Assembly: GCF_000517545.1 (NCBI RefSeq)
Contig: NZ_BAIV01000003.1
Span: forward strand, 186,001 to 250,000
DNA length: 64,000 nucleotides
Source: Bacteroides reticulotermitis JCM 10512
GTDB taxonomy: Bacteria; Bacteroidota; Bacteroidia; Bacteroidales; Bacteroidaceae
Direction: 5' to 3'
The notes beneath the pieces are model-generated. The model was given only the letters and a program-made list of their open reading frames with translations, was not told where the DNA came from and did no database searches. Shown in pieces: positions 1 to 64,000 of the stretch. Both the position numbers and the translations under genes were made by a program. The stretch's first letter is position 1. Every line of letters begins with the position of its first letter.

Positions 1-1280
1 TCTATATAATCTACAGGTTTATATCGCTTTACTAATAAAGCTCTGATTGCTTCCAGTGCAACTCCTTCTGCCTTGTTATGTGCCGAAGCTTCTGCTAGAT
101 TTAAGTATGCTTCGGAAAGGCGGAAAGCTAGTGCGAAATTTTCATCACCATTGGGAGCTCCTATAGCGGAGATGTTGTATTTGGCAAAAGGTGTGTAAGA
201 GTCTAAGAATTTAGATTCTTGCTTGTCATACTCTTTGATAATGTATTTGTCTTTTCGCAAATCTCCTTGCTGAAAGCTATTCAATAAGTTGTCGGATGCG
301 TTAAAGGCTGCGCGGTAATAAATTACATCTCCTGTCTTTACGACATTGACACCGTTATAATGAACGGTTAAATCCGCAATTCGACCGTATAGCCATATAA
401 CTTCGGATGACTTGTGTGAAGTGAAATTATAATAAGGATTGGTAACAGTCGCTTCCGGAATACTATTTAGGTCGACCAATGAGAAATTCCAATCATTGAT
501 AACTTTGTTAGCATAGATAGCGGCGTCCTCCCAATTTTCCATATATAAGAAAATACGCGATTTCAACAACTCTATCATTGGAAGGTTGATCATATAATTC
601 GGCTGGTACTGCTTATCTTTCGATAAACTGTGAAACAGACGTTCCGCTTCATCCAAATCCAATAAAATTTGCGTGTACACCTCTTCCACGGTATTACGAG
701 TCATTAAAATTTGATCTTCAGAGACAAGGTTGCTGGTTAACTTTAAGGGTACCCCCAATGCATTCTTATTATAATTATATGGAGCACCGAAATGATTGAC
801 CAATAGATAATAGTAGAAACCACGCAATCCCAAAGCTTGAGCTTGTACATAATCTTTTTCAGCTTCTGTTCCGCTAACGTCATGGATGTAGTCCAATGCG
901 GCATTAGCTCCTAATATATATTTATAGCAGCTTTCCCATACGTTATGAGTTCCATATCCTGTCTTTTCACAGGTGAAAAATAGATCCGGTTGCCATGTGA
1001 AAATGGCCTTTAACGCTTCCGTTCGGTAAGCAAAATTATTATCAAACTCATAGTCTGTTTTATGTAGTTGGATGTCGTCACTGAAAAAATCCATGTACGC
1101 TAAAAGGTCTAGATTATCTTTGGGCTTGGGATATGCTGAACCAAGCAGCATTTCCTGAAGTGCATTGGCGTTTTGAGGAACGTATTCACTTTGCGACTTT
1201 GGGTCTAGAAAATCCGAGCACGCAGAAAGTGATAGAAGAATAACTCCTGCTGCTGTATATATTGTTTTTTTTACTTTCAT
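1..1280 (-). CDS. SusD/RagB-family outer-membrane lipoprotein (3' end outside window)
   Basis: This is the nutrient-binding lipoprotein that caps a SusC-type TonB-dependent porin on the cell surface. The reading frame opens with ATG at 1280 and runs off the window edge without a stop, giving about 426 residues. The N-terminus is a lipoprotein signal ending in LSAC, with Cys21 as the lipidated residue, followed by SDFLDPKSQ, typical of the family. Further in, an ALGLRGFYYYLLVNHFGAPY segment and helical TPR-like stretches match the SusD fold. It lies 12 nt downstream of the SusC gene, so the two are surely co-transcribed. The substrate cannot be told from sequence; the Crp/ECF/FecR genes upstream suggest induction by the imported ligand. 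Confidence 0.93.
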   Translation of the reverse strand, partial: MKVKKTIYTAAGVILLSLSACSDFLDPKSQSEYVPQNANALQEMLLGSAYPKPKDNLDLLAYMDFFSDDIQLHKTDYEFDNNFAYRTEALKAIFTWQPDLFFTCEKTGYGTHNVWESCYKYILGANAALDYIHDVSGTEAEKDYVQAQALGLRGFYYYLLVNHFGAPYNYNKNALGVPLKLTSNLVSEDQILMTRNTVEEVYTQILLDLDEAERLFHSLSKDKQYQPNYMINLPMIELLKSRIFLYMENWEDAAIYANKVINDWNFSLVDLNSIPEATVTNPYYNFTSHKSSEVIWLYGRIADLTVHYNGVNVVKTGDVIYYRAAFNASDNLLNSFQQGDLRKDKYIIKEYDKQESKFLDSYTPFAKYNISAIGAPNGDENFALAFRLSEAYLNLAEASAHNKAEGVALEAIRALLVKRYKPVDYI

Positions 1281-1292
1281 TATTTTCGATCT

Positions 1293-4200
1293 TTAAAAAC
1301 CTACATTAATACCAAAAGAGAAATTGCGTGGGAGTACAGTGTTGCTTATTTCCGGGTCGAATCCATTGAAACGCTTGCTGGCTACGACAAATACGTTGTC
1401 AACATTGAAGTTTAGAGATAGATTCGTTGCATGTATCTTTTCACACCATTCGCGCTTCATTTGCCATGCTAAGCCTATGTTACGACAGCGTAGAAACGAA
1501 CTGCTTACTACCATAGCATCCGACAATTCCCACATCGGAATACTAAAAAGCTGCTCATTGTTAGGCAGAGTTATTTGCTTATTTCCCGATTTAGGTAGAG
1601 AAGGGATATGCGTATAAGCTTCGTCACCCGGTGCTTTCCAACGATTCAGTAAGTCACGGTTTATGTTGGTGTACGGATCGGGCATATAATAGCCATTTGC
1701 GAATAGAGAGTAAGGTGATGTTAATCGTTTCTTACCACCTAACAACAGCGAAAAACTACTGCTTAGTGTGAAGGCTTTATAACGGAATCCAAGGCTTAAT
1801 CCACCGGTAAAATAAGGCTCAGATTGACCGGAATATACTAAGAAAGTAGTCGGATCTATCAGTCTGTCGCGCTGATCTGCTGGAACATCTAGCTTGTTGA
1901 ATGTCGCTTCTCCGGTTTCCGGATTTAATCCGGCAAATGAATAAGACCAAAAACCACTTAACGGAAATCCTTCTTTCAGAATCAAATCAGAACGACCATC
2001 TAGATAGTTTTTATAGTCTACATCAACATCGGTAACTCCTCCTTTATTCCAGTTCTTGGAAGCATTCAGGCTTACACTTAGTGCGTAATCCCGCTTTTGG
2101 ATAGGGGTGAATGTCAATGTGTATTCAATTCCCCGGTTGTAAATAATACCTCCATTTCGTTCCATTGTCGCAATTCCATATTCATAAGGAAGTTCCAATG
2201 ATACGACGCTATTACTTCTGCGCGTATAATATTCCAGGTTCATATGGAACATGTTAAAGAGTTCGAGGTCCATTCCGTAGTTCCATGATTTGGTACGCTC
2301 CCAACCCAGGTTCGGGTTTGGAATTTGGGAAATGATAGACTCATATTGGTTGTAGATATCTGCTATCCCTTTTTGGGTAAGAAGCAGATCGGGGCTAATG
2401 CGAGTTAATGCATTGCCTTGTACACCGTAAGTTCCACGGAAGTTAAGCATGGTTATCCAGCTAACATGTTTCTTCATAAACTCCTCTTCCGAAGCTCTCC
2501 AAGAAAAACCGAATGAGTATGTTGGGTCAAGACGATGGTTGGTGTCTTGTCCGAAGCGGTTGGATGCATCGTTACGTACATTGGTGTTGATCACATATCT
2601 ATTTTTAAACGAATAAGCTAATGTAGCAAATACAGAGAAGAAATTATTTGTTTGATTAGTTTTCCTCCAACCTCCATTATACATTTTATTCAGTACAAGG
2701 AAGCCACTTGCTGAATTAGATAAGGGCTCGAAGTTTTCGGGTAGGGTAGGACGCATGATCACTTCACCGCGATCAGGAGCATAGCCCCATACTGTATTTG
2801 CTACACCCTGGTTGTCAGTCGAGCGTACCTCTGTACCGATCAATGCATTCAGGCGATTATCCTTATTGAATGATTTACTGATTAACAGTTTGTTCTGGAT
2901 GTTGTATGAATGCTGGTGTACGTCATTCGTGTACAATTCTCCTCCAAAAGGAAGCAAGGCTGCTTTAAATTCGGGACTGTTTGGTAATACTGAATTGTAA
3001 TCGTAGCCACGGTGTGCTTCTGCAATATAGAATGTACGTTCTGTATACCAAGCTTCGTTTGTGCTGTTATTATTGGTATATCCGCCGGTAAACTGATAAG
3101 TTAACCAGTCGAGAATTTCCCACTTCAAATCCAGATTAGCGGATAAGAGGTTTGATTTACTCTTCGACCCACTGTTGTCGCGTTCATTGAGGAAATTATA
3201 ACCTAAGGATCGGACTGCGTCGTTGTGTTTATAACCTGCTTCTTTTTGGTAGTATACATCCGGGCTAATGCTGCGGTTGGTTGAAATTGCATAATCCATC
3301 GGACTGACACCAGACGCAAAACCTTCAGTAGTACTTACGCTTCCGTTCATCGTTGCATTGATTGTCAACTTCTGCACCGGGCGCATCGTTATGGCAAGAC
3401 GTCCGGTCATACGTTCGTTATTGTTGCCGATCTCTTGCCCTTCACTGTTCGAGTAACCCATGGAAGCAGAGTAGCTGAATTTATTTGTACCACCGGAAAC
3501 ACTCACATTATGATTATGGCTGAATGAACGGCGAGTCAGTAATTTGAGCCAGTCGGTATTTTGGGTTTCGAGTACACTTCGTTGTGCCATAAACTCTTCT
3601 GTAGAAAGGTCATGATTCAGGTACATATTAAGCAATCCCTCATAGGTGTACAATTGACTGATGGGTTCTTTTCTGTATGTGGTTCCCCAGTTGAATGCCT
3701 CTTGCGAGAATATGACTCTTTCTTTAGAGTTCATGTAATTGAATTGCCCATAGTTGGGGCGGGTACCTACAACGAAGTTCGATGTGTAGTTTACGCTTAA
3801 ACGGTCGGAGGTGCTTTTTTTAGTTGTTATTTCAATGACCCCGTTAGATGCTTTTGATCCATAAATAGCAGTGGCTGAAGCATCCTTAAGGATTGTGATG
3901 TTTTCAATATCGGAAGGGTTTAACCACGCAATTTGATTACTGATCAAGTTTTCCAGGTCATCGGTCATGGCCGAAGTTCCGCTAATATCAAGCGGGTCTT
4001 CCTGAATAATACCGTCTACTACCCACAATGGATCCTGGTTGCCAAGTAATGTACTGGTACCACGGATTTGGATTTTGGGTGCTGTTCCCACACGGCTACT
4101 GGTATTGTTCACCATTACGCCGGCTACACGTCCTTGCAACATCTGGTCAATGGTTGTGTACGAAGGCATCATGATATCTTTGGCTTTTATAGTGGAGATA

Positions 4201-4856
4201 GAACCGACTAAATCTCTGCGTTGAATATTCTGATAACCGGTTACAACAACCTCATCTATCGCCGTACTTGAATTTTGTAAAGTGATATTAATCTCATTCT
4301 TTCCATGGTAGCGAATCGTTTGTTTCTCCATTCCGATGAAAGAGTAGTTCAATACTAAACCATCTTGTGCGGGTATTTCTAAAGAGTACTCGCCATTGAG
4401 GTTGGTTACAGTTCCTTTACTCAGGTCGCGGATAATGATCGTTGCCCCAGGCAGGCCTTCGCCGCTAGCATCACGTACCCATCCTTTGATTGTGGTATTC
4501 TTTGTTGTCTTTTTCTTTATTACAATAGCACTTCCAGAAACTTCATAAGTTAGGATAGTTCCTTTCAGGCATTGGTCTAGAATTTCGTTGATTGTTTTGT
4601 CTTTGGCTTTTATCGTAATGTCTTTTACGTTGGCAATATCTGCGGTAGCGTACATGAAGACAAATTTGGTTCGGTTTTGCAGATACCATAGGGCCGTCTC
4701 TAACGTTTCTCCTTTCAAGTCAATAGAAATCTTCTGATTATCTTGTGCTTGCATATTGAGTGTGGATACGAGAAATATCCCTAAGAGGCAGAGCTTAATG
4801 AAACTACTGCATGCATAAGATACTCCCTTCAGCAGGGGATTAGTTGGCTTTTTCAT
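1293..4856 (-). CDS. SusC/RagA-family TonB-dependent receptor with STN signalling domain
   Basis: This 1187-residue outer-membrane receptor imports a ligand, probably a glycan or peptide, using TonB energy. The domains in order are a signal peptide (about 1-38), an STN domain (about 45-115), a carboxypeptidase-regulatory-like domain (about 122-195, with GWVRDASGEGLPGATI), a TonB-box-like DEVVVTGYQ near 205, a plug, and a beta-barrel ending FSFGINVGF. The STN domain is the part that contacts a FecR anti-sigma factor in transducing receptors. FecR and ECF-sigma genes lie directly upstream, so this is probably a trans-envelope autoregulated system. Lengths near 1100-1200 are normal for STN-bearing members. 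The ligand is unknown. Confidence 0.95.
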   Translation of the reverse strand: MKKPTNPLLKGVSYACSSFIKLCLLGIFLVSTLNMQAQDNQKISIDLKGETLETALWYLQNRTKFVFMYATADIANVKDITIKAKDKTINEILDQCLKGTILTYEVSGSAIVIKKKTTKNTTIKGWVRDASGEGLPGATIIIRDLSKGTVTNLNGEYSLEIPAQDGLVLNYSFIGMEKQTIRYHGKNEINITLQNSSTAIDEVVVTGYQNIQRRDLVGSISTIKAKDIMMPSYTTIDQMLQGRVAGVMVNNTSSRVGTAPKIQIRGTSTLLGNQDPLWVVDGIIQEDPLDISGTSAMTDDLENLISNQIAWLNPSDIENITILKDASATAIYGSKASNGVIEITTKKSTSDRLSVNYTSNFVVGTRPNYGQFNYMNSKERVIFSQEAFNWGTTYRKEPISQLYTYEGLLNMYLNHDLSTEEFMAQRSVLETQNTDWLKLLTRRSFSHNHNVSVSGGTNKFSYSASMGYSNSEGQEIGNNNERMTGRLAITMRPVQKLTINATMNGSVSTTEGFASGVSPMDYAISTNRSISPDVYYQKEAGYKHNDAVRSLGYNFLNERDNSGSKSKSNLLSANLDLKWEILDWLTYQFTGGYTNNNSTNEAWYTERTFYIAEAHRGYDYNSVLPNSPEFKAALLPFGGELYTNDVHQHSYNIQNKLLISKSFNKDNRLNALIGTEVRSTDNQGVANTVWGYAPDRGEVIMRPTLPENFEPLSNSASGFLVLNKMYNGGWRKTNQTNNFFSVFATLAYSFKNRYVINTNVRNDASNRFGQDTNHRLDPTYSFGFSWRASEEEFMKKHVSWITMLNFRGTYGVQGNALTRISPDLLLTQKGIADIYNQYESIISQIPNPNLGWERTKSWNYGMDLELFNMFHMNLEYYTRRSNSVVSLELPYEYGIATMERNGGIIYNRGIEYTLTFTPIQKRDYALSVSLNASKNWNKGGVTDVDVDYKNYLDGRSDLILKEGFPLSGFWSYSFAGLNPETGEATFNKLDVPADQRDRLIDPTTFLVYSGQSEPYFTGGLSLGFRYKAFTLSSSFSLLLGGKKRLTSPYSLFANGYYMPDPYTNINRDLLNRWKAPGDEAYTHIPSLPKSGNKQITLPNNEQLFSIPMWELSDAMVVSSSFLRCRNIGLAWQMKREWCEKIHATNLSLNFNVDNVFVVASKRFNGFDPEISNTVLPRNFSFGINVGF

Positions 4857-4881
4857 TCTTTGTTAGTTGTAGATATGTAAT

Positions 4882-6050
4882 TTATTGTTTTTGTTTTTTT
4901 GAAATGTGTATCACCTCATCTTGCTGTTTGATGTCGACTAAGTTGAGGCTCTTTATCATGTCGATGATGGGGTTCATACTTTCGTATCGGTTGAGGTAAG
5001 CTCCGATGCGTATGTCTTTAGCGAATTCATCATCGAAGGTGTAATTAAACCCATACCACTTCGATAGATATGACATGATATTATCTAAAGGTACATTCAT
5101 GAAGATAAACGCTCCGGATTTCCAAGAGGTATATAGCTCTGTGTTGACATCTTCCAAAGAGGTCTGGCGAGATGCTTTGTTGTATACGAAATGCTGATTG
5201 GGAGTTAATTCAACCTCTTTCTTCCCGCAAGCGATCTTAATCCCTCCACTGACCAAAGTCGTGCTCTCAATAGACTCGTCATTATAAGCTCGTACATTGA
5301 ATGAAGTTCCGGTTACCTCGATGGAGGTGTGTGGAGTCTTTACGATGAACGGGCGTTCGCTATCATGTGCTACATCAAAATAAGCTTCTCCTTCCACATG
5401 AACTACCCTGTTCTCGCCACTAAAACAAATGGGATAGGTTAGACGGGATTGAGCGTTCAGGTGAATTTTGGTACCATCGGAGAGCGTGATGTTGCACTCC
5501 ATACCTTGTTGCGTTAATAAGGTATTGGTACTCGCTTTAATTTGCGGTTTATTTTTAGGAGTCTGATAGTTGATTCCTTCTTTATTTATGATAAAACTTG
5601 CATAGAATATTCTAGTTTGTTATAGGTTTCAGGTGAAATGTCTAGTGTGTTTCCATCTGCCAAGATTAGGTTAGCACCTCTTTTTCCGGGAGAGATTTCT
5701 TTGATTTCTTCGCTTGCGATGTTATTATATATAAGGTAAGAGGCAGGTATTAATAGTAAAATGATGATAGCCGCGTATAGCCAACCTTTCTTCGAGAAAG
5801 AATTCGTTGAATAGTTATTTCCCAATAAGGGAGAAATCTTACCCCACGCTTCTCGTGAAGGAAATTCACTTAATAACAGTTTGTTTTCTTCATAGTTCTC
5901 TGGATTGAGCACTTGCTTAGCGATTCTTTCATTTTCTTCGCTCTCAGCTATCCAATCGTGATAGTCTTTCTCTTCCCCAGGTGTGGAAGACCGGGTGAAA
6001 AGAGAAGCCAAAACCTTTGCGATTTTAAAAGTTTCTTTAAGTGATTCCAT
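4882..6050 (-). CDS. FecR-family anti-sigma factor (broken by a 1-base deletion near 5600)
   Basis: This is an inner-membrane anti-sigma factor that holds the neighbouring ECF sigma and receives the signal from the STN domain of the SusC protein. The N-terminal cytoplasmic part is followed by one membrane span (WLYAAIIILLLIPASYLIY). The periplasmic FecR domain continues in another frame (SFIINKEGINYQ, then KIHLNAQSRLTYP and EGEAYFDVAH) with a C-terminal FecR_C-like part. Restoring one base near 5598-5604 gives about 389 residues, a normal length. I prefer ATG 6050 to the TTG 12 nt upstream. The break is probably a sequencing error because both halves are well conserved. Confidence 0.88.
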
Positions 6051-6117
6051 CTTTTTTCTCAATTATGTTTTATATAGAACAACCCAATTGAGAAAGCGGG
6101 GTAATCAGAAAGCTACT

Positions 6118-6672
6118 TTATTTGCATAAAAAGAATAATATGGTATAATTTATACCTTTAAGGCTTTCTCTGAGTTTTCTATACGCTATTTTCTTTAACG
6201 TATGGACAGTGCCTTCTGCAATATCCAGTTCTTGAGCTATTTCGTGGTTTTTGAGACCTTTCATAGAGTATAGAATGACGTTACGCATTTGTGTGGGTAA
6301 TTCCTCTACGGCTTTGTTGACGAGTCTGTAGGTCTCTTGTTGGATGATGGCTGCTTCAAAGCCGGCATCAAATTCAGACTCCTCTGCTAAATGAGGCAAG
6401 GTAAATTGTTCGTGCTTGAGATGATTGAGACAACGGTTGCGTGTGACAGTATACAAAAAGCTTTTCACCTTTTGCAGGGTCTCAAACTTATCTTTTCGTT
6501 CCCAATACGCTAATAGGGCTTCTTGAGCTATATCTTTGCATACATCTTTGTCTTCGATATAGCGAGTAGCAAATACACAGAGAATAGGATAGTAGTCATC
6601 AAATAGCTTTTTGAAGGCTTGTTTGCTACCATTTTGGATGTCTACTACTATGTTTTCTGTGTGGATCTTCAC
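6118..6672 (-). CDS. ECF RNA polymerase sigma-70 factor
   Basis: This is an alternative sigma factor of 184 residues that would direct transcription of the receptor pair downstream. Region 2 is visible as FDDYYPILCVFATRYIED followed by DIAQEALLAYWE. Region 4 is the C-terminal helix-turn-helix (LKNHEIAQELDIAEGTVHTL). Order and strand (sigma, FecR, SusC, SusD) match the standard Bacteroides regulated uptake unit. It starts 28 nt after the Crp/Fnr gene, so the two could share a transcript. No TAnnTTTG box is evident immediately before it. Confidence 0.93.
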   Translation of the reverse strand: MKIHTENIVVDIQNGSKQAFKKLFDDYYPILCVFATRYIEDKDVCKDIAQEALLAYWERKDKFETLQKVKSFLYTVTRNRCLNHLKHEQFTLPHLAEESEFDAGFEAAIIQQETYRLVNKAVEELPTQMRNVILYSMKGLKNHEIAQELDIAEGTVHTLKKIAYRKLRESLKGINYTILFFLCK

Positions 6673-6699
6673 CGTTTAGAAGTGGTACGGGTTCAAAAT

Positions 6700-7400
6700 T
6701 TACCCGATTTTGCTGATTTTCTTAAGCTTATCTTCTTCTATGATTTTAATCTTTCTTCCGTCAATTGTAATCAAGCGTTCCGTAGCAAATTGGGATAGTG
6801 TACGAATTGCATTGGATGTAGTCATATTAGAGAGATTGGCTAAATCTTCTCGAGAAAGATAAATACTCAGAGTTGAGCCGTCTTCTTCCAGACCATAACT
6901 ATCTTTTAGAAAGAGCAAAGATTCAGCCAGTCGTCCGCGGATATGCTTCTGCGTTAGGTTAACTGTACGTTCGTCAGCAATACCTAAGTCAATCGATAAT
7001 TGACGGATAAAGAACATGGCTAAGTCGTTGTTCTGGGCGACTAAAGTGACAATAGCACTCATGGGAATTAAACAAACCACAGAGGGCTCGAATGCTGCGG
7101 CAGCTGTAATAAATGCTTCTTTAGCAAAATAGGCGCGGTAGGCAAAGTATTCTCTAGCTTAATCATGCGAATGATTTGGCTTCTTCCTCCTACGCCATCC
7201 TTGAATATTTTAACTTTTCCGGTGATTAGACACATTAAGTGACTAGGTGCTTCTCCTTCGCAATAGATGGTTTCGTTCTTTTTGTAGGTCTGTATCGTAT
7301 AGTTATTCATCAGAAATTCCCTTTGTTCATTGTTCAAAGGGGCTAACATGTCGGAGAGTGGCTCCGAAATATTGATGTCTGATATGTTTATTTTCACCAT
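6700..7400 (-). CDS. Crp/Fnr-family transcriptional regulator (1-base deletion near 7153)
   Basis: The predicted DNA-binding regulator has about 233 residues once one base is restored. The N-terminal cyclic-nucleotide-binding-like beta-barrel is visible (YCEGEAPSHLMCLITGKVKIF). After the break the frame continues GEYFAYRAYFAKEAFITAAA, then the C-terminal winged helix (LSREDLANLSNMTTSNAIRT). Restoring a second G at about 7153 joins them as IKLGEYFAY. There are no Fnr-type cysteine clusters, so a haem or small-molecule sensor is more likely than an iron-sulphur one. A TACTTTTG promoter box lies 28 nt upstream of the start. Its place ahead of the ECF-sigma unit suggests a link to uptake, but this is inference. 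Confidence 0.87.
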
Positions 7401-7428
7401 GGGTACTACAAAACTGTGTTATACAGCA

Positions 7429-7436
7429 CAAAAGTA
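7429..7436 (-). promoter_or_regulatory. Bacteroides -7 box of the Crp/Fnr gene
   Basis: On the minus strand this reads TACTTTTG, matching TAnnTTTG, 28 nt upstream of the start at 7400. No good -33 TTTG is seen at the expected distance. Confidence 0.6.
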
Positions 7437-7467
7437 GAAAGAAAAAATGAGAAAATGAACGAATCTA

Positions 7468-7507
7468 TAAAAAGATTGCACAAAGGAGGGCTCTTTCGTG
7501 CAATCTT
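7468..7507 (-). terminator. Rho-independent terminator of glnN
   Basis: Ten-base arms (AAGATTGCAC at 7472-7481 and GTGCAATCTT at 7498-7507) enclose a second AAAG/CTTT pairing. On the minus strand the stem is followed by a T-run. It starts 11 nt after the glnN stop. Confidence 0.8.
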
Positions 7508-7517
7508 ATAAACTTTC

Positions 7518-9707
7518 TTATTTAGTGAATAACAGTTCTCTATACTTGGGTAACGGCCATATTTCGTCGTCTACTTCCATCTCTAAATGGTCGATGTGAT
7601 CGCGTATTTTATCCAAGTAAGGACGTACGTTTTCTTCGTACTCAAAAGCTTTTTCTTTGTAATTTTCCTTGTGGTTGGCAACCTTACGAGCTGCAGTCAT
7701 ATCGTGTACCAGAACCTTGATTGCTGTTACGCGGTGTGAGATTTCCCGAATCAGATCTTTACGGTCTGCGCTTAAAACTTCATATTCATCTTCCGGAAAT
7801 AACTCTTTCAGACCGCACAAGTTTTTGATCAAACGATTCTGATAGATAACCGCAGTCGGTACAATATGGTTGATTGCAAGATCGCCAAGTACCCGACTTT
7901 CTATTTGCACTTTCATGGTGTACTTTTCCAACTCTACTTCCAAACGACTATTCAGCTCCGTTTCGTTGAAGATACGTTCGGCGATAAGTACGGCTTTCGA
8001 TTGATGGTCAGCATAGTGCATTAATGCTTCCGGTACATGGCTGATATTTGTCAGACCGCGGCGAGCTGCTTCTGTTTTCCACTCTTCTGAGTATCCATCA
8101 CCCTCGAAGCGGATCGGTTCGGAAGAAATAATGGTTTCTTTCAACAGCCGGAAGATTGCTTCATCCTTACCCACACCTTCTTCCATGAGTTTTTCCACTG
8201 AAGCACGGAACTCGTTGAGTTGGTTTGCCATGGCTGCATTGAGAACGATCATAGAAGCGGCACAGTTGGAAGAGGAGCCGGCCGCACGAAATTCGAAACG
8301 ATTGCCGGTGAAAGCAAAAGGAGAAGTACGGTTGCGATCAGTTGTATCAAGTAGTATTTCAGGAATACGGCCAATACCAAGTTTGAGTGTTGTTTTTTCT
8401 TCCGGTGTCATCTTCTCATTACCTACTTGACGCACAATATCATCGAGTGTAGCCGAAAGCTGCTTTCCAAGAAAACAGGAAAGGATTGCCGGCGGAGCTT
8501 CGTTGGCTCCCAAGCGGTAACTGTTGCTGGCACTCATAATAGAAGCACGCAATAAGTCTTGATTCTTGTACACCATCATCAAGGCATTTACAAGGAAGGT
8601 GAGGAACAGCATATTGCCTTTGGGATTCTTTCCCGGTGCAAATAGGTTAACTCCTGTATCGGTGCAGAGTGACCAGTTATTATGTTTGCCTGAACCATTC
8701 ACACCGCTATAAGGCTTTTCGTGGAGTAGCACATTGAAATGATGTTTACGTGCTATTCGTTTCATCAGGTCCATCACTAACTGATTGTGGTCATTTGCCA
8801 GGTTGCAATTCTCGAAGATGGGAGCCAGTTCAAATTGATTGGGTGCAACTTCGTTATGGCGAGTCTTTGCCGGAATACCCAGTTTGTGACATTCTATTTC
8901 GAGTTCCTTCATAAATGCCGTAACGCGTGGAGAGATGGAGCCGAAGTAATGGTCTTCCAGCTGTTGATCTTTGGCAGATGAATGTCCCATTAGCGTGCGG
9001 CCGGTTAGGCAAAGATCGGGGCGGGCATTGTATAAAGATGAGTCTACCAAGAAATATTCTTGCTCCCAACCTAGGTTAGTATAGACACGAGTAATGTTCT
9101 TATCGAATAATTGGCATACATCTGTTGCTGCTTTATCGACAGCAGCGAGTGCTTTCAATAGGGGAGTCTTATAGTCGAGTGCTTCGCCCGTATACGAAAT
9201 GAAGATCGTAGGGATGCAAAGGGTTGTATCTACCACGAAAGCCGGTGAGGAAACATCCCAGGCAGTATAGCCTCTTGCCTCGAATGTGTTACGAATTCCA
9301 CCGTTCGGGAAAGAGGAAGCGTCGGGTTCCTGTTGAATAAGTAGCTTACCCGAAAAACGTTCAATGACTTCGCCATCTTCTCCAAACTCGATAAAACCGT
9401 CATGTTTTTCGGCGGTCCCATCTGTCAGTGGTTGAAACCAATGGGTGTAGTGAGTAACGTTGAGTGACTTAGCCCAACTTTTCATTCCGTTGGCAATAAG
9501 GTCTGCCATGTCGCGATTGATAAGCGTGCCTTTTTCGATAGCGTCTGTTACAGCCTTGTACGCTTCTTTGGGAAGATACTCCTGCATTTTTTTACGATCG
9601 AATACGTGACTTCCGTAATAGTCGGAAAGTTTGTGGGAAGGTGGAGCTATTTCTAACGGAACTCTGTTAGATAGCTCTTGTAGTGCGAAAAATCTCATTT
9701 TAGACAT
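7518..9707 (-). CDS. glnN: Glutamine synthetase type III
   Basis: This cytoplasmic enzyme makes glutamine from glutamate, ammonia and ATP, the main entry of ammonium into biomass. At 729 residues it has the size of the GSIII class, well above the roughly 470 of GSI. Visible signatures include ETRHNEVAPNQFELAPI-type residues (NEVAPNQFELAP), VNGSGKHNNWSL, and NRTSPFAFTGNRFEFRAAGS, the substrate and nucleotide region. It stands alone, with its own terminator at 7468-7507 and a promoter upstream. Two dyads at 9764-9783 and 9817-9835 suggest regulation, presumably by nitrogen status. No regulator gene is adjacent. Confidence 0.96.
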   Translation of the reverse strand: MSKMRFFALQELSNRVPLEIAPPSHKLSDYYGSHVFDRKKMQEYLPKEAYKAVTDAIEKGTLINRDMADLIANGMKSWAKSLNVTHYTHWFQPLTDGTAEKHDGFIEFGEDGEVIERFSGKLLIQQEPDASSFPNGGIRNTFEARGYTAWDVSSPAFVVDTTLCIPTIFISYTGEALDYKTPLLKALAAVDKAATDVCQLFDKNITRVYTNLGWEQEYFLVDSSLYNARPDLCLTGRTLMGHSSAKDQQLEDHYFGSISPRVTAFMKELEIECHKLGIPAKTRHNEVAPNQFELAPIFENCNLANDHNQLVMDLMKRIARKHHFNVLLHEKPYSGVNGSGKHNNWSLCTDTGVNLFAPGKNPKGNMLFLTFLVNALMMVYKNQDLLRASIMSASNSYRLGANEAPPAILSCFLGKQLSATLDDIVRQVGNEKMTPEEKTTLKLGIGRIPEILLDTTDRNRTSPFAFTGNRFEFRAAGSSSNCAASMIVLNAAMANQLNEFRASVEKLMEEGVGKDEAIFRLLKETIISSEPIRFEGDGYSEEWKTEAARRGLTNISHVPEALMHYADHQSKAVLIAERIFNETELNSRLEVELEKYTMKVQIESRVLGDLAINHIVPTAVIYQNRLIKNLCGLKELFPEDEYEVLSADRKDLIREISHRVTAIKVLVHDMTAARKVANHKENYKEKAFEYEENVRPYLDKIRDHIDHLEMEVDDEIWPLPKYRELLFTK

Positions 9708-9738
9708 AATATGGTCTACTTTTATCGGTTGTTGGGTG

Positions 9739-9746
9739 CAAAATTA
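9739..9746 (-). promoter_or_regulatory. -7 box of glnN
   Basis: The minus strand reads TAATTTTG (TAnnTTTG), 31 nt upstream of the glnN start. The -33 position carries no TTTG and is instead occupied by the dyad at 9764-9783, as expected for an activator-dependent promoter. Confidence 0.6.
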
Positions 9747-9763
9747 TATGTTTTTCTCGAATT

Positions 9764-9783
9764 ACCCCCTAATATTTGAGGGT
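9764..9783. promoter_or_regulatory. Imperfect dyad upstream of glnN, proximal operator candidate
   Basis: The half ACCCCCTAA faces TTTGAGGGT across TA, matching in 7 of 9 positions as an inverted repeat. Its centre is about 43 bp upstream of the predicted start of transcription, overlapping where a -33 box would sit. Confidence 0.5.
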
Positions 9784-9816
9784 TAATTTGAATAAAACTG
9801 CATATTTTCTTGATGT

Positions 9817-9835
9817 ACCCCCTAAAATAGGGGGT
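9817..9835. promoter_or_regulatory. Perfect dyad upstream of glnN, distal operator candidate
   Basis: ACCCCCTA and TAGGGGGT form a perfect 8-base inverted repeat around AAA. Its left half is identical to that of the proximal dyad. The two centres are about 52 bp apart, close to five helical turns, so both would present the same DNA face. Confidence 0.5.
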
Positions 9836-9891
9836 TGGGGTTTATTAATGCTAATAAATTGCACACTTTACTTTTTTATTGTTTGGTACTC

Positions 9892-9972
9892 ATGAGTTCA
9901 ACGATACGATGCAAAGAATGCGGATATGTGGAAAAGATTGGAGTAGAAATAGGGGTGGCGGATTTGAATTAG
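9892..9972 (+). CDS. Possible 26-residue CxxC microprotein
   Basis: A very short frame lies between the divergent glnN and DUF2339 genes. It starts ATG and contains RCKECGYVEKIGVE, which looks like half a zinc ribbon (CxxC), and ends at TAG 9970. No clear promoter precedes it. It could be chance, or a remnant of a longer zinc-ribbon protein. I do not recognise it and support is weak. Confidence 0.2.
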   Translation: MSSTIRCKECGYVEKIGVEIGVADLN

Positions 9973-9984
9973 GGGAGGAATAAA

Positions 9985-10014
9985 TTGCTGATTAAATAAA
10001 AAATACTACTTTTG
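9985..10014 (+). promoter_or_regulatory. Promoter of the DUF2339 gene
   Basis: TTG at 9985-9987 and TACTTTTG at 10007-10014 are separated by 19 nt, matching the Bacteroides consensus. The TTG that would give a longer protein (10012) is inside the -7 box, so translation must begin downstream, at ATG 10057. Confidence 0.7.
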
Positions 10015-10056
10015 AGTAAGCAACTTTTTGAAAGTATCATTGTAAAAACAAGTTTT

Positions 10057-12458
10057 ATGGAATATCTCTTACTTGTAGTTATTATATTGCAGGCGGTTAT
10101 ACTCCGTCAGGAAGGAAGAAGGTTCAGTGAATTAACTTCAGAAATACAGGAATTGAAGCGTAAAACCAATTTGCTGCTGCAGAAGTTACAGAACGCTCCC
10201 TCAGAGAAGGCGCAAATAAAGGCGAAGGTGGAAGAGACGAAAGTAGATGCTCATTTGCCAAACGTTGAAGCAGCGCGAGTAGAAGTGGTTCCGCAAAAGG
10301 TTGAGCCTGTTTTGGCTGAATCGGTAATGGCGAATCACGATCGACAGCGTTTAATGAAAGAGAGCACCCCGGTTGCAAAAGAAGAGGTTACTATGAAGGA
10401 AGATAGACGCATGGGCGATAAAGTACTTCCGGATGGTAATAAAAAAGTTGAATATAAGCTCAAAAAGAAGCGTGTATCAAAGCCGATCAATTATGAAAAA
10501 TATATTGGTGAGAATCTTTTTGGTAAGATTGGAATACTGATCTTGGTTGTCGGTATAGGGCTGTTTGTAAAATACGCTATTGACAAAGACTGGATTAACG
10601 AGACGATGCGTACTGTACTCGGATTTATAGCCGGTGCGGTATTATTGGTTCTAGCCGAGCGTTTCAGGAAAAGCTATCGTACGTTCAGTTCTTTATTAGC
10701 CGGTGGGGCTTCTGCTGTATTCTACCTGACGGTGACTATTGCTTTTCAGTCCTATCAACTGTTCTCCCAAACAGCAGCTTTTGTTATTTTGGTAGGAATC
10801 ACGATGCTGATGACAGCATTGTCGGTCTGGTATGACAGGCGGGAACTGGCTATTATTTCTTTGATTGGTGGTTTCTTAGCTCCTTTCCTTGTCAGCCATG
10901 GCGAGGGAAACTATCTGGTACTTTATACTTATCTGGCAATCCTGAATCTCGGTATGTTCGGTTTGTCGCTTTATAAAAAGTGGGCAGAATTACCTCTTAT
11001 TTCTTTTGCTTTTACCTATTTTATATTGTTGATTTACGTCTGTGTAGAATTCGTGTTTAATACGGCTACAGAGGAGACGGTAGTGGTAGCCGGGCATTTG
11101 TTCCTTTTTGCTACCTTATTCTATTTCATTTTTCTTCTTCCGGTGCTTTCAATTCTCAAGAATGAGAAAACGAAGATCAACCGCTACCTTGTGTTTGTTG
11201 TTATCGGAAACAGCTTTATCTATTTAGGATTAGGGAAGTTATTCCTTTCACACATGCTTTTGACGTTTGACTTTAGCGGTTTGCTGAGTCTTTCCATAGC
11301 AGTGACCAATTTGATGATATTGCTGGGATTGCGAAAGAGAAGAGAAGAGTTCCGCTTATTGGTTTATACACTGACGGGGCTGGCGGTAACATTTGTTTCC
11401 ATTGCTATACCACTGATGTGGGAAGCTCGTTTGGTTACTATGGCGTGGGCAGTCGAAATGGTCATGTTGTTGTGGCTTTATGTGAAATCGGGAAGTCGTG
11501 TATATGAGAAAGGAGCTTTTGTTCTAATGCTATTGACTGCTCTTTCCTTCTGCTATGCTTTTTCTGTACGAACGATATATGTACTGAATCCCGACACTAT
11601 TTTCCTGAATCGTATATTTGCGACAAACCTATTTGTTGGGTTATCCATAGGTGCTTTTGCTCTTTTGATGCAACGCTATCGTGAATTCTTTTGTAAGGCA
11701 CGGTTGCTAAAGTACCACCCTTGGAATGCCATCATGTTAGTTGCTTCGGTTTTGTTACTCTATTATACTTTTGTTTTAGAATTCTCTTTCCATCTATCAG
11801 ACCCTGTAAATGATCGGGTTATACATCTCTTTACGACCGTTTGTCTGTTGGGAATCAGTTATGGTTTCAGAAAGCGTTTCCCTATTCGGAATTGTCCAAT
11901 GCTTTATATAATAGGAATAGGGCTTACGGTATTACTCTATCTTTATAACGTAAGCGTAGGTAGAATAGCTGCTCCAGCTACAGTGGCTTTATGTTTCGCG
12001 CTAACTTGGCTTACCGCCGTAGTAGCTGTGTTGCATTTGGTTTATGTGAGCCGATTGTACTATGTAGATAAAGGCGTTCAGAAAGTATATACCATCTATC
12101 TTAATATCATAGCGACTGTGCTGTGGTTATCCTTGATCTATTTGTTTCTAAGACAATTGGGAATGCCTGATGAATATAATGCCGGTTTCTCCGTAGCTTT
12201 GGCAATTGCCGGTTTTGTTCAAATGTCATTGGGAATGCGCTTACATCAGAAGGTCCTTCGTGTGATAAGTCTGTTCACTTTTGGTATTGTGCTTTTGAAA
12301 CTTGTGCTTGTAGATATGTGGGCAATGCTACAGTGGGTAAAATTATCGTTTTTATTCTCTTAGGCGCTATGCTTCTTGTCCTTTCATTTTTGTATCAGAA
12401 ACTTAAAAATGTATTATTTGGTGAAGCTGAAAGTGAGGATGATTTAACAGAGAAATGA
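10057..12458 (+). CDS. DUF2339 polytopic membrane protein (1-base deletion near 12328)
   Basis: A large inner-membrane protein of unknown function, about 800 residues after correction. It has one N-terminal span, a charged coiled-coil-like linker to about residue 140, the family motif KYIGENLFGKIGILILVVGIG, and then roughly 20 hydrophobic segments to the end. Restoring a C near 12328 (MPTVGKIIVF) replaces a premature stop at 12361 with a longer tail ending AESEDDLTEK. I chose ATG 10057 because the upstream TTG lies in the promoter. It is divergent from glnN and not clearly in an operon. Transport or envelope roles have been guessed for the family, but nothing here decides. Confidence 0.88.
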
Positions 12459-12520
12459 GTTCTTGTTGCCGGAATAAACGTTAAACTATCTGCAACGAAC
12501 TTCTTCTCGTCGTTTTTTTC

Positions 12521-12528
12521 TATATTTG
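12521..12528 (+). promoter_or_regulatory. -7 box of the DUF5686 gene
   Basis: TATATTTG matches TAnnTTTG, 28 nt before the TTG start at 12557. The -33 element is not recognisable. Confidence 0.5.
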
Positions 12529-12556
12529 CTCATCGTAAATTTAGATAAACGGCTTA

Positions 12557-14745
12557 TTGAAATATAGAATAAAAATAATAGCGGTAGTTTGTGTCTTATT
12601 CTCTTTGTATTCGAAGGGGAAAGCTAACTCTGTGATGAATCCATATACCAAACAGCCGATCTTAGTTGATTCTATACTCACACATGTGTTGACTTTTGCG
12701 CCATTCTATGAAACAATCGTTGATGACTATCGGGCTGCGCTTTATATAAAAGGTAAGATGAATATTCGCAAAAAGAATTTTATTCTTCGCTATGTTCCAT
12801 CTATGTTTCGCTTACAAAAAGGAGTACGTGAGTATTTGCTTGAGACTTACAGTGATCTTCACTTCACAGCTCCTAATATTTATGATCAGAAAGTAAAAGC
12901 TGCCCAGGGAACCATACGCGGCAATAGAGGATTGCCGGGGCTACTCGAATATTTTAATGTCAATATCTACTCTTCTTCTTTATTGAATGACGAGCGTTTG
13001 CTATCCCCATTAGCCCAGAACGGATCTAAATATTATACATATCGGATAGACAGTGTGATGGGCGATCCGAATAGCCTGGATTATAAGATACGCTTTACCC
13101 CTAAGAGTAAAAGTGATCAGTTAGTTGCGGGGTATATGATTGTGAGTAGTAATGTGTGGAGTGTTCGTGAATTCAGCTTTACCGGGCGTTCGGAACTGAT
13201 AACTTTCGATTGCTGGATTAAGATGGGGGACGTTGGAAAGAAGAATGAGTTCTTGCCTGTACATTATGAAGTAGATGCTCGGTTTAATTTTGTAGGAAAT
13301 AAGATAGATGGTAGCTACACTGCCTTGTTGGATTATAAGTCTATTGAGTTAAAGGAGAGAAAAGTACGGAAAAAGGAGAAGACAAATTATAATTTGTCGG
13401 AATCGTTCTCGTTGAAGTGCGATACCAATGCCTATAAGACGGATCCTTCGACCTTCGCTGTATTACGTCCGATTTTGCTGGACGACCATGAAAAGGAGTT
13501 GTACTCCAAATTCTATTTGCGCAGGGATACGTTGTCTCGGCAACCCAAGGCTAAAAGTAAAGTGTTTTGGGGAACTATGGGAGACTTGATGTTGGAAGAT
13601 TATAAATTCAACCTATCCAATGTCGGAAGTGTTCGCTTCTCTCCCTTCATAAATCCACTGCTGTTTAGCTATAGCGGTAGTAATGGTTTGTCGTATCGGC
13701 AAGATTTTCGTTTCAATCGTCTTTTTAGAGGTGACAAATTACTTCGTGTAGTACCTAAAGTCGGATATAACTTTACTCGAAAAGAGTTTTATTGGTCACT
13801 TAATGCCGACTTTGAATACTGGCCTCAGAAACGGGGAGGATTTCACTTAAATGTCGGTAATGGTAACCGTATTTATAGTAGCGAAGTTTTGGATGAACTC
13901 AAACAGATGCCAGATAGTATCTTTGATTTCAACCAGATTCATCTAGATTATTTCAAGGACTTGTATTTTAGTTTTAGGCATAGCTTGAAGTGATCAATGG
14001 ATTGGATATTAGCTTGGGAATTTCCGCTCACCAACGAACGGCGGTCGAACGGTCGCGTTTTGTGATAACAGGTAACTATCCAATGCCTCCTCCTGAATTC
14101 ATGAAAAAATTCAAAAATACCTATATCAGCTTTGCTCCACGCATTCGAATAGAATATACTCCTGGCCTATTTTACTATATGAATGGGAAACGAAAGATCA
14201 ATCTGCGTTCTCATTACCCCACCTTTTCGATCGATTACGAGCGTGGGATGAAGGGGGTGTTCAAGAGTACGGGAGAATATGAACGTATTGAGTTTGATCT
14301 TCAGCACAAGCTGTCGTTAGGATTGATGCGGAGTGTGTCTTATCGTTTCGGACTTGGAGCATTCACCAATCAGCAAGAACTTTATTTTGTGGATTTTGCT
14401 AATTTCTCCCGGCGTAACCTGCCGGTGGGATGGAACGATGAAATCGGTGGTGTTTTTCAGTCGCTCGATTCGCGTTGGTATAACTCCTCTCGTCGTTATG
14501 TGCGTGGAAACTTTTCTTACGATGCTCCATTCCTGTTGCTTCGCCACCTTAATAAATATACACGTTATGTCCAGAACGAACGTCTCTATGTTAATGCGTT
14601 ATGTATGCCTCACTTGCAACCTTATATAGAACTTGGATATGGTATCGGTACGCATGTTTTCGATATTGGAGTCTTTGCCGGCTTTGAAAATTGGAAATTC
14701 AGTGGTTTTGGCTGTAAGTTTACATTTGAACTATTCAACAGATAA
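12557..14745 (+). CDS. DUF5686-family outer-membrane protein (1-base deletion near 13986)
   Basis: The predicted exported protein of about 729 residues begins at a TTG that gives a signal peptide (KIIAVVCVLFSLYSKGKA). The middle is a soluble region with VPSMFRLQKGVREYLLETYSDLHF and a DSVMGDPNSLDYKIRF stretch. The C-terminal half is rich in alternating aromatic strands, as in an outer-membrane barrel, and ends KFTFELFNR. Adding a G at about 13986 joins the two parts as HSLEVINGLDISLGIS. Family members often start with a carboxypeptidase-regulatory-like domain, which is short or missing here. Function is unknown. It is probably transcribed alone. Confidence 0.82.
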
Positions 14746-15031
14746 TCAAGTCCTTTTCAAGTAGGCATTGAGTTTTCTCCCTTGTATTCGCTGAAGTCTT
14801 GTAACTTTATCTGCTTGTTTCTCGGTTCTATAAGAAAGAGATCTCGATAAAAGACGATTTTTCTTTTTCTACTAAATTACAAAACAACCTTCTTGTTCAG
14901 TGATCATTGAACCCTACAATCACCCTTTAGTGTTGTTGCTATTCCTGTTGATCACTTTGTGGGGGTAGATGGCTTGAGATAAAAAAGCATAAAAAAAAGA
15001 ACACTTTCTTGCTCTTTTTCCGTGCTATAGC
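14746..15031. other. Intergenic spacer before the rpsA promoter
   Basis: This AT-rich stretch has no credible gene. A loose A-run/T-run pairing around 14990-15020 could be a weak terminator for the preceding gene, but the stem is poor and I do not call it. Confidence 0.5.
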
Positions 15032-15062
15032 TTTGGTAATCAAGAAAAGATTCTTATCTTTG
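15032..15062 (+). promoter_or_regulatory. Promoter of rpsA
   Basis: TTTG at 15032-15035 and TATCTTTG at 15055-15062 are spaced by exactly 19 nt. This is the closest match to the Bacteroides consensus in the window. The predicted leader is about 55 nt and very AT-rich, typical of ribosomal protein genes in this phylum. Confidence 0.8.
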
Positions 15063-15124
15063 CGCCCGATTTATAGTAATATAATGTCTTATTTAATTAA
15101 AGTATTTAAACAATTTATTTATTA

Positions 15125-16912
15125 ATGGAAAATTTGAAGAACGTAGCTCCACTTGAAGATTTCAATTGGGATGCTTATGAAAACGGTGAAGCAGCAACCG
15201 CTGTAAGCCATGACGATCTTGAAAAAGCATACGACAGTACGCTTAATAAAGTGAACGACCGTGAGGTTGTTGATGGAATCGTAATCGCAATGAACAAGCG
15301 TGAAGTTGTTGTGAATATCGGTTACAAATCAGACGGTATCATCCCATTGAATGAATTCCGTTACAATCCTGAACTAAAAGTAGGTGATTCAGTAGAAGTA
15401 TACATCGAAAATCAGGAAGACAAAAAAGGACAGTTGGTACTGTCGCACAGAAAAGCTCGCGCTACTCGCTCTTGGGATCGCGTTAACGCTGCTCTGGACA
15501 ACGAAGAAATTATCAAGGGTTACATCAAGTGCCGCACTAAGGGTGGTATGATCGTAGACGTATTCGGTATCGAAGCATTCTTACCGGGTTCTCAGATCGA
15601 TGTGAAACCTATTCGTGACTATGACGTATTCGTAGGAAAAACAATGGAATTCAAAGTGGTTAAGATTAACCAGGAATTCAAAAACGTTGTTGTTTCTCAC
15701 AAAGCTCTTATCGAAGCTGAACTGGAACAACAGAAGAAAGAAATTATCAGCAAACTCGAAAAAGGACAAGTTCTTGAAGGAACTGTTAAGAATATCACCT
15801 CTTACGGTGTGTTCATCGACTTGGGTGGCGTAGACGGTTTGATTCACATTACTGACCTTTCTTGGGGACGTGTTAGCGATCCGAAAGAAGTGGTTGAATT
15901 GGATCAGAAGCTTAACGTTGTTATCCTTGACTTTGATGATGAGAAGAAACGTATCGCTCTTGGCTTGAAACAACTTACTCCTCACCCATGGGATGCTCTT
16001 GATCCTAACTTGAAGGTTGGTGACAAAGTTGACGGTAAGGTTGTTGTTATGGCTGACTACGGTGCATTTATCGAAATTGCTGCTGGCGTAGAAGGTTTGA
16101 TCCACGTATCTGAAATGTCTTGGTCTCAGCACTTGCGTTCTGCTCAAGACTTCATGAAGGTAGGTGACGTAGTAGAAGCTGTTGTATTGACTCTTGACCG
16201 TGAAGAACGTAAGATGTCTTTAGGTATCAAGCAATTGAAACAAGACCCATGGGAAACTATCGAAGAAAAGTACCCAGTAGGTTCTCAACATACTGCTAAA
16301 GTTCGTAACTTCACTAACTTCGGTGTATTCGTAGAAATTGAAGAAGGTGTTGACGGATTGATCCACATCTCTGACTTGTCTTGGACTAAGAAAGTTAAGC
16401 ATCCTTCAGAATTTACTCAGATTGGTGCTGATATCGAAGTACAGGTATTGGAGATCGACAAAGAAAACCGTCGCTTAAGCTTAGGCCACAAACAACTCGA
16501 AGAAAATCCTTGGGATGTATTTGAAACAGTATTCACTGTAGGTTCTGTACACGAAGGTACTATCATCGAAATGTTGGATAAGGGTGCAGTAGTTGCTCTT
16601 CCTTATGGTGTAGAAGGTTTCGCAACTCCGAAACACCTTGTTAAAGAAGATGGCGCACAAGCTCAGTTGGATGAGAAATTAGAATTCAAAGTAATCGAAT
16701 TCAATAAAGACGCTAAGAGAATCATTTTGTCTCATAGCCGTATTTTTGAAGATGTAGCTAAGGCTGAAGAAAGAGCTGAAAAGAAAGCATCTTCTAAGAA
16801 GACTACTAAGAAAGAAGATTCTCCTGCAATCCAAAATCAGGCTGCTTCAACTACACTGGGTGACATCGATGCTCTTGCTGCATTGAAAGAACAACTCGAA
16901 GGAAAGAAATAA
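15125..16912 (+). CDS. rpsA: 30S ribosomal protein S1
   Basis: S1 binds mRNA at the small ribosomal subunit and helps translation initiation. The 595-residue protein contains a series of S1 RNA-binding repeats, recognisable by recurring GVFIDLGGVDGLIHITDLSW-like segments (for example at about 230-250, 315-335 and 405-425). It ends in a lysine-rich tail (KKASSKKTTKKED) before AALKEQLEGK. The gene has its own consensus promoter and a strong terminator, so it is monocistronic. S1 is of special interest here because Bacteroides messages mostly lack Shine-Dalgarno sites. Confidence 0.97.
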   Translation: MENLKNVAPLEDFNWDAYENGEAATAVSHDDLEKAYDSTLNKVNDREVVDGIVIAMNKREVVVNIGYKSDGIIPLNEFRYNPELKVGDSVEVYIENQEDKKGQLVLSHRKARATRSWDRVNAALDNEEIIKGYIKCRTKGGMIVDVFGIEAFLPGSQIDVKPIRDYDVFVGKTMEFKVVKINQEFKNVVVSHKALIEAELEQQKKEIISKLEKGQVLEGTVKNITSYGVFIDLGGVDGLIHITDLSWGRVSDPKEVVELDQKLNVVILDFDDEKKRIALGLKQLTPHPWDALDPNLKVGDKVDGKVVVMADYGAFIEIAAGVEGLIHVSEMSWSQHLRSAQDFMKVGDVVEAVVLTLDREERKMSLGIKQLKQDPWETIEEKYPVGSQHTAKVRNFTNFGVFVEIEEGVDGLIHISDLSWTKKVKHPSEFTQIGADIEVQVLEIDKENRRLSLGHKQLEENPWDVFETVFTVGSVHEGTIIEMLDKGAVVALPYGVEGFATPKHLVKEDGAQAQLDEKLEFKVIEFNKDAKRIILSHSRIFEDVAKAEERAEKKASSKKTTKKEDSPAIQNQAASTTLGDIDALAALKEQLEGKK

Positions 16913-16933
16913 TCATTATTTCCCGATCATATG

Positions 16934-16964
16934 AAAAGGGCATCCCAACTGGGGTGCCCTTTTT
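16934..16964 (+). terminator. Rho-independent terminator of rpsA
   Basis: A 13-bp stem (AAAAGGGCATCCC paired with GGGGTGCCCTTTT, one G-U pair) with an AACT loop and a T-run, 21 nt after the rpsA stop. Confidence 0.92.
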
Positions 16965-17002
16965 GCGTCTAATAAACTCTCCGTAGATGGTGCTGGCAAA
17001 GA

Positions 17003-17068
17003 CGAGTGATTGAAGCTGTGTGTTAATTGATAGGGAGATCCCTACGTTCAAATGGGAAGAATCACTCG
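17003..17068. repeat. Nested concentric inverted repeats
   Basis: Outer 9-base arms CGAGTGATT (17003-17011) and AATCACTCG (17060-17068) enclose an inner dyad, TAGGGA and TCCCTA, at 17031-17044. The two dyads share almost the same centre. The right outer arm lies in the -33 zone of the promoter at 17089, so an operator is possible. Confidence 0.4.
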
Positions 17069-17088
17069 GACAGGGATTTTTCCCATTT

Positions 17089-17096
17089 TATATTTG
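17089..17096 (+). promoter_or_regulatory. -7 box of the 17131 lipoprotein gene
   Basis: TATATTTG matches TAnnTTTG and ends 34 nt before the ATG. No good -33 match. Confidence 0.5.
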
Positions 17097-17130
17097 TAAC
17101 AATCAAAAAAAACACTAAACAATACGCAGT

Positions 17131-17634
17131 ATGAAAAAGACTCAAAGCATTTTACTCTTGTTGCTGGTCGTGGTATTCAGTAGTTGTTACACTACTAAAA
17201 TCACTTATAAATACATGGAACGTATACAGCGCGGAATGTCACCTAAAGAGGTGAAAGCTATTTTGGGTGAGCCAACCTATCGGAGCTTTGATGACAAAGG
17301 TGAAATCTTAGAGTTTCGTAGTTCCGAGTATGGTCCGGCTAAAACCATTAAAATAAGATTTGTTGATGATAAAGTCGTTGAGATGCAGAGTTATTTGGAT
17401 CGATACTATGATAATAACTGCGGAAGCGGAGTTAAGGAAGTAAAGGAAGACAAAAAAAAGCCGGAATCTTCAGAAAAAGATACAAGTACCCAAGTACGTG
17501 TGACAACGGATGGGAAGCATGTGCTGAAGGTTGGGTCAATTGTTGTCACACCGGAGGGAAACCATGAAGTGGTGGTAAGTGATAATGGAGGAGTGATTGT
17601 CACAGCTTCAGGCCGACATATACCTACGTTCTAA
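17131..17634 (+). CDS. Small lipoprotein with SmpA/BamE-like domain
   Basis: A 167-residue lipoprotein with a clear signal ending FSSC (Cys19). Residues about 27-90 resemble the SmpA/OmlA/BamE fold: YMERIQRGMSPKEVKAILGEPTYR, then an IKIRFVDDKVVEMQSY strand. A charged linker (KEVKEDKKKPESSEKD) leads to a beta-rich tail with GSIVVTPEGNHEVVVSDNGG. True BamE is part of the outer-membrane assembly machine; this protein shares only the domain type, so I do not use the name. It has its own promoter and precedes rnz by about 110 nt. Confidence 0.7.
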   Translation: MKKTQSILLLLLVVVFSSCYTTKITYKYMERIQRGMSPKEVKAILGEPTYRSFDDKGEILEFRSSEYGPAKTIKIRFVDDKVVEMQSYLDRYYDNNCGSGVKEVKEDKKKPESSEKDTSTQVRVTTDGKHVLKVGSIVVTPEGNHEVVVSDNGGVIVTASGRHIPTF

Positions 17635-17706
17635 TATTCCAGGAGAGTTTAATCAGTAAGAAACCGGAATTATAGAAATGCTTAGCTATAACTTTCTTTC
17701 TCATTC

Positions 17707-17740
17707 TTTGCCGGATTGAAATCGAAATATTCTATCTTTG
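17707..17740 (+). promoter_or_regulatory. Promoter of rnz, only 6 nt from the start codon
   Basis: TTTG at 17707-17710 and TATCTTTG at 17733-17740 are spaced by 22 nt, slightly long. The ATG of rnz is at 17747, implying a message with almost no leader. Confidence 0.55.
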
Positions 17741-17746
17741 CAACTA

Positions 17747-18672
17747 ATGGAGAAATTTGAACTACATATATTGGGCTGTGGATCAGCCCTACCTACTACC
17801 CGTCATTTTGCAACCTCGCAGGTTGTAAACCTGCGAGAGAAACTCTTTATGATTGACTGTGGCGAAGGAGCGCAGATGCAATTGCGTAAATCCCGGTTGA
17901 AGTTTTCCCGTTTAAATCATGTCTTTATTTCCCATTTGCATGGCGACCATTGTTTTGGTTTGCTGGGGTTGATCTCCACTTTGGGTTTGCTGGGGCGTAC
18001 GGCCGATTTGCACATTCATTCTCCGCATGGATTAGAAGAGCTGTTTGGACCGATGCTTGCTTTCTTTTGCAAGAATCTGACTTATAAAGTATTCTTTCAT
18101 GAGTTTGACACGAAAGAACCGTTACTTATCTATGACGATCGCTCGGTAAGCGTGACCACAATTCCCTTGCGACACCGGGTGCCTTGCTGTGGGTTTTTGT
18201 TTGAAGAGAAACCCCGCCCTAATCACATCATCAGAGAGATGATCGATTTCTATCAGGTACCTGTATACGAACTAAACCGCATCAAGAATGGAGCCGACTT
18301 TGTGAATCCGGAAGGTGAGGTGATTCCCAATGAACGCTTGACCCGTCCGTCAGAGCCTGTGCGTAAATACGCTTATTGCTCTGATACTAGCTTCTATCAG
18401 AAGATTGTAGAGCAAATCAAAGGAGTAGACTTATTGTTTCACGAAGCGACCTTTGCGCAGACTGAAAAGCGCGAGCTAAAGAGACGTATCACAGCACGGC
18501 TGCTCAAGCAGGAGAAATAGCTAAGGCTGCTGAGGTCAAACAGCTGGTTATCGGACATTTTTCGGCGCGTTATGAAAATGAATCAGTACTCTTGGCGGAA
18601 ACAACGGCTGTTTTTCCAAACACGATTCTTGCCAAGGAGAATCTTTGTATAAATGTAGGAGGAGAGGAATGA
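17747..18672 (+). CDS. rnz: Ribonuclease Z (1-base deletion near 18466)
   Basis: This metallo-beta-lactamase-fold endonuclease trims the 3' end of tRNA precursors. The zinc motif HLHGDH is at residues 63-68, with MIDCGEGAQMQ before it and the family YCSDTSF and LLFHEATF segments later. The C-terminal histidine motif GHFSARY lies in a different frame beyond the break. Restoring an A in the GAAAAGCG run near 18466 gives 308 residues, the normal size. The longer TTG start at 17738 is inside the -7 box, so ATG 17747 is used. Its TGA overlaps the next ATG (ATGA), showing translational coupling. Confidence 0.93.
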
Positions 18673-20196
18673 AGTACAGACAGATATTATTGGGATTTCT
18701 CTTGTTTCTCGGTCTGCTATCAGCTTGTCGGAAAGAACAAAAAGAGGCGATTGTGCCCGACTCCCTGTCCGCTCTTCGTGAGATGATAACGCCTGCCTAC
18801 GTCATTGATGCGGATAGTATTCGAACCATTATTCGGGCAGAACTGACTACTTGGCGACTTGATGCACCTTGGATTCTGCCTTGGTTGAATACTACCGGAA
18901 CGATCGAGAGTTTGTGTGGTTGAATCGCATGCCTTTCTCTTTGGAATACGCCGATTCTATGCTTGCCCGGTTGGATAATATCGCAGAGCATGGCATCACC
19001 CCCGAACTTTATCACACGGATCAAATACGAGAAAGCTTGCAGCAGATTAGAACCTTGAATCTGCAAGAGGGAAAAACAATGAACCGGCTGTTAGCCTTTG
19101 TGGAATATCAGCTGACCGCTACCTATCTCTCGTATGTCTGTCAACTGAAATTCGGTTTTCTGCCTCCGCAGCAGAGGCGAAATGATTCTTTGACCTACAT
19201 CCCCCTGAAGCGATGTGATTCGGCATTTGCCTTTTCTGCGCTTGATACGCTTCGGGCAGATGCCCATAAAGCCTTTCAATGGGCGCAGCTTCTTCACGTC
19301 TTTATAGTAAGCTACAGGAAGAGTTGCAACGTATAAACAAGGAACCCCAAACAGATTCTACCGACTACTTTCGAAAACGATTGTTGGTTAATTTGGAACG
19401 CGAACGTTGGCAGTATGCGCAAGATAAAGGAAAGAAATATGCGATAGTCAATGTAGCAGCCTTCATGTTGCAAGCGGTTAATGAAGAAACTGACTCCATA
19501 CTGGAGATGCGAGTTTGCTGTGGTAGGCTGAAAGATAAAACGCCGATGCTCGCCAGCCGGATCTATTACATGGAACTTAATCCGTATTGGAATGTTCCAC
19601 AGAGTATAATCACCAAAGAAATAATCCCGACATTCAAGCGAGATACGACTTATTTCACTCGTAACCGGATGAAGATTTACGATAAGAACGGAAAGTCGGT
19701 AGATCCTCAAACTATTGAATGGACAAAATTTGCGGGGAGGGGAGTACCCTATACGGTGAAGCAGGATAATAAAGCCGGCAACTCCTTGGGGCGAATTATT
19801 TTCCGCTTCCCAAATCATTATGCGGTTTATCTGCACGATACACCTTCCCGACAGCCGTTTACATGGAAGAATCGTGCGGTGAGTCATGGCTGTGTACGTT
19901 TGGAGAATGCGTTAGACTTCGCTTTCTTTCTACTTAAAAAGCCGGATGAACTGTTTCAAGACCGCATACGTATCGCAATGGATATCAGACCGGTCAGTGA
20001 AGAGGGGCGAAAACTGTCGCGAAGTGATGCTTACCGCGAGTTGAAACATTGCAGTTTGCAAGAATCGATACCTGTATATCTGGACTATCAAACCGTCTAT
20101 TTGTCGGCGGATAACCAATTGAGTTATTGTGCAGACCCTTATAATTATGACCCGCCTTTATTAAAAGCGATGAATAACCTGATCGCGAAACCCTAA
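18669..20196 (+). CDS. L,D-transpeptidase lipoprotein, YcbB/YkuD type (two 1-base deletions)
   Basis: A periplasmic peptidoglycan-modifying enzyme of about 509 residues after correction at about 18867 and 19281. It begins with a lipoprotein signal ending LLSAC (Cys20). An N-terminal scaffold region typical of YcbB-type enzymes follows (DSALVEYYRNDREFVWL). The YkuD catalytic domain lies near residues 310-460, with YAVYLHDTPS and the nucleophile motif SHGCVRLENALDF. Both breaks fall in runs (CC and GGG) and are probably sequencing errors, since the conserved segments on all three sides are intact. It overlaps rnz by 4 nt and is followed by an ECF sigma gene after 23 nt. Confidence 0.9.
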
Positions 20197-20219
20197 ATTA
20201 TACCCGAAAACGAGCGCAT

Positions 20220-20771
20220 ATGAATCCATATAATGAACGCGAGGTATTAGAGCTCCTTCAAGAAGAGAGTACGCAGCGGAAGGCCTTCGAGATGGTTGTT
20301 AAGCAGTACAGCGAACAACTATATTGGCAAATCCGTCGGATGGTACTATCGCATGAAGACGCGAACGACCTTCTTCAAAACACTTTCATCAAAGCATGGA
20401 CCAGCATTGGCTACTTTCGTGCTGAGGCGAAGTTGTCCACATGGCTCTACCGCATTGCCCTGAATGAATGCCTTACTTTTCTAAACAAACAGCGTGCTGT
20501 CAATACGTTGGCTATTGACGATCCGGAAGCATCGGTTGTGGAGAAGTTGGAGAGTGACGCTTATTTTTCAGGCGACCGGGTGCAGATGCTTTTGCAAAAG
20601 GCATTGCTTACTCTACCCGAAAAGCAGCGCATGGTGTTCAACCTGAAATATTATCAGGAGATGAAGTACGAGGAGATGTCCGACATCTTTGGGACTTCGG
20701 TTGGGGCTTTGAAAGCTTCCTATCATCATGCAGTGAAGAAAATAGAGAAATTTTTAGAAGAAATCGATTAA
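20220..20771 (+). CDS. ECF RNA polymerase sigma-70 factor
   Basis: A 183-residue alternative sigma factor. Region 2 shows DANDLLQNTFIKAWTSIGYF and LSTWLYRIALNECLTFL. Region 4 has LPEKQRMVFNLKYYQEMKYEEMSDIFGTSVGALKASYHHAVKKI. It lacks a FecR partner; instead two small downstream genes on the same strand (20796 and 21227) encode a single-span protein and an exported protein. This sigma/membrane/secreted order recurs in Bacteroidetes and suggests an envelope-stress circuit. It follows the L,D-transpeptidase gene by 23 nt. Confidence 0.93.
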   Translation: MNPYNEREVLELLQEESTQRKAFEMVVKQYSEQLYWQIRRMVLSHEDANDLLQNTFIKAWTSIGYFRAEAKLSTWLYRIALNECLTFLNKQRAVNTLAIDDPEASVVEKLESDAYFSGDRVQMLLQKALLTLPEKQRMVFNLKYYQEMKYEEMSDIFGTSVGALKASYHHAVKKIEKFLEEID

Positions 20772-20795
20772 ACCTTTTAAGAGACAAACTGTCTA

Positions 20796-21200
20796 ATGAA
20801 AAGAGAGGAGGATAATGGTATGAAAGAAGAAGAAAATATACTTAAGAAGATAGGGCGAGAGAATACTTTCAAGGTACCTGATGGTTATTTTGATCATTTG
20901 GCTTCGGAAGTTATGGACAAACTCCCCGAGCAAGAAAAAAACGTTTCGCTGCCCCATAAACCTACTGCCTGGACTAAGAAGTTGAAGCCTTTGCTATATA
21001 TGGCTGCAATGTTTGCAGGAGCAGCATTTATTATTCGTGTGGCATCCTTAGGGTATAAAGAAACAAATATAGATACAGCGGCAACCGAAACAAACGATAC
21101 GGAGATTGTATCTGATCAGATGATCGATGTTGCCATTGAAGGTACGATGTTGGATGATTACTCCTTGTATGTCTACCTAAGCGATGTTAGTGCAGATTAA
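20796..21200 (+). CDS. Single-span membrane protein, putative anti-sigma partner
   Basis: A 134-residue protein with a charged cytoplasmic N-terminus (NTFKVPDGYFDHLASEVMDKLPE), one hydrophobic segment (LLYMAAMFAGAAFIIRVASL, about 68-87) and an acidic outer tail. The arrangement N-in, one span, short periplasmic tail is that of small anti-sigma factors, and it follows the ECF sigma gene by 24 nt. No known anti-sigma zinc motif (HxxxCxxC) is present. The role is inferred from position only. An in-frame ATG at 20820 is an alternative start. Confidence 0.7.
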   Translation: MKREEDNGMKEEENILKKIGRENTFKVPDGYFDHLASEVMDKLPEQEKNVSLPHKPTAWTKKLKPLLYMAAMFAGAAFIIRVASLGYKETNIDTAATETNDTEIVSDQMIDVAIEGTMLDDYSLYVYLSDVSAD

Positions 21201-21226
21201 TAAACCAAACTGATGTATATTAAGAA

Positions 21227-21697
21227 ATGAAGAAACTGTTACTTATACTCCTGCTTCTTTGCGGGATGACACCTATACTTCGTGCTGCTGATGGATGTGA
21301 TCAGCATTTGACTCGTGATGAATTCAGGGCTAAGCAGAAAGCATTCATCATGGAGAAAGCAGAATTAACGAAAGAAGAAGCTGCTAAATTCTTCCCTGTT
21401 TATTTTGAACTTCAGGACCGGAAGAAAAAGTTGAATGATGAGTCGTGGGACTTGGTACGTAAAGGCAAAAATGATAAAACGACGGATGCAGAGTATGGAA
21501 CAATTATAGAAAAGATAACCGACAACCGTATCGCTTCCGATCGATTGGATAAAACATACTTGGATAAGTTCAAGAAAATATTGCCTAACCGCAAGATTTA
21601 CCTGGTACAACGAGCTGAAATGCGTTTTCATCGTGAACTGTTGAAGAATGTACAAGGTAAAGGAGGCGGGCACGAATCTCAGGACCGTAGAAAATAA
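21227..21697 (+). CDS. Small exported protein of an ECF-sigma operon (Spy/CpxP-like)
   Basis: A 156-residue protein with a signal peptide (LLLILLLLCGMTPILRAADG). The mature part is helical and highly charged: FRAKQKAFIMEKAELTKEEAAKFFPVYFELQDRKKKLNDESW. Similar proteins after ECF sigma genes in Bacteroidetes have been labelled sensors of ECF sigma factors or Spy/CpxP-like chaperones. It is the last gene of this run, and a hairpin follows at 21797. The function is inference. Confidence 0.68.
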   Translation: MKKLLLILLLLCGMTPILRAADGCDQHLTRDEFRAKQKAFIMEKAELTKEEAAKFFPVYFELQDRKKKLNDESWDLVRKGKNDKTTDAEYGTIIEKITDNRIASDRLDKTYLDKFKKILPNRKIYLVQRAEMRFHRELLKNVQGKGGGHESQDRRK

Positions 21698-21796
21698 AAC
21701 ATTGAAGTACTGCCTTGACAGCTAGATGAAAAGGGCGGCTATCGATGTAAAATAGATAGATTAAAGAAACTCCTTATAGATCATACTTTAAAAAGA

Positions 21797-21849
21797 ACCC
21801 CCTTGTTTTAGTTTATTCGGAATGAATATGACTAAAATGAGGGGTGTTT
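21797..21849 (+). terminator. Probable terminator of the rnz-to-21697 operon
   Basis: Imperfect long arms (ACCCCCTTGTTTTAGT against ACTAAAATGAGGGGT) with an inner TATTC/GAATA pairing and TGTTTC after. It is 100 nt downstream of the last stop. Confidence 0.55.
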
Positions 21850-22178
21850 CATTCAGACTCTGTTTGCAATAACCTTTCGGGGCCACTTACAAAAGTATAG
21901 GCTGATGCGGCGTCAATTTTCACATGCTATCATGTCATAGTCACTTTTTTGCATATAATTCAGTATATCAGATGCTTACTTTGCGTCTTCTTTTAGGCTT
22001 ACATTTATTTACCCGCTTGGATAGCTTATTTTGTAGAGCCATTCGTCTATCGATGCAGCTCATCCGCTAGATAGCACGTTGATCTCAGTTAAGGAGAGTA
22101 ATAGAATCGTGAATCAGAAAGAATAGGTGCAAACGTGTAAACTGAAATCAGGAAAATTAGGGCTTTGATGTTTTCACT
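21850..22178. other. Non-coding stretch in a convergent intergenic region
   Basis: There is no gene signal here. It leads into the palindrome array at 22179. Together with the array and the element at 22374-22765 it forms a 1.15-kb gene-free gap between two genes that end towards each other. Confidence 0.5.
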
Positions 22179-22305
22179 CAATTGCTGCTTGCTTTCGTCC
22201 AAATGCCCGGGGGAAGGCGAGCAAATGCCCCGGGCTTTCATGCAAATGCCCGGGGCATTCGAACGGAATACCTGCTTATTGCTCCAAATGCTTGCGCTTT
22301 GTTTG
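22179..22305. repeat. Array A: GC-rich palindromic cores at a 21-22 bp period
   Basis: Units begin at about 22179, 22200, 22222, 22243, 22264 and 22285. The best units read CAAATGCCC(C/G)GGG followed by a variable half; 22179 and 22264 are degenerate. The cores CCCGGG, CCCCGGG and CCCGGGG are self-complementary. The short frame crossing this array (22165-22365) is not a gene. Confidence 0.75.
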
Positions 22306-22373
22306 ATTTGTGAGATAGCCGGCATAAACTGCTCGGCTATTTTGGGTAAAATGGTAGGAAAATAAGGTTTTGA

Positions 22374-22765
22374 TTTTCTCCTTTCAGCTTTCAGTTTTTC
22401 AGCAAATCAATTGATAGACAGAGCTTTTGGGCTGAAGGCAAAGCCTGAAAGAGTCTTGTGTCTTTCAGGCTTTCTCTGTTATGATAAGTTAGCTTGTTTA
22501 AAGCTTTGGAATGAGCGGAGGCATACAGACAATGCTTCGCTTTTTCATGTAACAGCGAGTTTTCTATTGTCAGCCCGGTGAATTGATTGGTTCTGAAGTC
22601 AGACTTGATTATTCGCTGCGCAAGTTCGGTGATTCACTTCGAGCGTCTATCGGCTGAAAGGGCTGAAAGCAGTATTTAGCCCTTGCTTTCAGTCTTATCG
22701 TTTGTATATCAGTTAGTTATCCCGAAACTGAAGCTGAAGGCTAAAAATGAACATTATGCAGAGGG
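22374..22765. repeat. Dispersed non-coding element, copy 1 (with hairpin)
   Basis: This 392-bp stretch aligns along its length with 49864-50256 (393 bp). The shared blocks are CTTTCAG repeats at the start, TTGATA and CTGAA near the hairpin, GTTCGGT in the middle, CTGAAAGGGCTGAAA, TTGCTTTCAGTCT and CTGAAGGCTAAAA. A perfect 13-bp stem with an 8-nt loop lies at 22440-22473. A second stem pairs CTGAAAGCA (22663-22671) with TGCTTTCAG (22684-22692). Confidence 0.75.
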
Positions 22766-22851
22766 GCGTGAATCGGGGCTGGAAGTGTATGGTGCTAGAC
22801 TTTGACCTGAGAATATACATTCAAAATATAGCGAAAAGCAGCCCCCTTGTC

Positions 22852-23639
22852 TTATAATCCAAGCTTTTTTGCTTCATCCCATATCTTGTCCATCTCCTCC
22901 AGCGACATATCTTTCAGGCTGCGTCCCTCTTTGATGGTGTGTGCCTCCAGGTAATTAAAGCGGTTGATAAATTTCTGATTGGTACGTTCCAAAGCATTGT
23001 CCGGATTGATCTTATATAAACGGGCTGCATTGATGAGGCTAAACATCACGTCACCGAACTCAGCCTCTGCTTTATCTTTGTCCATATTGCTACTTCCGCT
23101 TGAAACTCGCCAATCTCTTCTTTCACCTTTTTCCAAACCTGTTCGCGCTCTTCCCAGTCGAATCCTACATTACGGGCTTTGTCTTGAATACGGTATGCCT
23201 TAATTAGCGATGGCAGAGAACTTGGCACACCACTCAAAACGCTTGTGTTACCATCTTTTTCTTTCAGTTTCAACTGTTCCCAGTTCTCAGAAACCTGACC
23301 GGCTGTCTCGGCTTTCTCCTCTCCGAATACGTGCGGATGGCGGAAGATCAGCTTTTCACAGAGTTTATCGCATACATCCTTCATGTCGAAATCGCCCGTT
23401 TCAGAGCCTATCCGGGCGTAGAAGCCCACGTGCAGCAATACATCACCCAATTCCTTGCAGATGTCTTTTTTATCATTTCGCATTAAAGCGTCGCAGAGTT
23501 CGTAGGTTTCTTCAATTGTATTGGGACGCAAGCTTTCGTTGGTCTGTTTGCGGTCCCACGGACATTTGACACGAAGTTCGTCAAGGATGTCAAGGAAGCG
23601 TCCGAACGCCTCCATTTGTTCTTCTCTTGTATGTAGCAT
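22852..23639 (-). CDS. mazG: Nucleoside triphosphate pyrophosphohydrolase MazG (1-base deletion near 23087)
   Basis: This cytoplasmic enzyme hydrolyses NTPs to NMP and pyrophosphate, limiting damaged nucleotides and modulating the stringent response. It has two MazG-type halves, with the first showing CPWDRKQTNESLRPNTIEETYEL and ELGDVLLHVGFYARIG, and the second EAEFGDVMFSLINAARLY in another frame. Adding an A near 23087 (EVANMDKDKAEAEFGD) gives 262 residues, the usual length. A TATCTTTG box is found at 23668-23675 before the start. Its 3' end faces the ECF-sigma operon across the array/element gap. Confidence 0.93.
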
Positions 23640-23667
23640 CTTATTTGTTTTTTATTGATGAATAATG

Positions 23668-23675
23668 CAAAGATA
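23668..23675 (-). promoter_or_regulatory. -7 box of mazG
   Basis: The minus strand reads TATCTTTG, 28 nt before the mazG start and within the gap after the DUF3810 gene. Confidence 0.55.
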
Positions 23676-23694
23676 GCACTTTTTATAAATCGTC

Positions 23695-24768
23695 TTACTT
23701 CAAATCGGGGCTGACTATTCCTTTTTTCGACTCGCGATATGATAGCAAAAGTCCCACAACCTCCGAATAGTTCTGCCGTCCGCTCTCTATTTTGTTCCCT
23801 TTCAAGTAAAGATCATAAATCCAATCCTGCGCCGCACCGATCAGTGGACTGTATTTGGCACTCCAATACGCTTGGTTCTTCTGCGCTAACTCGATGATTT
23901 CCGGCCGGATACGTCGAACCAACTTGATATAATCTTCTTCGGGAAGTAGTCGCTGAGCATTGCGCAGCACATGATTGAGCACAGAGAAATAACCGGAGAA
24001 ACGAATCCCCATAGCTGTCGACCGGGTACAAACCTGATACGCATAAAAGTTAGCTTCCGCCTCGCTGGTGATGCCAAGCAGGTGTGCCAATTCGTGTGCG
24101 TAAGTTGCCGGATAATTGACAGGCAATAGATCGCCATTGAGCGTAAACTCACAGAAAAAAGGCCCCATGCTTCCCGTTACCCCTACCATGGAGATGAACG
24201 GCGTAAAGAGCATCGTCTTTACCCGCGGTGATTCATGCGGGGGACGGTGTACGCCTAAACTGTCGGCCACTTCGTTGTATAACCGAACCGTTTCCCGGCA
24301 AACCAATTCTTCATTAATGCTGTTCACGGGGGTATACGAATGATTCAGGTTGTCTATATATTCCGCTACAAATTCACGAAGATTCTGCGGATCGTAACTT
24401 GAATACGCAATGTTCGTACGTTGGTAGAAGTTGGGTTGTGAATAGTTGAGTCCCCATGCCAGATAAAACCATACATATATCCAAAGCAGGTATTCACCAT
24501 CGCGGAGTAAGATTGTTTTCCATGAATGCTTTTTCCGGATGCGGGCATAGAAAGGGTAGGCGATAACGCCCACAATGCTCAGAAATATGAATAAATCTCC
24601 CAATGCGAATGGAATCAGGCGCGAGAAAGAAGACAGGCAGAAAGATAGTGGAGGATAAACCGAACGGGCGTATGCTTCTCCCATGGCAGGTAGGCTCTGC
24701 GTGAGCCATACTAGTAGTAAAAGTACTCCAAGGATGGAGTAGCGAATGGTTTGTTTTCTCTTTTTCAT
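23695..24768 (-). CDS. DUF3810-family membrane protein with HExxH metalloprotease motif
   Basis: A 357-residue protein with three N-terminal membrane spans (about 11-30, 55-75 and 93-108) and a soluble domain. The domain carries HELAH at 225-229 and, seven residues on, SEAEANFYAYQ, which supplies a glutamate as in gluzincin zinc proteases. These residues are what an active metalloprotease needs, but no substrate is known for the family. It precedes mazG by 55 nt on the same strand, though mazG has its own -7 box. A TACTTTTG box lies upstream at 24792. Confidence 0.88.
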   Translation of the reverse strand: MKKRKQTIRYSILGVLLLLVWLTQSLPAMGEAYARSVYPPLSFCLSSFSRLIPFALGDLFIFLSIVGVIAYPFYARIRKKHSWKTILLRDGEYLLWIYVWFYLAWGLNYSQPNFYQRTNIAYSSYDPQNLREFVAEYIDNLNHSYTPVNSINEELVCRETVRLYNEVADSLGVHRPPHESPRVKTMLFTPFISMVGVTGSMGPFFCEFTLNGDLLPVNYPATYAHELAHLLGITSEAEANFYAYQVCTRSTAMGIRFSGYFSVLNHVLRNAQRLLPEEDYIKLVRRIRPEIIELAQKNQAYWSAKYSPLIGAAQDWIYDLYLKGNKIESGRQNYSEVVGLLLSYRESKKGIVSPDLK

Positions 24769-24791
24769 ATCGCTAACCTGTTTTCGGGGAA

Positions 24792-24799
24792 CAAAAGTA
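24792..24799 (-). promoter_or_regulatory. -7 box of the DUF3810 gene
   Basis: The minus strand reads TACTTTTG, 23 nt upstream of the start at 24768. It lies in the divergent region shared with valS. Confidence 0.55.
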
Positions 24800-24831
24800 C
24801 GGAATCTTATGACTATATTCTAGTTATTTAT

Positions 24832-24839
24832 TAATTTTG
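24832..24839 (+). promoter_or_regulatory. -7 box of valS
   Basis: TAATTTTG matches TAnnTTTG, about 54 nt before the valS ATG. No clear -33 element. Confidence 0.5.
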
Positions 24840-24893
24840 CATTCGTATTTCGTAAACTTTGGCAATAAATAATTTATATATACAGAAAAGAAC

Positions 24894-27532
24894 ATGGAAT
24901 TAGCAAGTAAGTACAATCCCGCTGACGTAGAAGGAAAATGGTACCAGTATTGGCTGGACCATCATTTATTCAGTTCGAAACCCGATGGCCGTGAACCTTA
25001 CACAGTCGTCATCCCGCCTCCTAACGTCACTGGTGTGTTGCACATGGGACACATGCTGAACAATACCATTCAAGATATTTTAGTTCGTCGTGCACGGATG
25101 GAAGGCAAGAATGCTTGCTGGGTACCGGGTACAGACCATGCTTCTATTGCCACCGAGGCCAAAGTTGTGAACCGGTTGGCGGCGCAGGGAATTAAGAAAA
25201 CGGACTTGAGCCGCGACGAATTTCTTGAGCACGCATGGGAGTGGACTAACGAACACGGGGGCATTATTTTAAAACAACTTCGTCGGCTGGGCGCTTCTTG
25301 CGACTGGAGTCGTACCGCTTTTACGATGGATGAGACGCGTAGCGAAAGTGTTCTTAAAGTATTTGTCGATCTATACAACAAAGGGTTGATCTACCGGGGA
25401 GTCCGCATGGTAAACTGGGACCCGAAGGCATTGACCGCCCTTTCTGACGAAGAAGTTATCTTCAAGGAAGAGCACGGCAAGTTATATTACTTGCGTTACC
25501 AAGTAGAAGGCGATCCCGAAGGACGTTATGCAGTGGTAGCCACAACGCGTCCGGAAACGATCATGGGCGATACGGCAATGTGTATCAACCCGAACGATCC
25601 GAAGAACGAATGGTTGAAAGGGAAAAAAGTGATTATTCCTTTGGTAAACCGCGCTATTCCGGTGATCGAAGATGACTATGTAGACATTGAGTTCGGTACG
25701 GGATGTCTGAAAGTGACTCCTGCTCATGATGTGAACGACTATATGTTGGGCGAGAAGTACAATCTGCCGAGCATTGATATATTCAACGACAACGGAACGC
25801 TGAGCGAAGCTGCCGGACTTTATATCGGTATGGATCGCTTTGATGTTCGTAAGCAGATTGAGAAAGACCTCGATGCTGCCGGATTGTTGGACAAGACCGA
25901 AGCTTATACCAATAAGGTTGGCTATTCCGAACGTACCAATGTGGTGATCGAACCGAAACTGTCGATGCAGTGGTTCCTTAAAATGGAGCATTTTGCCGCC
26001 ATGGCGTTGCCACCGGTAATGAATGACGAACTGAAGTTTTATCCGGCTAAATATAAAAATACCTATCGCCATTGGATGGAGAACATCAAGGACTGGTGCA
26101 TCAGCCGTCAGCTGTGGTGGGGACATCGTATTCCTGCTTACTTCCTGCCGGCAGGAGGTTATGTAGTAGCTTCCACGCCCGATGAAGCGTTAGCGAAAGC
26201 GAAAGAACAAACCGGCGATGCAACCCTGACGATGGACGATCTTCGTCAGGATGAGGATTGTTTGGATACTTGGTTCTCTTCTTGGCTGTGGCCAATCTCG
26301 TTGTTTGATGGAATCAACAAACCGGGTAATGAAGAGATCAAATATTACTATCCGACAAGCGATTTGGTTACCGGTCCGGACATCATCTTCTTCTGGGTAG
26401 CCCGCATGATTATGGCAGGGTACGAGTACGAAGCCAGATGCCGTTTAAGAATGTGTATTTTACCGGTATCGTTCGCGACAAACAGGGACGCAAGATGTCT
26501 AAATCCTTAGGCAACTCGCCCGATCCGTTGGAACTGATCGATAAGTACGGAGCAGATGGGGTACGTATGGGCATGATGCTTTCGGCTCCTGCTGGAAATG
26601 ATATCCTTTTCGACGATGTACTTTGCGAGCAGGGACGTAATTTCAACAATAAGATATGGAATGCTTTCCGTCTGATCAAGGGATGGACGGTTGATGATAA
26701 TATTCAAGCTTCGGAAGCTGCTAAATTAGCTGTTCACTGGTTTGAATCCAAACAGAATGAAGTAGCTGCTGAGGTAGCGGACCTGTTTAGCAAATACCGT
26801 TTGAGTGAAGCGTTGATGGCTGTTTACAAACTGTTCTGGGATGAGTTCTCTTCCTGGTACTTGGAAATGATTAAGCCGGCTTATGGACAAGGAATCGACC
26901 GTGCTACTTATGACGCTACGCTTGGTTTCCTTGATAACTTGCTACACCTGCTTCATCCGTTTATGCCATTCATCACGGAAGAGTTGTGGCAGCAAATGCA
27001 CGAACGCAATAAAGCCGAAGGCGAGAGTTTGATGGTAAGTGCTTTGCGTATGGATACGTCGGTTGATACAACGTTTGTTGCTCAGTTTGAAGTCGTAAAG
27101 GAAGTTATCAGCAGCATTCGTAGTATTCGTCTGCAAAAGAATATTGCCCAGAAGGAAGCACTTGATCTGCAAGTGTTGGGTAGTAACTCTGTTGCTGAGT
27201 TCAATGCCGTAATTCAGAAGATGTGTAACCTCTCTTCCATCGAAGTAGTGGCTAACAAAGCAGAAGGTGCTTCTTCTTTCATGGTAGGAACTACCGAGTA
27301 TGCAGTACCTTTGGAAAACATGATCGATGTAGATGCTGAGATTGAGCGTATGGAAGCTGAACTAAAACATAAAGAGGGATTCTTGCAAGGTGTATTGAAG
27401 AAACTTAGCAATGAAAAGTTTGTCAATAATGCTCCGGCAGCTGTTCTCGAAATGGAACGTAAGAAGCAAGCCGATGCGGAAAGTATCATCAGCTCGCTTA
27501 AAGAAAGCATTGCTGCCTTGAAAAAAGCATAA
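24894..27532 (+). CDS. valS: Valyl-tRNA synthetase (1-base deletion near 26436)
   Basis: This essential cytoplasmic enzyme charges tRNA-Val. The class I HIGH motif appears as [17 protein letters not shown] near residues 41-57, the editing domain follows, and KMSKS occurs in [12 protein letters not shown]-terminal coiled coil ([19 protein letters not shown]) closes the protein, as in other ValRS. The frame is lost between [12 protein letters not shown] and [12 protein letters not shown]; restoring an A in CCAGATG near 26436 gives 879 residues, a normal length. Because the gene is essential, the break is best read as a sequencing error. A strong bidirectional hairpin follows at 27549. Confidence 0.97.
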
Positions 27533-27548
27533 CAGAATACCTGTTATC

Positions 27549-27591
27549 AAACAATTAGGGCTATTCCTTCAAGGAATAGCCCTAATTGTTT
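27549..27591. terminator. Bidirectional terminator between valS and the convergent 27615 gene
   Basis: Perfect 20-base arms around a single C (27570), with AACAATTAGGGC on the left and its complement on the right, and T-runs on both strands. It serves two genes that converge here. Confidence 0.92.
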
Positions 27592-27614
27592 TTATCTATA
27601 TAGACTCGCAGGTA

Positions 27615-28064
27615 TTATCTTTCCAGCAAATCCTTCAAAAAGTCGTCAAGTTCCTGATCCAATCCCTTTAGCAACTCATCATTAACAAGCAGCGTATCAT
27701 CGTCTAGCAATAATAGTTCGGCTACGGTTTCTTTGTCCTCGTCTACCAGAACGAAGGAATAAGGTTTCAGAATCGTAAGCTTGTCAAAGTCACCCGCATT
27801 CTTCATGCGTCCGAGAGTGTTACGGAGAATAGGTTCGATGACGTCTACAAAGTCATCTTCATCGTAAGTTGCCCACTCTTCAACCATGACATTTGCCAAC
27901 TCCTCGTCTTCATCATTAAAAATGATAAACAGACCGGATACTTGATTCGGTTGTAGATGAATATCGGTTACGGCACTCTGCTCACCACAGTTGCACGCGT
28001 ACTTACCGACTGCCTTTTGGATAGCCGTTTCGATGATAGATAATGATTGTTGGCTCAATTTCAT
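27615..28064 (-). CDS. Conserved hypothetical acidic protein
   Basis: I do not recognise this 149-residue protein. It is strongly acidic, soluble and probably alpha/beta, with a CNCGE pair of cysteines at about 24-26, a strand-like VSGLFIIFNDEDEELANVMVEEW, and a C-terminal run of aspartate and leucine (LDQELDDFLKDLLER). Coding character is good: no long competing frame, conserved-looking amphipathic pattern, and a terminator beyond it. It lies 61 nt after the DUF6340 gene on the same strand, so co-transcription is possible. Confidence 0.72.
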   Translation of the reverse strand: MKLSQQSLSIIETAIQKAVGKYACNCGEQSAVTDIHLQPNQVSGLFIIFNDEDEELANVMVEEWATYDEDDFVDVIEPILRNTLGRMKNAGDFDKLTILKPYSFVLVDEDKETVAELLLLDDDTLLVNDELLKGLDQELDDFLKDLLER

Positions 28065-28125
28065 GTTATTCTCCTTTTAATCTGTTCAAAGGTATGAAAA
28101 AAATAAGAACCTTTGCGTTTTTTTA

Positions 28126-29231
28126 TTAAAAATCATTGTTGAACCGTTGCATTTGCATATTCAGCTTTTGAATTTGGCTGTTTCTTTCGGTCAACTCGAC
28201 TAGATATTTAGTGATGAGAATGAAATTCGGTATCTTGTTAAAGTTGAAGTTTCTCTCGTCCACTTTATCTAATTTCTCTATTTTCTGGGCATATTCCTGC
28301 GCTTTTCTAGCCCAGTTCTCTGCCTCCGGAAGATTGTCCTTCATCTCGTAGTAGAGTGCTATGTTGAGAGCAGCCCGCATCTTTTTCTTGTTGCCTTTGC
28401 TTTCATCATAGGTCTTTTTCCAGAGCTCGTAGGCATTGTCCCACGAATCTTCGCGCACATAAATGGCAGCATCTCGCATATTGACAGATCCTCCTGTATA
28501 CAGGAACCGGTCTTCCGTTCTCCAGTATGGTATCAATTGCTTTACGGGGCTGATGCCTGCGAAGGTAGAAGCTTCTTTTACAATTTGGGTGTCGGAAATC
28601 AAGCGGTTCAAAACTTCTTTTTCCGTACTGCCGTACCTTTCCCAGAAGATGCTATCTTTAGGGATGATGGTAACCATTGGGGTACTCCGTTCCGGTAAAT
28701 ATACTTTGATGGTAGGGTAGGTTTTTACATCTACAACTCCTCTGAAAACACCATATTCCGATTGATAGGAGATCGTCTTGGTAGCTTGAATCTGTAGGTT
28801 CTCCAATGAAATAAGGAGATCTACGCCTAGGCTGTTTGTCAATCGGTTCACTTCGTTTGGGCTTAGTGTGTTTTCACGCGGTAAAATATCAAGTGCTCGT
28901 AAAGCCGAATCACAGATAACTACTTCATCAAAATAATTTTGATTGGCTATTTCTTCAGCTAACGCTTCTACCGCTAGTTTGAATCGCCATAAGAATATGC
29001 GGTTGCGCGACGTATCTTATTAATATCATCTTCTTTTTGCTCGGTTTCGGGCAGAAGATTATTATCGGGTACTACACTGGTGTTGTTTACAACAGCAACT
29101 TTCCGCAATTGGGCAGGAAAAGTTATTTCCGCAGGTTGCATATAGTCAATAGACAGTTGCTCGATCGTTTGGCAACCGCTGAGAGTAAGCACTATCAGGG
29201 AAATGCAGATTAGTGAACAAGATTTAGCCAT
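28126..29231 (-). CDS. DUF6340-family lipoprotein (1-base deletion near 28982)
   Basis: An exported lipoprotein of about 368 residues after correction. The signal ends TLSGC (Cys20), followed by QTIEQLSIDYMQPAEITFPAQLRKVAVVNNT, typical of this Bacteroidetes family. Beyond the break the frame reads FKLAVEALAEEIANQNYFDEVVICDSALR. The C-terminal half has TPR-like helices (AALNIALYYEMKDNLPEAENWARKA). Adding a T near 28982 (YGDFKLAVEAL) restores continuity. Function unknown. Promoter box at 29281. Confidence 0.85.
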
Positions 29232-29280
29232 AGTTCTGTTTTCTTTAGTAGTTAAAACTCCAATGCACGCTACTATAAAG

Positions 29281-29288
29281 CAAATGTA
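29281..29288 (-). promoter_or_regulatory. -7 box of the DUF6340 gene
   Basis: The minus strand reads TACATTTG, 49 nt before the start at 29231 and just past the secA terminator. Confidence 0.55.
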
Positions 29289-29308
29289 CTATTTTCGTAT
29301 GAATAAAT

Positions 29309-29345
29309 GAAAGCCTCAAACAGATTTTAACCGTTTGAGGCTTTC
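29309..29345 (-). terminator. Terminator of secA
   Basis: Perfect 13-base arms (GAAAGCCTCAAAC and GTTTGAGGCTTTC) with an 11-nt loop, 58 nt beyond the secA stop; the minus strand then runs ATTTATTC. Confidence 0.8.
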
Positions 29346-29403
29346 TTTTATTGAAATCAGATACAAGGTGCCTATAAGGATACCCTGTCAATCCCGTGTT
29401 TTA

Positions 29404-32400
29404 TTACATATTTCGTCCGTGACAGTTTTTATATTTTTTGCCGCTTCCGCAAGGACATGGGTCATTTCTGCCCACTGTTTTCTCTGCACGTACAGGTTCA
29501 CGTTTGGGTTGTTCGCGAGTGTCTTGTTCGGCAGCAGCCTGTTGGTTCGGATCGTTCAAATCTTGTTTTTGTTCACGATACTTGCTCATATCCTGACGTT
29601 GTTCGGGAGCAGCCTGACGTACGTCTACACGGTGTAGGGACGGATCGTTTGCTGGTGGTTCCTGAACCGGAATTTGTCCGCGCATCAAAATGGATATGGT
29701 TTGGTTGTTAATCTTGTCGACCATGATGTCGAATAGACCCACAGATTCTAATTTATAAATCAATAACGGGTCTTTCTGCTCATAGCTGGCATTCTGTACA
29801 GAATGTTTCAACTCATCCAATTCGCGCAGGTTTTCTTTCCATGCTTCGTCAATGACGTGTAGCAAGATGGATTTCTCAAACGATTTAACGACTTCTTTCG
29901 ATTCGCTTTCGTAAGCTGCCTTCAGGTTGCAAGAAATGTTGTACATACGTTTGCCATCGGTGATCGGAATCAGGATGTTTTCGTACATGCTTCCTTGGTT
30001 CTCATACACCTGTTTGATTACCGGATTAGCGATCTGGGCAAGGCGCTCTGTTTTTCGCTTGAAGTTTTCCATGGCAATCTCAAATGATTTTGCAACCAGT
30101 TTCTCTTTCTTGTCATTGCGGAATTGCTCTTCGGTGAACGGTACTTCCATCGCCAGAGTTTGAAGCATCTCCATTTGACAACCTTCGTAGTCGTTGTTTT
30201 CTATCGCGTTGGCGCAACGGTCCCAGATCATGTTTACGATATCCATTCCGATACGTTCACCCATCAAGGCGTGGCGGCGTTTGGTGTAGACTACGGTACG
30301 CTGCTTGTTCATTACGTCGTCATATTCCAACAGACGTTTACGAATACCGAAGTTGTTTTCTTCTACCTTCTTCTGTGCACGTTCGATGGAGTTGGAAATC
30401 ATTTTGTGCTCGATCATTTCCCCTTCCTGGAATCCGAGTCTGTCCATTACACTGGCAATACGGTCGGAAGAGAAGAGACGCATCAAATCATCTTCGAGTG
30501 AAATAAAGAATACGGAAGAACCCGGGTCACCCTGACGTCCGGCACGACCACGCAACTGGCGGTCTACACGACGAGATTCGTGGCGTTCGGTACCGATAAT
30601 GGCCAAACCGCCTGCCGCTTTTACTTCCGGGCTCAACTTAATGTCGGTACCACGACCGGCCATGTTGGTAGCAATAGTCACTGTTCCGCTCAAACCGGCT
30701 GAAGCAACGATGTCTGCTTCTCTTTGGTGCAGTTTAGCATTCAGTACATTGTGGTCAATTTTGCGCATCGTGAGCATTTTGCTCAGCATCTCCGAAATCT
30801 CAACCGAAGTTGTACCTACCAGTACCGGGCGTCCGGCATTGACTAGTTGCTCAATTTCTTCGATTACCGCTTTATATTTCTCGCGTTTGGTTTTGTAAAC
30901 GCGGTCGTTCATGTCTTTACGGGCAATGGGGCGATTGGTTGGAATTACAACTACGTCCAATTTGTAGATGTCCCAAAGTTCACCAGCTTCCGTTTCGGCT
31001 GTACCGGTCATACCCGATAGCTTATGGTACATACGGAAGTAGTTCTGCAAGGTAATGGTAGCGAAAGTCTGTGTAGCGGCTTCCACTTTTACACGTTCCT
31101 TAGCTTCAATAGCTTGGTGCAGACCGTCGGAATAACGGCGGCCTTCCATGATACGTCCTGTTTGCTCGTCTACAATCTTCACTTGTCCGTCGATAACAAC
31201 ATATTCGTCGTCATTCTCGAACATTGTGTATGCTTTCAGCAACTGATTGATGGTATGTACACGCTCAGATTTGATAGCGTAATTGGTCAGTAGATCGTCT
31301 TTCTTCTGAAGTTTTTCTTCGTCAGTAAGGTTTGTTTCATTTTCCAAATCCGAAAGTTGCGAAGTGATGTCGGGCAAAACGAAGAGAGTAGGATCTTCCG
31401 CATTACCTGTAATCAGGTCGACTCCCTTGTCGGTTAAGTCCACGCTGTTCATCTTTTCTTCGATGACGAAATACAATGGATCTGTAACTTCAGGCATTCG
31501 CTTGTTGTTTTGCTCCATGTAGGTCTCTTCAGTCTTCAGCATACCGGCTTTGATACCTTGTTCACTAAGGAACTTGATCAAGGCTTTATTCTTCGGCAAC
31601 GCTTATGGCTACGATATAGTGCGAGGAAACCTTCTTCTTTTTCTTTTTTATCATCGGAAGCGATCAGGCGTTTGGCATCGGAAAGATATTTAGTAGCCAA
31701 TCCTTTTTGCACTTCTACCAAGCGTTCTACTAATGGGCGAAGCTGTTCAAACAATTGGTCGTCACCTTTAGGAACGGGACCGGAGATGATAAGTGGAGTA
31801 CGGGCATCATCGATCAATACGGAGTCTACCTCATCGACAATTCCGTAGTTGTGCGGGCGTTGTACGAGGTCTTTCGGGCTAACTGCCATGTTGTCACGCA
31901 GGTAGTCGAAACCGAATTCATTGTTTGTTCCGAATGTGATATCTGCCAGATATGCTTGGCGACGCGCATCGGAGTTAGGTTGGTGCTTGTCGATACAGTC
32001 TACGCTCAGGCCGTGGAACATATAAAGTGGCCCCATCCATTCGGAGTCACGTTTAGCCAGGTAGTCGTTGACGGTTACTACGTGTACACCGTTTCCGGTA
32101 AGTGCGTTCAGGAATACAGGCAGAGTTGCTACAAGTGTTTTTCCTTCACCCGTTGCCATTTCGGCAATTTTACCTTTATGCAGAACTACACCACCGAACA
32201 GCTGTACATCATAATGTACCATGTTCCATACCGTGTCATTTCCTCCTGCAACCCAGTGGTTTTGGTAGATGGCTTTGTCGCCTTCGATGCGAACGAAATC
32301 TTTGGAAGTTGCCAGCTGGCGGTCAAATTCTGTAGCGGTTACTACGATTTCCGGATTCTCGGCAAAGCGTTTAGCTGTAGCTTTAACAATAGAGAAAGCA

Positions 32401-32726
32401 ATCGGAAGTACTTCATCCAGTGCTTTTTCATATTTTTCGAGAATCTCTTTTTCAATTTTGTCTATCTGCGTAAAGACGGGCTCGCGGTCTTCCAGTTCCA
32501 GACTTTCGATACTGGCTTTCAGTTCTTCCACTTTGGCACGTTCGTCACTGGCGGATTCGCGGATGATTTGTTTAAGTTCTTCCGTTTTATTACGGAGGGC
32601 ATCATTGTCTAGTTGTTCAATCTCCGGGTAAACAGATTTAATCTTTTCGACCCAGGGTTTGAATTCTTTCATGTCTCGAGTGGCTTTATTTCCGAAGATC
32701 GAGCTTAAAATTTCATTAAATCCCAT
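29404..32726 (-). CDS. secA: Preprotein translocase ATPase SecA (1-base deletion near 31603)
   Basis: SecA is the motor that drives unfolded proteins through SecYEG. The Walker A motif is MATGEGKT and the Walker B/DEAD region is [16 protein letters not shown]. Later come [12 protein letters not shown] and [20 protein letters not shown], both helicase motifs. The protein ends with a zinc-binding tail ([16 protein letters not shown]) that recruits SecB or the ribosome in other bacteria. The frame is lost between ALYRSHK and [12 protein letters not shown]; adding an A to an AA run near 31603 gives 1107 residues, normal for Bacteroidetes SecA. Essential gene, so the break is an error. Promoter box at 32771. 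Confidence 0.98.
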
Positions 32727-32770
32727 TTGTATTATTATGTTTATTATTTATCGAATTAAAATTATTGGCG

Positions 32771-32778
32771 CAAAGTTA
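32771..32778 (-). promoter_or_regulatory. -7 box of secA
   Basis: The minus strand reads TAACTTTG, 44 nt upstream of the secA start. Confidence 0.55.
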
Positions 32779-32831
32779 CATTAAAATGCTGGTTTATTTA
32801 TACTTTACGCTTGGTTTTTGCGCGGAAACAA

Positions 32832-34406
32832 TTACCGGATGTCGGTAATAGGAGATGTTGGGCAAGCGTTGGGTGCCCGTATGCGCATGAAGTGAGCCAG
32901 AGTAGGCGCAATATGGTCAATTGTGATAGGAGTCTGTATGATAGCCGGCTTCACCGAGTGTCCGATGAAGATTAGCGGGGAGGGAATATAGGCACTGCGT
33001 ACCACTTTATTTTCCTGTCCGTTTTCGTTTACAATGGTCCATCCGGGGAGTACGTCGATAATGAGGTCACCAGAGCGTTTGCGGTGGTAACTGTTGCGTA
33101 TTTTATAAATTTCCGGAGTCCAAGCTCCCAATAGAAGGCGGTTTGCTGAGTAAACTTCGTTTACTCCACTAAATTGTATGAGGAATTCGGCGGCTTTCTC
33201 TTGTACATCAATGAGATTGAGCTGCTTCTTCTCCAATAGTTTATGATTCAGATAAATTTGTTGGTCGAAATGAGCTTCTACGTAGGTACCTTCACCATAG
33301 GTTGCCATCAGGAACATGTTGAGCAGGGCAGCGCAACGGTTCAGATGGAATTCTCCGGTAGGGATTTTGTAGAGTCCCGAATCAGCGGATTCACTGTCCG
33401 TGTATCCGGTAGATGTGATGAAGAATAAAACGTTTTGTAAGCCGACCTTTTTGTCAATTAGTTCCAGTAGGCTGGCAATGCTTCGGTCTAAGCGAACGTA
33501 TGTATCCTGAATCTCCATCGCACATTCTTGTGGTGATTTGTGTGCGTAGTTTCCGGCGTAAAATGTCAGCGAGAGTAGGTCGGTGATGTCGTCCATCCCT
33601 AAGGTTCCTTTGCTTAGCAGCTCTTCGGTGAGTGCATTGACTTCATCGTTGACAAAGGGGCTGGTGATGAATCTTCTGAATTTATTCTTCCGATCATCAT
33701 CAAATTTGTATTTAAACACGATATCCCGCCAATCTGGCAGGAAAGTGTACATGCCACGTGGGTAAACCGGTTCCCAAGTGATTCCGCTTATTCGAAAATC
33801 GATGGCTTGACGGTCGTTGTACTGATTTGCCCACCATGGGAATTCTCCATAATAGGTACTGCCACTCCATTTACCGGTGTTAGGGTTGAGCCAGAAAGCG
33901 CCATTGGCGGCATGTCCGGCGGCAAAAATGGCAGCGTCGCAGAAAGGGGCGATGGCATAAACCTCTGCCTTGCCTTGAGTTGCTATTTTCAATTCGTCGG
34001 CAATAGTCGATGTGAGTAGCTTGGACGGTGAACTAGCGTAGTCGGTGTAGTACCCCATAAATGCCGAGTCGTCTGTGCTATTCACTGGACGCAGGGTGGA
34101 AGCATCCATCCATTGATTGGCTATAATGCCATTCATGGAAGGTGATGTACCGCTATAGATGGCAGCGATTGCCGAAGAGCGGTCTATGTTACTAAATGTG
34201 TATTGAGCGTTGCGAAATACTCTACCCTCTTTCCAAAGACGCTTGAATCCTTTCTCGCCATAAAGGGAAGAAAAGGCCTCAAGGTAGTCCGTACGCAGCT
34301 GATCGATCGTCAAACCGACTACCAATTTGGGGGCAGTGGGCAACGACTGGGCTTGCAACCCGGTGAAGGTGAGTACGGTGATGAGGGAAGTGAGTAGTCC
34401 TTTCAT
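32832..34406 (-). CDS. Alkaline-phosphatase-superfamily protein, probably catalytically dead
   Basis: An exported 524-residue protein with a signal peptide (1-20) and clear similarity to PafA-type phosphatases: PKLVVGLTIDQLRTDYL at the start, EIQDTYVRLDRSIASLLELIDKKVG in the middle, and a SPLIFIGHSVKP to IDHIAPTLAHFM end. However, of the metal ligands and nucleophile only Asp35 seems kept. The nucleophilic Thr aligns with Arg76, the TDYVGH motif is GNYAHK (Asp to Asn), TADHG is TSTGY (331-335), and the late HG motif is missing. Its ATG overlaps the DUF4105 stop by one base, so the two are translationally coupled. A structural or sensing role is inference. Confidence 0.85.
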   Translation of the reverse strand: MKGLLTSLITVLTFTGLQAQSLPTAPKLVVGLTIDQLRTDYLEAFSSLYGEKGFKRLWKEGRVFRNAQYTFSNIDRSSAIAAIYSGTSPSMNGIIANQWMDASTLRPVNSTDDSAFMGYYTDYASSPSKLLTSTIADELKIATQGKAEVYAIAPFCDAAIFAAGHAANGAFWLNPNTGKWSGSTYYGEFPWWANQYNDRQAIDFRISGITWEPVYPRGMYTFLPDWRDIVFKYKFDDDRKNKFRRFITSPFVNDEVNALTEELLSKGTLGMDDITDLLSLTFYAGNYAHKSPQECAMEIQDTYVRLDRSIASLLELIDKKVGLQNVLFFITSTGYTDSESADSGLYKIPTGEFHLNRCAALLNMFLMATYGEGTYVEAHFDQQIYLNHKLLEKKQLNLIDVQEKAAEFLIQFSGVNEVYSANRLLLGAWTPEIYKIRNSYHRKRSGDLIIDVLPGWTIVNENGQENKVVRSAYIPSPLIFIGHSVKPAIIQTPITIDHIAPTLAHFMRIRAPNACPTSPITDIR

Positions 34407-35589
34407 TATTTCTTTTTATAGGTCAAAATCAAATTGCTCGCTGAACGTATCAGCAAACTGAGTGCCAAAGGTACGACAGCAAAGTCAAATCTCTGTGGTA
34501 TGAGCGGAAAAAGCACTATAAATAATGTTAAAACGGCTAAATTCAAGACCAGATACCAACATTTCTTGCCTTTTCGAATGCAATAAACAATGTAAGGTAG
34601 TAGAAAAAGATGTCCGGGATGGAAGACAAAAAGAAGATAATTGGAACTGACAGCCGGGTGTTGGGAAAATATGGCCAGAAAGGCAAGAACACAGCCGGCC
34701 ACCCCTGCGATTCCGAATAAAAAGAGATCAATACCCCAGAGTCCTTTCTTGCGACGTATGCCGTAGATAGTTCCTGCGGCAGTTAGTATAAACAGCAAAA
34801 GTGCACATTGCAGAGGGGTTGGCATCCAGGCGGTATCTTTTTCAGGTGTAACGTCGACAATCTTTTCTACGGAAGATACCAGCGGGCGCTCTGTCTGCTG
34901 ACCGCTAATCTGTGCCTGAGCGAAAAAGTCCATCAGGTAGAATGGAGCGAACATCATTTGGCGACGGGTAATGGGGGCATCAGCATCACTACCTACGCAT
35001 AGATCAATCCCAAATCGGGCCCAAGGATGCCCTTGGCAATATTGATGAACAATGTCACGGAACGAACGGGCGTTGTCGGGTGGAGTAGTCGGGTAAACTA
35101 CTTGCCCTTCTATGCTCTCTTCTATTTTATCCCGGGGACGGGTAGCACAGTTATCGTAGAAAAAGTTATAGCGGTAAACACGGTTTTGCGGACGGTAATT
35201 TTCCTCCAACAAACGTATCAGCTCTGTCTTTTCTTCATTGGTCAGGTTTAGTACTTGCTGCCATACGCTGCGCCCGTCATACTCATATTCTTTGGCAAAG
35301 TATTCGTAATCGGTAGCTCCCAATTGATAGTCTGTTTCTCCGAGCGCAAAGCGCAAGACGAAGTTAGGAGCGCTGAAACTGAATATTCCGTAGTTGAAAA
35401 CGGCATCGATACCTCGGGAGGGATTTTCATAGCGAATAGCTGTGTGCCCAAAAAGTGAGTAGATTTCTTCACCTGGTGCGCAAGTCAGCAGACTGAGGCG
35501 GATGGAATCGTTCTCAGTAGCGGTTGTCTGAACTGCCGGCCATAAAAAAGGAAGATAGATATATAGGTATAAAGTAAATTCCGTTTCAT
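34406..35589 (-). CDS. DUF4105-family membrane protein (1-base deletion near 35544)
   Basis: A protein of about 394 residues after correction. A signal peptide (MKRNLLYTYISIFLF) is joined to LWPAVQTTATENDS by adding one T to a run of six near 35544. The DUF4105 core follows: GEEIYSLFGHTAIRYEN, NYGIFSFSAPNFVLRFALGE and YRYNFFYDNCATRPRD, with His and Cys residues that could be catalytic. The last 150 residues contain four or five membrane spans. It is coupled to the phosphatase-like gene downstream. Function is unknown; a cysteine-peptidase-like fold has been suggested for related families, but I cannot confirm it. Confidence 0.87.
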
Positions 35590-35698
35590 CCGCTTAAGTG
35601 TTTCTTAATTTTGGCGACGAAGATACAACTATTTGTTGAAAAGTAGAAAGATGCACTCGGAGTATCTTACAAATTAACCCTTTTGTTTTAAATAAGTA
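35590..35698. other. Upstream spacer of the DUF4105 gene
   Basis: The minus strand has TATCTTCG (35618-35625), a near match to the -7 box, 28 nt before the DUF4105 start. Nothing else is evident before the array. Confidence 0.35.
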
Positions 35699-35788
35699 TT
35701 CGTTCCACCGAGGTGTTTGTTTCGTTCTACCCGGGTGTCCGCTTCGTTCGACCAAGGTGTTTGTTTCGTTCGACCTAGGTCGAACGAA
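35699..35788. repeat. Array B: four 22-bp units with ACCnnGGT cores
   Basis: Units start at 35699, 35721, 35743 and 35765, exactly 22 bp apart, each TTCGTTC then one base then ACCnnGGT. The core middles differ in every unit: GA, CG, AA and TA. Units 1 and 3 continue GTTTGT. Unit 4 ends in a perfect 24-bp palindrome whose left half is TTCGTTCGACCT. It lies between the 5' ends of the divergent DUF4105 and coaX genes. Confidence 0.85.
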
Positions 35789-36098
35789 TTAATTCTACTA
35801 AAGAAAGACTTTCGATTGGCTGTTGTGACAGACTAATTTGGACCGTTTTACGAAGAATGAGATCTATGCATATATGGTTCAAAATGATTCTCGATTTATC
35901 TGTAATTACCTTTATATATAGGCTTCTTGTTGCTGATTGTTTGGTGCATTTTAACTGAATATTGTTTGCGCATTTAATCTTATAGATAATGTTTATATCC
36001 GGTAGCGGCTCACCTCGGTCAATTGCGAACTTACTTGAAATATTGGCGGCTTGGTTTGAAGCTTGAAAAAAGTTTTCCCGGATATTTTCGCTTCTATA
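35789..36098. other. Gene-free stretch before the coaX promoter
   Basis: AT-rich sequence without a convincing gene or strong hairpin. An open frame from 36023 is only an upstream extension of coaX, since the promoter lies within it. Confidence 0.5.
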
Positions 36099-36128
36099 TT
36101 GCTGTTTCTTTTTTTTGCTTTACCTTTG
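36099..36128 (+). promoter_or_regulatory. Promoter of coaX
   Basis: TTG at 36099-36101 and TACCTTTG at 36121-36128 are spaced by 19 nt. This sets the transcription start downstream of the longer frame and supports translation from TTG 36155. Confidence 0.7.
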
Positions 36129-36154
36129 CGCGTCCAAAAGAAAACGTAGTAAGG

Positions 36155-36886
36155 TTGAATCTGGTTATTGACATAGGAAATACAGCGGCAAAAATCGCCT
36201 TGTTTGAAGGCAGTGTCATGGTCGAAGTGGTTTATGCCTCGAATCGCTCCTTGGAGTGTTTGGAGAGTCTTTGCTCTAAATATCAGGTTGAGCAGGCAAT
36301 TGTAGCTACGGTAATCGATTTGGACGGAGAATTGCTGAGTCGTTTCGGTGCACTCCGTTTGCCGATACTTTGGCTCAATTCTCAAACGCCGTTGCCGATT
36401 GTTAACTTATACGAAACACCGGAAACATTGGGCTATGATCGGATAGCAGCCGTAGTAGGTGCTCACGAGCAATTTCCGGATAAGAATGTACTGGTAATTG
36501 ATGCGGGGACCTGTATAACTTATGAGTTTATCGATTCTAACGGACAGTATCATGGCGGTAATATTTCTCCCGGACTGCAGATGCGCTTCAAAGCTCTTCA
36601 TCAGTTCACCGGACGCCTTCCGTTACTTGAGTCAGATGGACGGAAACTCCCTCTGGGACGTGATACGGAGACGGCAATACGTGCCGGAGTACACAAAGGA
36701 ATAGAATATGAAATCGCCGGATATATAACGGAGATGAAACATAAATATTCTGAACTTTTGGTTTTTTTAACGGGCGGAGATGAATTTTCTTTTGATACCA
36801 GCGTAAAAAGTATCATCTTTGCAGACAGATTTTTAGTGTTGAAAGGATTAAATAGAATTTTAAACTATAATAATGGTAGGATTTAA
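36155..36886 (+). CDS. coaX: Type III pantothenate kinase
   Basis: CoaX phosphorylates pantothenate, the first step of coenzyme A synthesis. The protein is about 243 residues starting from TTG 36155 ([19 protein letters not shown]), the canonical ASKHA-fold opening. Further motifs are [49 protein letters not shown] and [10 protein letters not shown] longer reading from 36023 would add 44 residues, including a hydrophobic stretch, but it begins upstream of the promoter. Its stop overlaps the next start by 14 nt, so the genes are coupled. Confidence 0.94.
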
Positions 36887-38141
36887 ACACACGCTTTGTG
36901 CGCTTTTGCTCACGATGGTTACCGGAGTGGCAATCGCTCAAAATAATACAAACTCTCCTTATACACGATATGGCTTTGGCGATTTGTCCGACCAGGGGTT
37001 CGGAAACAGCAGAGCAATGGGAGGAGTAGGTTTTGGACTTCGCGACGGAGCACAGATAAATCCACTGAATCCCGCATCGTATACAGCTATCGATTCATTG
37101 ACATTCCTATTTGAGGGAGGTGTCAGTCTGCAAAACATGAATGTAAACGATAATGGAGTGAAGTTAAACGCTAAAAACTCCAGTTTTGACTACTTGGCTA
37201 TGCAATTTCGTTTGCATCCTAGATTAGCAATGAGTATCGGGTTATTGCCTTTCTCTAATGTTGGGTATAATCTGACGGAAACTGTAGTCGGAAATGGTTC
37301 GACTGTTCCCAGTTATGCAAAAACACTATCCGGTGATGGTGGCTTACACCAATTATACGGTGGTCTTGGCTTCAAAATTCTTAAAAATCTTTCTGTTGGC
37401 GCTAATGTCTCTTATTTTTGGGGAGATATTACACGCACATTGGCGATGTACTATCCAGAAAATTCGTCAGCTTATTCTTTCAAAAAGACAACAGCAGTCT
37501 CTGTTTCGGATTATAAATTGGACTTCGGTGCACAATATACTCATAGCTTAGACAAGAAACATTCATTCACGGTTGGGGCAGTCTACTCTCCAAAGCATAA
37601 TCTTAATAATGATGCGAGTTTGAAAACAACGGCTAGTGTGGAGGATGAGAAGAATATTGACGCAACTTTAGCAGTACCCCATAGCTTTGGAGTCGGAGTA
37701 ACCTACAACTATAATAGGCAATTAACCTTGGGGGTTGATTATAGTTTGCAAAAATGGAGTGATGTTGATTATAAAGGCGATGATCTAGACGGAGGTATGA
37801 AAGAAACTTACGCTTTTACCGATCGTTCTAAAATATCAGTCGGTGCAGAATACATTCCTAGTTTAACAGGACGTTCTTATCTAGGTCACGTGAAATATCG
37901 TTTGGGCGCTTATTATACGACACCTTATTATAAAATAAATGGTGAAAAAGCGGCACGTGAATTTGGCGTAACAGGTGGTTTCGGACTACCAATTCCTCGC
38001 TCTCGTTCCATATTAAGCATCAGTGGTCAGTTTGTACGTGTAAGCGGACAGGGAGCCAATGTGCTGAACGAAAATATCTTCCGCGTCTGTGTCGGACTTA
38101 CATTTAATGAACGTTGGTTCTTCAAACGTAGAGTAGAATAA
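36873..38141 (+). CDS. Outer-membrane beta-barrel protein of unknown role
   Basis: A 422-residue protein with a signal peptide ending AIAQ (about 22) and a mature start [47 protein letters not shown]. The rest is alternating strands with aromatic girdles and ends [18 protein letters not shown]. The opening resembles FadL/PorV-type barrels in Bacteroidetes, but the family is not certain. It overlaps coaX and precedes lptC, in a block devoted to envelope building. Confidence 0.75.
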
Positions 38142-38230
38142 TAATAAAACGCTGCTCCGTAAGGATTCCTTTGTTAACAGAAGGTGGCACTCGAGACTGC
38201 ATTCAGGCAGTCAAAAACGGAGAAGCTACA

Positions 38231-38887
38231 ATGAATGAAATAGCTATGTTGCGAAAACGAAGTAACAGTTTATTATATACAAGCATGAGCATAACAATTG
38301 TCCTGGGGGCGACTGTTATGCTTCTTTTATTTTCTTCCTGCGACGGAAAGAAGAAGACTTTAGGTGATGCCATTATTGAACGTGACTCCCTGCCGGTGAT
38401 GAAAACCTTAGGAGTAACTACGCTTATTTCCGATTCAGGAGTGACACGCTATCGGGTTAAAACGGAAGAATGGCTGATGTTTGATCGTAAGAAACCCTCT
38501 TATTGGGCTTTCGAAAAAGGCGTTTATCTAGAGCAATTCGATTCGGTCTTTCACATAGAAGCTAGTATTAAAGCCGATACCGCCTACTTTTACGATAAAG
38601 AAAAACTCTGGAAACTGATTGGCGATGTAGATATACAGAACCGGAAAGGCGAGCGTTTCAATACCGAACTACTCTATTGGAATCAAGCGACTCAAAAAGT
38701 GTACACGGATAAGTTTATTCGCATACAACAGCCCGACCGGATTATTCACTCGTATGGATTTGATTCGAATGAGCAGCTGACTGTTTACACTTTCCGCAAC
38801 ATGGATGGAATCTTTTATGTGGATGAAAATGCAAGCACAGCACCAGCTGCTACCGATTCTCTTAAAAAAGACTCTGTAAAAAAGTAA
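38231..38887 (+). CDS. lptC: LPS export protein LptC
   Basis: LptC bridges the inner-membrane LptBFG pump to the periplasmic LPS conduit. From ATG 38231 the protein is about 218 residues, with a hydrophobic N-terminus containing LLLFSSCDGKK, so it may be a lipoprotein rather than simply membrane-anchored. The LptC fold is seen as strand repeats: GVTRYRVKTEEWLMFDRKKPSYWAFEKG and ADTAYFYDKEKLWKLIGDVDIQNRKGERFNTELLYWN. An upstream TTG at 38171 would add an unlikely leader. It ends 2 nt before the CNNM gene. Confidence 0.9.
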   Translation: MNEIAMLRKRSNSLLYTSMSITIVLGATVMLLLFSSCDGKKKTLGDAIIERDSLPVMKTLGVTTLISDSGVTRYRVKTEEWLMFDRKKPSYWAFEKGVYLEQFDSVFHIEASIKADTAYFYDKEKLWKLIGDVDIQNRKGERFNTELLYWNQATQKVYTDKFIRIQQPDRIIHSYGFDSNEQLTVYTFRNMDGIFYVDENASTAPAATDSLKKDSVKK

Positions 38888-38889
38888 TT

Positions 38890-40146
38890 ATGAGCATCTT
38901 TCTATTTATCATCGTAACCATGGCTTTCTCGGCTTTCTTTTCCGGGATGGAGATCGCTTTTGTCTCGGTAAACAAGTTGCGGTTTGAAATGGAACGTAAA
39001 AGTGGGATAAACTCCCGCATTCTCGGCATATTTTTCCGGCATCCCAATGAATTTATATCCACAATGCTCGTTGGGAACAATATTGCGCTGGTTGTCTACG
39101 GAGTTTTGATGGCCCATCTTATCGGCGAACAGCTACTGGCAAATATTATCAGCAATCACTTCTTAATGGTGTTGACGCAAATCGTTATCTCAACGCTTAT
39201 AATTTTGGTGACGGGAGAGTTTCTTCCCAAAACCTTGTTTAAGATAAACCCGAATCGGGCCTTAAACTTTTTTGCCATTCCGCTTTTTGTCTGTTATATA
39301 CTTCTCTATCCGGTTTCCAAATTAGCGTCCGGACTTTCGTGTATGTTCCTGCGTGTTTTTGGCATAAAGGTAAATAAAGACGCTTCTGCCAAAGCATTCG
39401 GTAAGGTTGATTTAGATTACTTTGTACAATTGGGCATCACCAATGCGTCTGATAATGACGAGTTAGATACTGAGGTAAAGATCTTTCAGAATGCGCTCGA
39501 TTTCTCAAGTATAAAAACCCGCGACTGCATCGTACCGCGTACCGAAGTTGTGGCGGTTGATTTGGCCAACTCACTCGACGAACTGAAAAATCGCTTTATA
39601 GAATCCGGCATATCCAAAATTATTGTCTATGACGGTAACATTGATAATGTAGTCGGCTACATTCACTCCTCGGAGATGTTTCGAAATCCGAAAGACTGGC
39701 GTGAAAATGTAAAAGAGGTGCCCATTGTTCCGGCTACGATGGCTGCCAACAAACTGATGCAGCTCTTCATGCAGCAGAAGAAAACAATCGCTGTTGTTGT
39801 TGATGAATTTGGCGGGACATCCGGCATCGTTTCCTTGGAAGACTTAGTCGAAGAAATCTTTGGTGATATCGAAGACGAACACGATAATACCTCGTATATT
39901 TGTAAACAGTTGAGCGAAAACGAATATATCTTATCGGCACGTTTGGAGATTGAGAAAATAAATGAAACTTTCGGGTTAAACCTTCCTGAATCGGATGATT
40001 ATTTGACGGTTGGTGGGTTGATTCTGAATCAATATCAGAGCTTTCCTAAGTTGCATGAAATTGTGACAGTAGGGAGCTATCAGTTTAAAATAATTAAAGT
40101 GACAACCACAAAAATTGAACTTGTACGACTCAAAGTAGTAGAATAA
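38890..40146 (+). CDS. CNNM/CorC-family transporter-associated protein with CBS domains
   Basis: A 418-residue membrane protein. Residues 1-160 form a CNNM transmembrane domain (AFFSGMEIAFVSVNKLRFE and TGEFLPKTLFKINPN). Two CBS domains follow (about 205-325, with RDCIVPRTEVVAVDL and VVVDEFGGTSGIVSLEDLVEEIFGDIEDEHD). A CorC/HlyC C-terminal domain ends it. Related proteins act in magnesium or cobalt efflux; the flavobacterial GldE is a family member tied to gliding. The gene starts right after lptC and is probably co-transcribed. Confidence 0.92.
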   Translation: MSIFLFIIVTMAFSAFFSGMEIAFVSVNKLRFEMERKSGINSRILGIFFRHPNEFISTMLVGNNIALVVYGVLMAHLIGEQLLANIISNHFLMVLTQIVISTLIILVTGEFLPKTLFKINPNRALNFFAIPLFVCYILLYPVSKLASGLSCMFLRVFGIKVNKDASAKAFGKVDLDYFVQLGITNASDNDELDTEVKIFQNALDFSSIKTRDCIVPRTEVVAVDLANSLDELKNRFIESGISKIIVYDGNIDNVVGYIHSSEMFRNPKDWRENVKEVPIVPATMAANKLMQLFMQQKKTIAVVVDEFGGTSGIVSLEDLVEEIFGDIEDEHDNTSYICKQLSENEYILSARLEIEKINETFGLNLPESDDYLTVGGLILNQYQSFPKLHEIVTVGSYQFKIIKVTTTKIELVRLKVVE

Positions 40147-40265
40147 TGACGGTGAGGGTGAAATTTTTGGCTAATAAATAGATGCATATTAGCATTTTTT
40201 GTATCTTCGTGCGCTAAAATGACAAATAAGAAAATAATAATAAACATAAAATCGTATTAATTAAA

Positions 40266-42404
40266 ATGGCAACATTACAAAACATTAGGTCGAAAGGGCC
40301 TCTATTGATAGTTGTGATCGGCTTGGCATTGTTTGCTTTCATCGCAGGTGACGCATGGAAGGTGTTACAACCCCACCAATCGCATGATGCAGGTGAGGTG
40401 AACGGAGACGCTATTTCGGCTCAGGAGTATCAAAGCTTGGTAGAAGAATATACAGAAGTCGTAAAACTCATGCGTGGAACAACCGCTTTGAATGACGACG
40501 AAACCAATCAAGTGCGTGATGAAGTATGGCGTTCTTATGTCAACAACAAATTGATTGAAAAAGAAGCAAAAGCTTTGGGCATAAAAGTTACGACTGCTGA
40601 AATTCAGGACATCTTGAAAGCCGGTGTACACCCATTGTTGCAACAAACACCGTTCCGCAATCCGCAAACAGGTCGTTTCGATAAAGATATGTTGAATAAG
40701 TTCTTGGTAGAATACTCTAAAATGGATCAGGCGCAAATGCCGGCCCAATACATTGAGCAATACCAAAGCATGTTCAAGTATTGGTCATTCATTGAAAAGA
40801 CACTGCGTGAAAGCCGTTTGGCTGAGAAGTATCAGGCTTTGGTATCTAAAGCACTTCTTTCCAACCCGGTAGAAGCACAAAATGCGTTTGACGCCCGAGT
40901 AAATCAGTACGACCTTTTGATGGCTGCTGTTCCTTATTCTACAGTATCTGATTCTACGATTACTGTGAAGGACTCTGAGCTTAAAGATCTTTATAATAAG
41001 AAGAAAGAACAGTTCAAACAATACGTAGAAAGCCGCGACATTAAATACATTGATGTACAAGTAACAGCAAGCGCGGAAGATAGAGCAGCCATTCAAAAAG
41101 AAGTTGTTGAATCGACAGAACACTTGGCTACAACTACCAATGATTATACTTCATTTGTTCGTTCTGCCGGATCTGAAACTCTTTATACCGACCTGTTCCT
41201 GAACAAGACAGCGTTTCCTGCCGATGTAGTGGCACGCTTAGACTCAGTAACAATTGGTGCTGTATATGGCCCTTACTATAATGTAGCTGACAATACGATT
41301 AATTCATTTAAACTCGTAGCAAAAGCTGCAGCTCCTGACTCAGTCGAGTTTCGTCAGATTCAGATTGTAGCTGAAGATGCTGTTAAAACAAAAGCATTGG
41401 CTGATAGCGTTTATACTGCAATCAAAGGTGGTGCTAGTTTTGCCGACATTGCTAAGAAGTACGGACAGACAGGCGAAACAACTTGGTTGACAGCTGCCCA
41501 ATACGAAGGTGGTCAACTTGCTGGTGAAAATCTGAAATTTATCTCTGCTATCAATGATGCTCCTGTTAATGAGTTGAGCAATATCGATTTGGGACAAGCT
41601 AACTTGATTCTTCAGGTAACTGCTAAAAAAGCTGTGAAAGAGAAATATAAAGTAGCCGTGATCAAACGTGAGGTTGAATTCAGCAAAGAAACATACAATC
41701 GTGCCTATAATGATTTCAGCCAGTTCGTAGCTGCTAATCCTACCTTGGATAAGATGGTTGCCAATGCTGAAGAAGCCGGTTATAAATTGCTGGAAAGACA
41801 AGGTATGTATAGCTCTGAACACAAAATCGGTGACGTAAGAGGTACTAAGGAAGCTTTGAGATGGATCTTCAGTGCAAAAGCAGGTGAGGTTTCCAGCTTG
41901 TATGAATGTGGTGACAGTGATCACATGATCGTAGTAGGTCTTGTTGCTGTAACTCCTGAAGGCTATCGTCCTTTGAATGCTGTACAAGATCAGTTGAGAG
42001 CTGAGATAATCAAAGATAAGAAAGCTGAGAAGATCATGGCCGATATGAAAGCAGCGAATGCTTCCACATTGGATCAATACAACGCTCTGACAGGTGCAGT
42101 TAGCGATTCACTGAAAATGGTAACTTTCGCAGCTCCGGCTTATGTAGCTGGCTTGCGTAGCAGCGAACCATTGGTAGGAGCATACGCTTCCGTTGCCGAG
42201 GTGAATAAAGTAAGCGCACCGATCAAGGGTAATGCAGGTGTATTTGTGTTGCAGATGTATGCTAAGAACAAATTGGCTGAAGAATTCAATGCAAAAGAGG
42301 AAGAAGCTACACTTGTAAACATGCACGCACGTTTCGCTAGTCGTATTATGAATGATTTGTACCTGAAAGGTAAGGTTAAAGATACTCGCTACCTGTTCTT
42401 CTAA
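40266..42404 (+). CDS. ppiD: PpiD/SurA-type peptidyl-prolyl isomerase
   Basis: An inner-membrane-anchored periplasmic folding factor of 712 residues. One span near the N-terminus (GPLLIVVIGLALFAFIAGDAW) is followed by a SurA_N-like chaperone region (SAQEYQSLVEEYTEVVKLMRG, EVWRSYVNNKLIEKEAKALGI). A parvulin-type rotamase domain sits around residues 355-465 (SVEFRQIQIVAEDAVKTKALADSVY, GGASFADIAKKYG). Parvulin domains of this kind handle outer-membrane proteins emerging from SecYEG. A terminator follows at 42427. Upstream a TATCTTCG at 40202 is a weak -7 candidate. Confidence 0.92.
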   Translation: MATLQNIRSKGPLLIVVIGLALFAFIAGDAWKVLQPHQSHDAGEVNGDAISAQEYQSLVEEYTEVVKLMRGTTALNDDETNQVRDEVWRSYVNNKLIEKEAKALGIKVTTAEIQDILKAGVHPLLQQTPFRNPQTGRFDKDMLNKFLVEYSKMDQAQMPAQYIEQYQSMFKYWSFIEKTLRESRLAEKYQALVSKALLSNPVEAQNAFDARVNQYDLLMAAVPYSTVSDSTITVKDSELKDLYNKKKEQFKQYVESRDIKYIDVQVTASAEDRAAIQKEVVESTEHLATTTNDYTSFVRSAGSETLYTDLFLNKTAFPADVVARLDSVTIGAVYGPYYNVADNTINSFKLVAKAAAPDSVEFRQIQIVAEDAVKTKALADSVYTAIKGGASFADIAKKYGQTGETTWLTAAQYEGGQLAGENLKFISAINDAPVNELSNIDLGQANLILQVTAKKAVKEKYKVAVIKREVEFSKETYNRAYNDFSQFVAANPTLDKMVANAEEAGYKLLERQGMYSSEHKIGDVRGTKEALRWIFSAKAGEVSSLYECGDSDHMIVVGLVAVTPEGYRPLNAVQDQLRAEIIKDKKAEKIMADMKAANASTLDQYNALTGAVSDSLKMVTFAAPAYVAGLRSSEPLVGAYASVAEVNKVSAPIKGNAGVFVLQMYAKNKLAEEFNAKEEEATLVNMHARFASRIMNDLYLKGKVKDTRYLFF

Positions 42405-42426
42405 GAATAGGAGATACGATAAACTT

Positions 42427-42459
42427 AAAAAGGTCGTTCCGTTTGGAGCGACCTTTTTT
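42427..42459 (+). terminator. Terminator of ppiD
   Basis: Fourteen-base arms (AAAAAGGTCGTTCC and GGAGCGACCTTTTT, one G-U pair) with a GTTT loop and a T-run, 22 nt after the stop. Confidence 0.92.
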
Positions 42460-42504
42460 GCTAACTTTTACATCCTCTCTACGTATTAATCGACTTTATT
42501 TCCT

Positions 42505-42512
42505 TACATTTG
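42505..42512 (+). promoter_or_regulatory. -7 box of rlmN
   Basis: TACATTTG matches TAnnTTTG and ends 26 nt before the ATG at 42539. It rules out the longer frame that starts at 42443 before the promoter. Confidence 0.6.
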
Positions 42513-42538
42513 CAAATATAAACAGTGAAACATATAGA

Positions 42539-43605
42539 ATGATGTCCAAATACCCTCTCTTGGGAATGCCGCTTGTCGAACTTCAGAAGTTAGTTAAAGA
42601 GCTTGGAATGCCGGGTTTCGCAGCCAAGCAACTAGCCTCGTGGTTGTACGAGAAAAAAGTGAATTCCATCGATGAAATGACAAATTTGTCATTGAGACAT
42701 CGCGAACTCCTCAAGCAAGGCTATGAGGTTGGTGTTTCAGCCCCCGTTGATGAAATGCGTTCTGTCGATGGTACGGTGAAGTACCTTTATTCGGTAGGCG
42801 ATGGTCATTTTGTTGAAGCCGTTTACATACCCGATGAAGAACGGGCAACCCTGTGCATCTCTTCGCAGGTTGGCTGCAAGATGAATTGTAAGTTCTGTAT
42901 GACAGGGAAGCAAGGATTCAAGCTAATCTGACAGCCGCTCAGATCATTAATCAGATCCATTCGTTGCCGGAACGAGATAAACTCACCAACATTGTAATGA
43001 TGGGGATGGGCGAGCCGTTGGATAATTTGGATGAAGTATTGAAAGCCCTTCACGTCCTTACCGGCGATTATGGATATGCTTGGAGTCCGAAGCGAATTAC
43101 AGTTTCCTCAGTCGGGCTTCGTAGAGGATTGAAGCGTTTCATTGAAGAATGCGATTGCCATCTGGCTATTAGCTTGCATGCGCCTATACCCCTGCTTCGT
43201 GCTGATTTGATGCCGGTTGAGCGTTCCTTTTCCATAGTGGAAATGGTAGATTTGCTCCGGAACTATGACTTTAGCAAGCAGCGACGCCTCTCATTCGAGT
43301 ATATTGTTTTTAAAGGTGTGAATGATTCTTTGGTTTATGCAAAAGAATTGGTTAAATTGCTACGCGGATTGGATTGCCGGATGAACCTGATACGTTACCA
43401 CGCTATTCCGGGTGTAAACTTAGAAGGAACAGATATGGACACAATGGTTGCTTTCCGTGATTACTTAACTTCTCATGGTTTGTTTGCAACAATCCGGGCA
43501 TCCAGAGGAGAAGATATCTTTGCCGCTTGCGGCATGCTGTCCACCGCCAAACAAGAAGAGCAAAACAGGGAAGAAAACCCTGCTGAAATCGAAGATAAAG
43601 AATAA
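42539..43605 (+). CDS. rlmN: Dual-specificity 23S rRNA/tRNA (adenine-C2) methyltransferase RlmN (1-base deletion near 42919)
   Basis: This radical SAM enzyme methylates A2503 of 23S rRNA and A37 of some tRNAs. The iron-sulphur motif CKMNCKFC has its cysteines at 113, 117 and 120. MMGMGEPLDN, ITVSSVGLRRGL and LAISLHAP follow, with GVNDS and a C-terminal cysteine in DIFAACGML used in catalysis. Restoring a C near 42919 (KQGFQANLTAAQIINQIHS) gives 355 residues, the usual length. The gene starts at ATG 42539 (or 42542) and is 15 nt from pdxA. Confidence 0.95.
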
Positions 43606-43620
43606 TAAAATAGAAAGAAC

Positions 43621-44718
43621 ATGGAAGATAACAAGATCAAAATCGGCATCACTCAGGGCGATGTTAACGGAGTAGGTTATGAGGTAATCTTGAAAACGTT
43701 TGCAGACCCCGCTATGCTAGAGTTATGTACTCCTGTCATTTACGGTTCTCCCAAAGTAGCTGCCTATCATCGCAAGTCGCTTGATCTGCAGGCTAGTTTC
43801 AGCATCATAAATTCCGCTTCCGAGGCGGCAGACAACCGCTTGAGTGTCGTGAACTGCACGGATGATGAGGTAAAGGTTGAATTTGCAAAACCCGATCCGG
43901 AAGCTGGAAAAGCTGCGTTAAAAGCTTTGGAACGCGCAGTTGAAGAGTATAAAGAAGGATTGGTAGACGTCATCGTGACCGCACCGATCAACAAACATAC
44001 CATTCAGTCGGAAGAGTTTGCTTTTCCCGGCCATACCGAGTATATCGAAGAGCGTTTGGGCGAAGGAAGTAAATCACTGATGATCCTGATGAAAGGCGAC
44101 TTTCGGATGGCATTGGCGACTACTCATATTCCTGTCAGGGATATTGCGTCATCAATTACCAAGGAACTGATTGAAGAGAAGCTCGCTATATTCCATACTT
44201 GTTTGAAACAAGACTTTGGAATCACAGCTCCACGTATCGCTGTGTTGTCGTTGAACCCGCATGCAGGTGACGGCGGATTGCTGGGAACGGAAGAACAGGA
44301 AGTTATTATCCCCGCCATGAAGCAAATGGAGGCAAAAGGTATCCTATGTTACGGCCCTTATGCAGCTGACGGATTTATGGGATCGGGAAACTATACACAT
44401 TTCGATGGAATCCTGGCTATGTACCATGACCAAGGGCTCGCTCCGTTCAAGACCTTAGCAATGGAAGATGGCGTGAACTATACCGCCGGTTTGCCGGTAG
44501 TACGCACTTCTCCGGCTCATGGCACTGCCTATGATATAGCAGGTAAGGGAGTGGCGAGTGAAGATTCATTCCGTCAGGCTGTTTATGTAGCCATTGATGT
44601 CTTCCGTAACCGCCAGCGGGATAAAGAAGCTCGGGTGAATCCGTTGAGAAAACAATATTATGAAAAACGTGATGATAGCGATAAACTGAAGCTGGATACA
44701 GTGGATGATGAGGGATAA
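43621..44718 (+). CDS. pdxA: 4-hydroxythreonine-4-phosphate dehydrogenase
   Basis: PdxA oxidises 4-hydroxythreonine-4-phosphate in the DXP-dependent branch of pyridoxal phosphate synthesis. The 365-residue protein shows IKIGITQGDVNGVGYEVILK at the start, VTAPINKH, the metal-binding FPGHTEYIEERLG, and YHDQGLAPFKTLA near 270. PVVRTSPAHGTAYDIAGKG closes the active site. It sits between rlmN (15 nt) and a sigma-54 activator gene (6 nt), so these form one transcription unit. Confidence 0.96.
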   Translation: MEDNKIKIGITQGDVNGVGYEVILKTFADPAMLELCTPVIYGSPKVAAYHRKSLDLQASFSIINSASEAADNRLSVVNCTDDEVKVEFAKPDPEAGKAALKALERAVEEYKEGLVDVIVTAPINKHTIQSEEFAFPGHTEYIEERLGEGSKSLMILMKGDFRMALATTHIPVRDIASSITKELIEEKLAIFHTCLKQDFGITAPRIAVLSLNPHAGDGGLLGTEEQEVIIPAMKQMEAKGILCYGPYAADGFMGSGNYTHFDGILAMYHDQGLAPFKTLAMEDGVNYTAGLPVVRTSPAHGTAYDIAGKGVASEDSFRQAVYVAIDVFRNRQRDKEARVNPLRKQYYEKRDDSDKLKLDTVDDEG

Positions 44719-44724
44719 GATGTT

Positions 44725-45944
44725 ATGAGTATGACAAAAGCGGAAATACAACTCGTGAAGCAGCGGTTTGGCATCATAGGCAATGCTGAAGCACTGTCTC
44801 GTGCTATTGATGTTGCCATTCAGGTAGCACCAACCGATTTGTCTGTGCTGATCACGGGAGAAAGTGGAGTAGGAAAAGAAAGCTTTCCACAGATTATCCA
44901 CCAATATAGCCGTCGGAAGCACGGCCAATACATTGCAGTTAACTGCGGAGCCATACCGGAAGGTACCATTGACTCCGAACTATTCGGACATGAAAAGGGA
45001 GCTTTTACCGGAGCTATTGGTGAGCGGAAAGGCTATTTTGGTGAAGCGGATGGAGGTACTATCTTTCTCGACGAAGTGGGTGAATTACCAATGCCCACTC
45101 AAGCGCGCCTATTGCGTGTGCTCGAGAGTGGTGAATTTATCAAAGTTGGATCGTCGAGGGTACAGAAAACAGATGTACGTATCGTAGCGGCTACGAATGT
45201 AACTTGTCGCAGGCCATTGCTGAAGGACGTTTCCGGGAGGATTTATTCTACCGACTGAATACTGTCCCCATTCAAATACCCCCTTTGCGTGAGCGGGGTG
45301 ACGATGCTTTACTACTATTCCGTAAGTTCGCAGCCGATTTTGCGGAAAAATACCGTATGCCGGCTATCCAACTGATGGATGACGCCCGACAAATGTTACT
45401 TGCTTTTCCCTGGCCGGGCAATGTTCGGCAGTTAAAGAATATCACAGAACAAATTTCCATTATAGAAACGAATCGAGAGATCACTGCGGCTATTCTGCAA
45501 GGATATCTTCCGACTCAGAACACGCAACGCCTCCCGGCTTTGTTGGGGCGGCGAGAAGGTAAAGGTTTTGAGAGCGAACGGGAAATTCTATATTCGGTTT
45601 TGTTTGATATGCGACAGGAAGTTTCCGAGTTGAAGAAAATGGTACATAACCTGATGGCAGAACGAGGAGCCCAAGTGGTGACTACTCCGGTGATGACTTC
45701 GCAGCAGGCTCCTATGCCTGCGATTATTCATCCGGTGAAGCCGACTGTGTGCGAGGATGACGATGATGATATTCAGGATACTGAGGAGTATGTGGAAGAA
45801 ACATTGTCACTAGATGAAGTGGAAAAAGAAATGATACGCAAAGCACTGGATAAGCATCATGGAAAGCGGAAAAGTGCGGCTAAAGATTTGAATATATCAG
45901 AGCGTACCCTTTACAGAAAAATAAAAGAATATGGATTGGATTAA
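44725..45944 (+). CDS. Sigma-54-dependent transcriptional activator lacking a receiver domain (1-base deletion near 45201)
   Basis: An AAA+ enhancer-binding protein of about 406 residues after correction. It begins almost directly with the AAA+ domain: Walker A GESGVGKE, the sigma-54-contacting GAFTGA, Walker B GGTIFLDEVGE, and LRERGDD. A long variable linker (about 290-360, acidic near its end) leads to a Fis-type helix-turn-helix (KRKSAAKDLNISERTLYRKI). There is no N-terminal receiver or PAS domain, so activity must be controlled by level or by a partner. Restoring an A near 45201 (NVNLSQAIAEG) rejoins the halves. Its end overlaps lptE by 14 nt. Confidence 0.92.
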
Positions 45945-46461
45945 GAAAGTAGCGCGGGTAACGATGTATTTCGTTTTGCCGGTAATTGTTTTAGCGTGCT
46001 CTGTTTCCTATAAATTTAACGGATCATCTATCAATTATGATAAGGTGAAGACGATTTCTATTGCCGATTTCCCTATCAAATCGGACTATGTGTATGCCCC
46101 GTTGGCTACTCGATTTAATGAAGATTTGAAAGATATATTTATCCGCCAAACCCGTTTGAAACTAGTTAAACCCAGTCAGAATGCCGACTTGCAGATTGAA
46201 GGTGAAATTACCGGGTATAACCAGTATAACCAAGCGGTAGCTGCCGATGGTTATTCTTCGGAAACGAAGCTGACTATAACAGTGAACGTGCGCTTTGTTA
46301 ACAATACAAATCATGCGGAAGACTTCGATAATCAACAATTTTCAGCTTTTCGTACCTATACGTCTACTCAATTGTTGACGGCCGTACAAGACGGACTAAT
46401 CGCTGAAATGACGAAAGAGATAACTGATCAAATTTTTAATGCTACTGTAGCGAACTGGTAA
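45931..46461 (+). CDS. lptE: LPS assembly lipoprotein LptE
   Basis: LptE plugs the LptD barrel and helps insert LPS in the outer leaflet. The 176-residue protein has a signal ending VLAC (Cys23), then SVSYKFNGSSINYDKVKTISIADFP, the Bacteroidetes LptE opening, followed by a strand/helix pattern with ITGYNQYNQAVAADGY and TKLTITVNVRFVN. Sequence similarity to proteobacterial LptE is low, so the call rests on the Bacteroidetes family pattern. It is translationally coupled to the sigma-54 activator; lptC is about 7 kb upstream. Confidence 0.85.
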   Translation: MDWIKKVARVTMYFVLPVIVLACSVSYKFNGSSINYDKVKTISIADFPIKSDYVYAPLATRFNEDLKDIFIRQTRLKLVKPSQNADLQIEGEITGYNQYNQAVAADGYSSETKLTITVNVRFVNNTNHAEDFDNQQFSAFRTYTSTQLLTAVQDGLIAEMTKEITDQIFNATVANW

Positions 46462-46466
46462 TTTAA

Positions 46467-47182
46467 ATGTCTTCTGTTAACCTACAACAATGGATTCAGC
46501 ATCCTGAGAAGCTGGATAGAGATTCTCTATACGAACTGCGGAACCTGCTCGTACGCTATCCGTATTTTCAGACTCTTCGATTGCTTTATCTTAAAAACCT
46601 GTACATTCTTCATGATATCAGCTTTGGAACGGAACTACGAAAAGCTGTGTTATATGTAACCGATCGCCGGAAACTTTTTGAATTGATCGAGGGAGAACGC
46701 TTCACGCTCTACCCGCGTAAGAAAGAGGCTTCCCAAGTCGATGAGCTTGCTGAGGAGCTTCTGTCGATCGAACGCTGACACTGATTGATGCTTTTTTGTC
46801 TACCATGCCTGATGAAGTGACGGCTCAGACCGAGTTTGATTATACAACAGACTACACCGGTTATCTATTGCAAGAGGAGACGAAAACCAATCAGCCCGAA
46901 GAAGATACACCGAAACTTCGCTGCTTTGAATTGATCGATGGTTTTATCGAGAAAAGCGAAGCCGAGCCGAAGATTTGTATGAAACCTTTTGAAGAGGAAG
47001 AAGAGCAGTCAGTAGTTGTAGAAGAAGATAATCGTACTGCGGAAGAAGAGGATGAGAGTTGTTTCACCGAAACTTTGGCTAAAATTTATATAAAACAGCG
47101 AAGATATTCGAAAGCTCTCGAAATTATTAAAAAATTAAGTTTGAAATATCCAAAAAAAATGCTTACTTTGCAGACCAAATAA
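46467..47182 (+). CDS. Hypothetical acidic TPR-like protein (1-base deletion near 46765)
   Basis: A cytoplasmic-looking protein of about 238 residues after correction. The N-terminus is helical (LQQWIQHPEKLDRDSLYELRNLLVRYPYFQTLRLLYLKNLYIL), the middle is acidic and low in complexity (EEEEEQSVVVEEDN), and the C-terminus has a TPR-like helix (TLAKIYIKQRRYSKALEIIKKLSLKYPKK). The break joins EELLS to RTLTLIDAFLSTMPDEV. No family is recognised. It starts 6 nt after lptE and precedes secG by 48 nt. Confidence 0.72.
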
Positions 47183-47229
47183 GATTTTTGGAGAAATTGA
47201 TTATTAACGCTAATTCAAAATAATAAAAA

Positions 47230-47628
47230 ATGTATTTAGTATTCATTATTTTAATGGTGATTGCAGCCATACTGATGTGCTTCATTGTGCTGATTCAGAA
47301 CTCAAAAGGAGGTGGACTATCTTCAGGATTCTCCTCATCAAATGCGATCATGGGTGTGCGTAAGACTACTGACTTTCTGGAGAAATTCACTTGGGGCCTT
47401 GCCGTATTTATGGTTGTAATGAGCATTGCTACTGCGTATGTTGTTCCGACCTCTTCATCTACTACACAAGATGCGTTGATTGAACAAGCTAAGCAAGAAG
47501 AAAAAACAAATCCGTATACGCTGCCTTCCGGAACTACTGCTCCTAAAACAGATGCTGTTCCTACAGAATCTGCTCCGGCAACAGGAACACCGGCACCGGT
47601 TGAAACACCGAACCCTGCAGCAGAATAA
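47230..47628 (+). CDS. secG: Preprotein translocase subunit SecG
   Basis: SecG is the small non-essential partner of SecYE. The 132-residue protein has two membrane spans (about 2-22 and 55-75) flanking IQNSKGGGLSSGFSSSNAIMGVRKTTDFLEKFTW, which is the family signature. The C-terminal 40 residues are a Pro/Thr/Ala-rich tail (ESAPATGTPAPVETPNPAAE), common in Bacteroidetes SecG. It is the last gene of the rlmN-pdxA-lptE run and is followed by a terminator. Confidence 0.95.
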   Translation: MYLVFIILMVIAAILMCFIVLIQNSKGGGLSSGFSSSNAIMGVRKTTDFLEKFTWGLAVFMVVMSIATAYVVPTSSSTTQDALIEQAKQEEKTNPYTLPSGTTAPKTDAVPTESAPATGTPAPVETPNPAAE

Positions 47629-47657
47629 TCTGTAAAGGACATGTTCTTAGAAACATA

Positions 47658-47704
47658 AAGCGAAACAGTAATTCAGATAGAATTAACTGTTTCGCTTATT
47701 TTTT
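47658..47704 (+). terminator. Terminator after secG
   Basis: AAGCGAAACAGT pairs with ACTGTTTCGCTT, extended by AATTC/GAATT with one bulge, followed by ATTTTTTG. Confidence 0.88.
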
Positions 47705-47749
47705 GTTTGAAAAATATCTCTTTGGCGATGAGAGCAAGGTAGAATTAAT

Positions 47750-47757
47750 TACCTTTG
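47750..47757 (+). promoter_or_regulatory. -7 box of the MFS gene
   Basis: TACCTTTG matches TAnnTTTG and ends 43 nt before the ATG at 47801. The nearest TTTG lies 25 nt upstream, longer than ideal. Confidence 0.5.
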
Positions 47758-47800
47758 CTATTTCTGTAGAATTTATCAACTTCATTATCTGAATATTACA

Positions 47801-49188
47801 ATGACAGAACAATTGAAACAAAAATTGAATGACTCCAAAGTGTTGCGCTGGAGCGTTCTAGCTTTGGTCGCATTTACTATGTTGTGCGGCTATTTCCTAA
47901 CCGACGTTATGTCTCCTTTGAAACCCATGCTTGAAAAAGAGCTTCTATGGGACAGTTTGGACTATGGTTTCTTTACCAGTGCTTACGGGTGGTTCAACGT
48001 ATTCTTGCTGATGCTAATCTTCGGTGGTATTATCTTGGATAAGATGGGCGTTCGCTTTACCGGAATGGGGGCTTGTTTATTAATGGTATTTGGTTGCGGA
48101 ATCAAGTACTATGCCATCTCTACTACCTTCCCCGAAGGAGCTGTGCTATTTGGCTTTAGAATGCAGGTTGCATTGGCTGCATTGGGATATGCTATTTTTG
48201 GTGTTGGAGTAGAAATTGCCGGTATTACCGTTTCCAAGATTATCGTGAAATGGTTTAAAGGCAAAGAAATGGCATTAGCCATGGGGCTTGAAATGGCTAC
48301 GGCTCGTATCGGTACAACACTCGCTATGGTTCTTACCGTGCCTTTGGCCGATTACTTCGGACATACCGATGAAGCAGGCGTTTTTCATACCAATATCCCG
48401 GCACCTATTTTGTTCTGTCTGATCATGCTTTGTGTAGGAACAATCGCTTTCTTTATCTATACTTTCTATGATAAGAAACTCGATGCTTCGTTAGATGCTC
48501 AGGGACTTGAGCCGGAGGAACCATTCCGGGTAAAAGATATTATGTATATCATTACCAATAAAGGCTTCTGGTTGATAGCGTTGTTGTGTGTGTTGTTCTA
48601 TTCGGCTGTATTCCCATTTATTAAATATGCTGCCGACCTAATGGTGCAAAAATACCAGGTAGATCCTAAGATGGCCGGAATAATTCCAGCTTGTTGCCTA
48701 TTGGAGCCATCATACTTACTCCGTTATTCGGTTCTTTATACGACCGTATTGGTAAAGGAGCTACGCTGATGGTAATTGGTGCTGTGATGCTGATTGTAGT
48801 ACATACATTATTCGCTTTGCCGATCTTGAACATATGGTGGTTCGCTACACTGATTATGATTGTTCTGGGCTTTGCTTTCTCATTGGTTCCCTCGGCTATG
48901 TGGCCTTCCGTACCGAAGATTATACCGGAGAGACAATTAGGAACAGCTTACGCTCTGATCTTCTGGGTACAAAACTGGGGATTGATGGGTGTACCTTTGT
49001 TGATCGGTTGGGTACTAAACTCATTCTGCAAGGGTCCGGTTGTGAACGGTGCTCAAACATATAACTATACACTACCGATGGCTATCTTTGCTGTATTCGG
49101 TGTACTAGCTTTAATCGTAGCTTTAATGCTTAAGGCAGAAGACCGGAAGAAGGGTTATGGCCTAGAGGAAGCCAATATAAAGAAATAA
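47801..49188 (+). CDS. Major facilitator superfamily transporter (1-base deletion near 48694)
   Basis: A 12-span inner-membrane carrier of about 462 residues after correction. The MFS loop motif appears as GGIILDKMGVRFTG between spans 2 and 3, and again as GSLYDRIGKGA after the break. Adding a T to GTTGCC near 48694 gives PACLPIGAIILTPLFGSLYDRIG. The substrate is not evident. The next gene, a PqqD-like protein, starts 4 nt after the stop, so the two are co-translated. It has its own promoter downstream of the secG terminator. Confidence 0.9.
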
Positions 49189-49192
49189 GTGA

Positions 49193-49540
49193 ATGGGTAC
49201 GAAAGAGAAATTTAATTTTCTGGATGTAGTTCCCTGTCGCAGTAAACAGGTTAAGACTGAATGGGAAGGGGAGACGATTGTGCTCTCCTTTCCCCGTTTC
49301 AGAAATAAATGGATACAGCGCTTTTTGATTCCGAAAGGTGTATCAAAAGAGATACGTGTTGCGCTGGAAGAACATGGTACAGCTGTTTGGGAGGCAATAG
49401 ACGGCAAGCGAACGGTACATGAAATACTCGAAGTACTCGGTGATCATTTTCAGCATGAAGATGCTTATGAATCACGCGTATCGACCTACCTTTATCAGCT
49501 ACAGAAAGATAAATTCATTCAACTGACCGTTGCTGACTAG
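49193..49540 (+). CDS. PqqD-family protein
   Basis: A 115-residue protein with a PqqD-like winged-helix fold: TAVWEAIDGKRTVHEILEVLGDHF at about 62-85 and YLYQLQKDKFIQL near the end. PqqD domains bind a peptide leader and hand it to a radical SAM enzyme. No such enzyme or precursor peptide is visible near here. The N-terminal half (FLDVVPCRSKQVKTEWEGETIVLSFPRF) is as in the Bacteroidales stand-alone family. It lies 4 nt after the MFS gene. What it does here is unknown. Confidence 0.82.
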   Translation: MGTKEKFNFLDVVPCRSKQVKTEWEGETIVLSFPRFRNKWIQRFLIPKGVSKEIRVALEEHGTAVWEAIDGKRTVHEILEVLGDHFQHEDAYESRVSTYLYQLQKDKFIQLTVAD

Positions 49541-49553
49541 AATTCTCCATTAG

Positions 49554-49650
49554 TTGCTTGAATTCATTTACTTGCCCCGGCTTTTATCCGAATGCGCCGG
49601 GCAATTCAACTGATAGCCCCGGGCATTGCGCAATGCCCGGGGGCTATTTG
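49554..49650. repeat. Array C: GC-rich palindromic cores at a 19-22 bp period
   Basis: Cores GCCCCGGC (49575), GCGCCGGGC (49595), GCCCCGGGC (49617) and GCCCGGGGGC (49636) recur at 19-22 bp. The last two form one long inverted repeat, ATAGCCCCGGGCATTGC with its near-complement up to 49649 (one extra G). They use the same motifs as array A. It begins 14 nt after the PqqD stop and could also end that transcript. Confidence 0.75.
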
Positions 49651-49863
49651 TCTAAAAGAGGTCATGTTCCGGAATACTCAATTGATCGATTCGGCTCGTT
49701 CGAATAAAGGTGAATAGCAACAATAGCATTACCTTTCTCTTCTATACCTGATCTCTACCACGCAGTTTTTTCGAATGCGTAAGCGATGCGGCTGTTGTGA
49801 GACAAAATAGGGATCGATTTCTTTGGAATCCGATGGTAAAATACCACAATATTCTTGTTTCGT
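49651..49863. other. Non-coding stretch between array C and the second element copy
   Basis: There is no gene signal. In copy 1 the matching spacer is only about 70 nt; here it is about 210 nt. Confidence 0.4.
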
Positions 49864-50256
49864 TTTTCTCTTTCAGTTTTCAGTTTTGAGGTTAACTTGT
49901 TGATATATAGAAGTATTTGGCTGAAAGCAATGGCTGAAAGAGAACTTTCTGGTTTCAGCCACTTTTTATTGCAATAGATAAAGTTATCTGAAGTTTTAAA
50001 ATCAAGTTGCTTGCATACAAACGACTATTTATGTTTCCGTACTGTGGCAGACTTCATGGGTGTTTTCAGCTTGATTGATCTGCCGACCCGATGCAAATTA
50101 TTCATTGTGAGAGTTCGGTCGTTTACTGAAGAAGCTAATAAACTGAAAGGGCTGAAACCTAAATATAGTCTTGCTTTCAGTCTAATGTATTGTTTGTTAG
50201 CTCATTATGTGAAAACTGAAAGACTGAAGGCTAAAAGTGAACATTGTGTTGGAGGG
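49864..50256. repeat. Dispersed non-coding element, copy 2 (with hairpin)
   Basis: This 393-bp stretch aligns with 22374-22765. Its hairpin pairs TGGCTGAAA (49931-49939) with TTTCAGCCA (49953-49961) and is followed by CTTTTTATT. Compared with copy 1, two base pairs differ by changes on both sides that keep pairing. A second stem pairs ACTGAAAG (50142-50149) with CTTTCAGT (50174-50181). The 95-residue frame across it (50011-50298) is not conserved in copy 1. Confidence 0.75.
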
Positions 50257-50376
50257 AGTATTCTGGTATTGAAAAGGTATCATTTTACTGATACGTAGGC
50301 GATGGCTGGTATAAAGCGGTCATCCTCTATATGCGCGTAATAGGAGCGAAGGAGAATCTAAAGATTATAGGCTAAA

Positions 50377-50414
50377 CAGCAAGGGCTGTCCAACAAAGTG
50401 GACAGCCCTTGCTG
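50377..50414 (-). terminator. Terminator of the DUF4831 gene
   Basis: Perfect 15-base arms (CAGCAAGGGCTGTCC and its complement) around an 8-nt loop, 26 nt beyond the DUF4831 stop; the minus strand then runs TTTAG. Confidence 0.85.
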
Positions 50415-50439
50415 AATCATATTTCTTTCAAAAGTTTAT

Positions 50440-51500
50440 TTATTTACCTTCTTCCCGGTCGACTTTAATCAAGGCACCTGTTGTCGGATCGAATAGAACT
50501 TTGATTGTCGAGTTCTTATTAAATAAAACGGGAGCCAGAAACTCTAAGACACCGAACTGAGTAACCGAAATCTCCTCCTCGTATAACTTTTGTTTGCCGT
50601 CGGTCAGTGTAACCAAAGCTTTGCCCGGTACGTTGTAGGCAATGCCATCCAGTTCTTTTTTCTTTTTCGGATCTTCCGGTGGAATAGTTACCGACTTTAA
50701 ATCCTTCACATTGATATAATAAGGAGCTCCTGCCAGATCATTATTGCTACTACGCCCAATTTCTTTGAAAAGCGGAAAGCTACCTCATTGTTCAGTTCCT
50801 TATCCGGTGTGATGCGTACAATAAATGTTTTTTCTTCTTTTTCACTTGTTCCGGAAAACATCTCAGTCATGGCTTCCTCCTGAAGGTTCAGGTTGTCAAG
50901 CATGATCTTCAGCTGAGCTCCATCCGATGGTGTATTATCAGCTTGTCCTCGCAATAGAGCGTTTTTACTTTCGCGAATATTATAAATTTCTTTAGCCACC
51001 AGTTCAGCCATCTTTGCGGTAGAGTTTGTCATCAGAATCTCTTCCGTCAGAAATTCACGCGGATTGACCTTTTTGGGGGGAGTTAGCGTTGGCTTGGCTG
51101 CTTCTGCTTTCTTTCCGCTATAAGGTATATTGATTGATTTCACAATGCCATCTTCGGTCAATTCGATCAGCGGGGCAGCAGTTCTGTCTTTTAGCTTCAC
51201 AAAATAAGTTGCGGCGTTGTTGGGCACCCCGACTGCTTTGATCGTTACCCCAACCAGTTCCCAATATTCATAAGCATCGGCAGCGACATTGGTAAGCCTT
51301 AAATATCGGTCGGCATATTTGCTAAATTCTCCCGGTGTATAGCTGACTTTATTGGTTTTTAGTTCAAGTTGGATTTGCGTTTGAGGGAGTGCATAGACTA
51401 CTCCGTAATCTTTACCACGCGTTACACCTACAGAAACTTCGGTCTGTGCATAAGTCGAAGTTGCTATTAAGAGGCCCGCTGCGATGATTATTTTTTTCAT
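50440..51500 (-). CDS. DUF4831-family exported protein (1-base deletion near 50768)
   Basis: An exported protein of about 353 residues after correction. A signal peptide (MKKIIIAAGLLIATSTYAQ) is followed by TEVSVGVTRGKDYGVVYALPQTQIQLELKTNKVSYTPGEFSKYA, typical of this Bacteroidales family. A repeated-domain feel comes from FLTEEILMTNSTAKMAELVAKEIYNIRESKNALLRG. Restoring a T near 50768 (FFKEIGRSSNNDLAGAPYYINV) joins the two parts. It has no predicted enzyme motif and the function is unknown. It is monocistronic, with a terminator. Confidence 0.86.
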
Positions 51501-51573
51501 ATTCGGTTCTATTTAACTGGTTTTAAATAACAAAGTTAATGAAGTTATCGAAAAAACTCTAAATTCTTAACTT

Positions 51574-53084
51574 TTATTCGCTTACCGTTCGCCAGGCAAT
51601 AGGCAGACAGGTGATGATATCACTTGCGATCAAGCTAATCATTCCGCGCTTTTTTTGAGCAAAGTCTCCTGCTAATCCATGCACATATGTGCCTATCTTA
51701 GCCGCATCCTCCGCAGAGTACCCTTGCGCAAGTAGGGCCAATACAACCCCGGTAAGCACGTCGCCACTTCCTCCTGTTGCCATGCCCGGATTACCGGTAG
51801 GATTGAAATAGCATTTGCCTTCGGGTGTAATGATTGTCGAATAAGCGCCTTTCAAGATGATATGTACCTTGGCTGTGCGGGCAAGCTCGCATGCTTTTGT
51901 TAGTCGCTCGTAAGAATCCTGACATTTGCCGTCAAGCGTTCTAGCTCTTTGGGGTGTGGAGTGAGAATCGATCCTTTGGGCAAATGCGTCAATGCGTGGC
52001 GATGGTTAGCCAGCATGTTGAGCGCGTCGGCATCGAGCACTACAGGTGTTTGACAATGTTCGAGCTGTTCCAATAAAGCCGCTTCCGTTTCTTCATTTTT
52101 ACCGAGTCCCGGCCCGATACCTACAGCCTGATAATCATCCGTATCCGTGGGAACGGCAAAGTACATTTCATTCGCATCCGTTTCCACCATGGCTTCAGGA
52201 ACGGCCGTTTGCAGTATATCGTTATTGCAAAGCGGAGCATGAACGGTTAGCAAGCCGGCACCGGAACGCAAACAAGCACGTGCTGCCAATATAGAAGCTC
52301 CCGCCATACCTTTCGATCCGGCAATCAGGAGCGCATGCCCGAAGTTCCCTTTGTGTGCAAATTGCGAACGTGGCTTCATTAATTCGCGGATGTCCTCAAT
52401 CTCCAGCATTTCGTAGTTAGTCTCAGTTTCTTCGATCCCTTGCTCGTTCAACTCGATGTCAAGCAGATCCCATTCTCCGACAAACTCGGCATTCTCTACA
52501 AAAAGAAAGGCTAATTTGGGTAGTTGCAGGCTGAATGTGAAGTCAGCCCGGATGATGTTGCTTTTAATATTGAAGGTATTCTCTTCTCCCATCAGTCCCG
52601 AAGGTGTATCGATAGCAACCACCATTGCTGATGCAGAATTAATATACTTCACTACAGCAGCGAATCCTCCGCTTAAGGGTTTGTTCAGTCCCGAACCAAA
52701 AAGCCCGTCTATCACCAAATGTTGTGGGGTTAGGGCAGGGGGAACGAATTTCGTACTAATTTCATGGAAAGTAACTTCTTCCATGATTTCCACCAGTTCC
52801 TTGTTTGTCTGGCAATCCGGCGAAAGTTCTCCCTTGGTATTAAAAAGATATACTTCCACTTTGTAACTACGTTCGGCCAACATACGTGCAACGGCGAGTG
52901 CATCTCCACCGTTGTTACCCGGTCCGGCAAAGACAGTGATGGGAGTTTCCGGTTTCCATCTGTCGGTAATGGCCTTTGTTAGTGCTTTGGCGGCGCGTTC
53001 CATTAAATCGATCGAGGCAATCGGTTCGTGTTCAATGGTATAAGCATCCAACTTCTTGATGCTGCTGCTTGGAAATATTTTCAT
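51574..53084 (-). CDS. nnrDE: Bifunctional NAD(P)HX dehydratase/epimerase (1-base deletion near 51932)
   Basis: This repair enzyme converts hydrated NAD(P)H back to NAD(P)H. The N-terminal epimerase part shows AGPGNNGGDALAVARMLAER and VIDGLFGSGLNKPLSGGF. The C-terminal ADP-dependent dehydratase part shows GNFGHALLIAGSKGMAGASILAARACLRSGAGLLTV, GIGPGLGKNEET, ILTPHPKELERL and, beyond the break, GNPGMATGGSGDVLTGVV. Correction near 51932 (DGKCQDSYERLTKACELA) gives 503 residues, as expected. The fusion is the usual bacterial form. A TACATTTG box lies at 53114. Confidence 0.95.
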
Positions 53085-53113
53085 TGCGATATTCTTTTAA
53101 AGTTTTTGACCCA

Positions 53114-53121
53114 CAAATGTA
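53114..53121 (-). promoter_or_regulatory. -7 box of the NAD(P)HX repair gene
   Basis: The minus strand reads TACATTTG, 29 nt before the start at 53084. Confidence 0.55.
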
Positions 53122-53153
53122 CGTAAAAACTCTGATTATATGTAGATATTCGG

Positions 53154-53477
53154 TTGGGTAACACTACTTCTTGCCTCCATTTTTGCGTTACTCGCACCGG
53201 CATTGGTTCGCCGTTGGGGAGCGCAATATTCAATCGGTGGATAAATCATCTAGTTCCGGAGAATATGCAATTACTTACTTCCGGACTGGATGCGGTTCAT
53301 CCCGCTGCGTCACATATTCCTTTAGGGGGCTTATATCAGGAAGCGATGAGACAGGCCCTGCTGGTTAGCATCAAGGAGATTTACGGTTGGATATGTATTG
53401 TAGGGCTCATCTTTCTTCTGATGATACTGAGTTATCGGTATTTCAATAAGATAGGTGTTGGGGGGGATCGGGGATGA
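53154..53477 (+). pseudogene. C-terminal remnant of an MFS drug-exporter gene
   Basis: Only the last 90 or so residues of a 14-span MFS exporter are recognisable, from RTGIGSPLGSAIFNRWINHLVPENMQLLTSGLDAVHPAASH to the final span IYGWICIVGLIFLLMILSYRYF. The first 15 residues are unrelated, and only 70 nt separate the frame from the divergent neighbour, so the body of the gene is gone. Its own promoter is not evident. Unlike the frameshifted genes here, no single-base fix restores it. I call it a decayed fragment. A broken gene joined by assembly cannot be excluded. Confidence 0.6.
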
Positions 53478-53564
53478 GCCAAGTCAGGCGAATCTTGAAG
53501 CGAGATTCGCTGGCTACTCATAAAAGGCAAGTTTTAAATTAGTCGATTCTTTCTGAGGGAATAG

Positions 53565-53600
53565 AGTTAGGGCTATCCGATCTTTTGGAAAGCCCTAACT
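53565..53600. terminator. Hairpin between the MFS remnant and the 53644 gene
   Basis: AGTTAGGGCT pairs with AGCCCTAACT (10 bp) with an inner TCC/GGA. No T-run follows on either strand, so termination is uncertain. The stem motif TTAGGGCT is shared with the valS terminator. Confidence 0.45.
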
Positions 53601-53643
53601 AGCATTCAACTGATTGTATATTAATAAAGCGATTTGTCTTTTG

Positions 53644-54249
53644 CTAGATCCTTTCCAGGTGAAAGTCACATCGGTTTCCTGAGGTTGCCAACGTTTCATT
53701 ACGTGAAAACCGGATGCCCGGTATAGCACTGTAGCAGATTGAATTGCATTCGCAAAAGATGGAGGTTAACTCCGGACACTGGAATATGTGAAAGAAATCC
53801 GAGTAGAAACAAGCTGTCATTTCAAAGTTGAGAGAACGCTCTGTTTGGATGTTCCATTGGATATTCCATCCGGTCGTCGGAAACTTTTTCTCCAAGATGC
53901 GTGGAATAGCTTTCCACAAATATGAATTAACGAGTGGTATGCTGAATAAAAAGCTCCACTCTTTTCCGGTCGGGTTCATGGCTGAATGCACAGCCGCCTT
54001 TACTTTCCGATATGCTTCTGCGGCGCTGTATCCTTCCGCCTGCATCGCTTTGTATAAAGCTAGGGTTGGTATTAGCGATGTGCTCAGAAAATGATTGGTA
54101 GCTTCTCCATTCAAAAGGCACCATTGTATCTTTTCTACTTCTTGGCAGGCTTTCTCCCGAATGCCGGTAGGTTGCTCTTTCCATAATTTACCCACCCGGC
54201 TCTTGCTTAGCATCCGTTCTGCACTAGTCATCATAAAGTAAGGCTTCAT
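53644..54249 (-). CDS. L-2-amino-thiazoline-4-carboxylic acid hydrolase-like protein
   Basis: A 201-residue cytoplasmic protein whose C-terminal half fits the ATC-hydrolase family: CFYSDFFHIFQCPELTSIFCECNSICYSAIPGIRFSRNETLATSGNRCDFHLERI, with four to five cysteines and the RNETLATSGNRCDFH ending. The first enzyme of this name opens a thiazoline ring on the way to cysteine, but many family members have no tested function. It overlaps the ECF sigma gene by 26 nt, so its level is tied to that regulator. The role here is inference. Confidence 0.75.
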   Translation of the reverse strand: MKPYFMMTSAERMLSKSRVGKLWKEQPTGIREKACQEVEKIQWCLLNGEATNHFLSTSLIPTLALYKAMQAEGYSAAEAYRKVKAAVHSAMNPTGKEWSFLFSIPLVNSYLWKAIPRILEKKFPTTGWNIQWNIQTERSLNFEMTACFYSDFFHIFQCPELTSIFCECNSICYSAIPGIRFSRNETLATSGNRCDFHLERI

Positions 54250-54772
54250 ACACTTCTTTTAATCGTTTACGTAAATGTTTCACGGCGTAGTGTTTTCTCG
54301 AAAGCAGCGTTTTGACCGATACGCCTGTTTGGGCGGAGAGATCTTTGAAACTGACCCCGTTTAACTCTGTCTGCTCAAACACAAGCCGCTGTTCGGAAGG
54401 CAACTCATCCAATGCCTGCGCCAACTCTTCCCACACTAACGCCTTTAGATACTCTTTGTCGGGAGCCTGATTTTCGTCCGCCAGTATCTCCGTTACTTCG
54501 TATACGAAAGTATCTTCTCCTTTTCGAATCGCACTTTGCGGTATTCTATCTTCCTTCTGTTTACGAGTTCGGTCGATTATGTTATTCCGTGCTACCTGAT
54601 AGAGCCATCCTGAAATCTGCATGACCGACGTCGTCTCTTCCGTTTGGATGAGGCTCAGAAAAACATCTTGCAGAATATCCTCCGCATCTTCCTCTTCCGG
54701 AACTCGATCGCTGATAAAGGCTAAGAGCTTTCGCCGATACTTTTCGAAAACCTCGGCGATGTTATTCTTCAT
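54224..54772 (-). CDS. ECF RNA polymerase sigma-70 factor
   Basis: A 182-residue sigma factor. Region 2 shows VFEKYRRKLLAFISDRVPEEEDAEDILQDVFLSLIQ and ISGWLYQVARNNIIDRTRKQ. Region 4 shows LDELPSEQRLVFEQTELNGVSFKDLSAQTGVSVKTLLSRKHYAVKHLRKRL. It overlaps genes on both sides (54762-55019 upstream and 53644-54249 downstream), so the three are translated as one unit. There is no FecR or classical anti-sigma gene; the small His-rich membrane protein upstream takes that position. Confidence 0.93.
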   Translation of the reverse strand: MKNNIAEVFEKYRRKLLAFISDRVPEEEDAEDILQDVFLSLIQTEETTSVMQISGWLYQVARNNIIDRTRKQKEDRIPQSAIRKGEDTFVYEVTEILADENQAPDKEYLKALVWEELAQALDELPSEQRLVFEQTELNGVSFKDLSAQTGVSVKTLLSRKHYAVKHLRKRLKEVYEALLYDD

Positions 54773-55019
54773 AGTTTGCTTGCTCGTCGCTAAACCTATT
54801 CAGTCTTTTCATGATAAATTCTTTTCTTTCTTCGCGTGACATGCCATGCATTCTTTCATGCAGGTGTCTGTGTCTGCCTCTGTGACCGAAATGCCGACCG
54901 AAATGTCCGCCGAAGTGTCCTGTCAGTAAGCGGAATAGTACAGCCAGGCCTAACGCTTGCCAATAGTTGATACAGCTCCAGCCTGTGATAGCCGGAATCA
55001 GTAAATTCCACAGTCCCAT
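54762..55019 (-). CDS. Small His/Gly-rich membrane protein coupled to an ECF sigma gene
   Basis: An 85-residue protein. A hydrophobic first half (LWNLLIPAITGWSCINYWQALGLAVLFRLL) is followed by HFGGHFGRHFGHRGRHRHLHERMHG, with eight or more histidines, and a charged helix (SREERKEFIMKRLNRFSDEQANYEE). The histidine cluster could bind a metal, and the last helix resembles CpxP/Spy-type segments. It ends 11 nt inside the sigma gene. A role as metal-sensing anti-sigma is speculative. The protein family is not one I can name. Confidence 0.75.
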   Translation of the reverse strand: MGLWNLLIPAITGWSCINYWQALGLAVLFRLLTGHFGGHFGRHFGHRGRHRHLHERMHGMSREERKEFIMKRLNRFSDEQANYEE

Positions 55020-55095
55020 AATGGCAGCAACAAATAGCGCATGATTACTATTCCACCAATGACATGAAGCGTAATTCTAAAGCAATTCTTCTTTT

Positions 55096-55320
55096 TCATA
55101 TTCTTTTTCTTCTAAAAAAATTATAATCTGGTTTATTTACGTGTATCGCTTTGGTTGGACAAGCTTTCTCGCATCTCCTGCAACCGGTACACAAATCAGC
55201 GTTTGCCACATTGACAAAACAACACATGCCGTTTTCTACGATTCTTAAAACACCCCGGGGACAATATTCCACGCATCTGCCGCAGCCTATACAATCGTAT
55301 GTAAAAAGTTCTATTTCCAT
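55096..55320 (-). CDS. 2[4Fe-4S] ferredoxin-type protein
   Basis: A small electron carrier of 74 residues, taking ATG 55320 as the start (MEIELFTYDC). Two clusters are formed by CIGCGRCVEYCP and CTGCRRCEKACP, the classic paired motif. An upstream reading start would add an unlikely 28 residues (LQKKADCLKYLW). It precedes the His-rich/sigma/hydrolase group by 76 nt on the same strand. A TATCTTTG box is at 55430. It may be co-transcribed with the sigma group, hinting at a redox or metal signal. Confidence 0.88.
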   Translation of the reverse strand: MEIELFTYDCIGCGRCVEYCPRGVLRIVENGMCCFVNVANADLCTGCRRCEKACPTKAIHVNKPDYNFFRRKRI

Positions 55321-55429
55321 CTTTTCTTTGGTCTTCTCATTTAAGTAGACGAACAGCTGCCACAAATATTTTAAGCAATCTGCTTTTTTTTGTAGAAAAG
55401 GCAAATTATGGGGGAAGGTCGAACTTATG

Positions 55430-55437
55430 CAAAGATA
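55430..55437 (-). promoter_or_regulatory. -7 box upstream of the ferredoxin gene
   Basis: The minus strand reads TATCTTTG, about 110 nt before ATG 55320, leaving a long leader. No -33 match. Confidence 0.4.
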
Positions 55438-55596
55438 TTCTATCTTGTGGATTTTTATCTCCCGACGTTCAATTTATGTGCATTCAGCAGTAGATATGCA
55501 ATGAACCTATCAGGCAGTACTTAGCCCGGCAATATTATTCGGTGTTGAGGGTGAAGAATAGTGGAGAGATATAAAACCGCTTTCATCTTCTTTTTG

Positions 55597-55604
55597 TACT
55601 TTTG
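55597..55604 (+). promoter_or_regulatory. -7 box of the POT transporter gene
   Basis: TACTTTTG matches TAnnTTTG and ends 33 nt before ATG 55638. The TTG at 55602 lies inside it, so the longer protein reading is wrong. Confidence 0.6.
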
Positions 55605-55637
55605 TATCCCGTAGTTAAAACCAAACAATACAAAATT

Positions 55638-57182
55638 ATGAGTGCAATAAAGAGTCACCCCAAAGGCCTCTATCTGATTTTTGCAACGAGCACGGCAGAG
55701 CGTTTCAGTTATTACGGTATGCGCGCCATTTTCATCCTGTTTCTGACACAGGCGTTGATGTTCGATAAAGAAGCGGCTGCTTCTATCTACGGTAGTTATA
55801 CCGGATTGGTTTACCTTACTCCGTTGATCGGAGGGTATCTTGCCGATAAATACTGGGGAATTCGTCGTTCCATATTCTGGGGCGCTATGATGATGGCAAT
55901 TGGACAGTTTCTGATGTTTATGAGTGCCTCTACTTTAAACAATACCGAAGTGGCTCATGGACTGATGTATGGCGGACTGACTTTTCTCATTATGGGTAAC
56001 GGTTGTTTCAAACCTACTGTCGCTGCTCTGGTTGGGCAATTGTACGAACCGGGGGATAAACGCCTGGATGCTGCCTACACTATTTTCTATATGGGCGTAA
56101 ACGTTGGTTCTTTCGCTGCGCCTCTGATCTGCGGTTATTTGGGTGATACGGGTAATCCGCAGGATTTCAAGTGGGGATTTCTGGCTTCGGGTATTATGAC
56201 TTTGTTTACCATCGTACTATTCGAAACACAAAAGAATAAATACCTCTTTTCTCCTGTTGGTGAGCCGATCGGAATCATTCCCGGTGCCAAGCGTGAAAAG
56301 CAGAAAGATAAAGCCGAACAGATTGTCCACCCCAAAATGGATAAACGGATGAAGTTACGCAATGCGGTTATTATCGGCTTGCTAACCATCCTATTGATTA
56401 CTTTCTTTTGTTATGCTTTTCCGGGCGATTGGGTCAGTATTGGAATCTTCACAGCTTGTATCGTATTCCCTGTTCTTGTATTGCTGGATGGTTCGCTTAC
56501 TAAGATAGAACGGAGCCGGATATTCGTTATCTATATTATCGCATTCTTCGTCATCTTCTTCTGGGCTGCTTATGAACAGGCAGGAGCTTCGTTGACACTC
56601 TTTGCTTCCGAACAGACTGACCGAACGATATTAGGGTGGGAGATGCCTGCTTCTTGGTTCCAGTCGTTCAATCCTCTTTTTGTGGTGCTTTTGGCTTATA
56701 TCATGCCGGGTGTATGGAGTTTCCTGAGTAAGCGGAAGTTGGAGCCCGCTTCTCCTACTAAACAAGCAATCGGTCTGTTACTACTTTCATTGGGCTATCT
56801 CTTTATATGTTTCGGAGTGAAAGATCTTATTCCCGGAGTTAAGGTGAGTATTGTCTGGTTAACGGGGCTTTACTTTATTCATACGATGGGAGAAATCGCT
56901 TTGTCACCTATCGGACTGTCCATGGTAAACAAGCTAAGTCCTCTGCGTTTTGCTTCGCTGATGATGGGTATTTGGTATCTTTCTACAGCTACTGCCAATA
57001 AGTTCGCTGGTATGCTGAGTGGTCTTTATCCGGAGGAAGGGAAGGTGAAAACTCTCTTTGGTTATCAAATTGCAACCATGTACGATTTCTTTATGGTTTT
57101 TGTAATTATGTCCGGAATTGCGTCGCTTATTCTCTTCCTACTTTCAAAGAAATTGCAAAAGATGATGCATGGAGTGGAATAA
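55638..57182 (+). CDS. Proton-dependent oligopeptide (POT/PTR) transporter
   Basis: An inner-membrane carrier of about 514 residues that takes up di- and tripeptides with protons. The PTR signature is visible: STAERFSYYGMRAIFILFL at about 20, then GGYLADKYWGIRRSIFWGA, and FYMGVNVGSFAAPLICGYLG. The ExxERxxYY motif needed for proton coupling is intact (ERFSYY). About 14 hydrophobic segments are present. The N-terminus is set by the promoter box just upstream. It precedes hpt by 41 nt, but hpt has its own -7 box. Confidence 0.94.
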   Translation: MSAIKSHPKGLYLIFATSTAERFSYYGMRAIFILFLTQALMFDKEAAASIYGSYTGLVYLTPLIGGYLADKYWGIRRSIFWGAMMMAIGQFLMFMSASTLNNTEVAHGLMYGGLTFLIMGNGCFKPTVAALVGQLYEPGDKRLDAAYTIFYMGVNVGSFAAPLICGYLGDTGNPQDFKWGFLASGIMTLFTIVLFETQKNKYLFSPVGEPIGIIPGAKREKQKDKAEQIVHPKMDKRMKLRNAVIIGLLTILLITFFCYAFPGDWVSIGIFTACIVFPVLVLLDGSLTKIERSRIFVIYIIAFFVIFFWAAYEQAGASLTLFASEQTDRTILGWEMPASWFQSFNPLFVVLLAYIMPGVWSFLSKRKLEPASPTKQAIGLLLLSLGYLFICFGVKDLIPGVKVSIVWLTGLYFIHTMGEIALSPIGLSMVNKLSPLRFASLMMGIWYLSTATANKFAGMLSGLYPEEGKVKTLFGYQIATMYDFFMVFVIMSGIASLILFLLSKKLQKMMHGVE

Positions 57183-57188
57183 AAGTTG

Positions 57189-57196
57189 TATTTTTG
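57189..57196 (+). promoter_or_regulatory. -7 box of hpt
   Basis: TATTTTTG matches TAnnTTTG, ending 26 nt before ATG 57223 and immediately after the POT gene. Confidence 0.55.
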
Positions 57197-57222
57197 CCTC
57201 AACTTTTTAAAAAACTCTGGTT

Positions 57223-57759
57223 ATGAATACCATTCAAATAAAAGACAAACAGTTTAAAGTATCCATTAAGGAACAGGAGATTCTAAAAGAAGTGATTCGC
57301 GTAGCGAACGAAATTAACCGTGACCTGGCAGATAAAAACCCTCTCTTTCTCAGTGTATTGAACGGCTCGTTCATGTTTACGGCCGACCTGATGAAACACA
57401 TAACGATTCCTTGTGAGATATCGTTTGTGAAGTTAGCGTCTTATCAGGGAATAACCTCTACGGGTGTAATCAAAGAAGTCATCGGACTGAATGAAGACAT
57501 AGCTGGACGTACGGTTGTGATCGTAGAGGATATCGTTGATACAGGTATCACTATGCAGCGTCTGCTCGAAACGCTTGGTACGCGCAATCCTGCTTCGATT
57601 CATATCGCTTCGCTATTGGTGAAACCCGAAAAACTGAAAGTTAAACTGGATATCAACTACGTAGCTATGGAAATTCCAAATGATTTCATCGTAGGCTACG
57701 GTTTGGATTATGACGGTTACGGACGTAACTACCCCGACATTTACACAGTAATAGATTAA
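57223..57759 (+). CDS. hpt: Hypoxanthine phosphoribosyltransferase
   Basis: This salvage enzyme joins hypoxanthine or guanine to PRPP. The 178-residue protein has LFLSVLNGSFMFTADLMKHI and the PRPP-binding loop VVIVEDIVDTGITMQRLLETL. FIVGYGLDYDGYGRNYPDIYTV is the purine-contact end. It leads a run with adk (36 nt), obg (22 nt) and pgeF (overlap), pointing to one transcript for nucleotide and ribosome functions. Confidence 0.96.
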   Translation: MNTIQIKDKQFKVSIKEQEILKEVIRVANEINRDLADKNPLFLSVLNGSFMFTADLMKHITIPCEISFVKLASYQGITSTGVIKEVIGLNEDIAGRTVVIVEDIVDTGITMQRLLETLGTRNPASIHIASLLVKPEKLKVKLDINYVAMEIPNDFIVGYGLDYDGYGRNYPDIYTVID

Positions 57760-57795
57760 AATCAAATACAAATTAATTATTTAAGGTAAGAAAAG

Positions 57796-58365
57796 ATGTT
57801 GAATATTGTAATTTTTGGCGCTCCGGGTTCGGGTAAAGGAACACAGAGCGAACGGATTGTGGAAAAATATGGTCTAAATCATATCTCAACCGGTGATGTT
57901 TTGCGTGCCGAAATTAAGAATGGAACAGAGCTGGGTAAAACCGCTAAAGGTTATATCGACCAAGGTCAGTTGATTCCTGACGAATTGATGATTGATATTT
58001 TGGCAAGCGTATTTGACAGCTTCACAGATAGCAAAGGTGTAATTTTCGATGGTTTCCCTCGGACAATTGCACAGGCGGAAGCACTAAAGAATATGTTGAT
58101 CGCAAGAAAACAAGATGTTTCGGTTATGCTCGATTTGGATGTTCCGGAAGAGGAATTGATGACTCGTCTGATCAAACGCGGTAAAGACTCCGGTCGCGCT
58201 GATGATAATGAAGAAACAATCAAGAAGCGTCTGGCTGTTTATCATTCACAGACTGCTCCATTAATTGATTGGTATAAAAAAGAAAATAAATACCAGCACA
58301 TCAATGGTCTGGGATCATTGGAAGATATATCCCAGGAAATTTATAAAGCAATAGATAGCTTGTAA
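57796..58365 (+). CDS. adk: Adenylate kinase
   Basis: Adenylate kinase balances AMP, ADP and ATP and is essential. The 189-residue enzyme has the P-loop GAPGSGKGT at residues 8-16, STGDVLRAEI, DGFPRTIAQAEAL and a short lid: this is the compact form without the zinc-binding insert, as expected for Bacteroidetes. GRADDNEETIKKRLAVYHSQT follows. It lies between hpt and obg. Confidence 0.97.
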   Translation: MLNIVIFGAPGSGKGTQSERIVEKYGLNHISTGDVLRAEIKNGTELGKTAKGYIDQGQLIPDELMIDILASVFDSFTDSKGVIFDGFPRTIAQAEALKNMLIARKQDVSVMLDLDVPEEELMTRLIKRGKDSGRADDNEETIKKRLAVYHSQTAPLIDWYKKENKYQHINGLGSLEDISQEIYKAIDSL

Positions 58366-58387
58366 TTAGAAAGGAATAGAAAGAAGT

Positions 58388-59548
58388 ATGGCTGAATCGA
58401 ATTTTGTTGACTACGTAAAGATATACTGCCGCTCTGGTAAGGGCGGGAGAGGATCTACGCACATGAGGCGCGAGAAATATTGTCCCAACGGAGGCCCCGA
58501 TGGGGGTGATGGCGGAAGAGGAGGCCATATAATCTTGCGCGGTAATCGCAATTACTGGACATTGCTTCACCTAAAGTATGACCGTCACGCAATGGCTGGT
58601 CATGGTGAATCGGGAAGCAAGAACCGTAGTTTCGGAAAAGACGGTGTGGATAAAGTGATAGAAGTTCCCTGCGGAACAGTGGTGTATAACGCTGAAACCG
58701 GGGAATATCTTTGTGACGTGACTGACGACGGACAAGAAGTAATCTTGATGAAAGGCGGTCGTGGAGGTCTGGGAAACTGTCACTTTAAAACTTCTACCCG
58801 TCAGGCACCACGTTTTGCCCAACCGGGTGAACCGATGCAGGAGATGACGGTTATTATGGAACTGAAACTTCTGGCTGATGTCGGATTGGTAGGTTTCCCT
58901 AATGCCGGAAAATCCACGTTGCTCTCTTCTGTTTCGGCTGCGAAACCTAAGATTGCGGACTATCCGTTTACTACACTTGAACCCAATCTGGGTATTGTCT
59001 CTTATCGCGACGGCAAGTCGTTTGTGATGGCTGACATACCGGGAATTATCGAGGGAGCTAGTCAGGGGAAAGGACTCGGGCTTCGTTTCCTACGCCACAT
59101 CGAACGTAACTCATTATTGTTGTTCATGGTTCCGGCGGATAGCGATGATATCCGTAACGAGTATGAAATCTTGCTGAACGAATTGAGTACTTTCAATCCG
59201 GAAATGCTTGATAAACAACGTATCCTGGCTGTTACTAAAAGCGATATGCTCGATCAGGAGTTGATGGACGAGATCGAACCGACGTTGCCCGAAGGCGTTC
59301 CTCATTTATTTATATCCTCTGTTGCCGGTTTGGGCATCTCGGAGTTGAAAGACATCATCTGGGAGGAACTGAATAAGGAAAGCAATAAGATCGAAGCGAT
59401 TGTTCACCGTCCGAAAGATGTGAGTCACTTGAAACAGGAACTCAAGGATATGGGCGAGGATGAAGATTTCGTTTATGAGTATGAGGATACTGATGAGGAC
59501 GATGATCTCGATTATGAATATGAAGAGGAGGATTGGGAAGACAAATGA
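58388..59548 (+). CDS. obg: GTPase Obg
   Basis: Obg is an essential GTPase in 50S ribosome assembly and stress control. The 386-residue protein starts with the glycine-rich Obg fold ([20 protein letters not shown] and [15 protein letters not shown]), then a G domain: [14 protein letters not shown] (G1), [12 protein letters not shown] (switch I), [16 protein letters not shown] (G3), TKSDM (G4). The tail is very acidic ([22 protein letters not shown]), as common in this phylum. Its TGA overlaps the pgeF ATG. Confidence 0.97.
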
Positions 59549-60369
59549 TTTCAATCACAGAAGATAAAAGAATGTTGGGGTACGAGTCATTAAGCTCGTG
59601 CTCCAACATTTCTCATTTTGTAACGACCCGTAACGGAGGGGCTAGTGAAGGCCCGTATGGAACTTTCAACTGTTCACCTTACAGCGGAGATCGGGAAGAA
59701 GCAGTGAAACAGAATCAGTCTCTGTTGCTTGAAGGGATGCGGTGTCAACCTGAGGAGTTAGTTATTCCTTTTCAGACACACGGAACGAAAAGCGTGGTGA
59801 TTGATGAAGGCTTCTCGGCAATATCCGCGGAGCGGAAAAAGGAAATGCTACATGGTGTAGATGCTTTGATTACTTCCATACCGGGGTACTGTCTTTGTGT
59901 GTCGACAGCCGACTGTGTACCTGTTTTGCTTTACGACCGGAAGAATGGGGTAGTAGCTGCGGTTCATGCGGGGTGGCGCGGTACGGTGAATTATATTCTT
60001 CGGGAGACCTTATGCAGTATGAAGCGTTTGTTTGGAACCGATGGGGAAGATGTAACGGCTTGTATCGGTCCGAGTATCTCGCTTGCGTCGTTTGAAGTTG
60101 GCGAAGAAGTGTATGAAGCGTTTCAGCGTAAAGGGTTCGATATGCCTCGCATTTCTGTATGGAACGAGGCAACCCGGAAACATCACATCGATCTCTGGGA
60201 AGCGAATCGTTTGCAGTTGTTGGCTTTGGGAGTTTCTGAAAAACAAATTGAAATTTCCGGAATTTGTACCTATATTTGCCACGATCAATTCTTTTCCGCA
60301 AGAAGGCTTGGCATAAACTCCGGTCGCATCTTGTCCGGAATCATGCTAAATAAAGAGGAAGTAAGGTAA
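59545..60369 (+). CDS. pgeF: PgeF-type (laccase domain) purine nucleoside phosphorylase family protein
   Basis: A cytoplasmic protein of 274 residues with the multicopper-oxidase-like PgeF fold (formerly YfiH). Motifs are [56 protein letters not shown] and [11 protein letters not shown], whose His and Cys residues bind zinc or copper. In E. coli the family edits peptidoglycan precursors; others cleave purine nucleosides. The gene begins at ATG 59545, overlapping the obg stop (ATGA). Confidence 0.9.
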
Positions 60370-60398
60370 ATTAAGCTTCCTGAAAAAAGAACGAAGTT

Positions 60399-61063
60399 AT
60401 GTTTGAAATAAAAATATCGCAGGAAATCAAAGATGCTTGTCCGGTATTTGCGGGTGTTGCCGTGTATGCCAAGGTTCGGAATACGCCTTTTAGCGAAGGA
60501 CTTTGGACTGAAATAGAAGCGTTCACTGAGGAACTTACGACCAACTCGCGAATCGAAGATATCAAACTTCAACCCGTTATTGCCGCCACACGTGAAGCGT
60601 ACAAGCGTTGCGGTAAGGATCCCGGGCGTTACCGTCCGTCGTCCGAAGCATTGCGTCGCCGTCTGTTGCGAGGAATTCCTTTGTATCGGATTGATACATT
60701 GGTCGACTTGATCAATTTGGTTTCTCTTCGTACCGGTCATTCAATCGGTGGATTCGATGCGGATAAAATTGTCGGTAACTATCTCGAACTGGGTATAGGT
60801 AAGGCGGCTGAACCTTTTGAAGGGATCGGTCGTGGTGTACTGAATATCGAAGGACTTCCCGTTTATCGGGATGCAGTGGAGGAATCGGTACACCTACCAG
60901 TGATCACGAACGAACCAAAATGGATATTGAGACTACGCATATATTGGCGCTTATCAATGGCTACAATGGAAAAGACGGTTTGAAAGAAGCGGCTGAGATG
61001 ACGCAAGAACTTTTGGCAAAGTATGCTGAGGGAACTGAGTTTGAAGTGTGTTTTTACGAATAA
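60399..61063 (+). CDS. B3/4-domain protein (1-base deletion near 60878)
   Basis: A soluble protein of about 221 residues after correction. The B3/4 fold, also found in phenylalanyl-tRNA synthetase beta chain, is seen as CGKDPGRYRPSSEALRRRLLRG and LVDLINLVSLRTGHSIGGFDADKI. Restoring a G near 60878 gives DAVGGIGTPTSDHERT, then ILALINGYNGKDGLKEAAEMT. Stand-alone B3/4 proteins may be aminoacyl-tRNA editing factors, though this is unproven. It lies 29 nt after pgeF in the same run. Confidence 0.88.
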
Positions 61064-61084
61064 AAAAAGAGGAAGATATATACC

Positions 61085-61731
61085 ATGAAAAACCAATTGT
61101 TACTAATCGCAGGTTTGTTTGTTGCCGCAACTCTTTCGGCTCAGGACAAACCAAACTTCTCCTCGATGGAAGTCAATCATATCCGGGTGGCAACTCCCGG
61201 GCTCTTTTCAACCGGGAAGTCTGTTTTCTTGAATCTTGATTCTTTGGCCGAGCATGAGTATGCGTTCCCGTTGCCGGGAGCGAAGGTCATTTCGGCATAT
61301 GGTTCTCGGGGAGGGCATTCGGGAGCGGATATAAAAACGTGTGCTAAGGATACGATTCGTTGCGCTTTCGATGGCGTAGTACGCATGGCGAAGCTTATAG
61401 TGCGTATGGCAATGTTGTTGTAGTCCGTCATGCGAATGGATTGGAAACTATTTACAGTCACAACCTGACCAACTTTGTTAAAAGCGGAGATGTTATCAAA
61501 GCCGGTGAACCTATTGGGCTGACAGGGCGTACCGGTCGTGCTACCACCGAACACCTTCATTTTGAAACCCGCATCAACGGACAACACTTTAATCCAAACC
61601 TCATTTTCGATTTGAAAGAAGGTACGCTGCGGAAAGAATGTATCAAATGTACGAAGAACGGGAAAGGCGTTGTTGTGAAAACACAGGCTGGTAAAACGAA
61701 AGTTGATTTAGCCCAACAACCAGGCAAATAG
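61085..61731 (+). CDS. M23-family metallopeptidase (1-base deletion near 61393)
   Basis: An exported cell-wall endopeptidase of about 215 residues after correction. A signal peptide (LLLIAGLFVAATLSAQ) is followed by the LytM domain with SRGGHSGADIK (HxxxD zinc site) and, beyond the break, TEHLHFETRING (HxH). Adding a G near 61393 restores MAKAYSAYGNVVVVRHANG. Both zinc motifs are intact, so it is probably active on peptidoglycan cross-links. It is 21 nt downstream of the B3/4 gene and ends the run. Confidence 0.92.
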
Positions 61732-61780
61732 GGAGTGTCTCCTCCCATTTGCAACAGCAGATAATGATAAACTTTGTGCG

Positions 61781-62931
61781 TTACGGTACGAACTTGAGGC
61801 AAACCGGTTTATCCAACTTTATATCTTTTTGAATGTCAGTCAGTAGGCCTGTATCCGTATTCCGTTCATAAACCTGAATCACGTTACTATCTCTGCATGC
61901 TGCCAGTAGGTATTTACCATTGGGCGTAATGACGAAGTTGCGCGGATGAATCCCTGTTAACTGATAGCTACTTTCGTTAATAAACCATTGGCCGGGTTGA
62001 TTCGGAAAATGGCAATACCATCAGCTTGTAACCGGTTGCTGGCATATAAAAACTTACCGTCCGGGCTGATGTGAATATCGGCACTACCTTTGGCGGCTAC
62101 CGTATCGGCGGCAATGGTTTGAAACTCCTTCAAATTACCATCCTTGTATGTAAAGGCAACAACTGTGCCTGCTAACTCATTAATGAGGTAAGCAAATGTT
62201 CCATCGGGAGAGAAAGTCAGATGGCGAGGTCCTGAACCGGGAGCAACTTGAAAAGATTCGGGAGATCCTTTTGTTAGGAAGGGATCTGGGTTATCTGCTC
62301 CCGTATTCGGATGAATGTTGTATTTATAGATCTGATCGGTTCCCAAGTCATTGGCAAGTAGGTATTTTCCATCCGGAGTAATGGATACACAATGCAAATG
62401 TGCTTTCTCTTGGCGTTCTTTGTCGCTGCCACTTCCTTCAAACTTTAGTACACGAGAAGCGGGGAGTAATGAACCGTCTTTAGCGATGGGCAGTACAGAT
62501 ATACTTCCACCGCTATAATTGGCAGTTACTACATTCTTGCCATTTGTAAGAAGGTAGCAAGGATCTTCGCCGTTTGTAGGCTGCGAGTTTAGTAAACGTA
62601 ACGTCCCATTCGACTGGTCGAGAGCAAAAGCGTAAACAGCCGCATGCTTATCTCCGAATTCACTGACCGCATAAACCATTCGACCATCGGCTGAAGGAAT
62701 CAGATAGGAGGGATTACCTATTTCAGTCTCGCTTAGCGGAACGGCTATTCCACTTTCTTCGTTAAAACGATAGGTATAGATGCCTTTGCTCGTTCCGGAT
62801 GTATATGTTCCTACAAGCATGGTCAACTCCCCTTTGTTCGCCAATTCTACCTGCGCTTGCGTACTCTTTTTCGAGGTGCAACCGCTGGTCGCTATTCCAA
62901 TCATACAAATAGTCGTTAGCACTTTTATCAT
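61781..62931 (-). CDS. 6-phosphogluconolactonase-family (3-carboxymuconate cyclase-like) lipoprotein (1-base deletion near 61968)
   Basis: A seven-bladed beta-propeller of about 383 residues after correction, with a lipoprotein signal ending ATSGC (Cys18). Repeated blade motifs include HLHCVSITPDGKYLLANDLGTDQIYKY, GPRHLTFSPDGTFAYLINELAGTV and DIHISPDGKFLYASNR. The last blade lies in another frame; restoring a G near 61968 gives LTKVGYQLTGIHPRNFVITPNGKYLL. The E. coli enzyme opens 6-phosphogluconolactone in the cytoplasm; a lipidated form would act outside the cytoplasm, so the substrate is uncertain. Confidence 0.9.
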
Positions 62932-62973
62932 ATCAGTATTCTTTTCTATTGAAATGTAAAAGTAAGCAATGTT

Positions 62974-63480
62974 TTACTTTATAACAAAGAAGGAGTGCTC
63001 ATTCTGTATCCACACCCGAAACTCTTTGCTTTTAAGCATATCTATAACCGGTACTGTTTTGAAAGGAGTCATCACTTGCATAATAGCTCCTTTCCCCAAA
63101 TTCTTGGCAAGAGAGATAATTTCTTGTAGGGGAGCTTGTCCGCTCTCTATTAACGGACGCGCGTCAAAGCGAATCGATATACGATTCTCATCATACCAGT
63201 CGGGCATTATCTCCATATCTTCCGCTTCGTGAAGATCCGTTTGGATTGGTGCGACAGACAAACCTGCTGCCTCTCTCAACTTCTGTACAAATTGAGCCGG
63301 CGGAATTTTAGCGATCGAGGCGGCCTGCTGTAAGGATGTTACCTTGGCAATGGTGCGCCGAAGAATCGGATTGCGCAATTTGGCAAAAGCAGGAGATAGC
63401 TCGATTAGCTTTTCCTCCAATGCAGGATAGTTATCCAGCAAATCTCCGACTTTAGTTTGTAGATGAATGTCTATTTTCAT
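62974..63480 (-). CDS. DUF1858/DUF2249-domain protein
   Basis: A soluble 168-residue protein. The first 65 residues fit DUF1858 (TKVGDLLDNYPALEEKLIELSPAFAKLRNPILRRTIAKVTSLQQAASIAKI), seen in iron-sulphur and nitrite or NO-related proteins. The last 75 fit DUF2249, a SirA/TusA-like fold (DARPLIESGQAPLQEIISLAKNLGKGAIMQVMTPFKTVPVIDML), but without the TusA cysteine. It lies 2 nt after the DUF438/PAS gene, and the two are evidently co-translated. A link to nitrosative stress is inference from domain company. Confidence 0.82.
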   Translation of the reverse strand: MKIDIHLQTKVGDLLDNYPALEEKLIELSPAFAKLRNPILRRTIAKVTSLQQAASIAKIPPAQFVQKLREAAGLSVAPIQTDLHEAEDMEIMPDWYDENRISIRFDARPLIESGQAPLQEIISLAKNLGKGAIMQVMTPFKTVPVIDMLKSKEFRVWIQNEHSFFVIK

Positions 63481-63482
63481 AT

Positions 63483-64000
63483 TTACTTGTTGGCATAGGA
63501 TAATAAGCGTTGATCTCCTTCGAGGCTACGCAAATCATCGATGATCTGTGTTATTTCCATTACACCCAGATACTCATTATCGCTTCCTCGGAGAGCTGTA
63601 TATTCGATATAGACAAATTTCCCCATGAAAGACGATATCCAGAAGGCCGCTTTATTCTCTTTCCCACTTTTGAAGTCACTTATAATCTGCTCTACAATAT
63701 GTACACTTCCGGGAGGGTGGCACAAGCGCACATCCCGTCCAATGATGGAGCGATTACGGTCGAAAACCTTCTTTGTCCCGTGGGAGAAGAATTTCACTTT
63801 ATCATTCTTGTCGACAAATGTAATGTCAATGGGCAGCGTTTTGAAGATTGCTTCCAACTCTTGAGACGAGAAACTACCGGTCGACACCTGAATAGCGTCC
63901 GCCGACATAAATACCGGTTTACTTTCTATATTGCCCGAAGGTTTCCATTCCTGTTGCGGATCGTATAGCGTAAAACCGTATTGCGGAGTTTCATTGTAAA
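63483..64000 (-). CDS. DUF438/PAS-domain protein (5' end outside window)
   Basis: The frame is open to the window edge, so the N-terminus is missing; the visible part is about 171 residues. It contains a PAS domain: LEAIFKTLPIDITFVDKNDKVKFFSHGTKKVFDRNRSIIGRDVRLCHPPGSVHIVEQIISDFKSG, with the CHPP motif typical of the PAS domains in DUF438 proteins, which often also carry a hemerythrin-like domain upstream. That domain would lie outside this window. An internal ATG at 63908 is not the start. Haem or iron sensing is plausible but not shown. Confidence 0.82.
   Translation of the reverse strand, partial: YNETPQYGFTLYDPQQEWKPSGNIESKPVFMSADAIQVSTGSFSSQELEAIFKTLPIDITFVDKNDKVKFFSHGTKKVFDRNRSIIGRDVRLCHPPGSVHIVEQIISDFKSGKENKAAFWISSFMGKFVYIEYTALRGSDNEYLGVMEITQIIDDLRSLEGDQRLLSYANK

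Follow-up and report, generated by a model that had tools for sequence, protein, structure and literature searches.

Several described systems resemble, in one respect or another, the repeat array reported here. REPIN-RAYT systems combine scattered palindromic repeats, arranged as a hairpin doublet, with a Y1 (IS200/IS605-type) transposase gene. In the TubR-tubC and AspA systems, iteron or centromere arrays are bound by winged-helix proteins, and IHF and HU act at single sites or with little sequence preference. Members of the HU-HIG family (PF18291) carry an HU domain fused to a wHTH, Ig, or glycine-rich motif, and a 2017 paper on HU clades by Burroughs and colleagues reportedly predicted that the family acts against mobile elements. 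To our knowledge, no DNA target has been described for the HU-HIG family; our literature search returned no such target and nothing on arrays of the present kind, which is weak evidence because most subscription papers lay outside its scope. Within the Bacteroidales, the BrickBuilt report (PMC4596501) describes a miniature inverted-repeat transposable element (MITE) of Porphyromonas gingivalis that is made of intergenic 23-nt tandem repeats (1 to 22.8 repeats, often within leader and tail segments) and is present in 19 copies in ATCC 33277. Its ends (GAGACC) resemble the termini of the IS5 family, and a PF00216 DNA-binding gene lies next to one copy, BrickBuilt_14.

The array described here (array B) lies in a window (i.e., the whole stretch of 64,000 nucleotides that was analyzed) on contig C95 of the Bacteroides reticulotermitis genome (G000), between lnb and coaX. 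Its features and the genes discussed with it are as follows, with coordinates in the window unless another contig is named.

35698..35789, no strand: whole array B element (~92 bp), a discrete unit that also occurs at nine further loci in this genome; similarity among copies ends at ATTCGTTC / GAACGAAT, except in the C74/C92 pair
35698..35706, + strand: left terminal half-arm ATTCGTTCC, in inverted orientation with respect to the right end
35707..35714, no strand: core 1, ACCGAGGT, center GA
35729..35736, no strand: core 2, ACCCGGGT, center CG
35751..35758, no strand: core 3, ACCAAGGT, center AA
35773..35780, no strand: core 4, ACCTAGGT, center TA
35765..35788, no strand: perfect 24-bp palindrome TTCGTTCGACCTAGGTCGAACGAA, comprising the last unit together with the right end; a self-match in the DNA search
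35781..35789, - strand: right terminal half-arm CGAACGAAT
34406..35589, - strand: lnb, lipoprotein N-acyltransferase Lnb (NF051878, 692.3 bits), left neighbor, outside the element
36023..36886, + strand: coaX, type III pantothenate kinase, right neighbor, outside the element; the best family match begins at residue 45 of the ORF
G000:C69:41124-41744, outside the window: HU-HIG/winged-helix gene with a 206-aa product and its own four-unit array 35 bp 5' of it

Judging from sequence comparisons, we consider that array B is probably a scattered copy of an operator array, namely, the one through which a sequence-specific HU-HIG/winged-helix protein, the product of the C69 gene, would regulate itself.

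Array B consists of four ACCnnGGT cores with a period of exactly 22 bp, each directly preceded by TTCGTTC plus one base, and is flanked by the inverted ends ATTCGTTC and GAACGAAT. An earlier note made from the window sequence had described these units and the perfect palindrome at the last of them correctly, but had drawn the element slightly too narrow, since it extends by one base on either side. Tandem Repeats Finder gave array B the top score among its five rows for the window (score, 101; period, 22; 3.7 copies; 78% matches). It also reported short tandem repeats at 22221-22260 and 54884-54920, which are perhaps the arrays A and C of the earlier note. The units differ from BrickBuilt in being 22 bp long, in having no leader or tail, and in ending in ATTCGTTC, whereas the available sections of the BrickBuilt report mention neither ACCnnGGT dyads nor a link to HU (PMC4596501); both are intergenic tandem repeats of Bacteroidales.

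Single cores are without clear enrichment in the window (13 ACCnnGGT octamers versus 8.35 expected, with at least 13 in 7 of 100 shuffles). The earlier note had proposed counting cores at 22-bp spacing across the genome, and that count went well beyond chance: there were 26 forward ACCnnGGT pairs at exactly 22 bp, compared with 0 for a reversed-pattern control, so it is the spacing, and not the frequency of single cores, that exceeds expectation. When gaps of 4 to 34 were scanned over the whole genome, 26 of the 33 pairs had a gap of 14, 5 had a gap of 15 (a 23-bp period), and 2 lay elsewhere; the reversed control gave 3 pairs. A second geometry is present in the same genome at G000:C93:154364-154440, where a ACCCGGGT array has four cores and a 23-bp period. 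A second ACCnnGGT family with different arms was also observed (G000:C89:61459, L046, and C93:205785, L044); from its sequence, it probably belongs to the HU-HIG gene at C94:119976, the match of L044 being weak.

The genome contains ten ~91-bp elements of the array B type, on contigs C60, C66, C69, C73, C74, C80, C89, C92, C95 (the window), and C96. All 10 retain the four core positions, with an exact ACCnnGGT at 37 of the 40. A DNA search with array B, in which 9 of 42 candidates in the genome were scored, listed the other copies apart from C66 (eight of nine) and no new one. In comparisons that included 1.5 kb on each side, the copies were alike over the ~91-bp element alone, give or take a few bases, with the exception of the C74/C92 pair. 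Unlike the other copies, these two (L039 and L042, respectively) have 235 bp in common, including flanks, and represent a separate duplication. The TTTCGTTC arm is kept in the spacers, although its direction can flip as a block. These observations give good support to the spread of the arrays as a discrete element. They also make an ordinary minisatellite generated by replication slippage barely credible: slippage would suit tandem 22-bp units and the varying core numbers at other loci (3 to 9, and only two in one relative in genome G001), but the units differ inside the array, copies at separate loci match from end to end, the four core positions are constant in the genome, and four is also the mode over the 118 loci considered below (56 of the 118 listed, all counted).

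Discrete ends and inverted termini (8 to 9 bp; longer in genome G012) are likewise what a MITE- or REPIN-like miniature element, moved in trans by a transposase, would have, any association with a particular gene family then being mere insertion. Two further observations fit such an element. The array is missing from the lnb-coaX gap of genomes G001, G009, and G012, these gaps being too diverged to give an exact insertion point; G001 and G012 have relatives of array B at other loci. In addition, the copies in G012 share roughly 250 to 450 bp, and one family carries two arrays. However, no target duplication was seen by eye around the ten copies (there being no same-species empty site for comparison), no transposase was recognized by eye among the ORF clusters found at three or more array loci, and insertion leaves unexplained the arrays of the same geometry and other letters that precede most winged-helix paralogues, and rarely short HU-HIG genes, as described below. 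We therefore regard a transposase-driven element as rather unlikely. Separately, a regular distance of ~260 to 275 bp to large genes was observed in G012, and in one family a second array fills this space.

The earlier note had argued that selection acts on the half-sites and leaves the two central bases free. Its first part holds: in 8 copies, departures from the column majority occurred in 1 of 192 cells of ACC/GGT, 16 of 192 of the TTTCGTTC arm, 49 of 144 of the rest of the spacer, and 26 of 64 of the center, with the half-site count being partly circular and favoring intact cores, since the copies were found through core patterns. Copy C89, which has a one-base gap in core 3, and copy C92, a near copy of C74, were left out of this count. 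The second part does not hold, because 31 of 36 centers in the genome are YR steps (CG, 17; TA, 6; CA, 4; TG, 4). C89 was also left out of this analysis of centers and spacer direction. Over the 118 listed loci, centers agreed in 68% of the pairs within an array and in 12% of the pairs between arrays, from which we conclude that the center is set per genome or family. A recombinase crossover site with a 2-bp center was considered and rejected, no recombinase having been recognized among the recurring ORFs.

Arrays with three ACCnnGGT cores at 22-bp spacing were found in 14 of 60 genomes of the genus, including the present one (reversed control, one genome), and in at least 118 stretches of a collection of named genomes. 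Ninety-five of the 118 listed stretches are from Bacteroidota, mostly from Tannerellaceae (31), Bacteroidaceae (24), and Prevotellaceae (23), with four from Flavobacteriaceae; the matches in high-GC Actinomycetota and Myxococcota probably arose by chance. Judged by eye, the spacers of one genome resemble each other, and those of most species are unrelated, with the core and the period remaining constant, and some relatives share spacers (TTCGTTC arms also occur in G001, G012, G030, and G058). Pairs of a second core class, ACTATAGT, counted with one mismatch allowed, numbered 17 in G000, 53 in G012, 16 in G058, 15 in G047, and 3 or fewer in seven others, compared with 0 or 1 in the controls. 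Viral contigs with the three-core pattern numbered 19 for ACC and 2 for ACTATAGT, and most of them look by eye like simple or chance repeats; a phage or viral source of the arrays was rejected as unsupported, with no HU-HIG match in the viral stretches examined.

An all-against-all comparison of 962 ORFs near the arrays, in which clusters present in at least three loci were considered, revealed the HU-HIG family (PF18291) as a cluster lying directly beside arrays, in 13 loci. A TonB-receptor-like cluster also recurred in 13 loci, but its distances to the arrays were scattered, and a cluster from four loci at distance 0 is an ORF overlapping the array itself. At the 118 listed loci, 13 HU-HIG genes lay within 250 bp of an array (at 34 to 108 bp), and none lay elsewhere in the 881,732 bases; 12 of the 13 adjoining proteins were in the alignment behind the HMM. 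The array was on the 5' side of the gene in 11 of these 13 cases and on the 3' side in 2. Among the matches listed, 4 of the 14 genomes with strict ACC arrays have an HU-HIG gene that adjoins an ACC array (G000, G030, G011, and G056); in G030, such genes lie 3' of both strict arrays, and one gene copy encodes only 143 aa. An ACCnnGGT-type array was also observed 34 bp from an HU-HIG gene, on its 3' side, in an Anaerolineales metagenome-assembled genome (Chloroflexota; L138, also L078), for which lateral transfer and mis-binning are possible explanations.

The arrays thus resemble REPIN-RAYT systems in being species-specific, scattered, intergenic palindromic repeats with one resident gene that carries the same repeat. 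They differ in that the gene is of the HU/winged-helix type and the repeat consists of four direct dyads, instead of a Y1 transposase and a hairpin doublet. No match to a Y1 (IS200/IS605-type) transposase was found among 30 proteins scanned, and HU-HIG is the family that recurs directly beside the arrays.

The C69 protein matched PF18291 over residues 1 to 125 and the full length of the family (126.8 bits; cutoff, 26.2). Its structure model (mean pLDDT, 88.2; pTM, 0.56) combines an HU fold (about residues 1 to 125) with a predicted C-terminal winged helix (139 to 198), the latter composed of helices at 139-152, 158-165, and 169-181 and strands at 185-188 and 195-198. No Pfam HTH family matched this protein at an E value of 0.1; some relatives match HTH families below the cutoff. 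A fold search with the model returned BVU_2165 (4fmr) and chains of HU/IHF, together with weak matches (E values of 0.004 to 0.012) to the winged helices of TubR and AspA. As in the TubR-tubC and AspA systems, repeated sites would thus be read by a winged-helix dimer, though the fold matches are weak and the fold is a common one; here, the arrays are chromosomal and occur in many copies, and the protein has an additional HU domain. With IHF and HU, the protein shares the HU fold of a DNA-bending family, and the difference lies in the tandem, paralogue-specific arrays. The distinction from PF18291 as described is that the winged-helix members found here accompany 22-bp dyad arrays. The earlier note had suggested a dimeric protein contacting ACC and GGT, and its idea gains support, since a symmetric reader of these half-sites fits the arrays and a candidate protein has been found.

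The genome contains 22 PF18291 matches, and 13 other genomes searched contain 3 to 41. We used these matches for a test in the reverse direction, in which the upstream regions of HU-HIG genes were chosen regardless of arrays and 19 periods were compared; loci fetched through arrays, genes with less than 150 bp upstream, and identical proteins were left out. Of the 32 long genes (at least 190 aa), 29 had 22 bp as their best upstream period, and 2 more had 23 bp. For short HU-HIG genes, 22 bp was best in 3 of 16, and for shuffles, it was best in 8 of 160 (Fisher P value for long versus short, 1.3e-6). Because the genomes in this test all had ACC arrays, it was repeated on 15 genomes of the genus without a three-core ACC match (29 of 30 loci used, with L328 left out), in which 22 bp was best for 18 of 22 long genes (at least 185 aa) and 3 of 9 short ones. 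The exceptions among long genes, for which 22 bp was not the best period, amounted to 3 of 32 and 4 of 22 in the two tests. In L037 (6515-7051), L213, L224, L234, and L237, the winged-helix gene was observed to be followed by another HU-HIG gene, a short one that lacks an array and is possibly an operon partner.

The letters of the cores differ by paralogue (ACCnnGGT, ACTATAGT, ACAnnTGT, ACGTACGT, GCCCGGGT, CCCGCGGG, and others), as do the arms; an AC....GT frame is frequent among the cores but not universal. Along the protein tree, core class changed 10 times, compared with a minimum of 13 in 300 label shuffles (33 labeled proteins), which would be expected either from inheritance or from recognition. 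The labels cover 33 of 43 proteins, those with a score of at least 0.75 (L187, which has that score, was not labeled).

Most of the scattered arrays compared can be assigned to individual genes. We aligned 15 scattered arrays from G000 and 15 from G012 with the upstream regions of 7 of the 22 and 5 of the 41 HU-HIG genes, respectively. For 28 of these 30 arrays, the best upstream region led the next by at least 16 points; array B scored 100 with the C69 upstream region and 29 with the next gene. The weak leads were those of C93b (36 versus 30; shuffled maximum, 33) and of the G012 array at C35:165429 (66, 64, and 59), and leads were smallest for G012 arrays sharing the ACTATAGT core (e.g., 116 versus 100). 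Given this matching, several gene-array families seemingly exist side by side in one genome.

The arrays of the HU-HIG genes also have a characteristic position. Of the 54 long HU-HIG genes with a clear array, 32 have a TAnnTTTG, which we take to be the Bacteroides -7 element, that ends 8 to 44 bp 5' of the array, compared with 89 of 2,700 shuffled flanks (3%); for the other 22, none was seen close to the array in the 230 bp scanned. A box within 230 bp was present in 43 of 64 long HU-HIG genes, at a median of 173 bp from the start codon, and in 26 of 32 short ones, at a median of 64 bp. The array therefore seems, as far as sequence can tell, to sit between the promoter and the start codon of its own HU-HIG gene, as an autoregulatory operator would. 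The C69 gene, too, has its four-unit array downstream of a promoter-like box and ahead of its start codon, so that autorepression is the most likely main role of this parent array.

If this promoter assignment is right, the arrays also lie within the transcribed leaders of the HU-HIG genes, where they might act as RNA, i.e., as a structured leader or attenuator. Array RNAs do fold better than shuffles (C69 array, -51.4 kcal/mol, z of -7.8; array B, z of -3.0 and -4.0; C74 copy, z of -2.9), but tandem palindromes fold anyway. In 7 of 9 arrays, all three spacers point in the same direction, so that the arms of the units do not pair with each other. Moreover, scattered copies occur in every orientation to genes, and an Rfam search of the window gave no match. 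An RNA function is therefore very improbable, and an RNA hairpin as the conserved feature was set aside as the main reading.

The placement of the scattered copies bears on whether array B is instead a conventional operator of lnb and coaX, with the scattered arrays forming a regulon. As the earlier note had it, array B lies between divergent genes, lnb (minus strand) and coaX (plus strand), and it is ~110 bp from the sole ATG upstream of the lnb body, which would suit such an operator. This placement is not shared by the scattered arrays in general, however: when the gaps at 29 sites, one of them the C69 gene, were classified by simple ORF calling, 17 were tandem, 7 divergent, and 5 convergent. 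The proteins flanking scattered arrays, 20 of 58 of which were scanned, have unrelated functions and show no visible regulon logic, and a common regulon was rejected on this ground. Within 130 bp of array B, only one TAnnTTTG reads toward the array; it is 84 bp to the left, farther away than at HU-HIG genes. We thus find the conventional-operator reading quite unlikely as a general account, and at single loci it would be compatible with the HU/winged-helix explanation. As to lnb itself, its conserved body (35300-35589) was observed in a frame without a usable start codon, the ATG at 35589 being in another, soon-stopping frame; this frame break may reflect an assembly error, a pseudogene, or phase variation.

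Under the HU-HIG/winged-helix explanation, each 22-bp unit would be a dyad that takes one protein dimer, with specificity coming from the ACC/GGT half-sites and the TTCGTTC arms. Since 22 bp corresponds to about two helical turns, the four dimers would be on one face of the DNA and the bends introduced by their HU domains would be cumulative. The C69 protein is predicted to bind the array at its own promoter and thereby repress itself, and most other HU-HIG/winged-helix paralogues would use the same array geometry with different core and arm letters. Copies of the array would then have spread as a discrete ~91-bp element. The scattered copies are probably still bound, given that their half-sites are kept, and may serve as additional docking sites, either titrating the protein or folding and regulating the chromosome locally.

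A broader reading, which we put forward tentatively and doubt more than we believe, is that many address systems, private with respect to one another, operate in parallel in the genomes of Bacteroidales. Every HU/winged-helix paralogue would wrap its four-dyad array into a bent ring, control itself, and spread copies, with the specificity turning over between species and the 22-bp geometry staying fixed. If true, this would define a new class of sequence-addressed, self-propagating bacterial chromatin element. The link to a protein would account for the scattered 22-bp palindromic arrays in Bacteroides genomes, and it would give the large, little-understood PF18291 family a concrete DNA target that can be predicted gene by gene, so that its function becomes testable. 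If bound, the scattered copies would be candidate chromosome-folding or titration sites.

This branch of the HU fold is probably sequence specific, and natural changes in cores and arms could teach its recognition code. Three close HU-HIG relatives (L037, L224, and L234) were observed to have a common TTCGTTC arm, with an ACCnnGGT core in two and an ACAnnTGT core in the third. The third protein is set apart by 11 alignment columns, two of which lie, by eye, just before the region of the recognition helix. In G012, four double-array scattered elements (L279, L280, L283, and L291), which have longer inverted ends, carry the same arms around ACTATAGT cores and then ACAnnTGT cores; this combination of the same arms with different cores suggests that arms and core are perhaps read separately.
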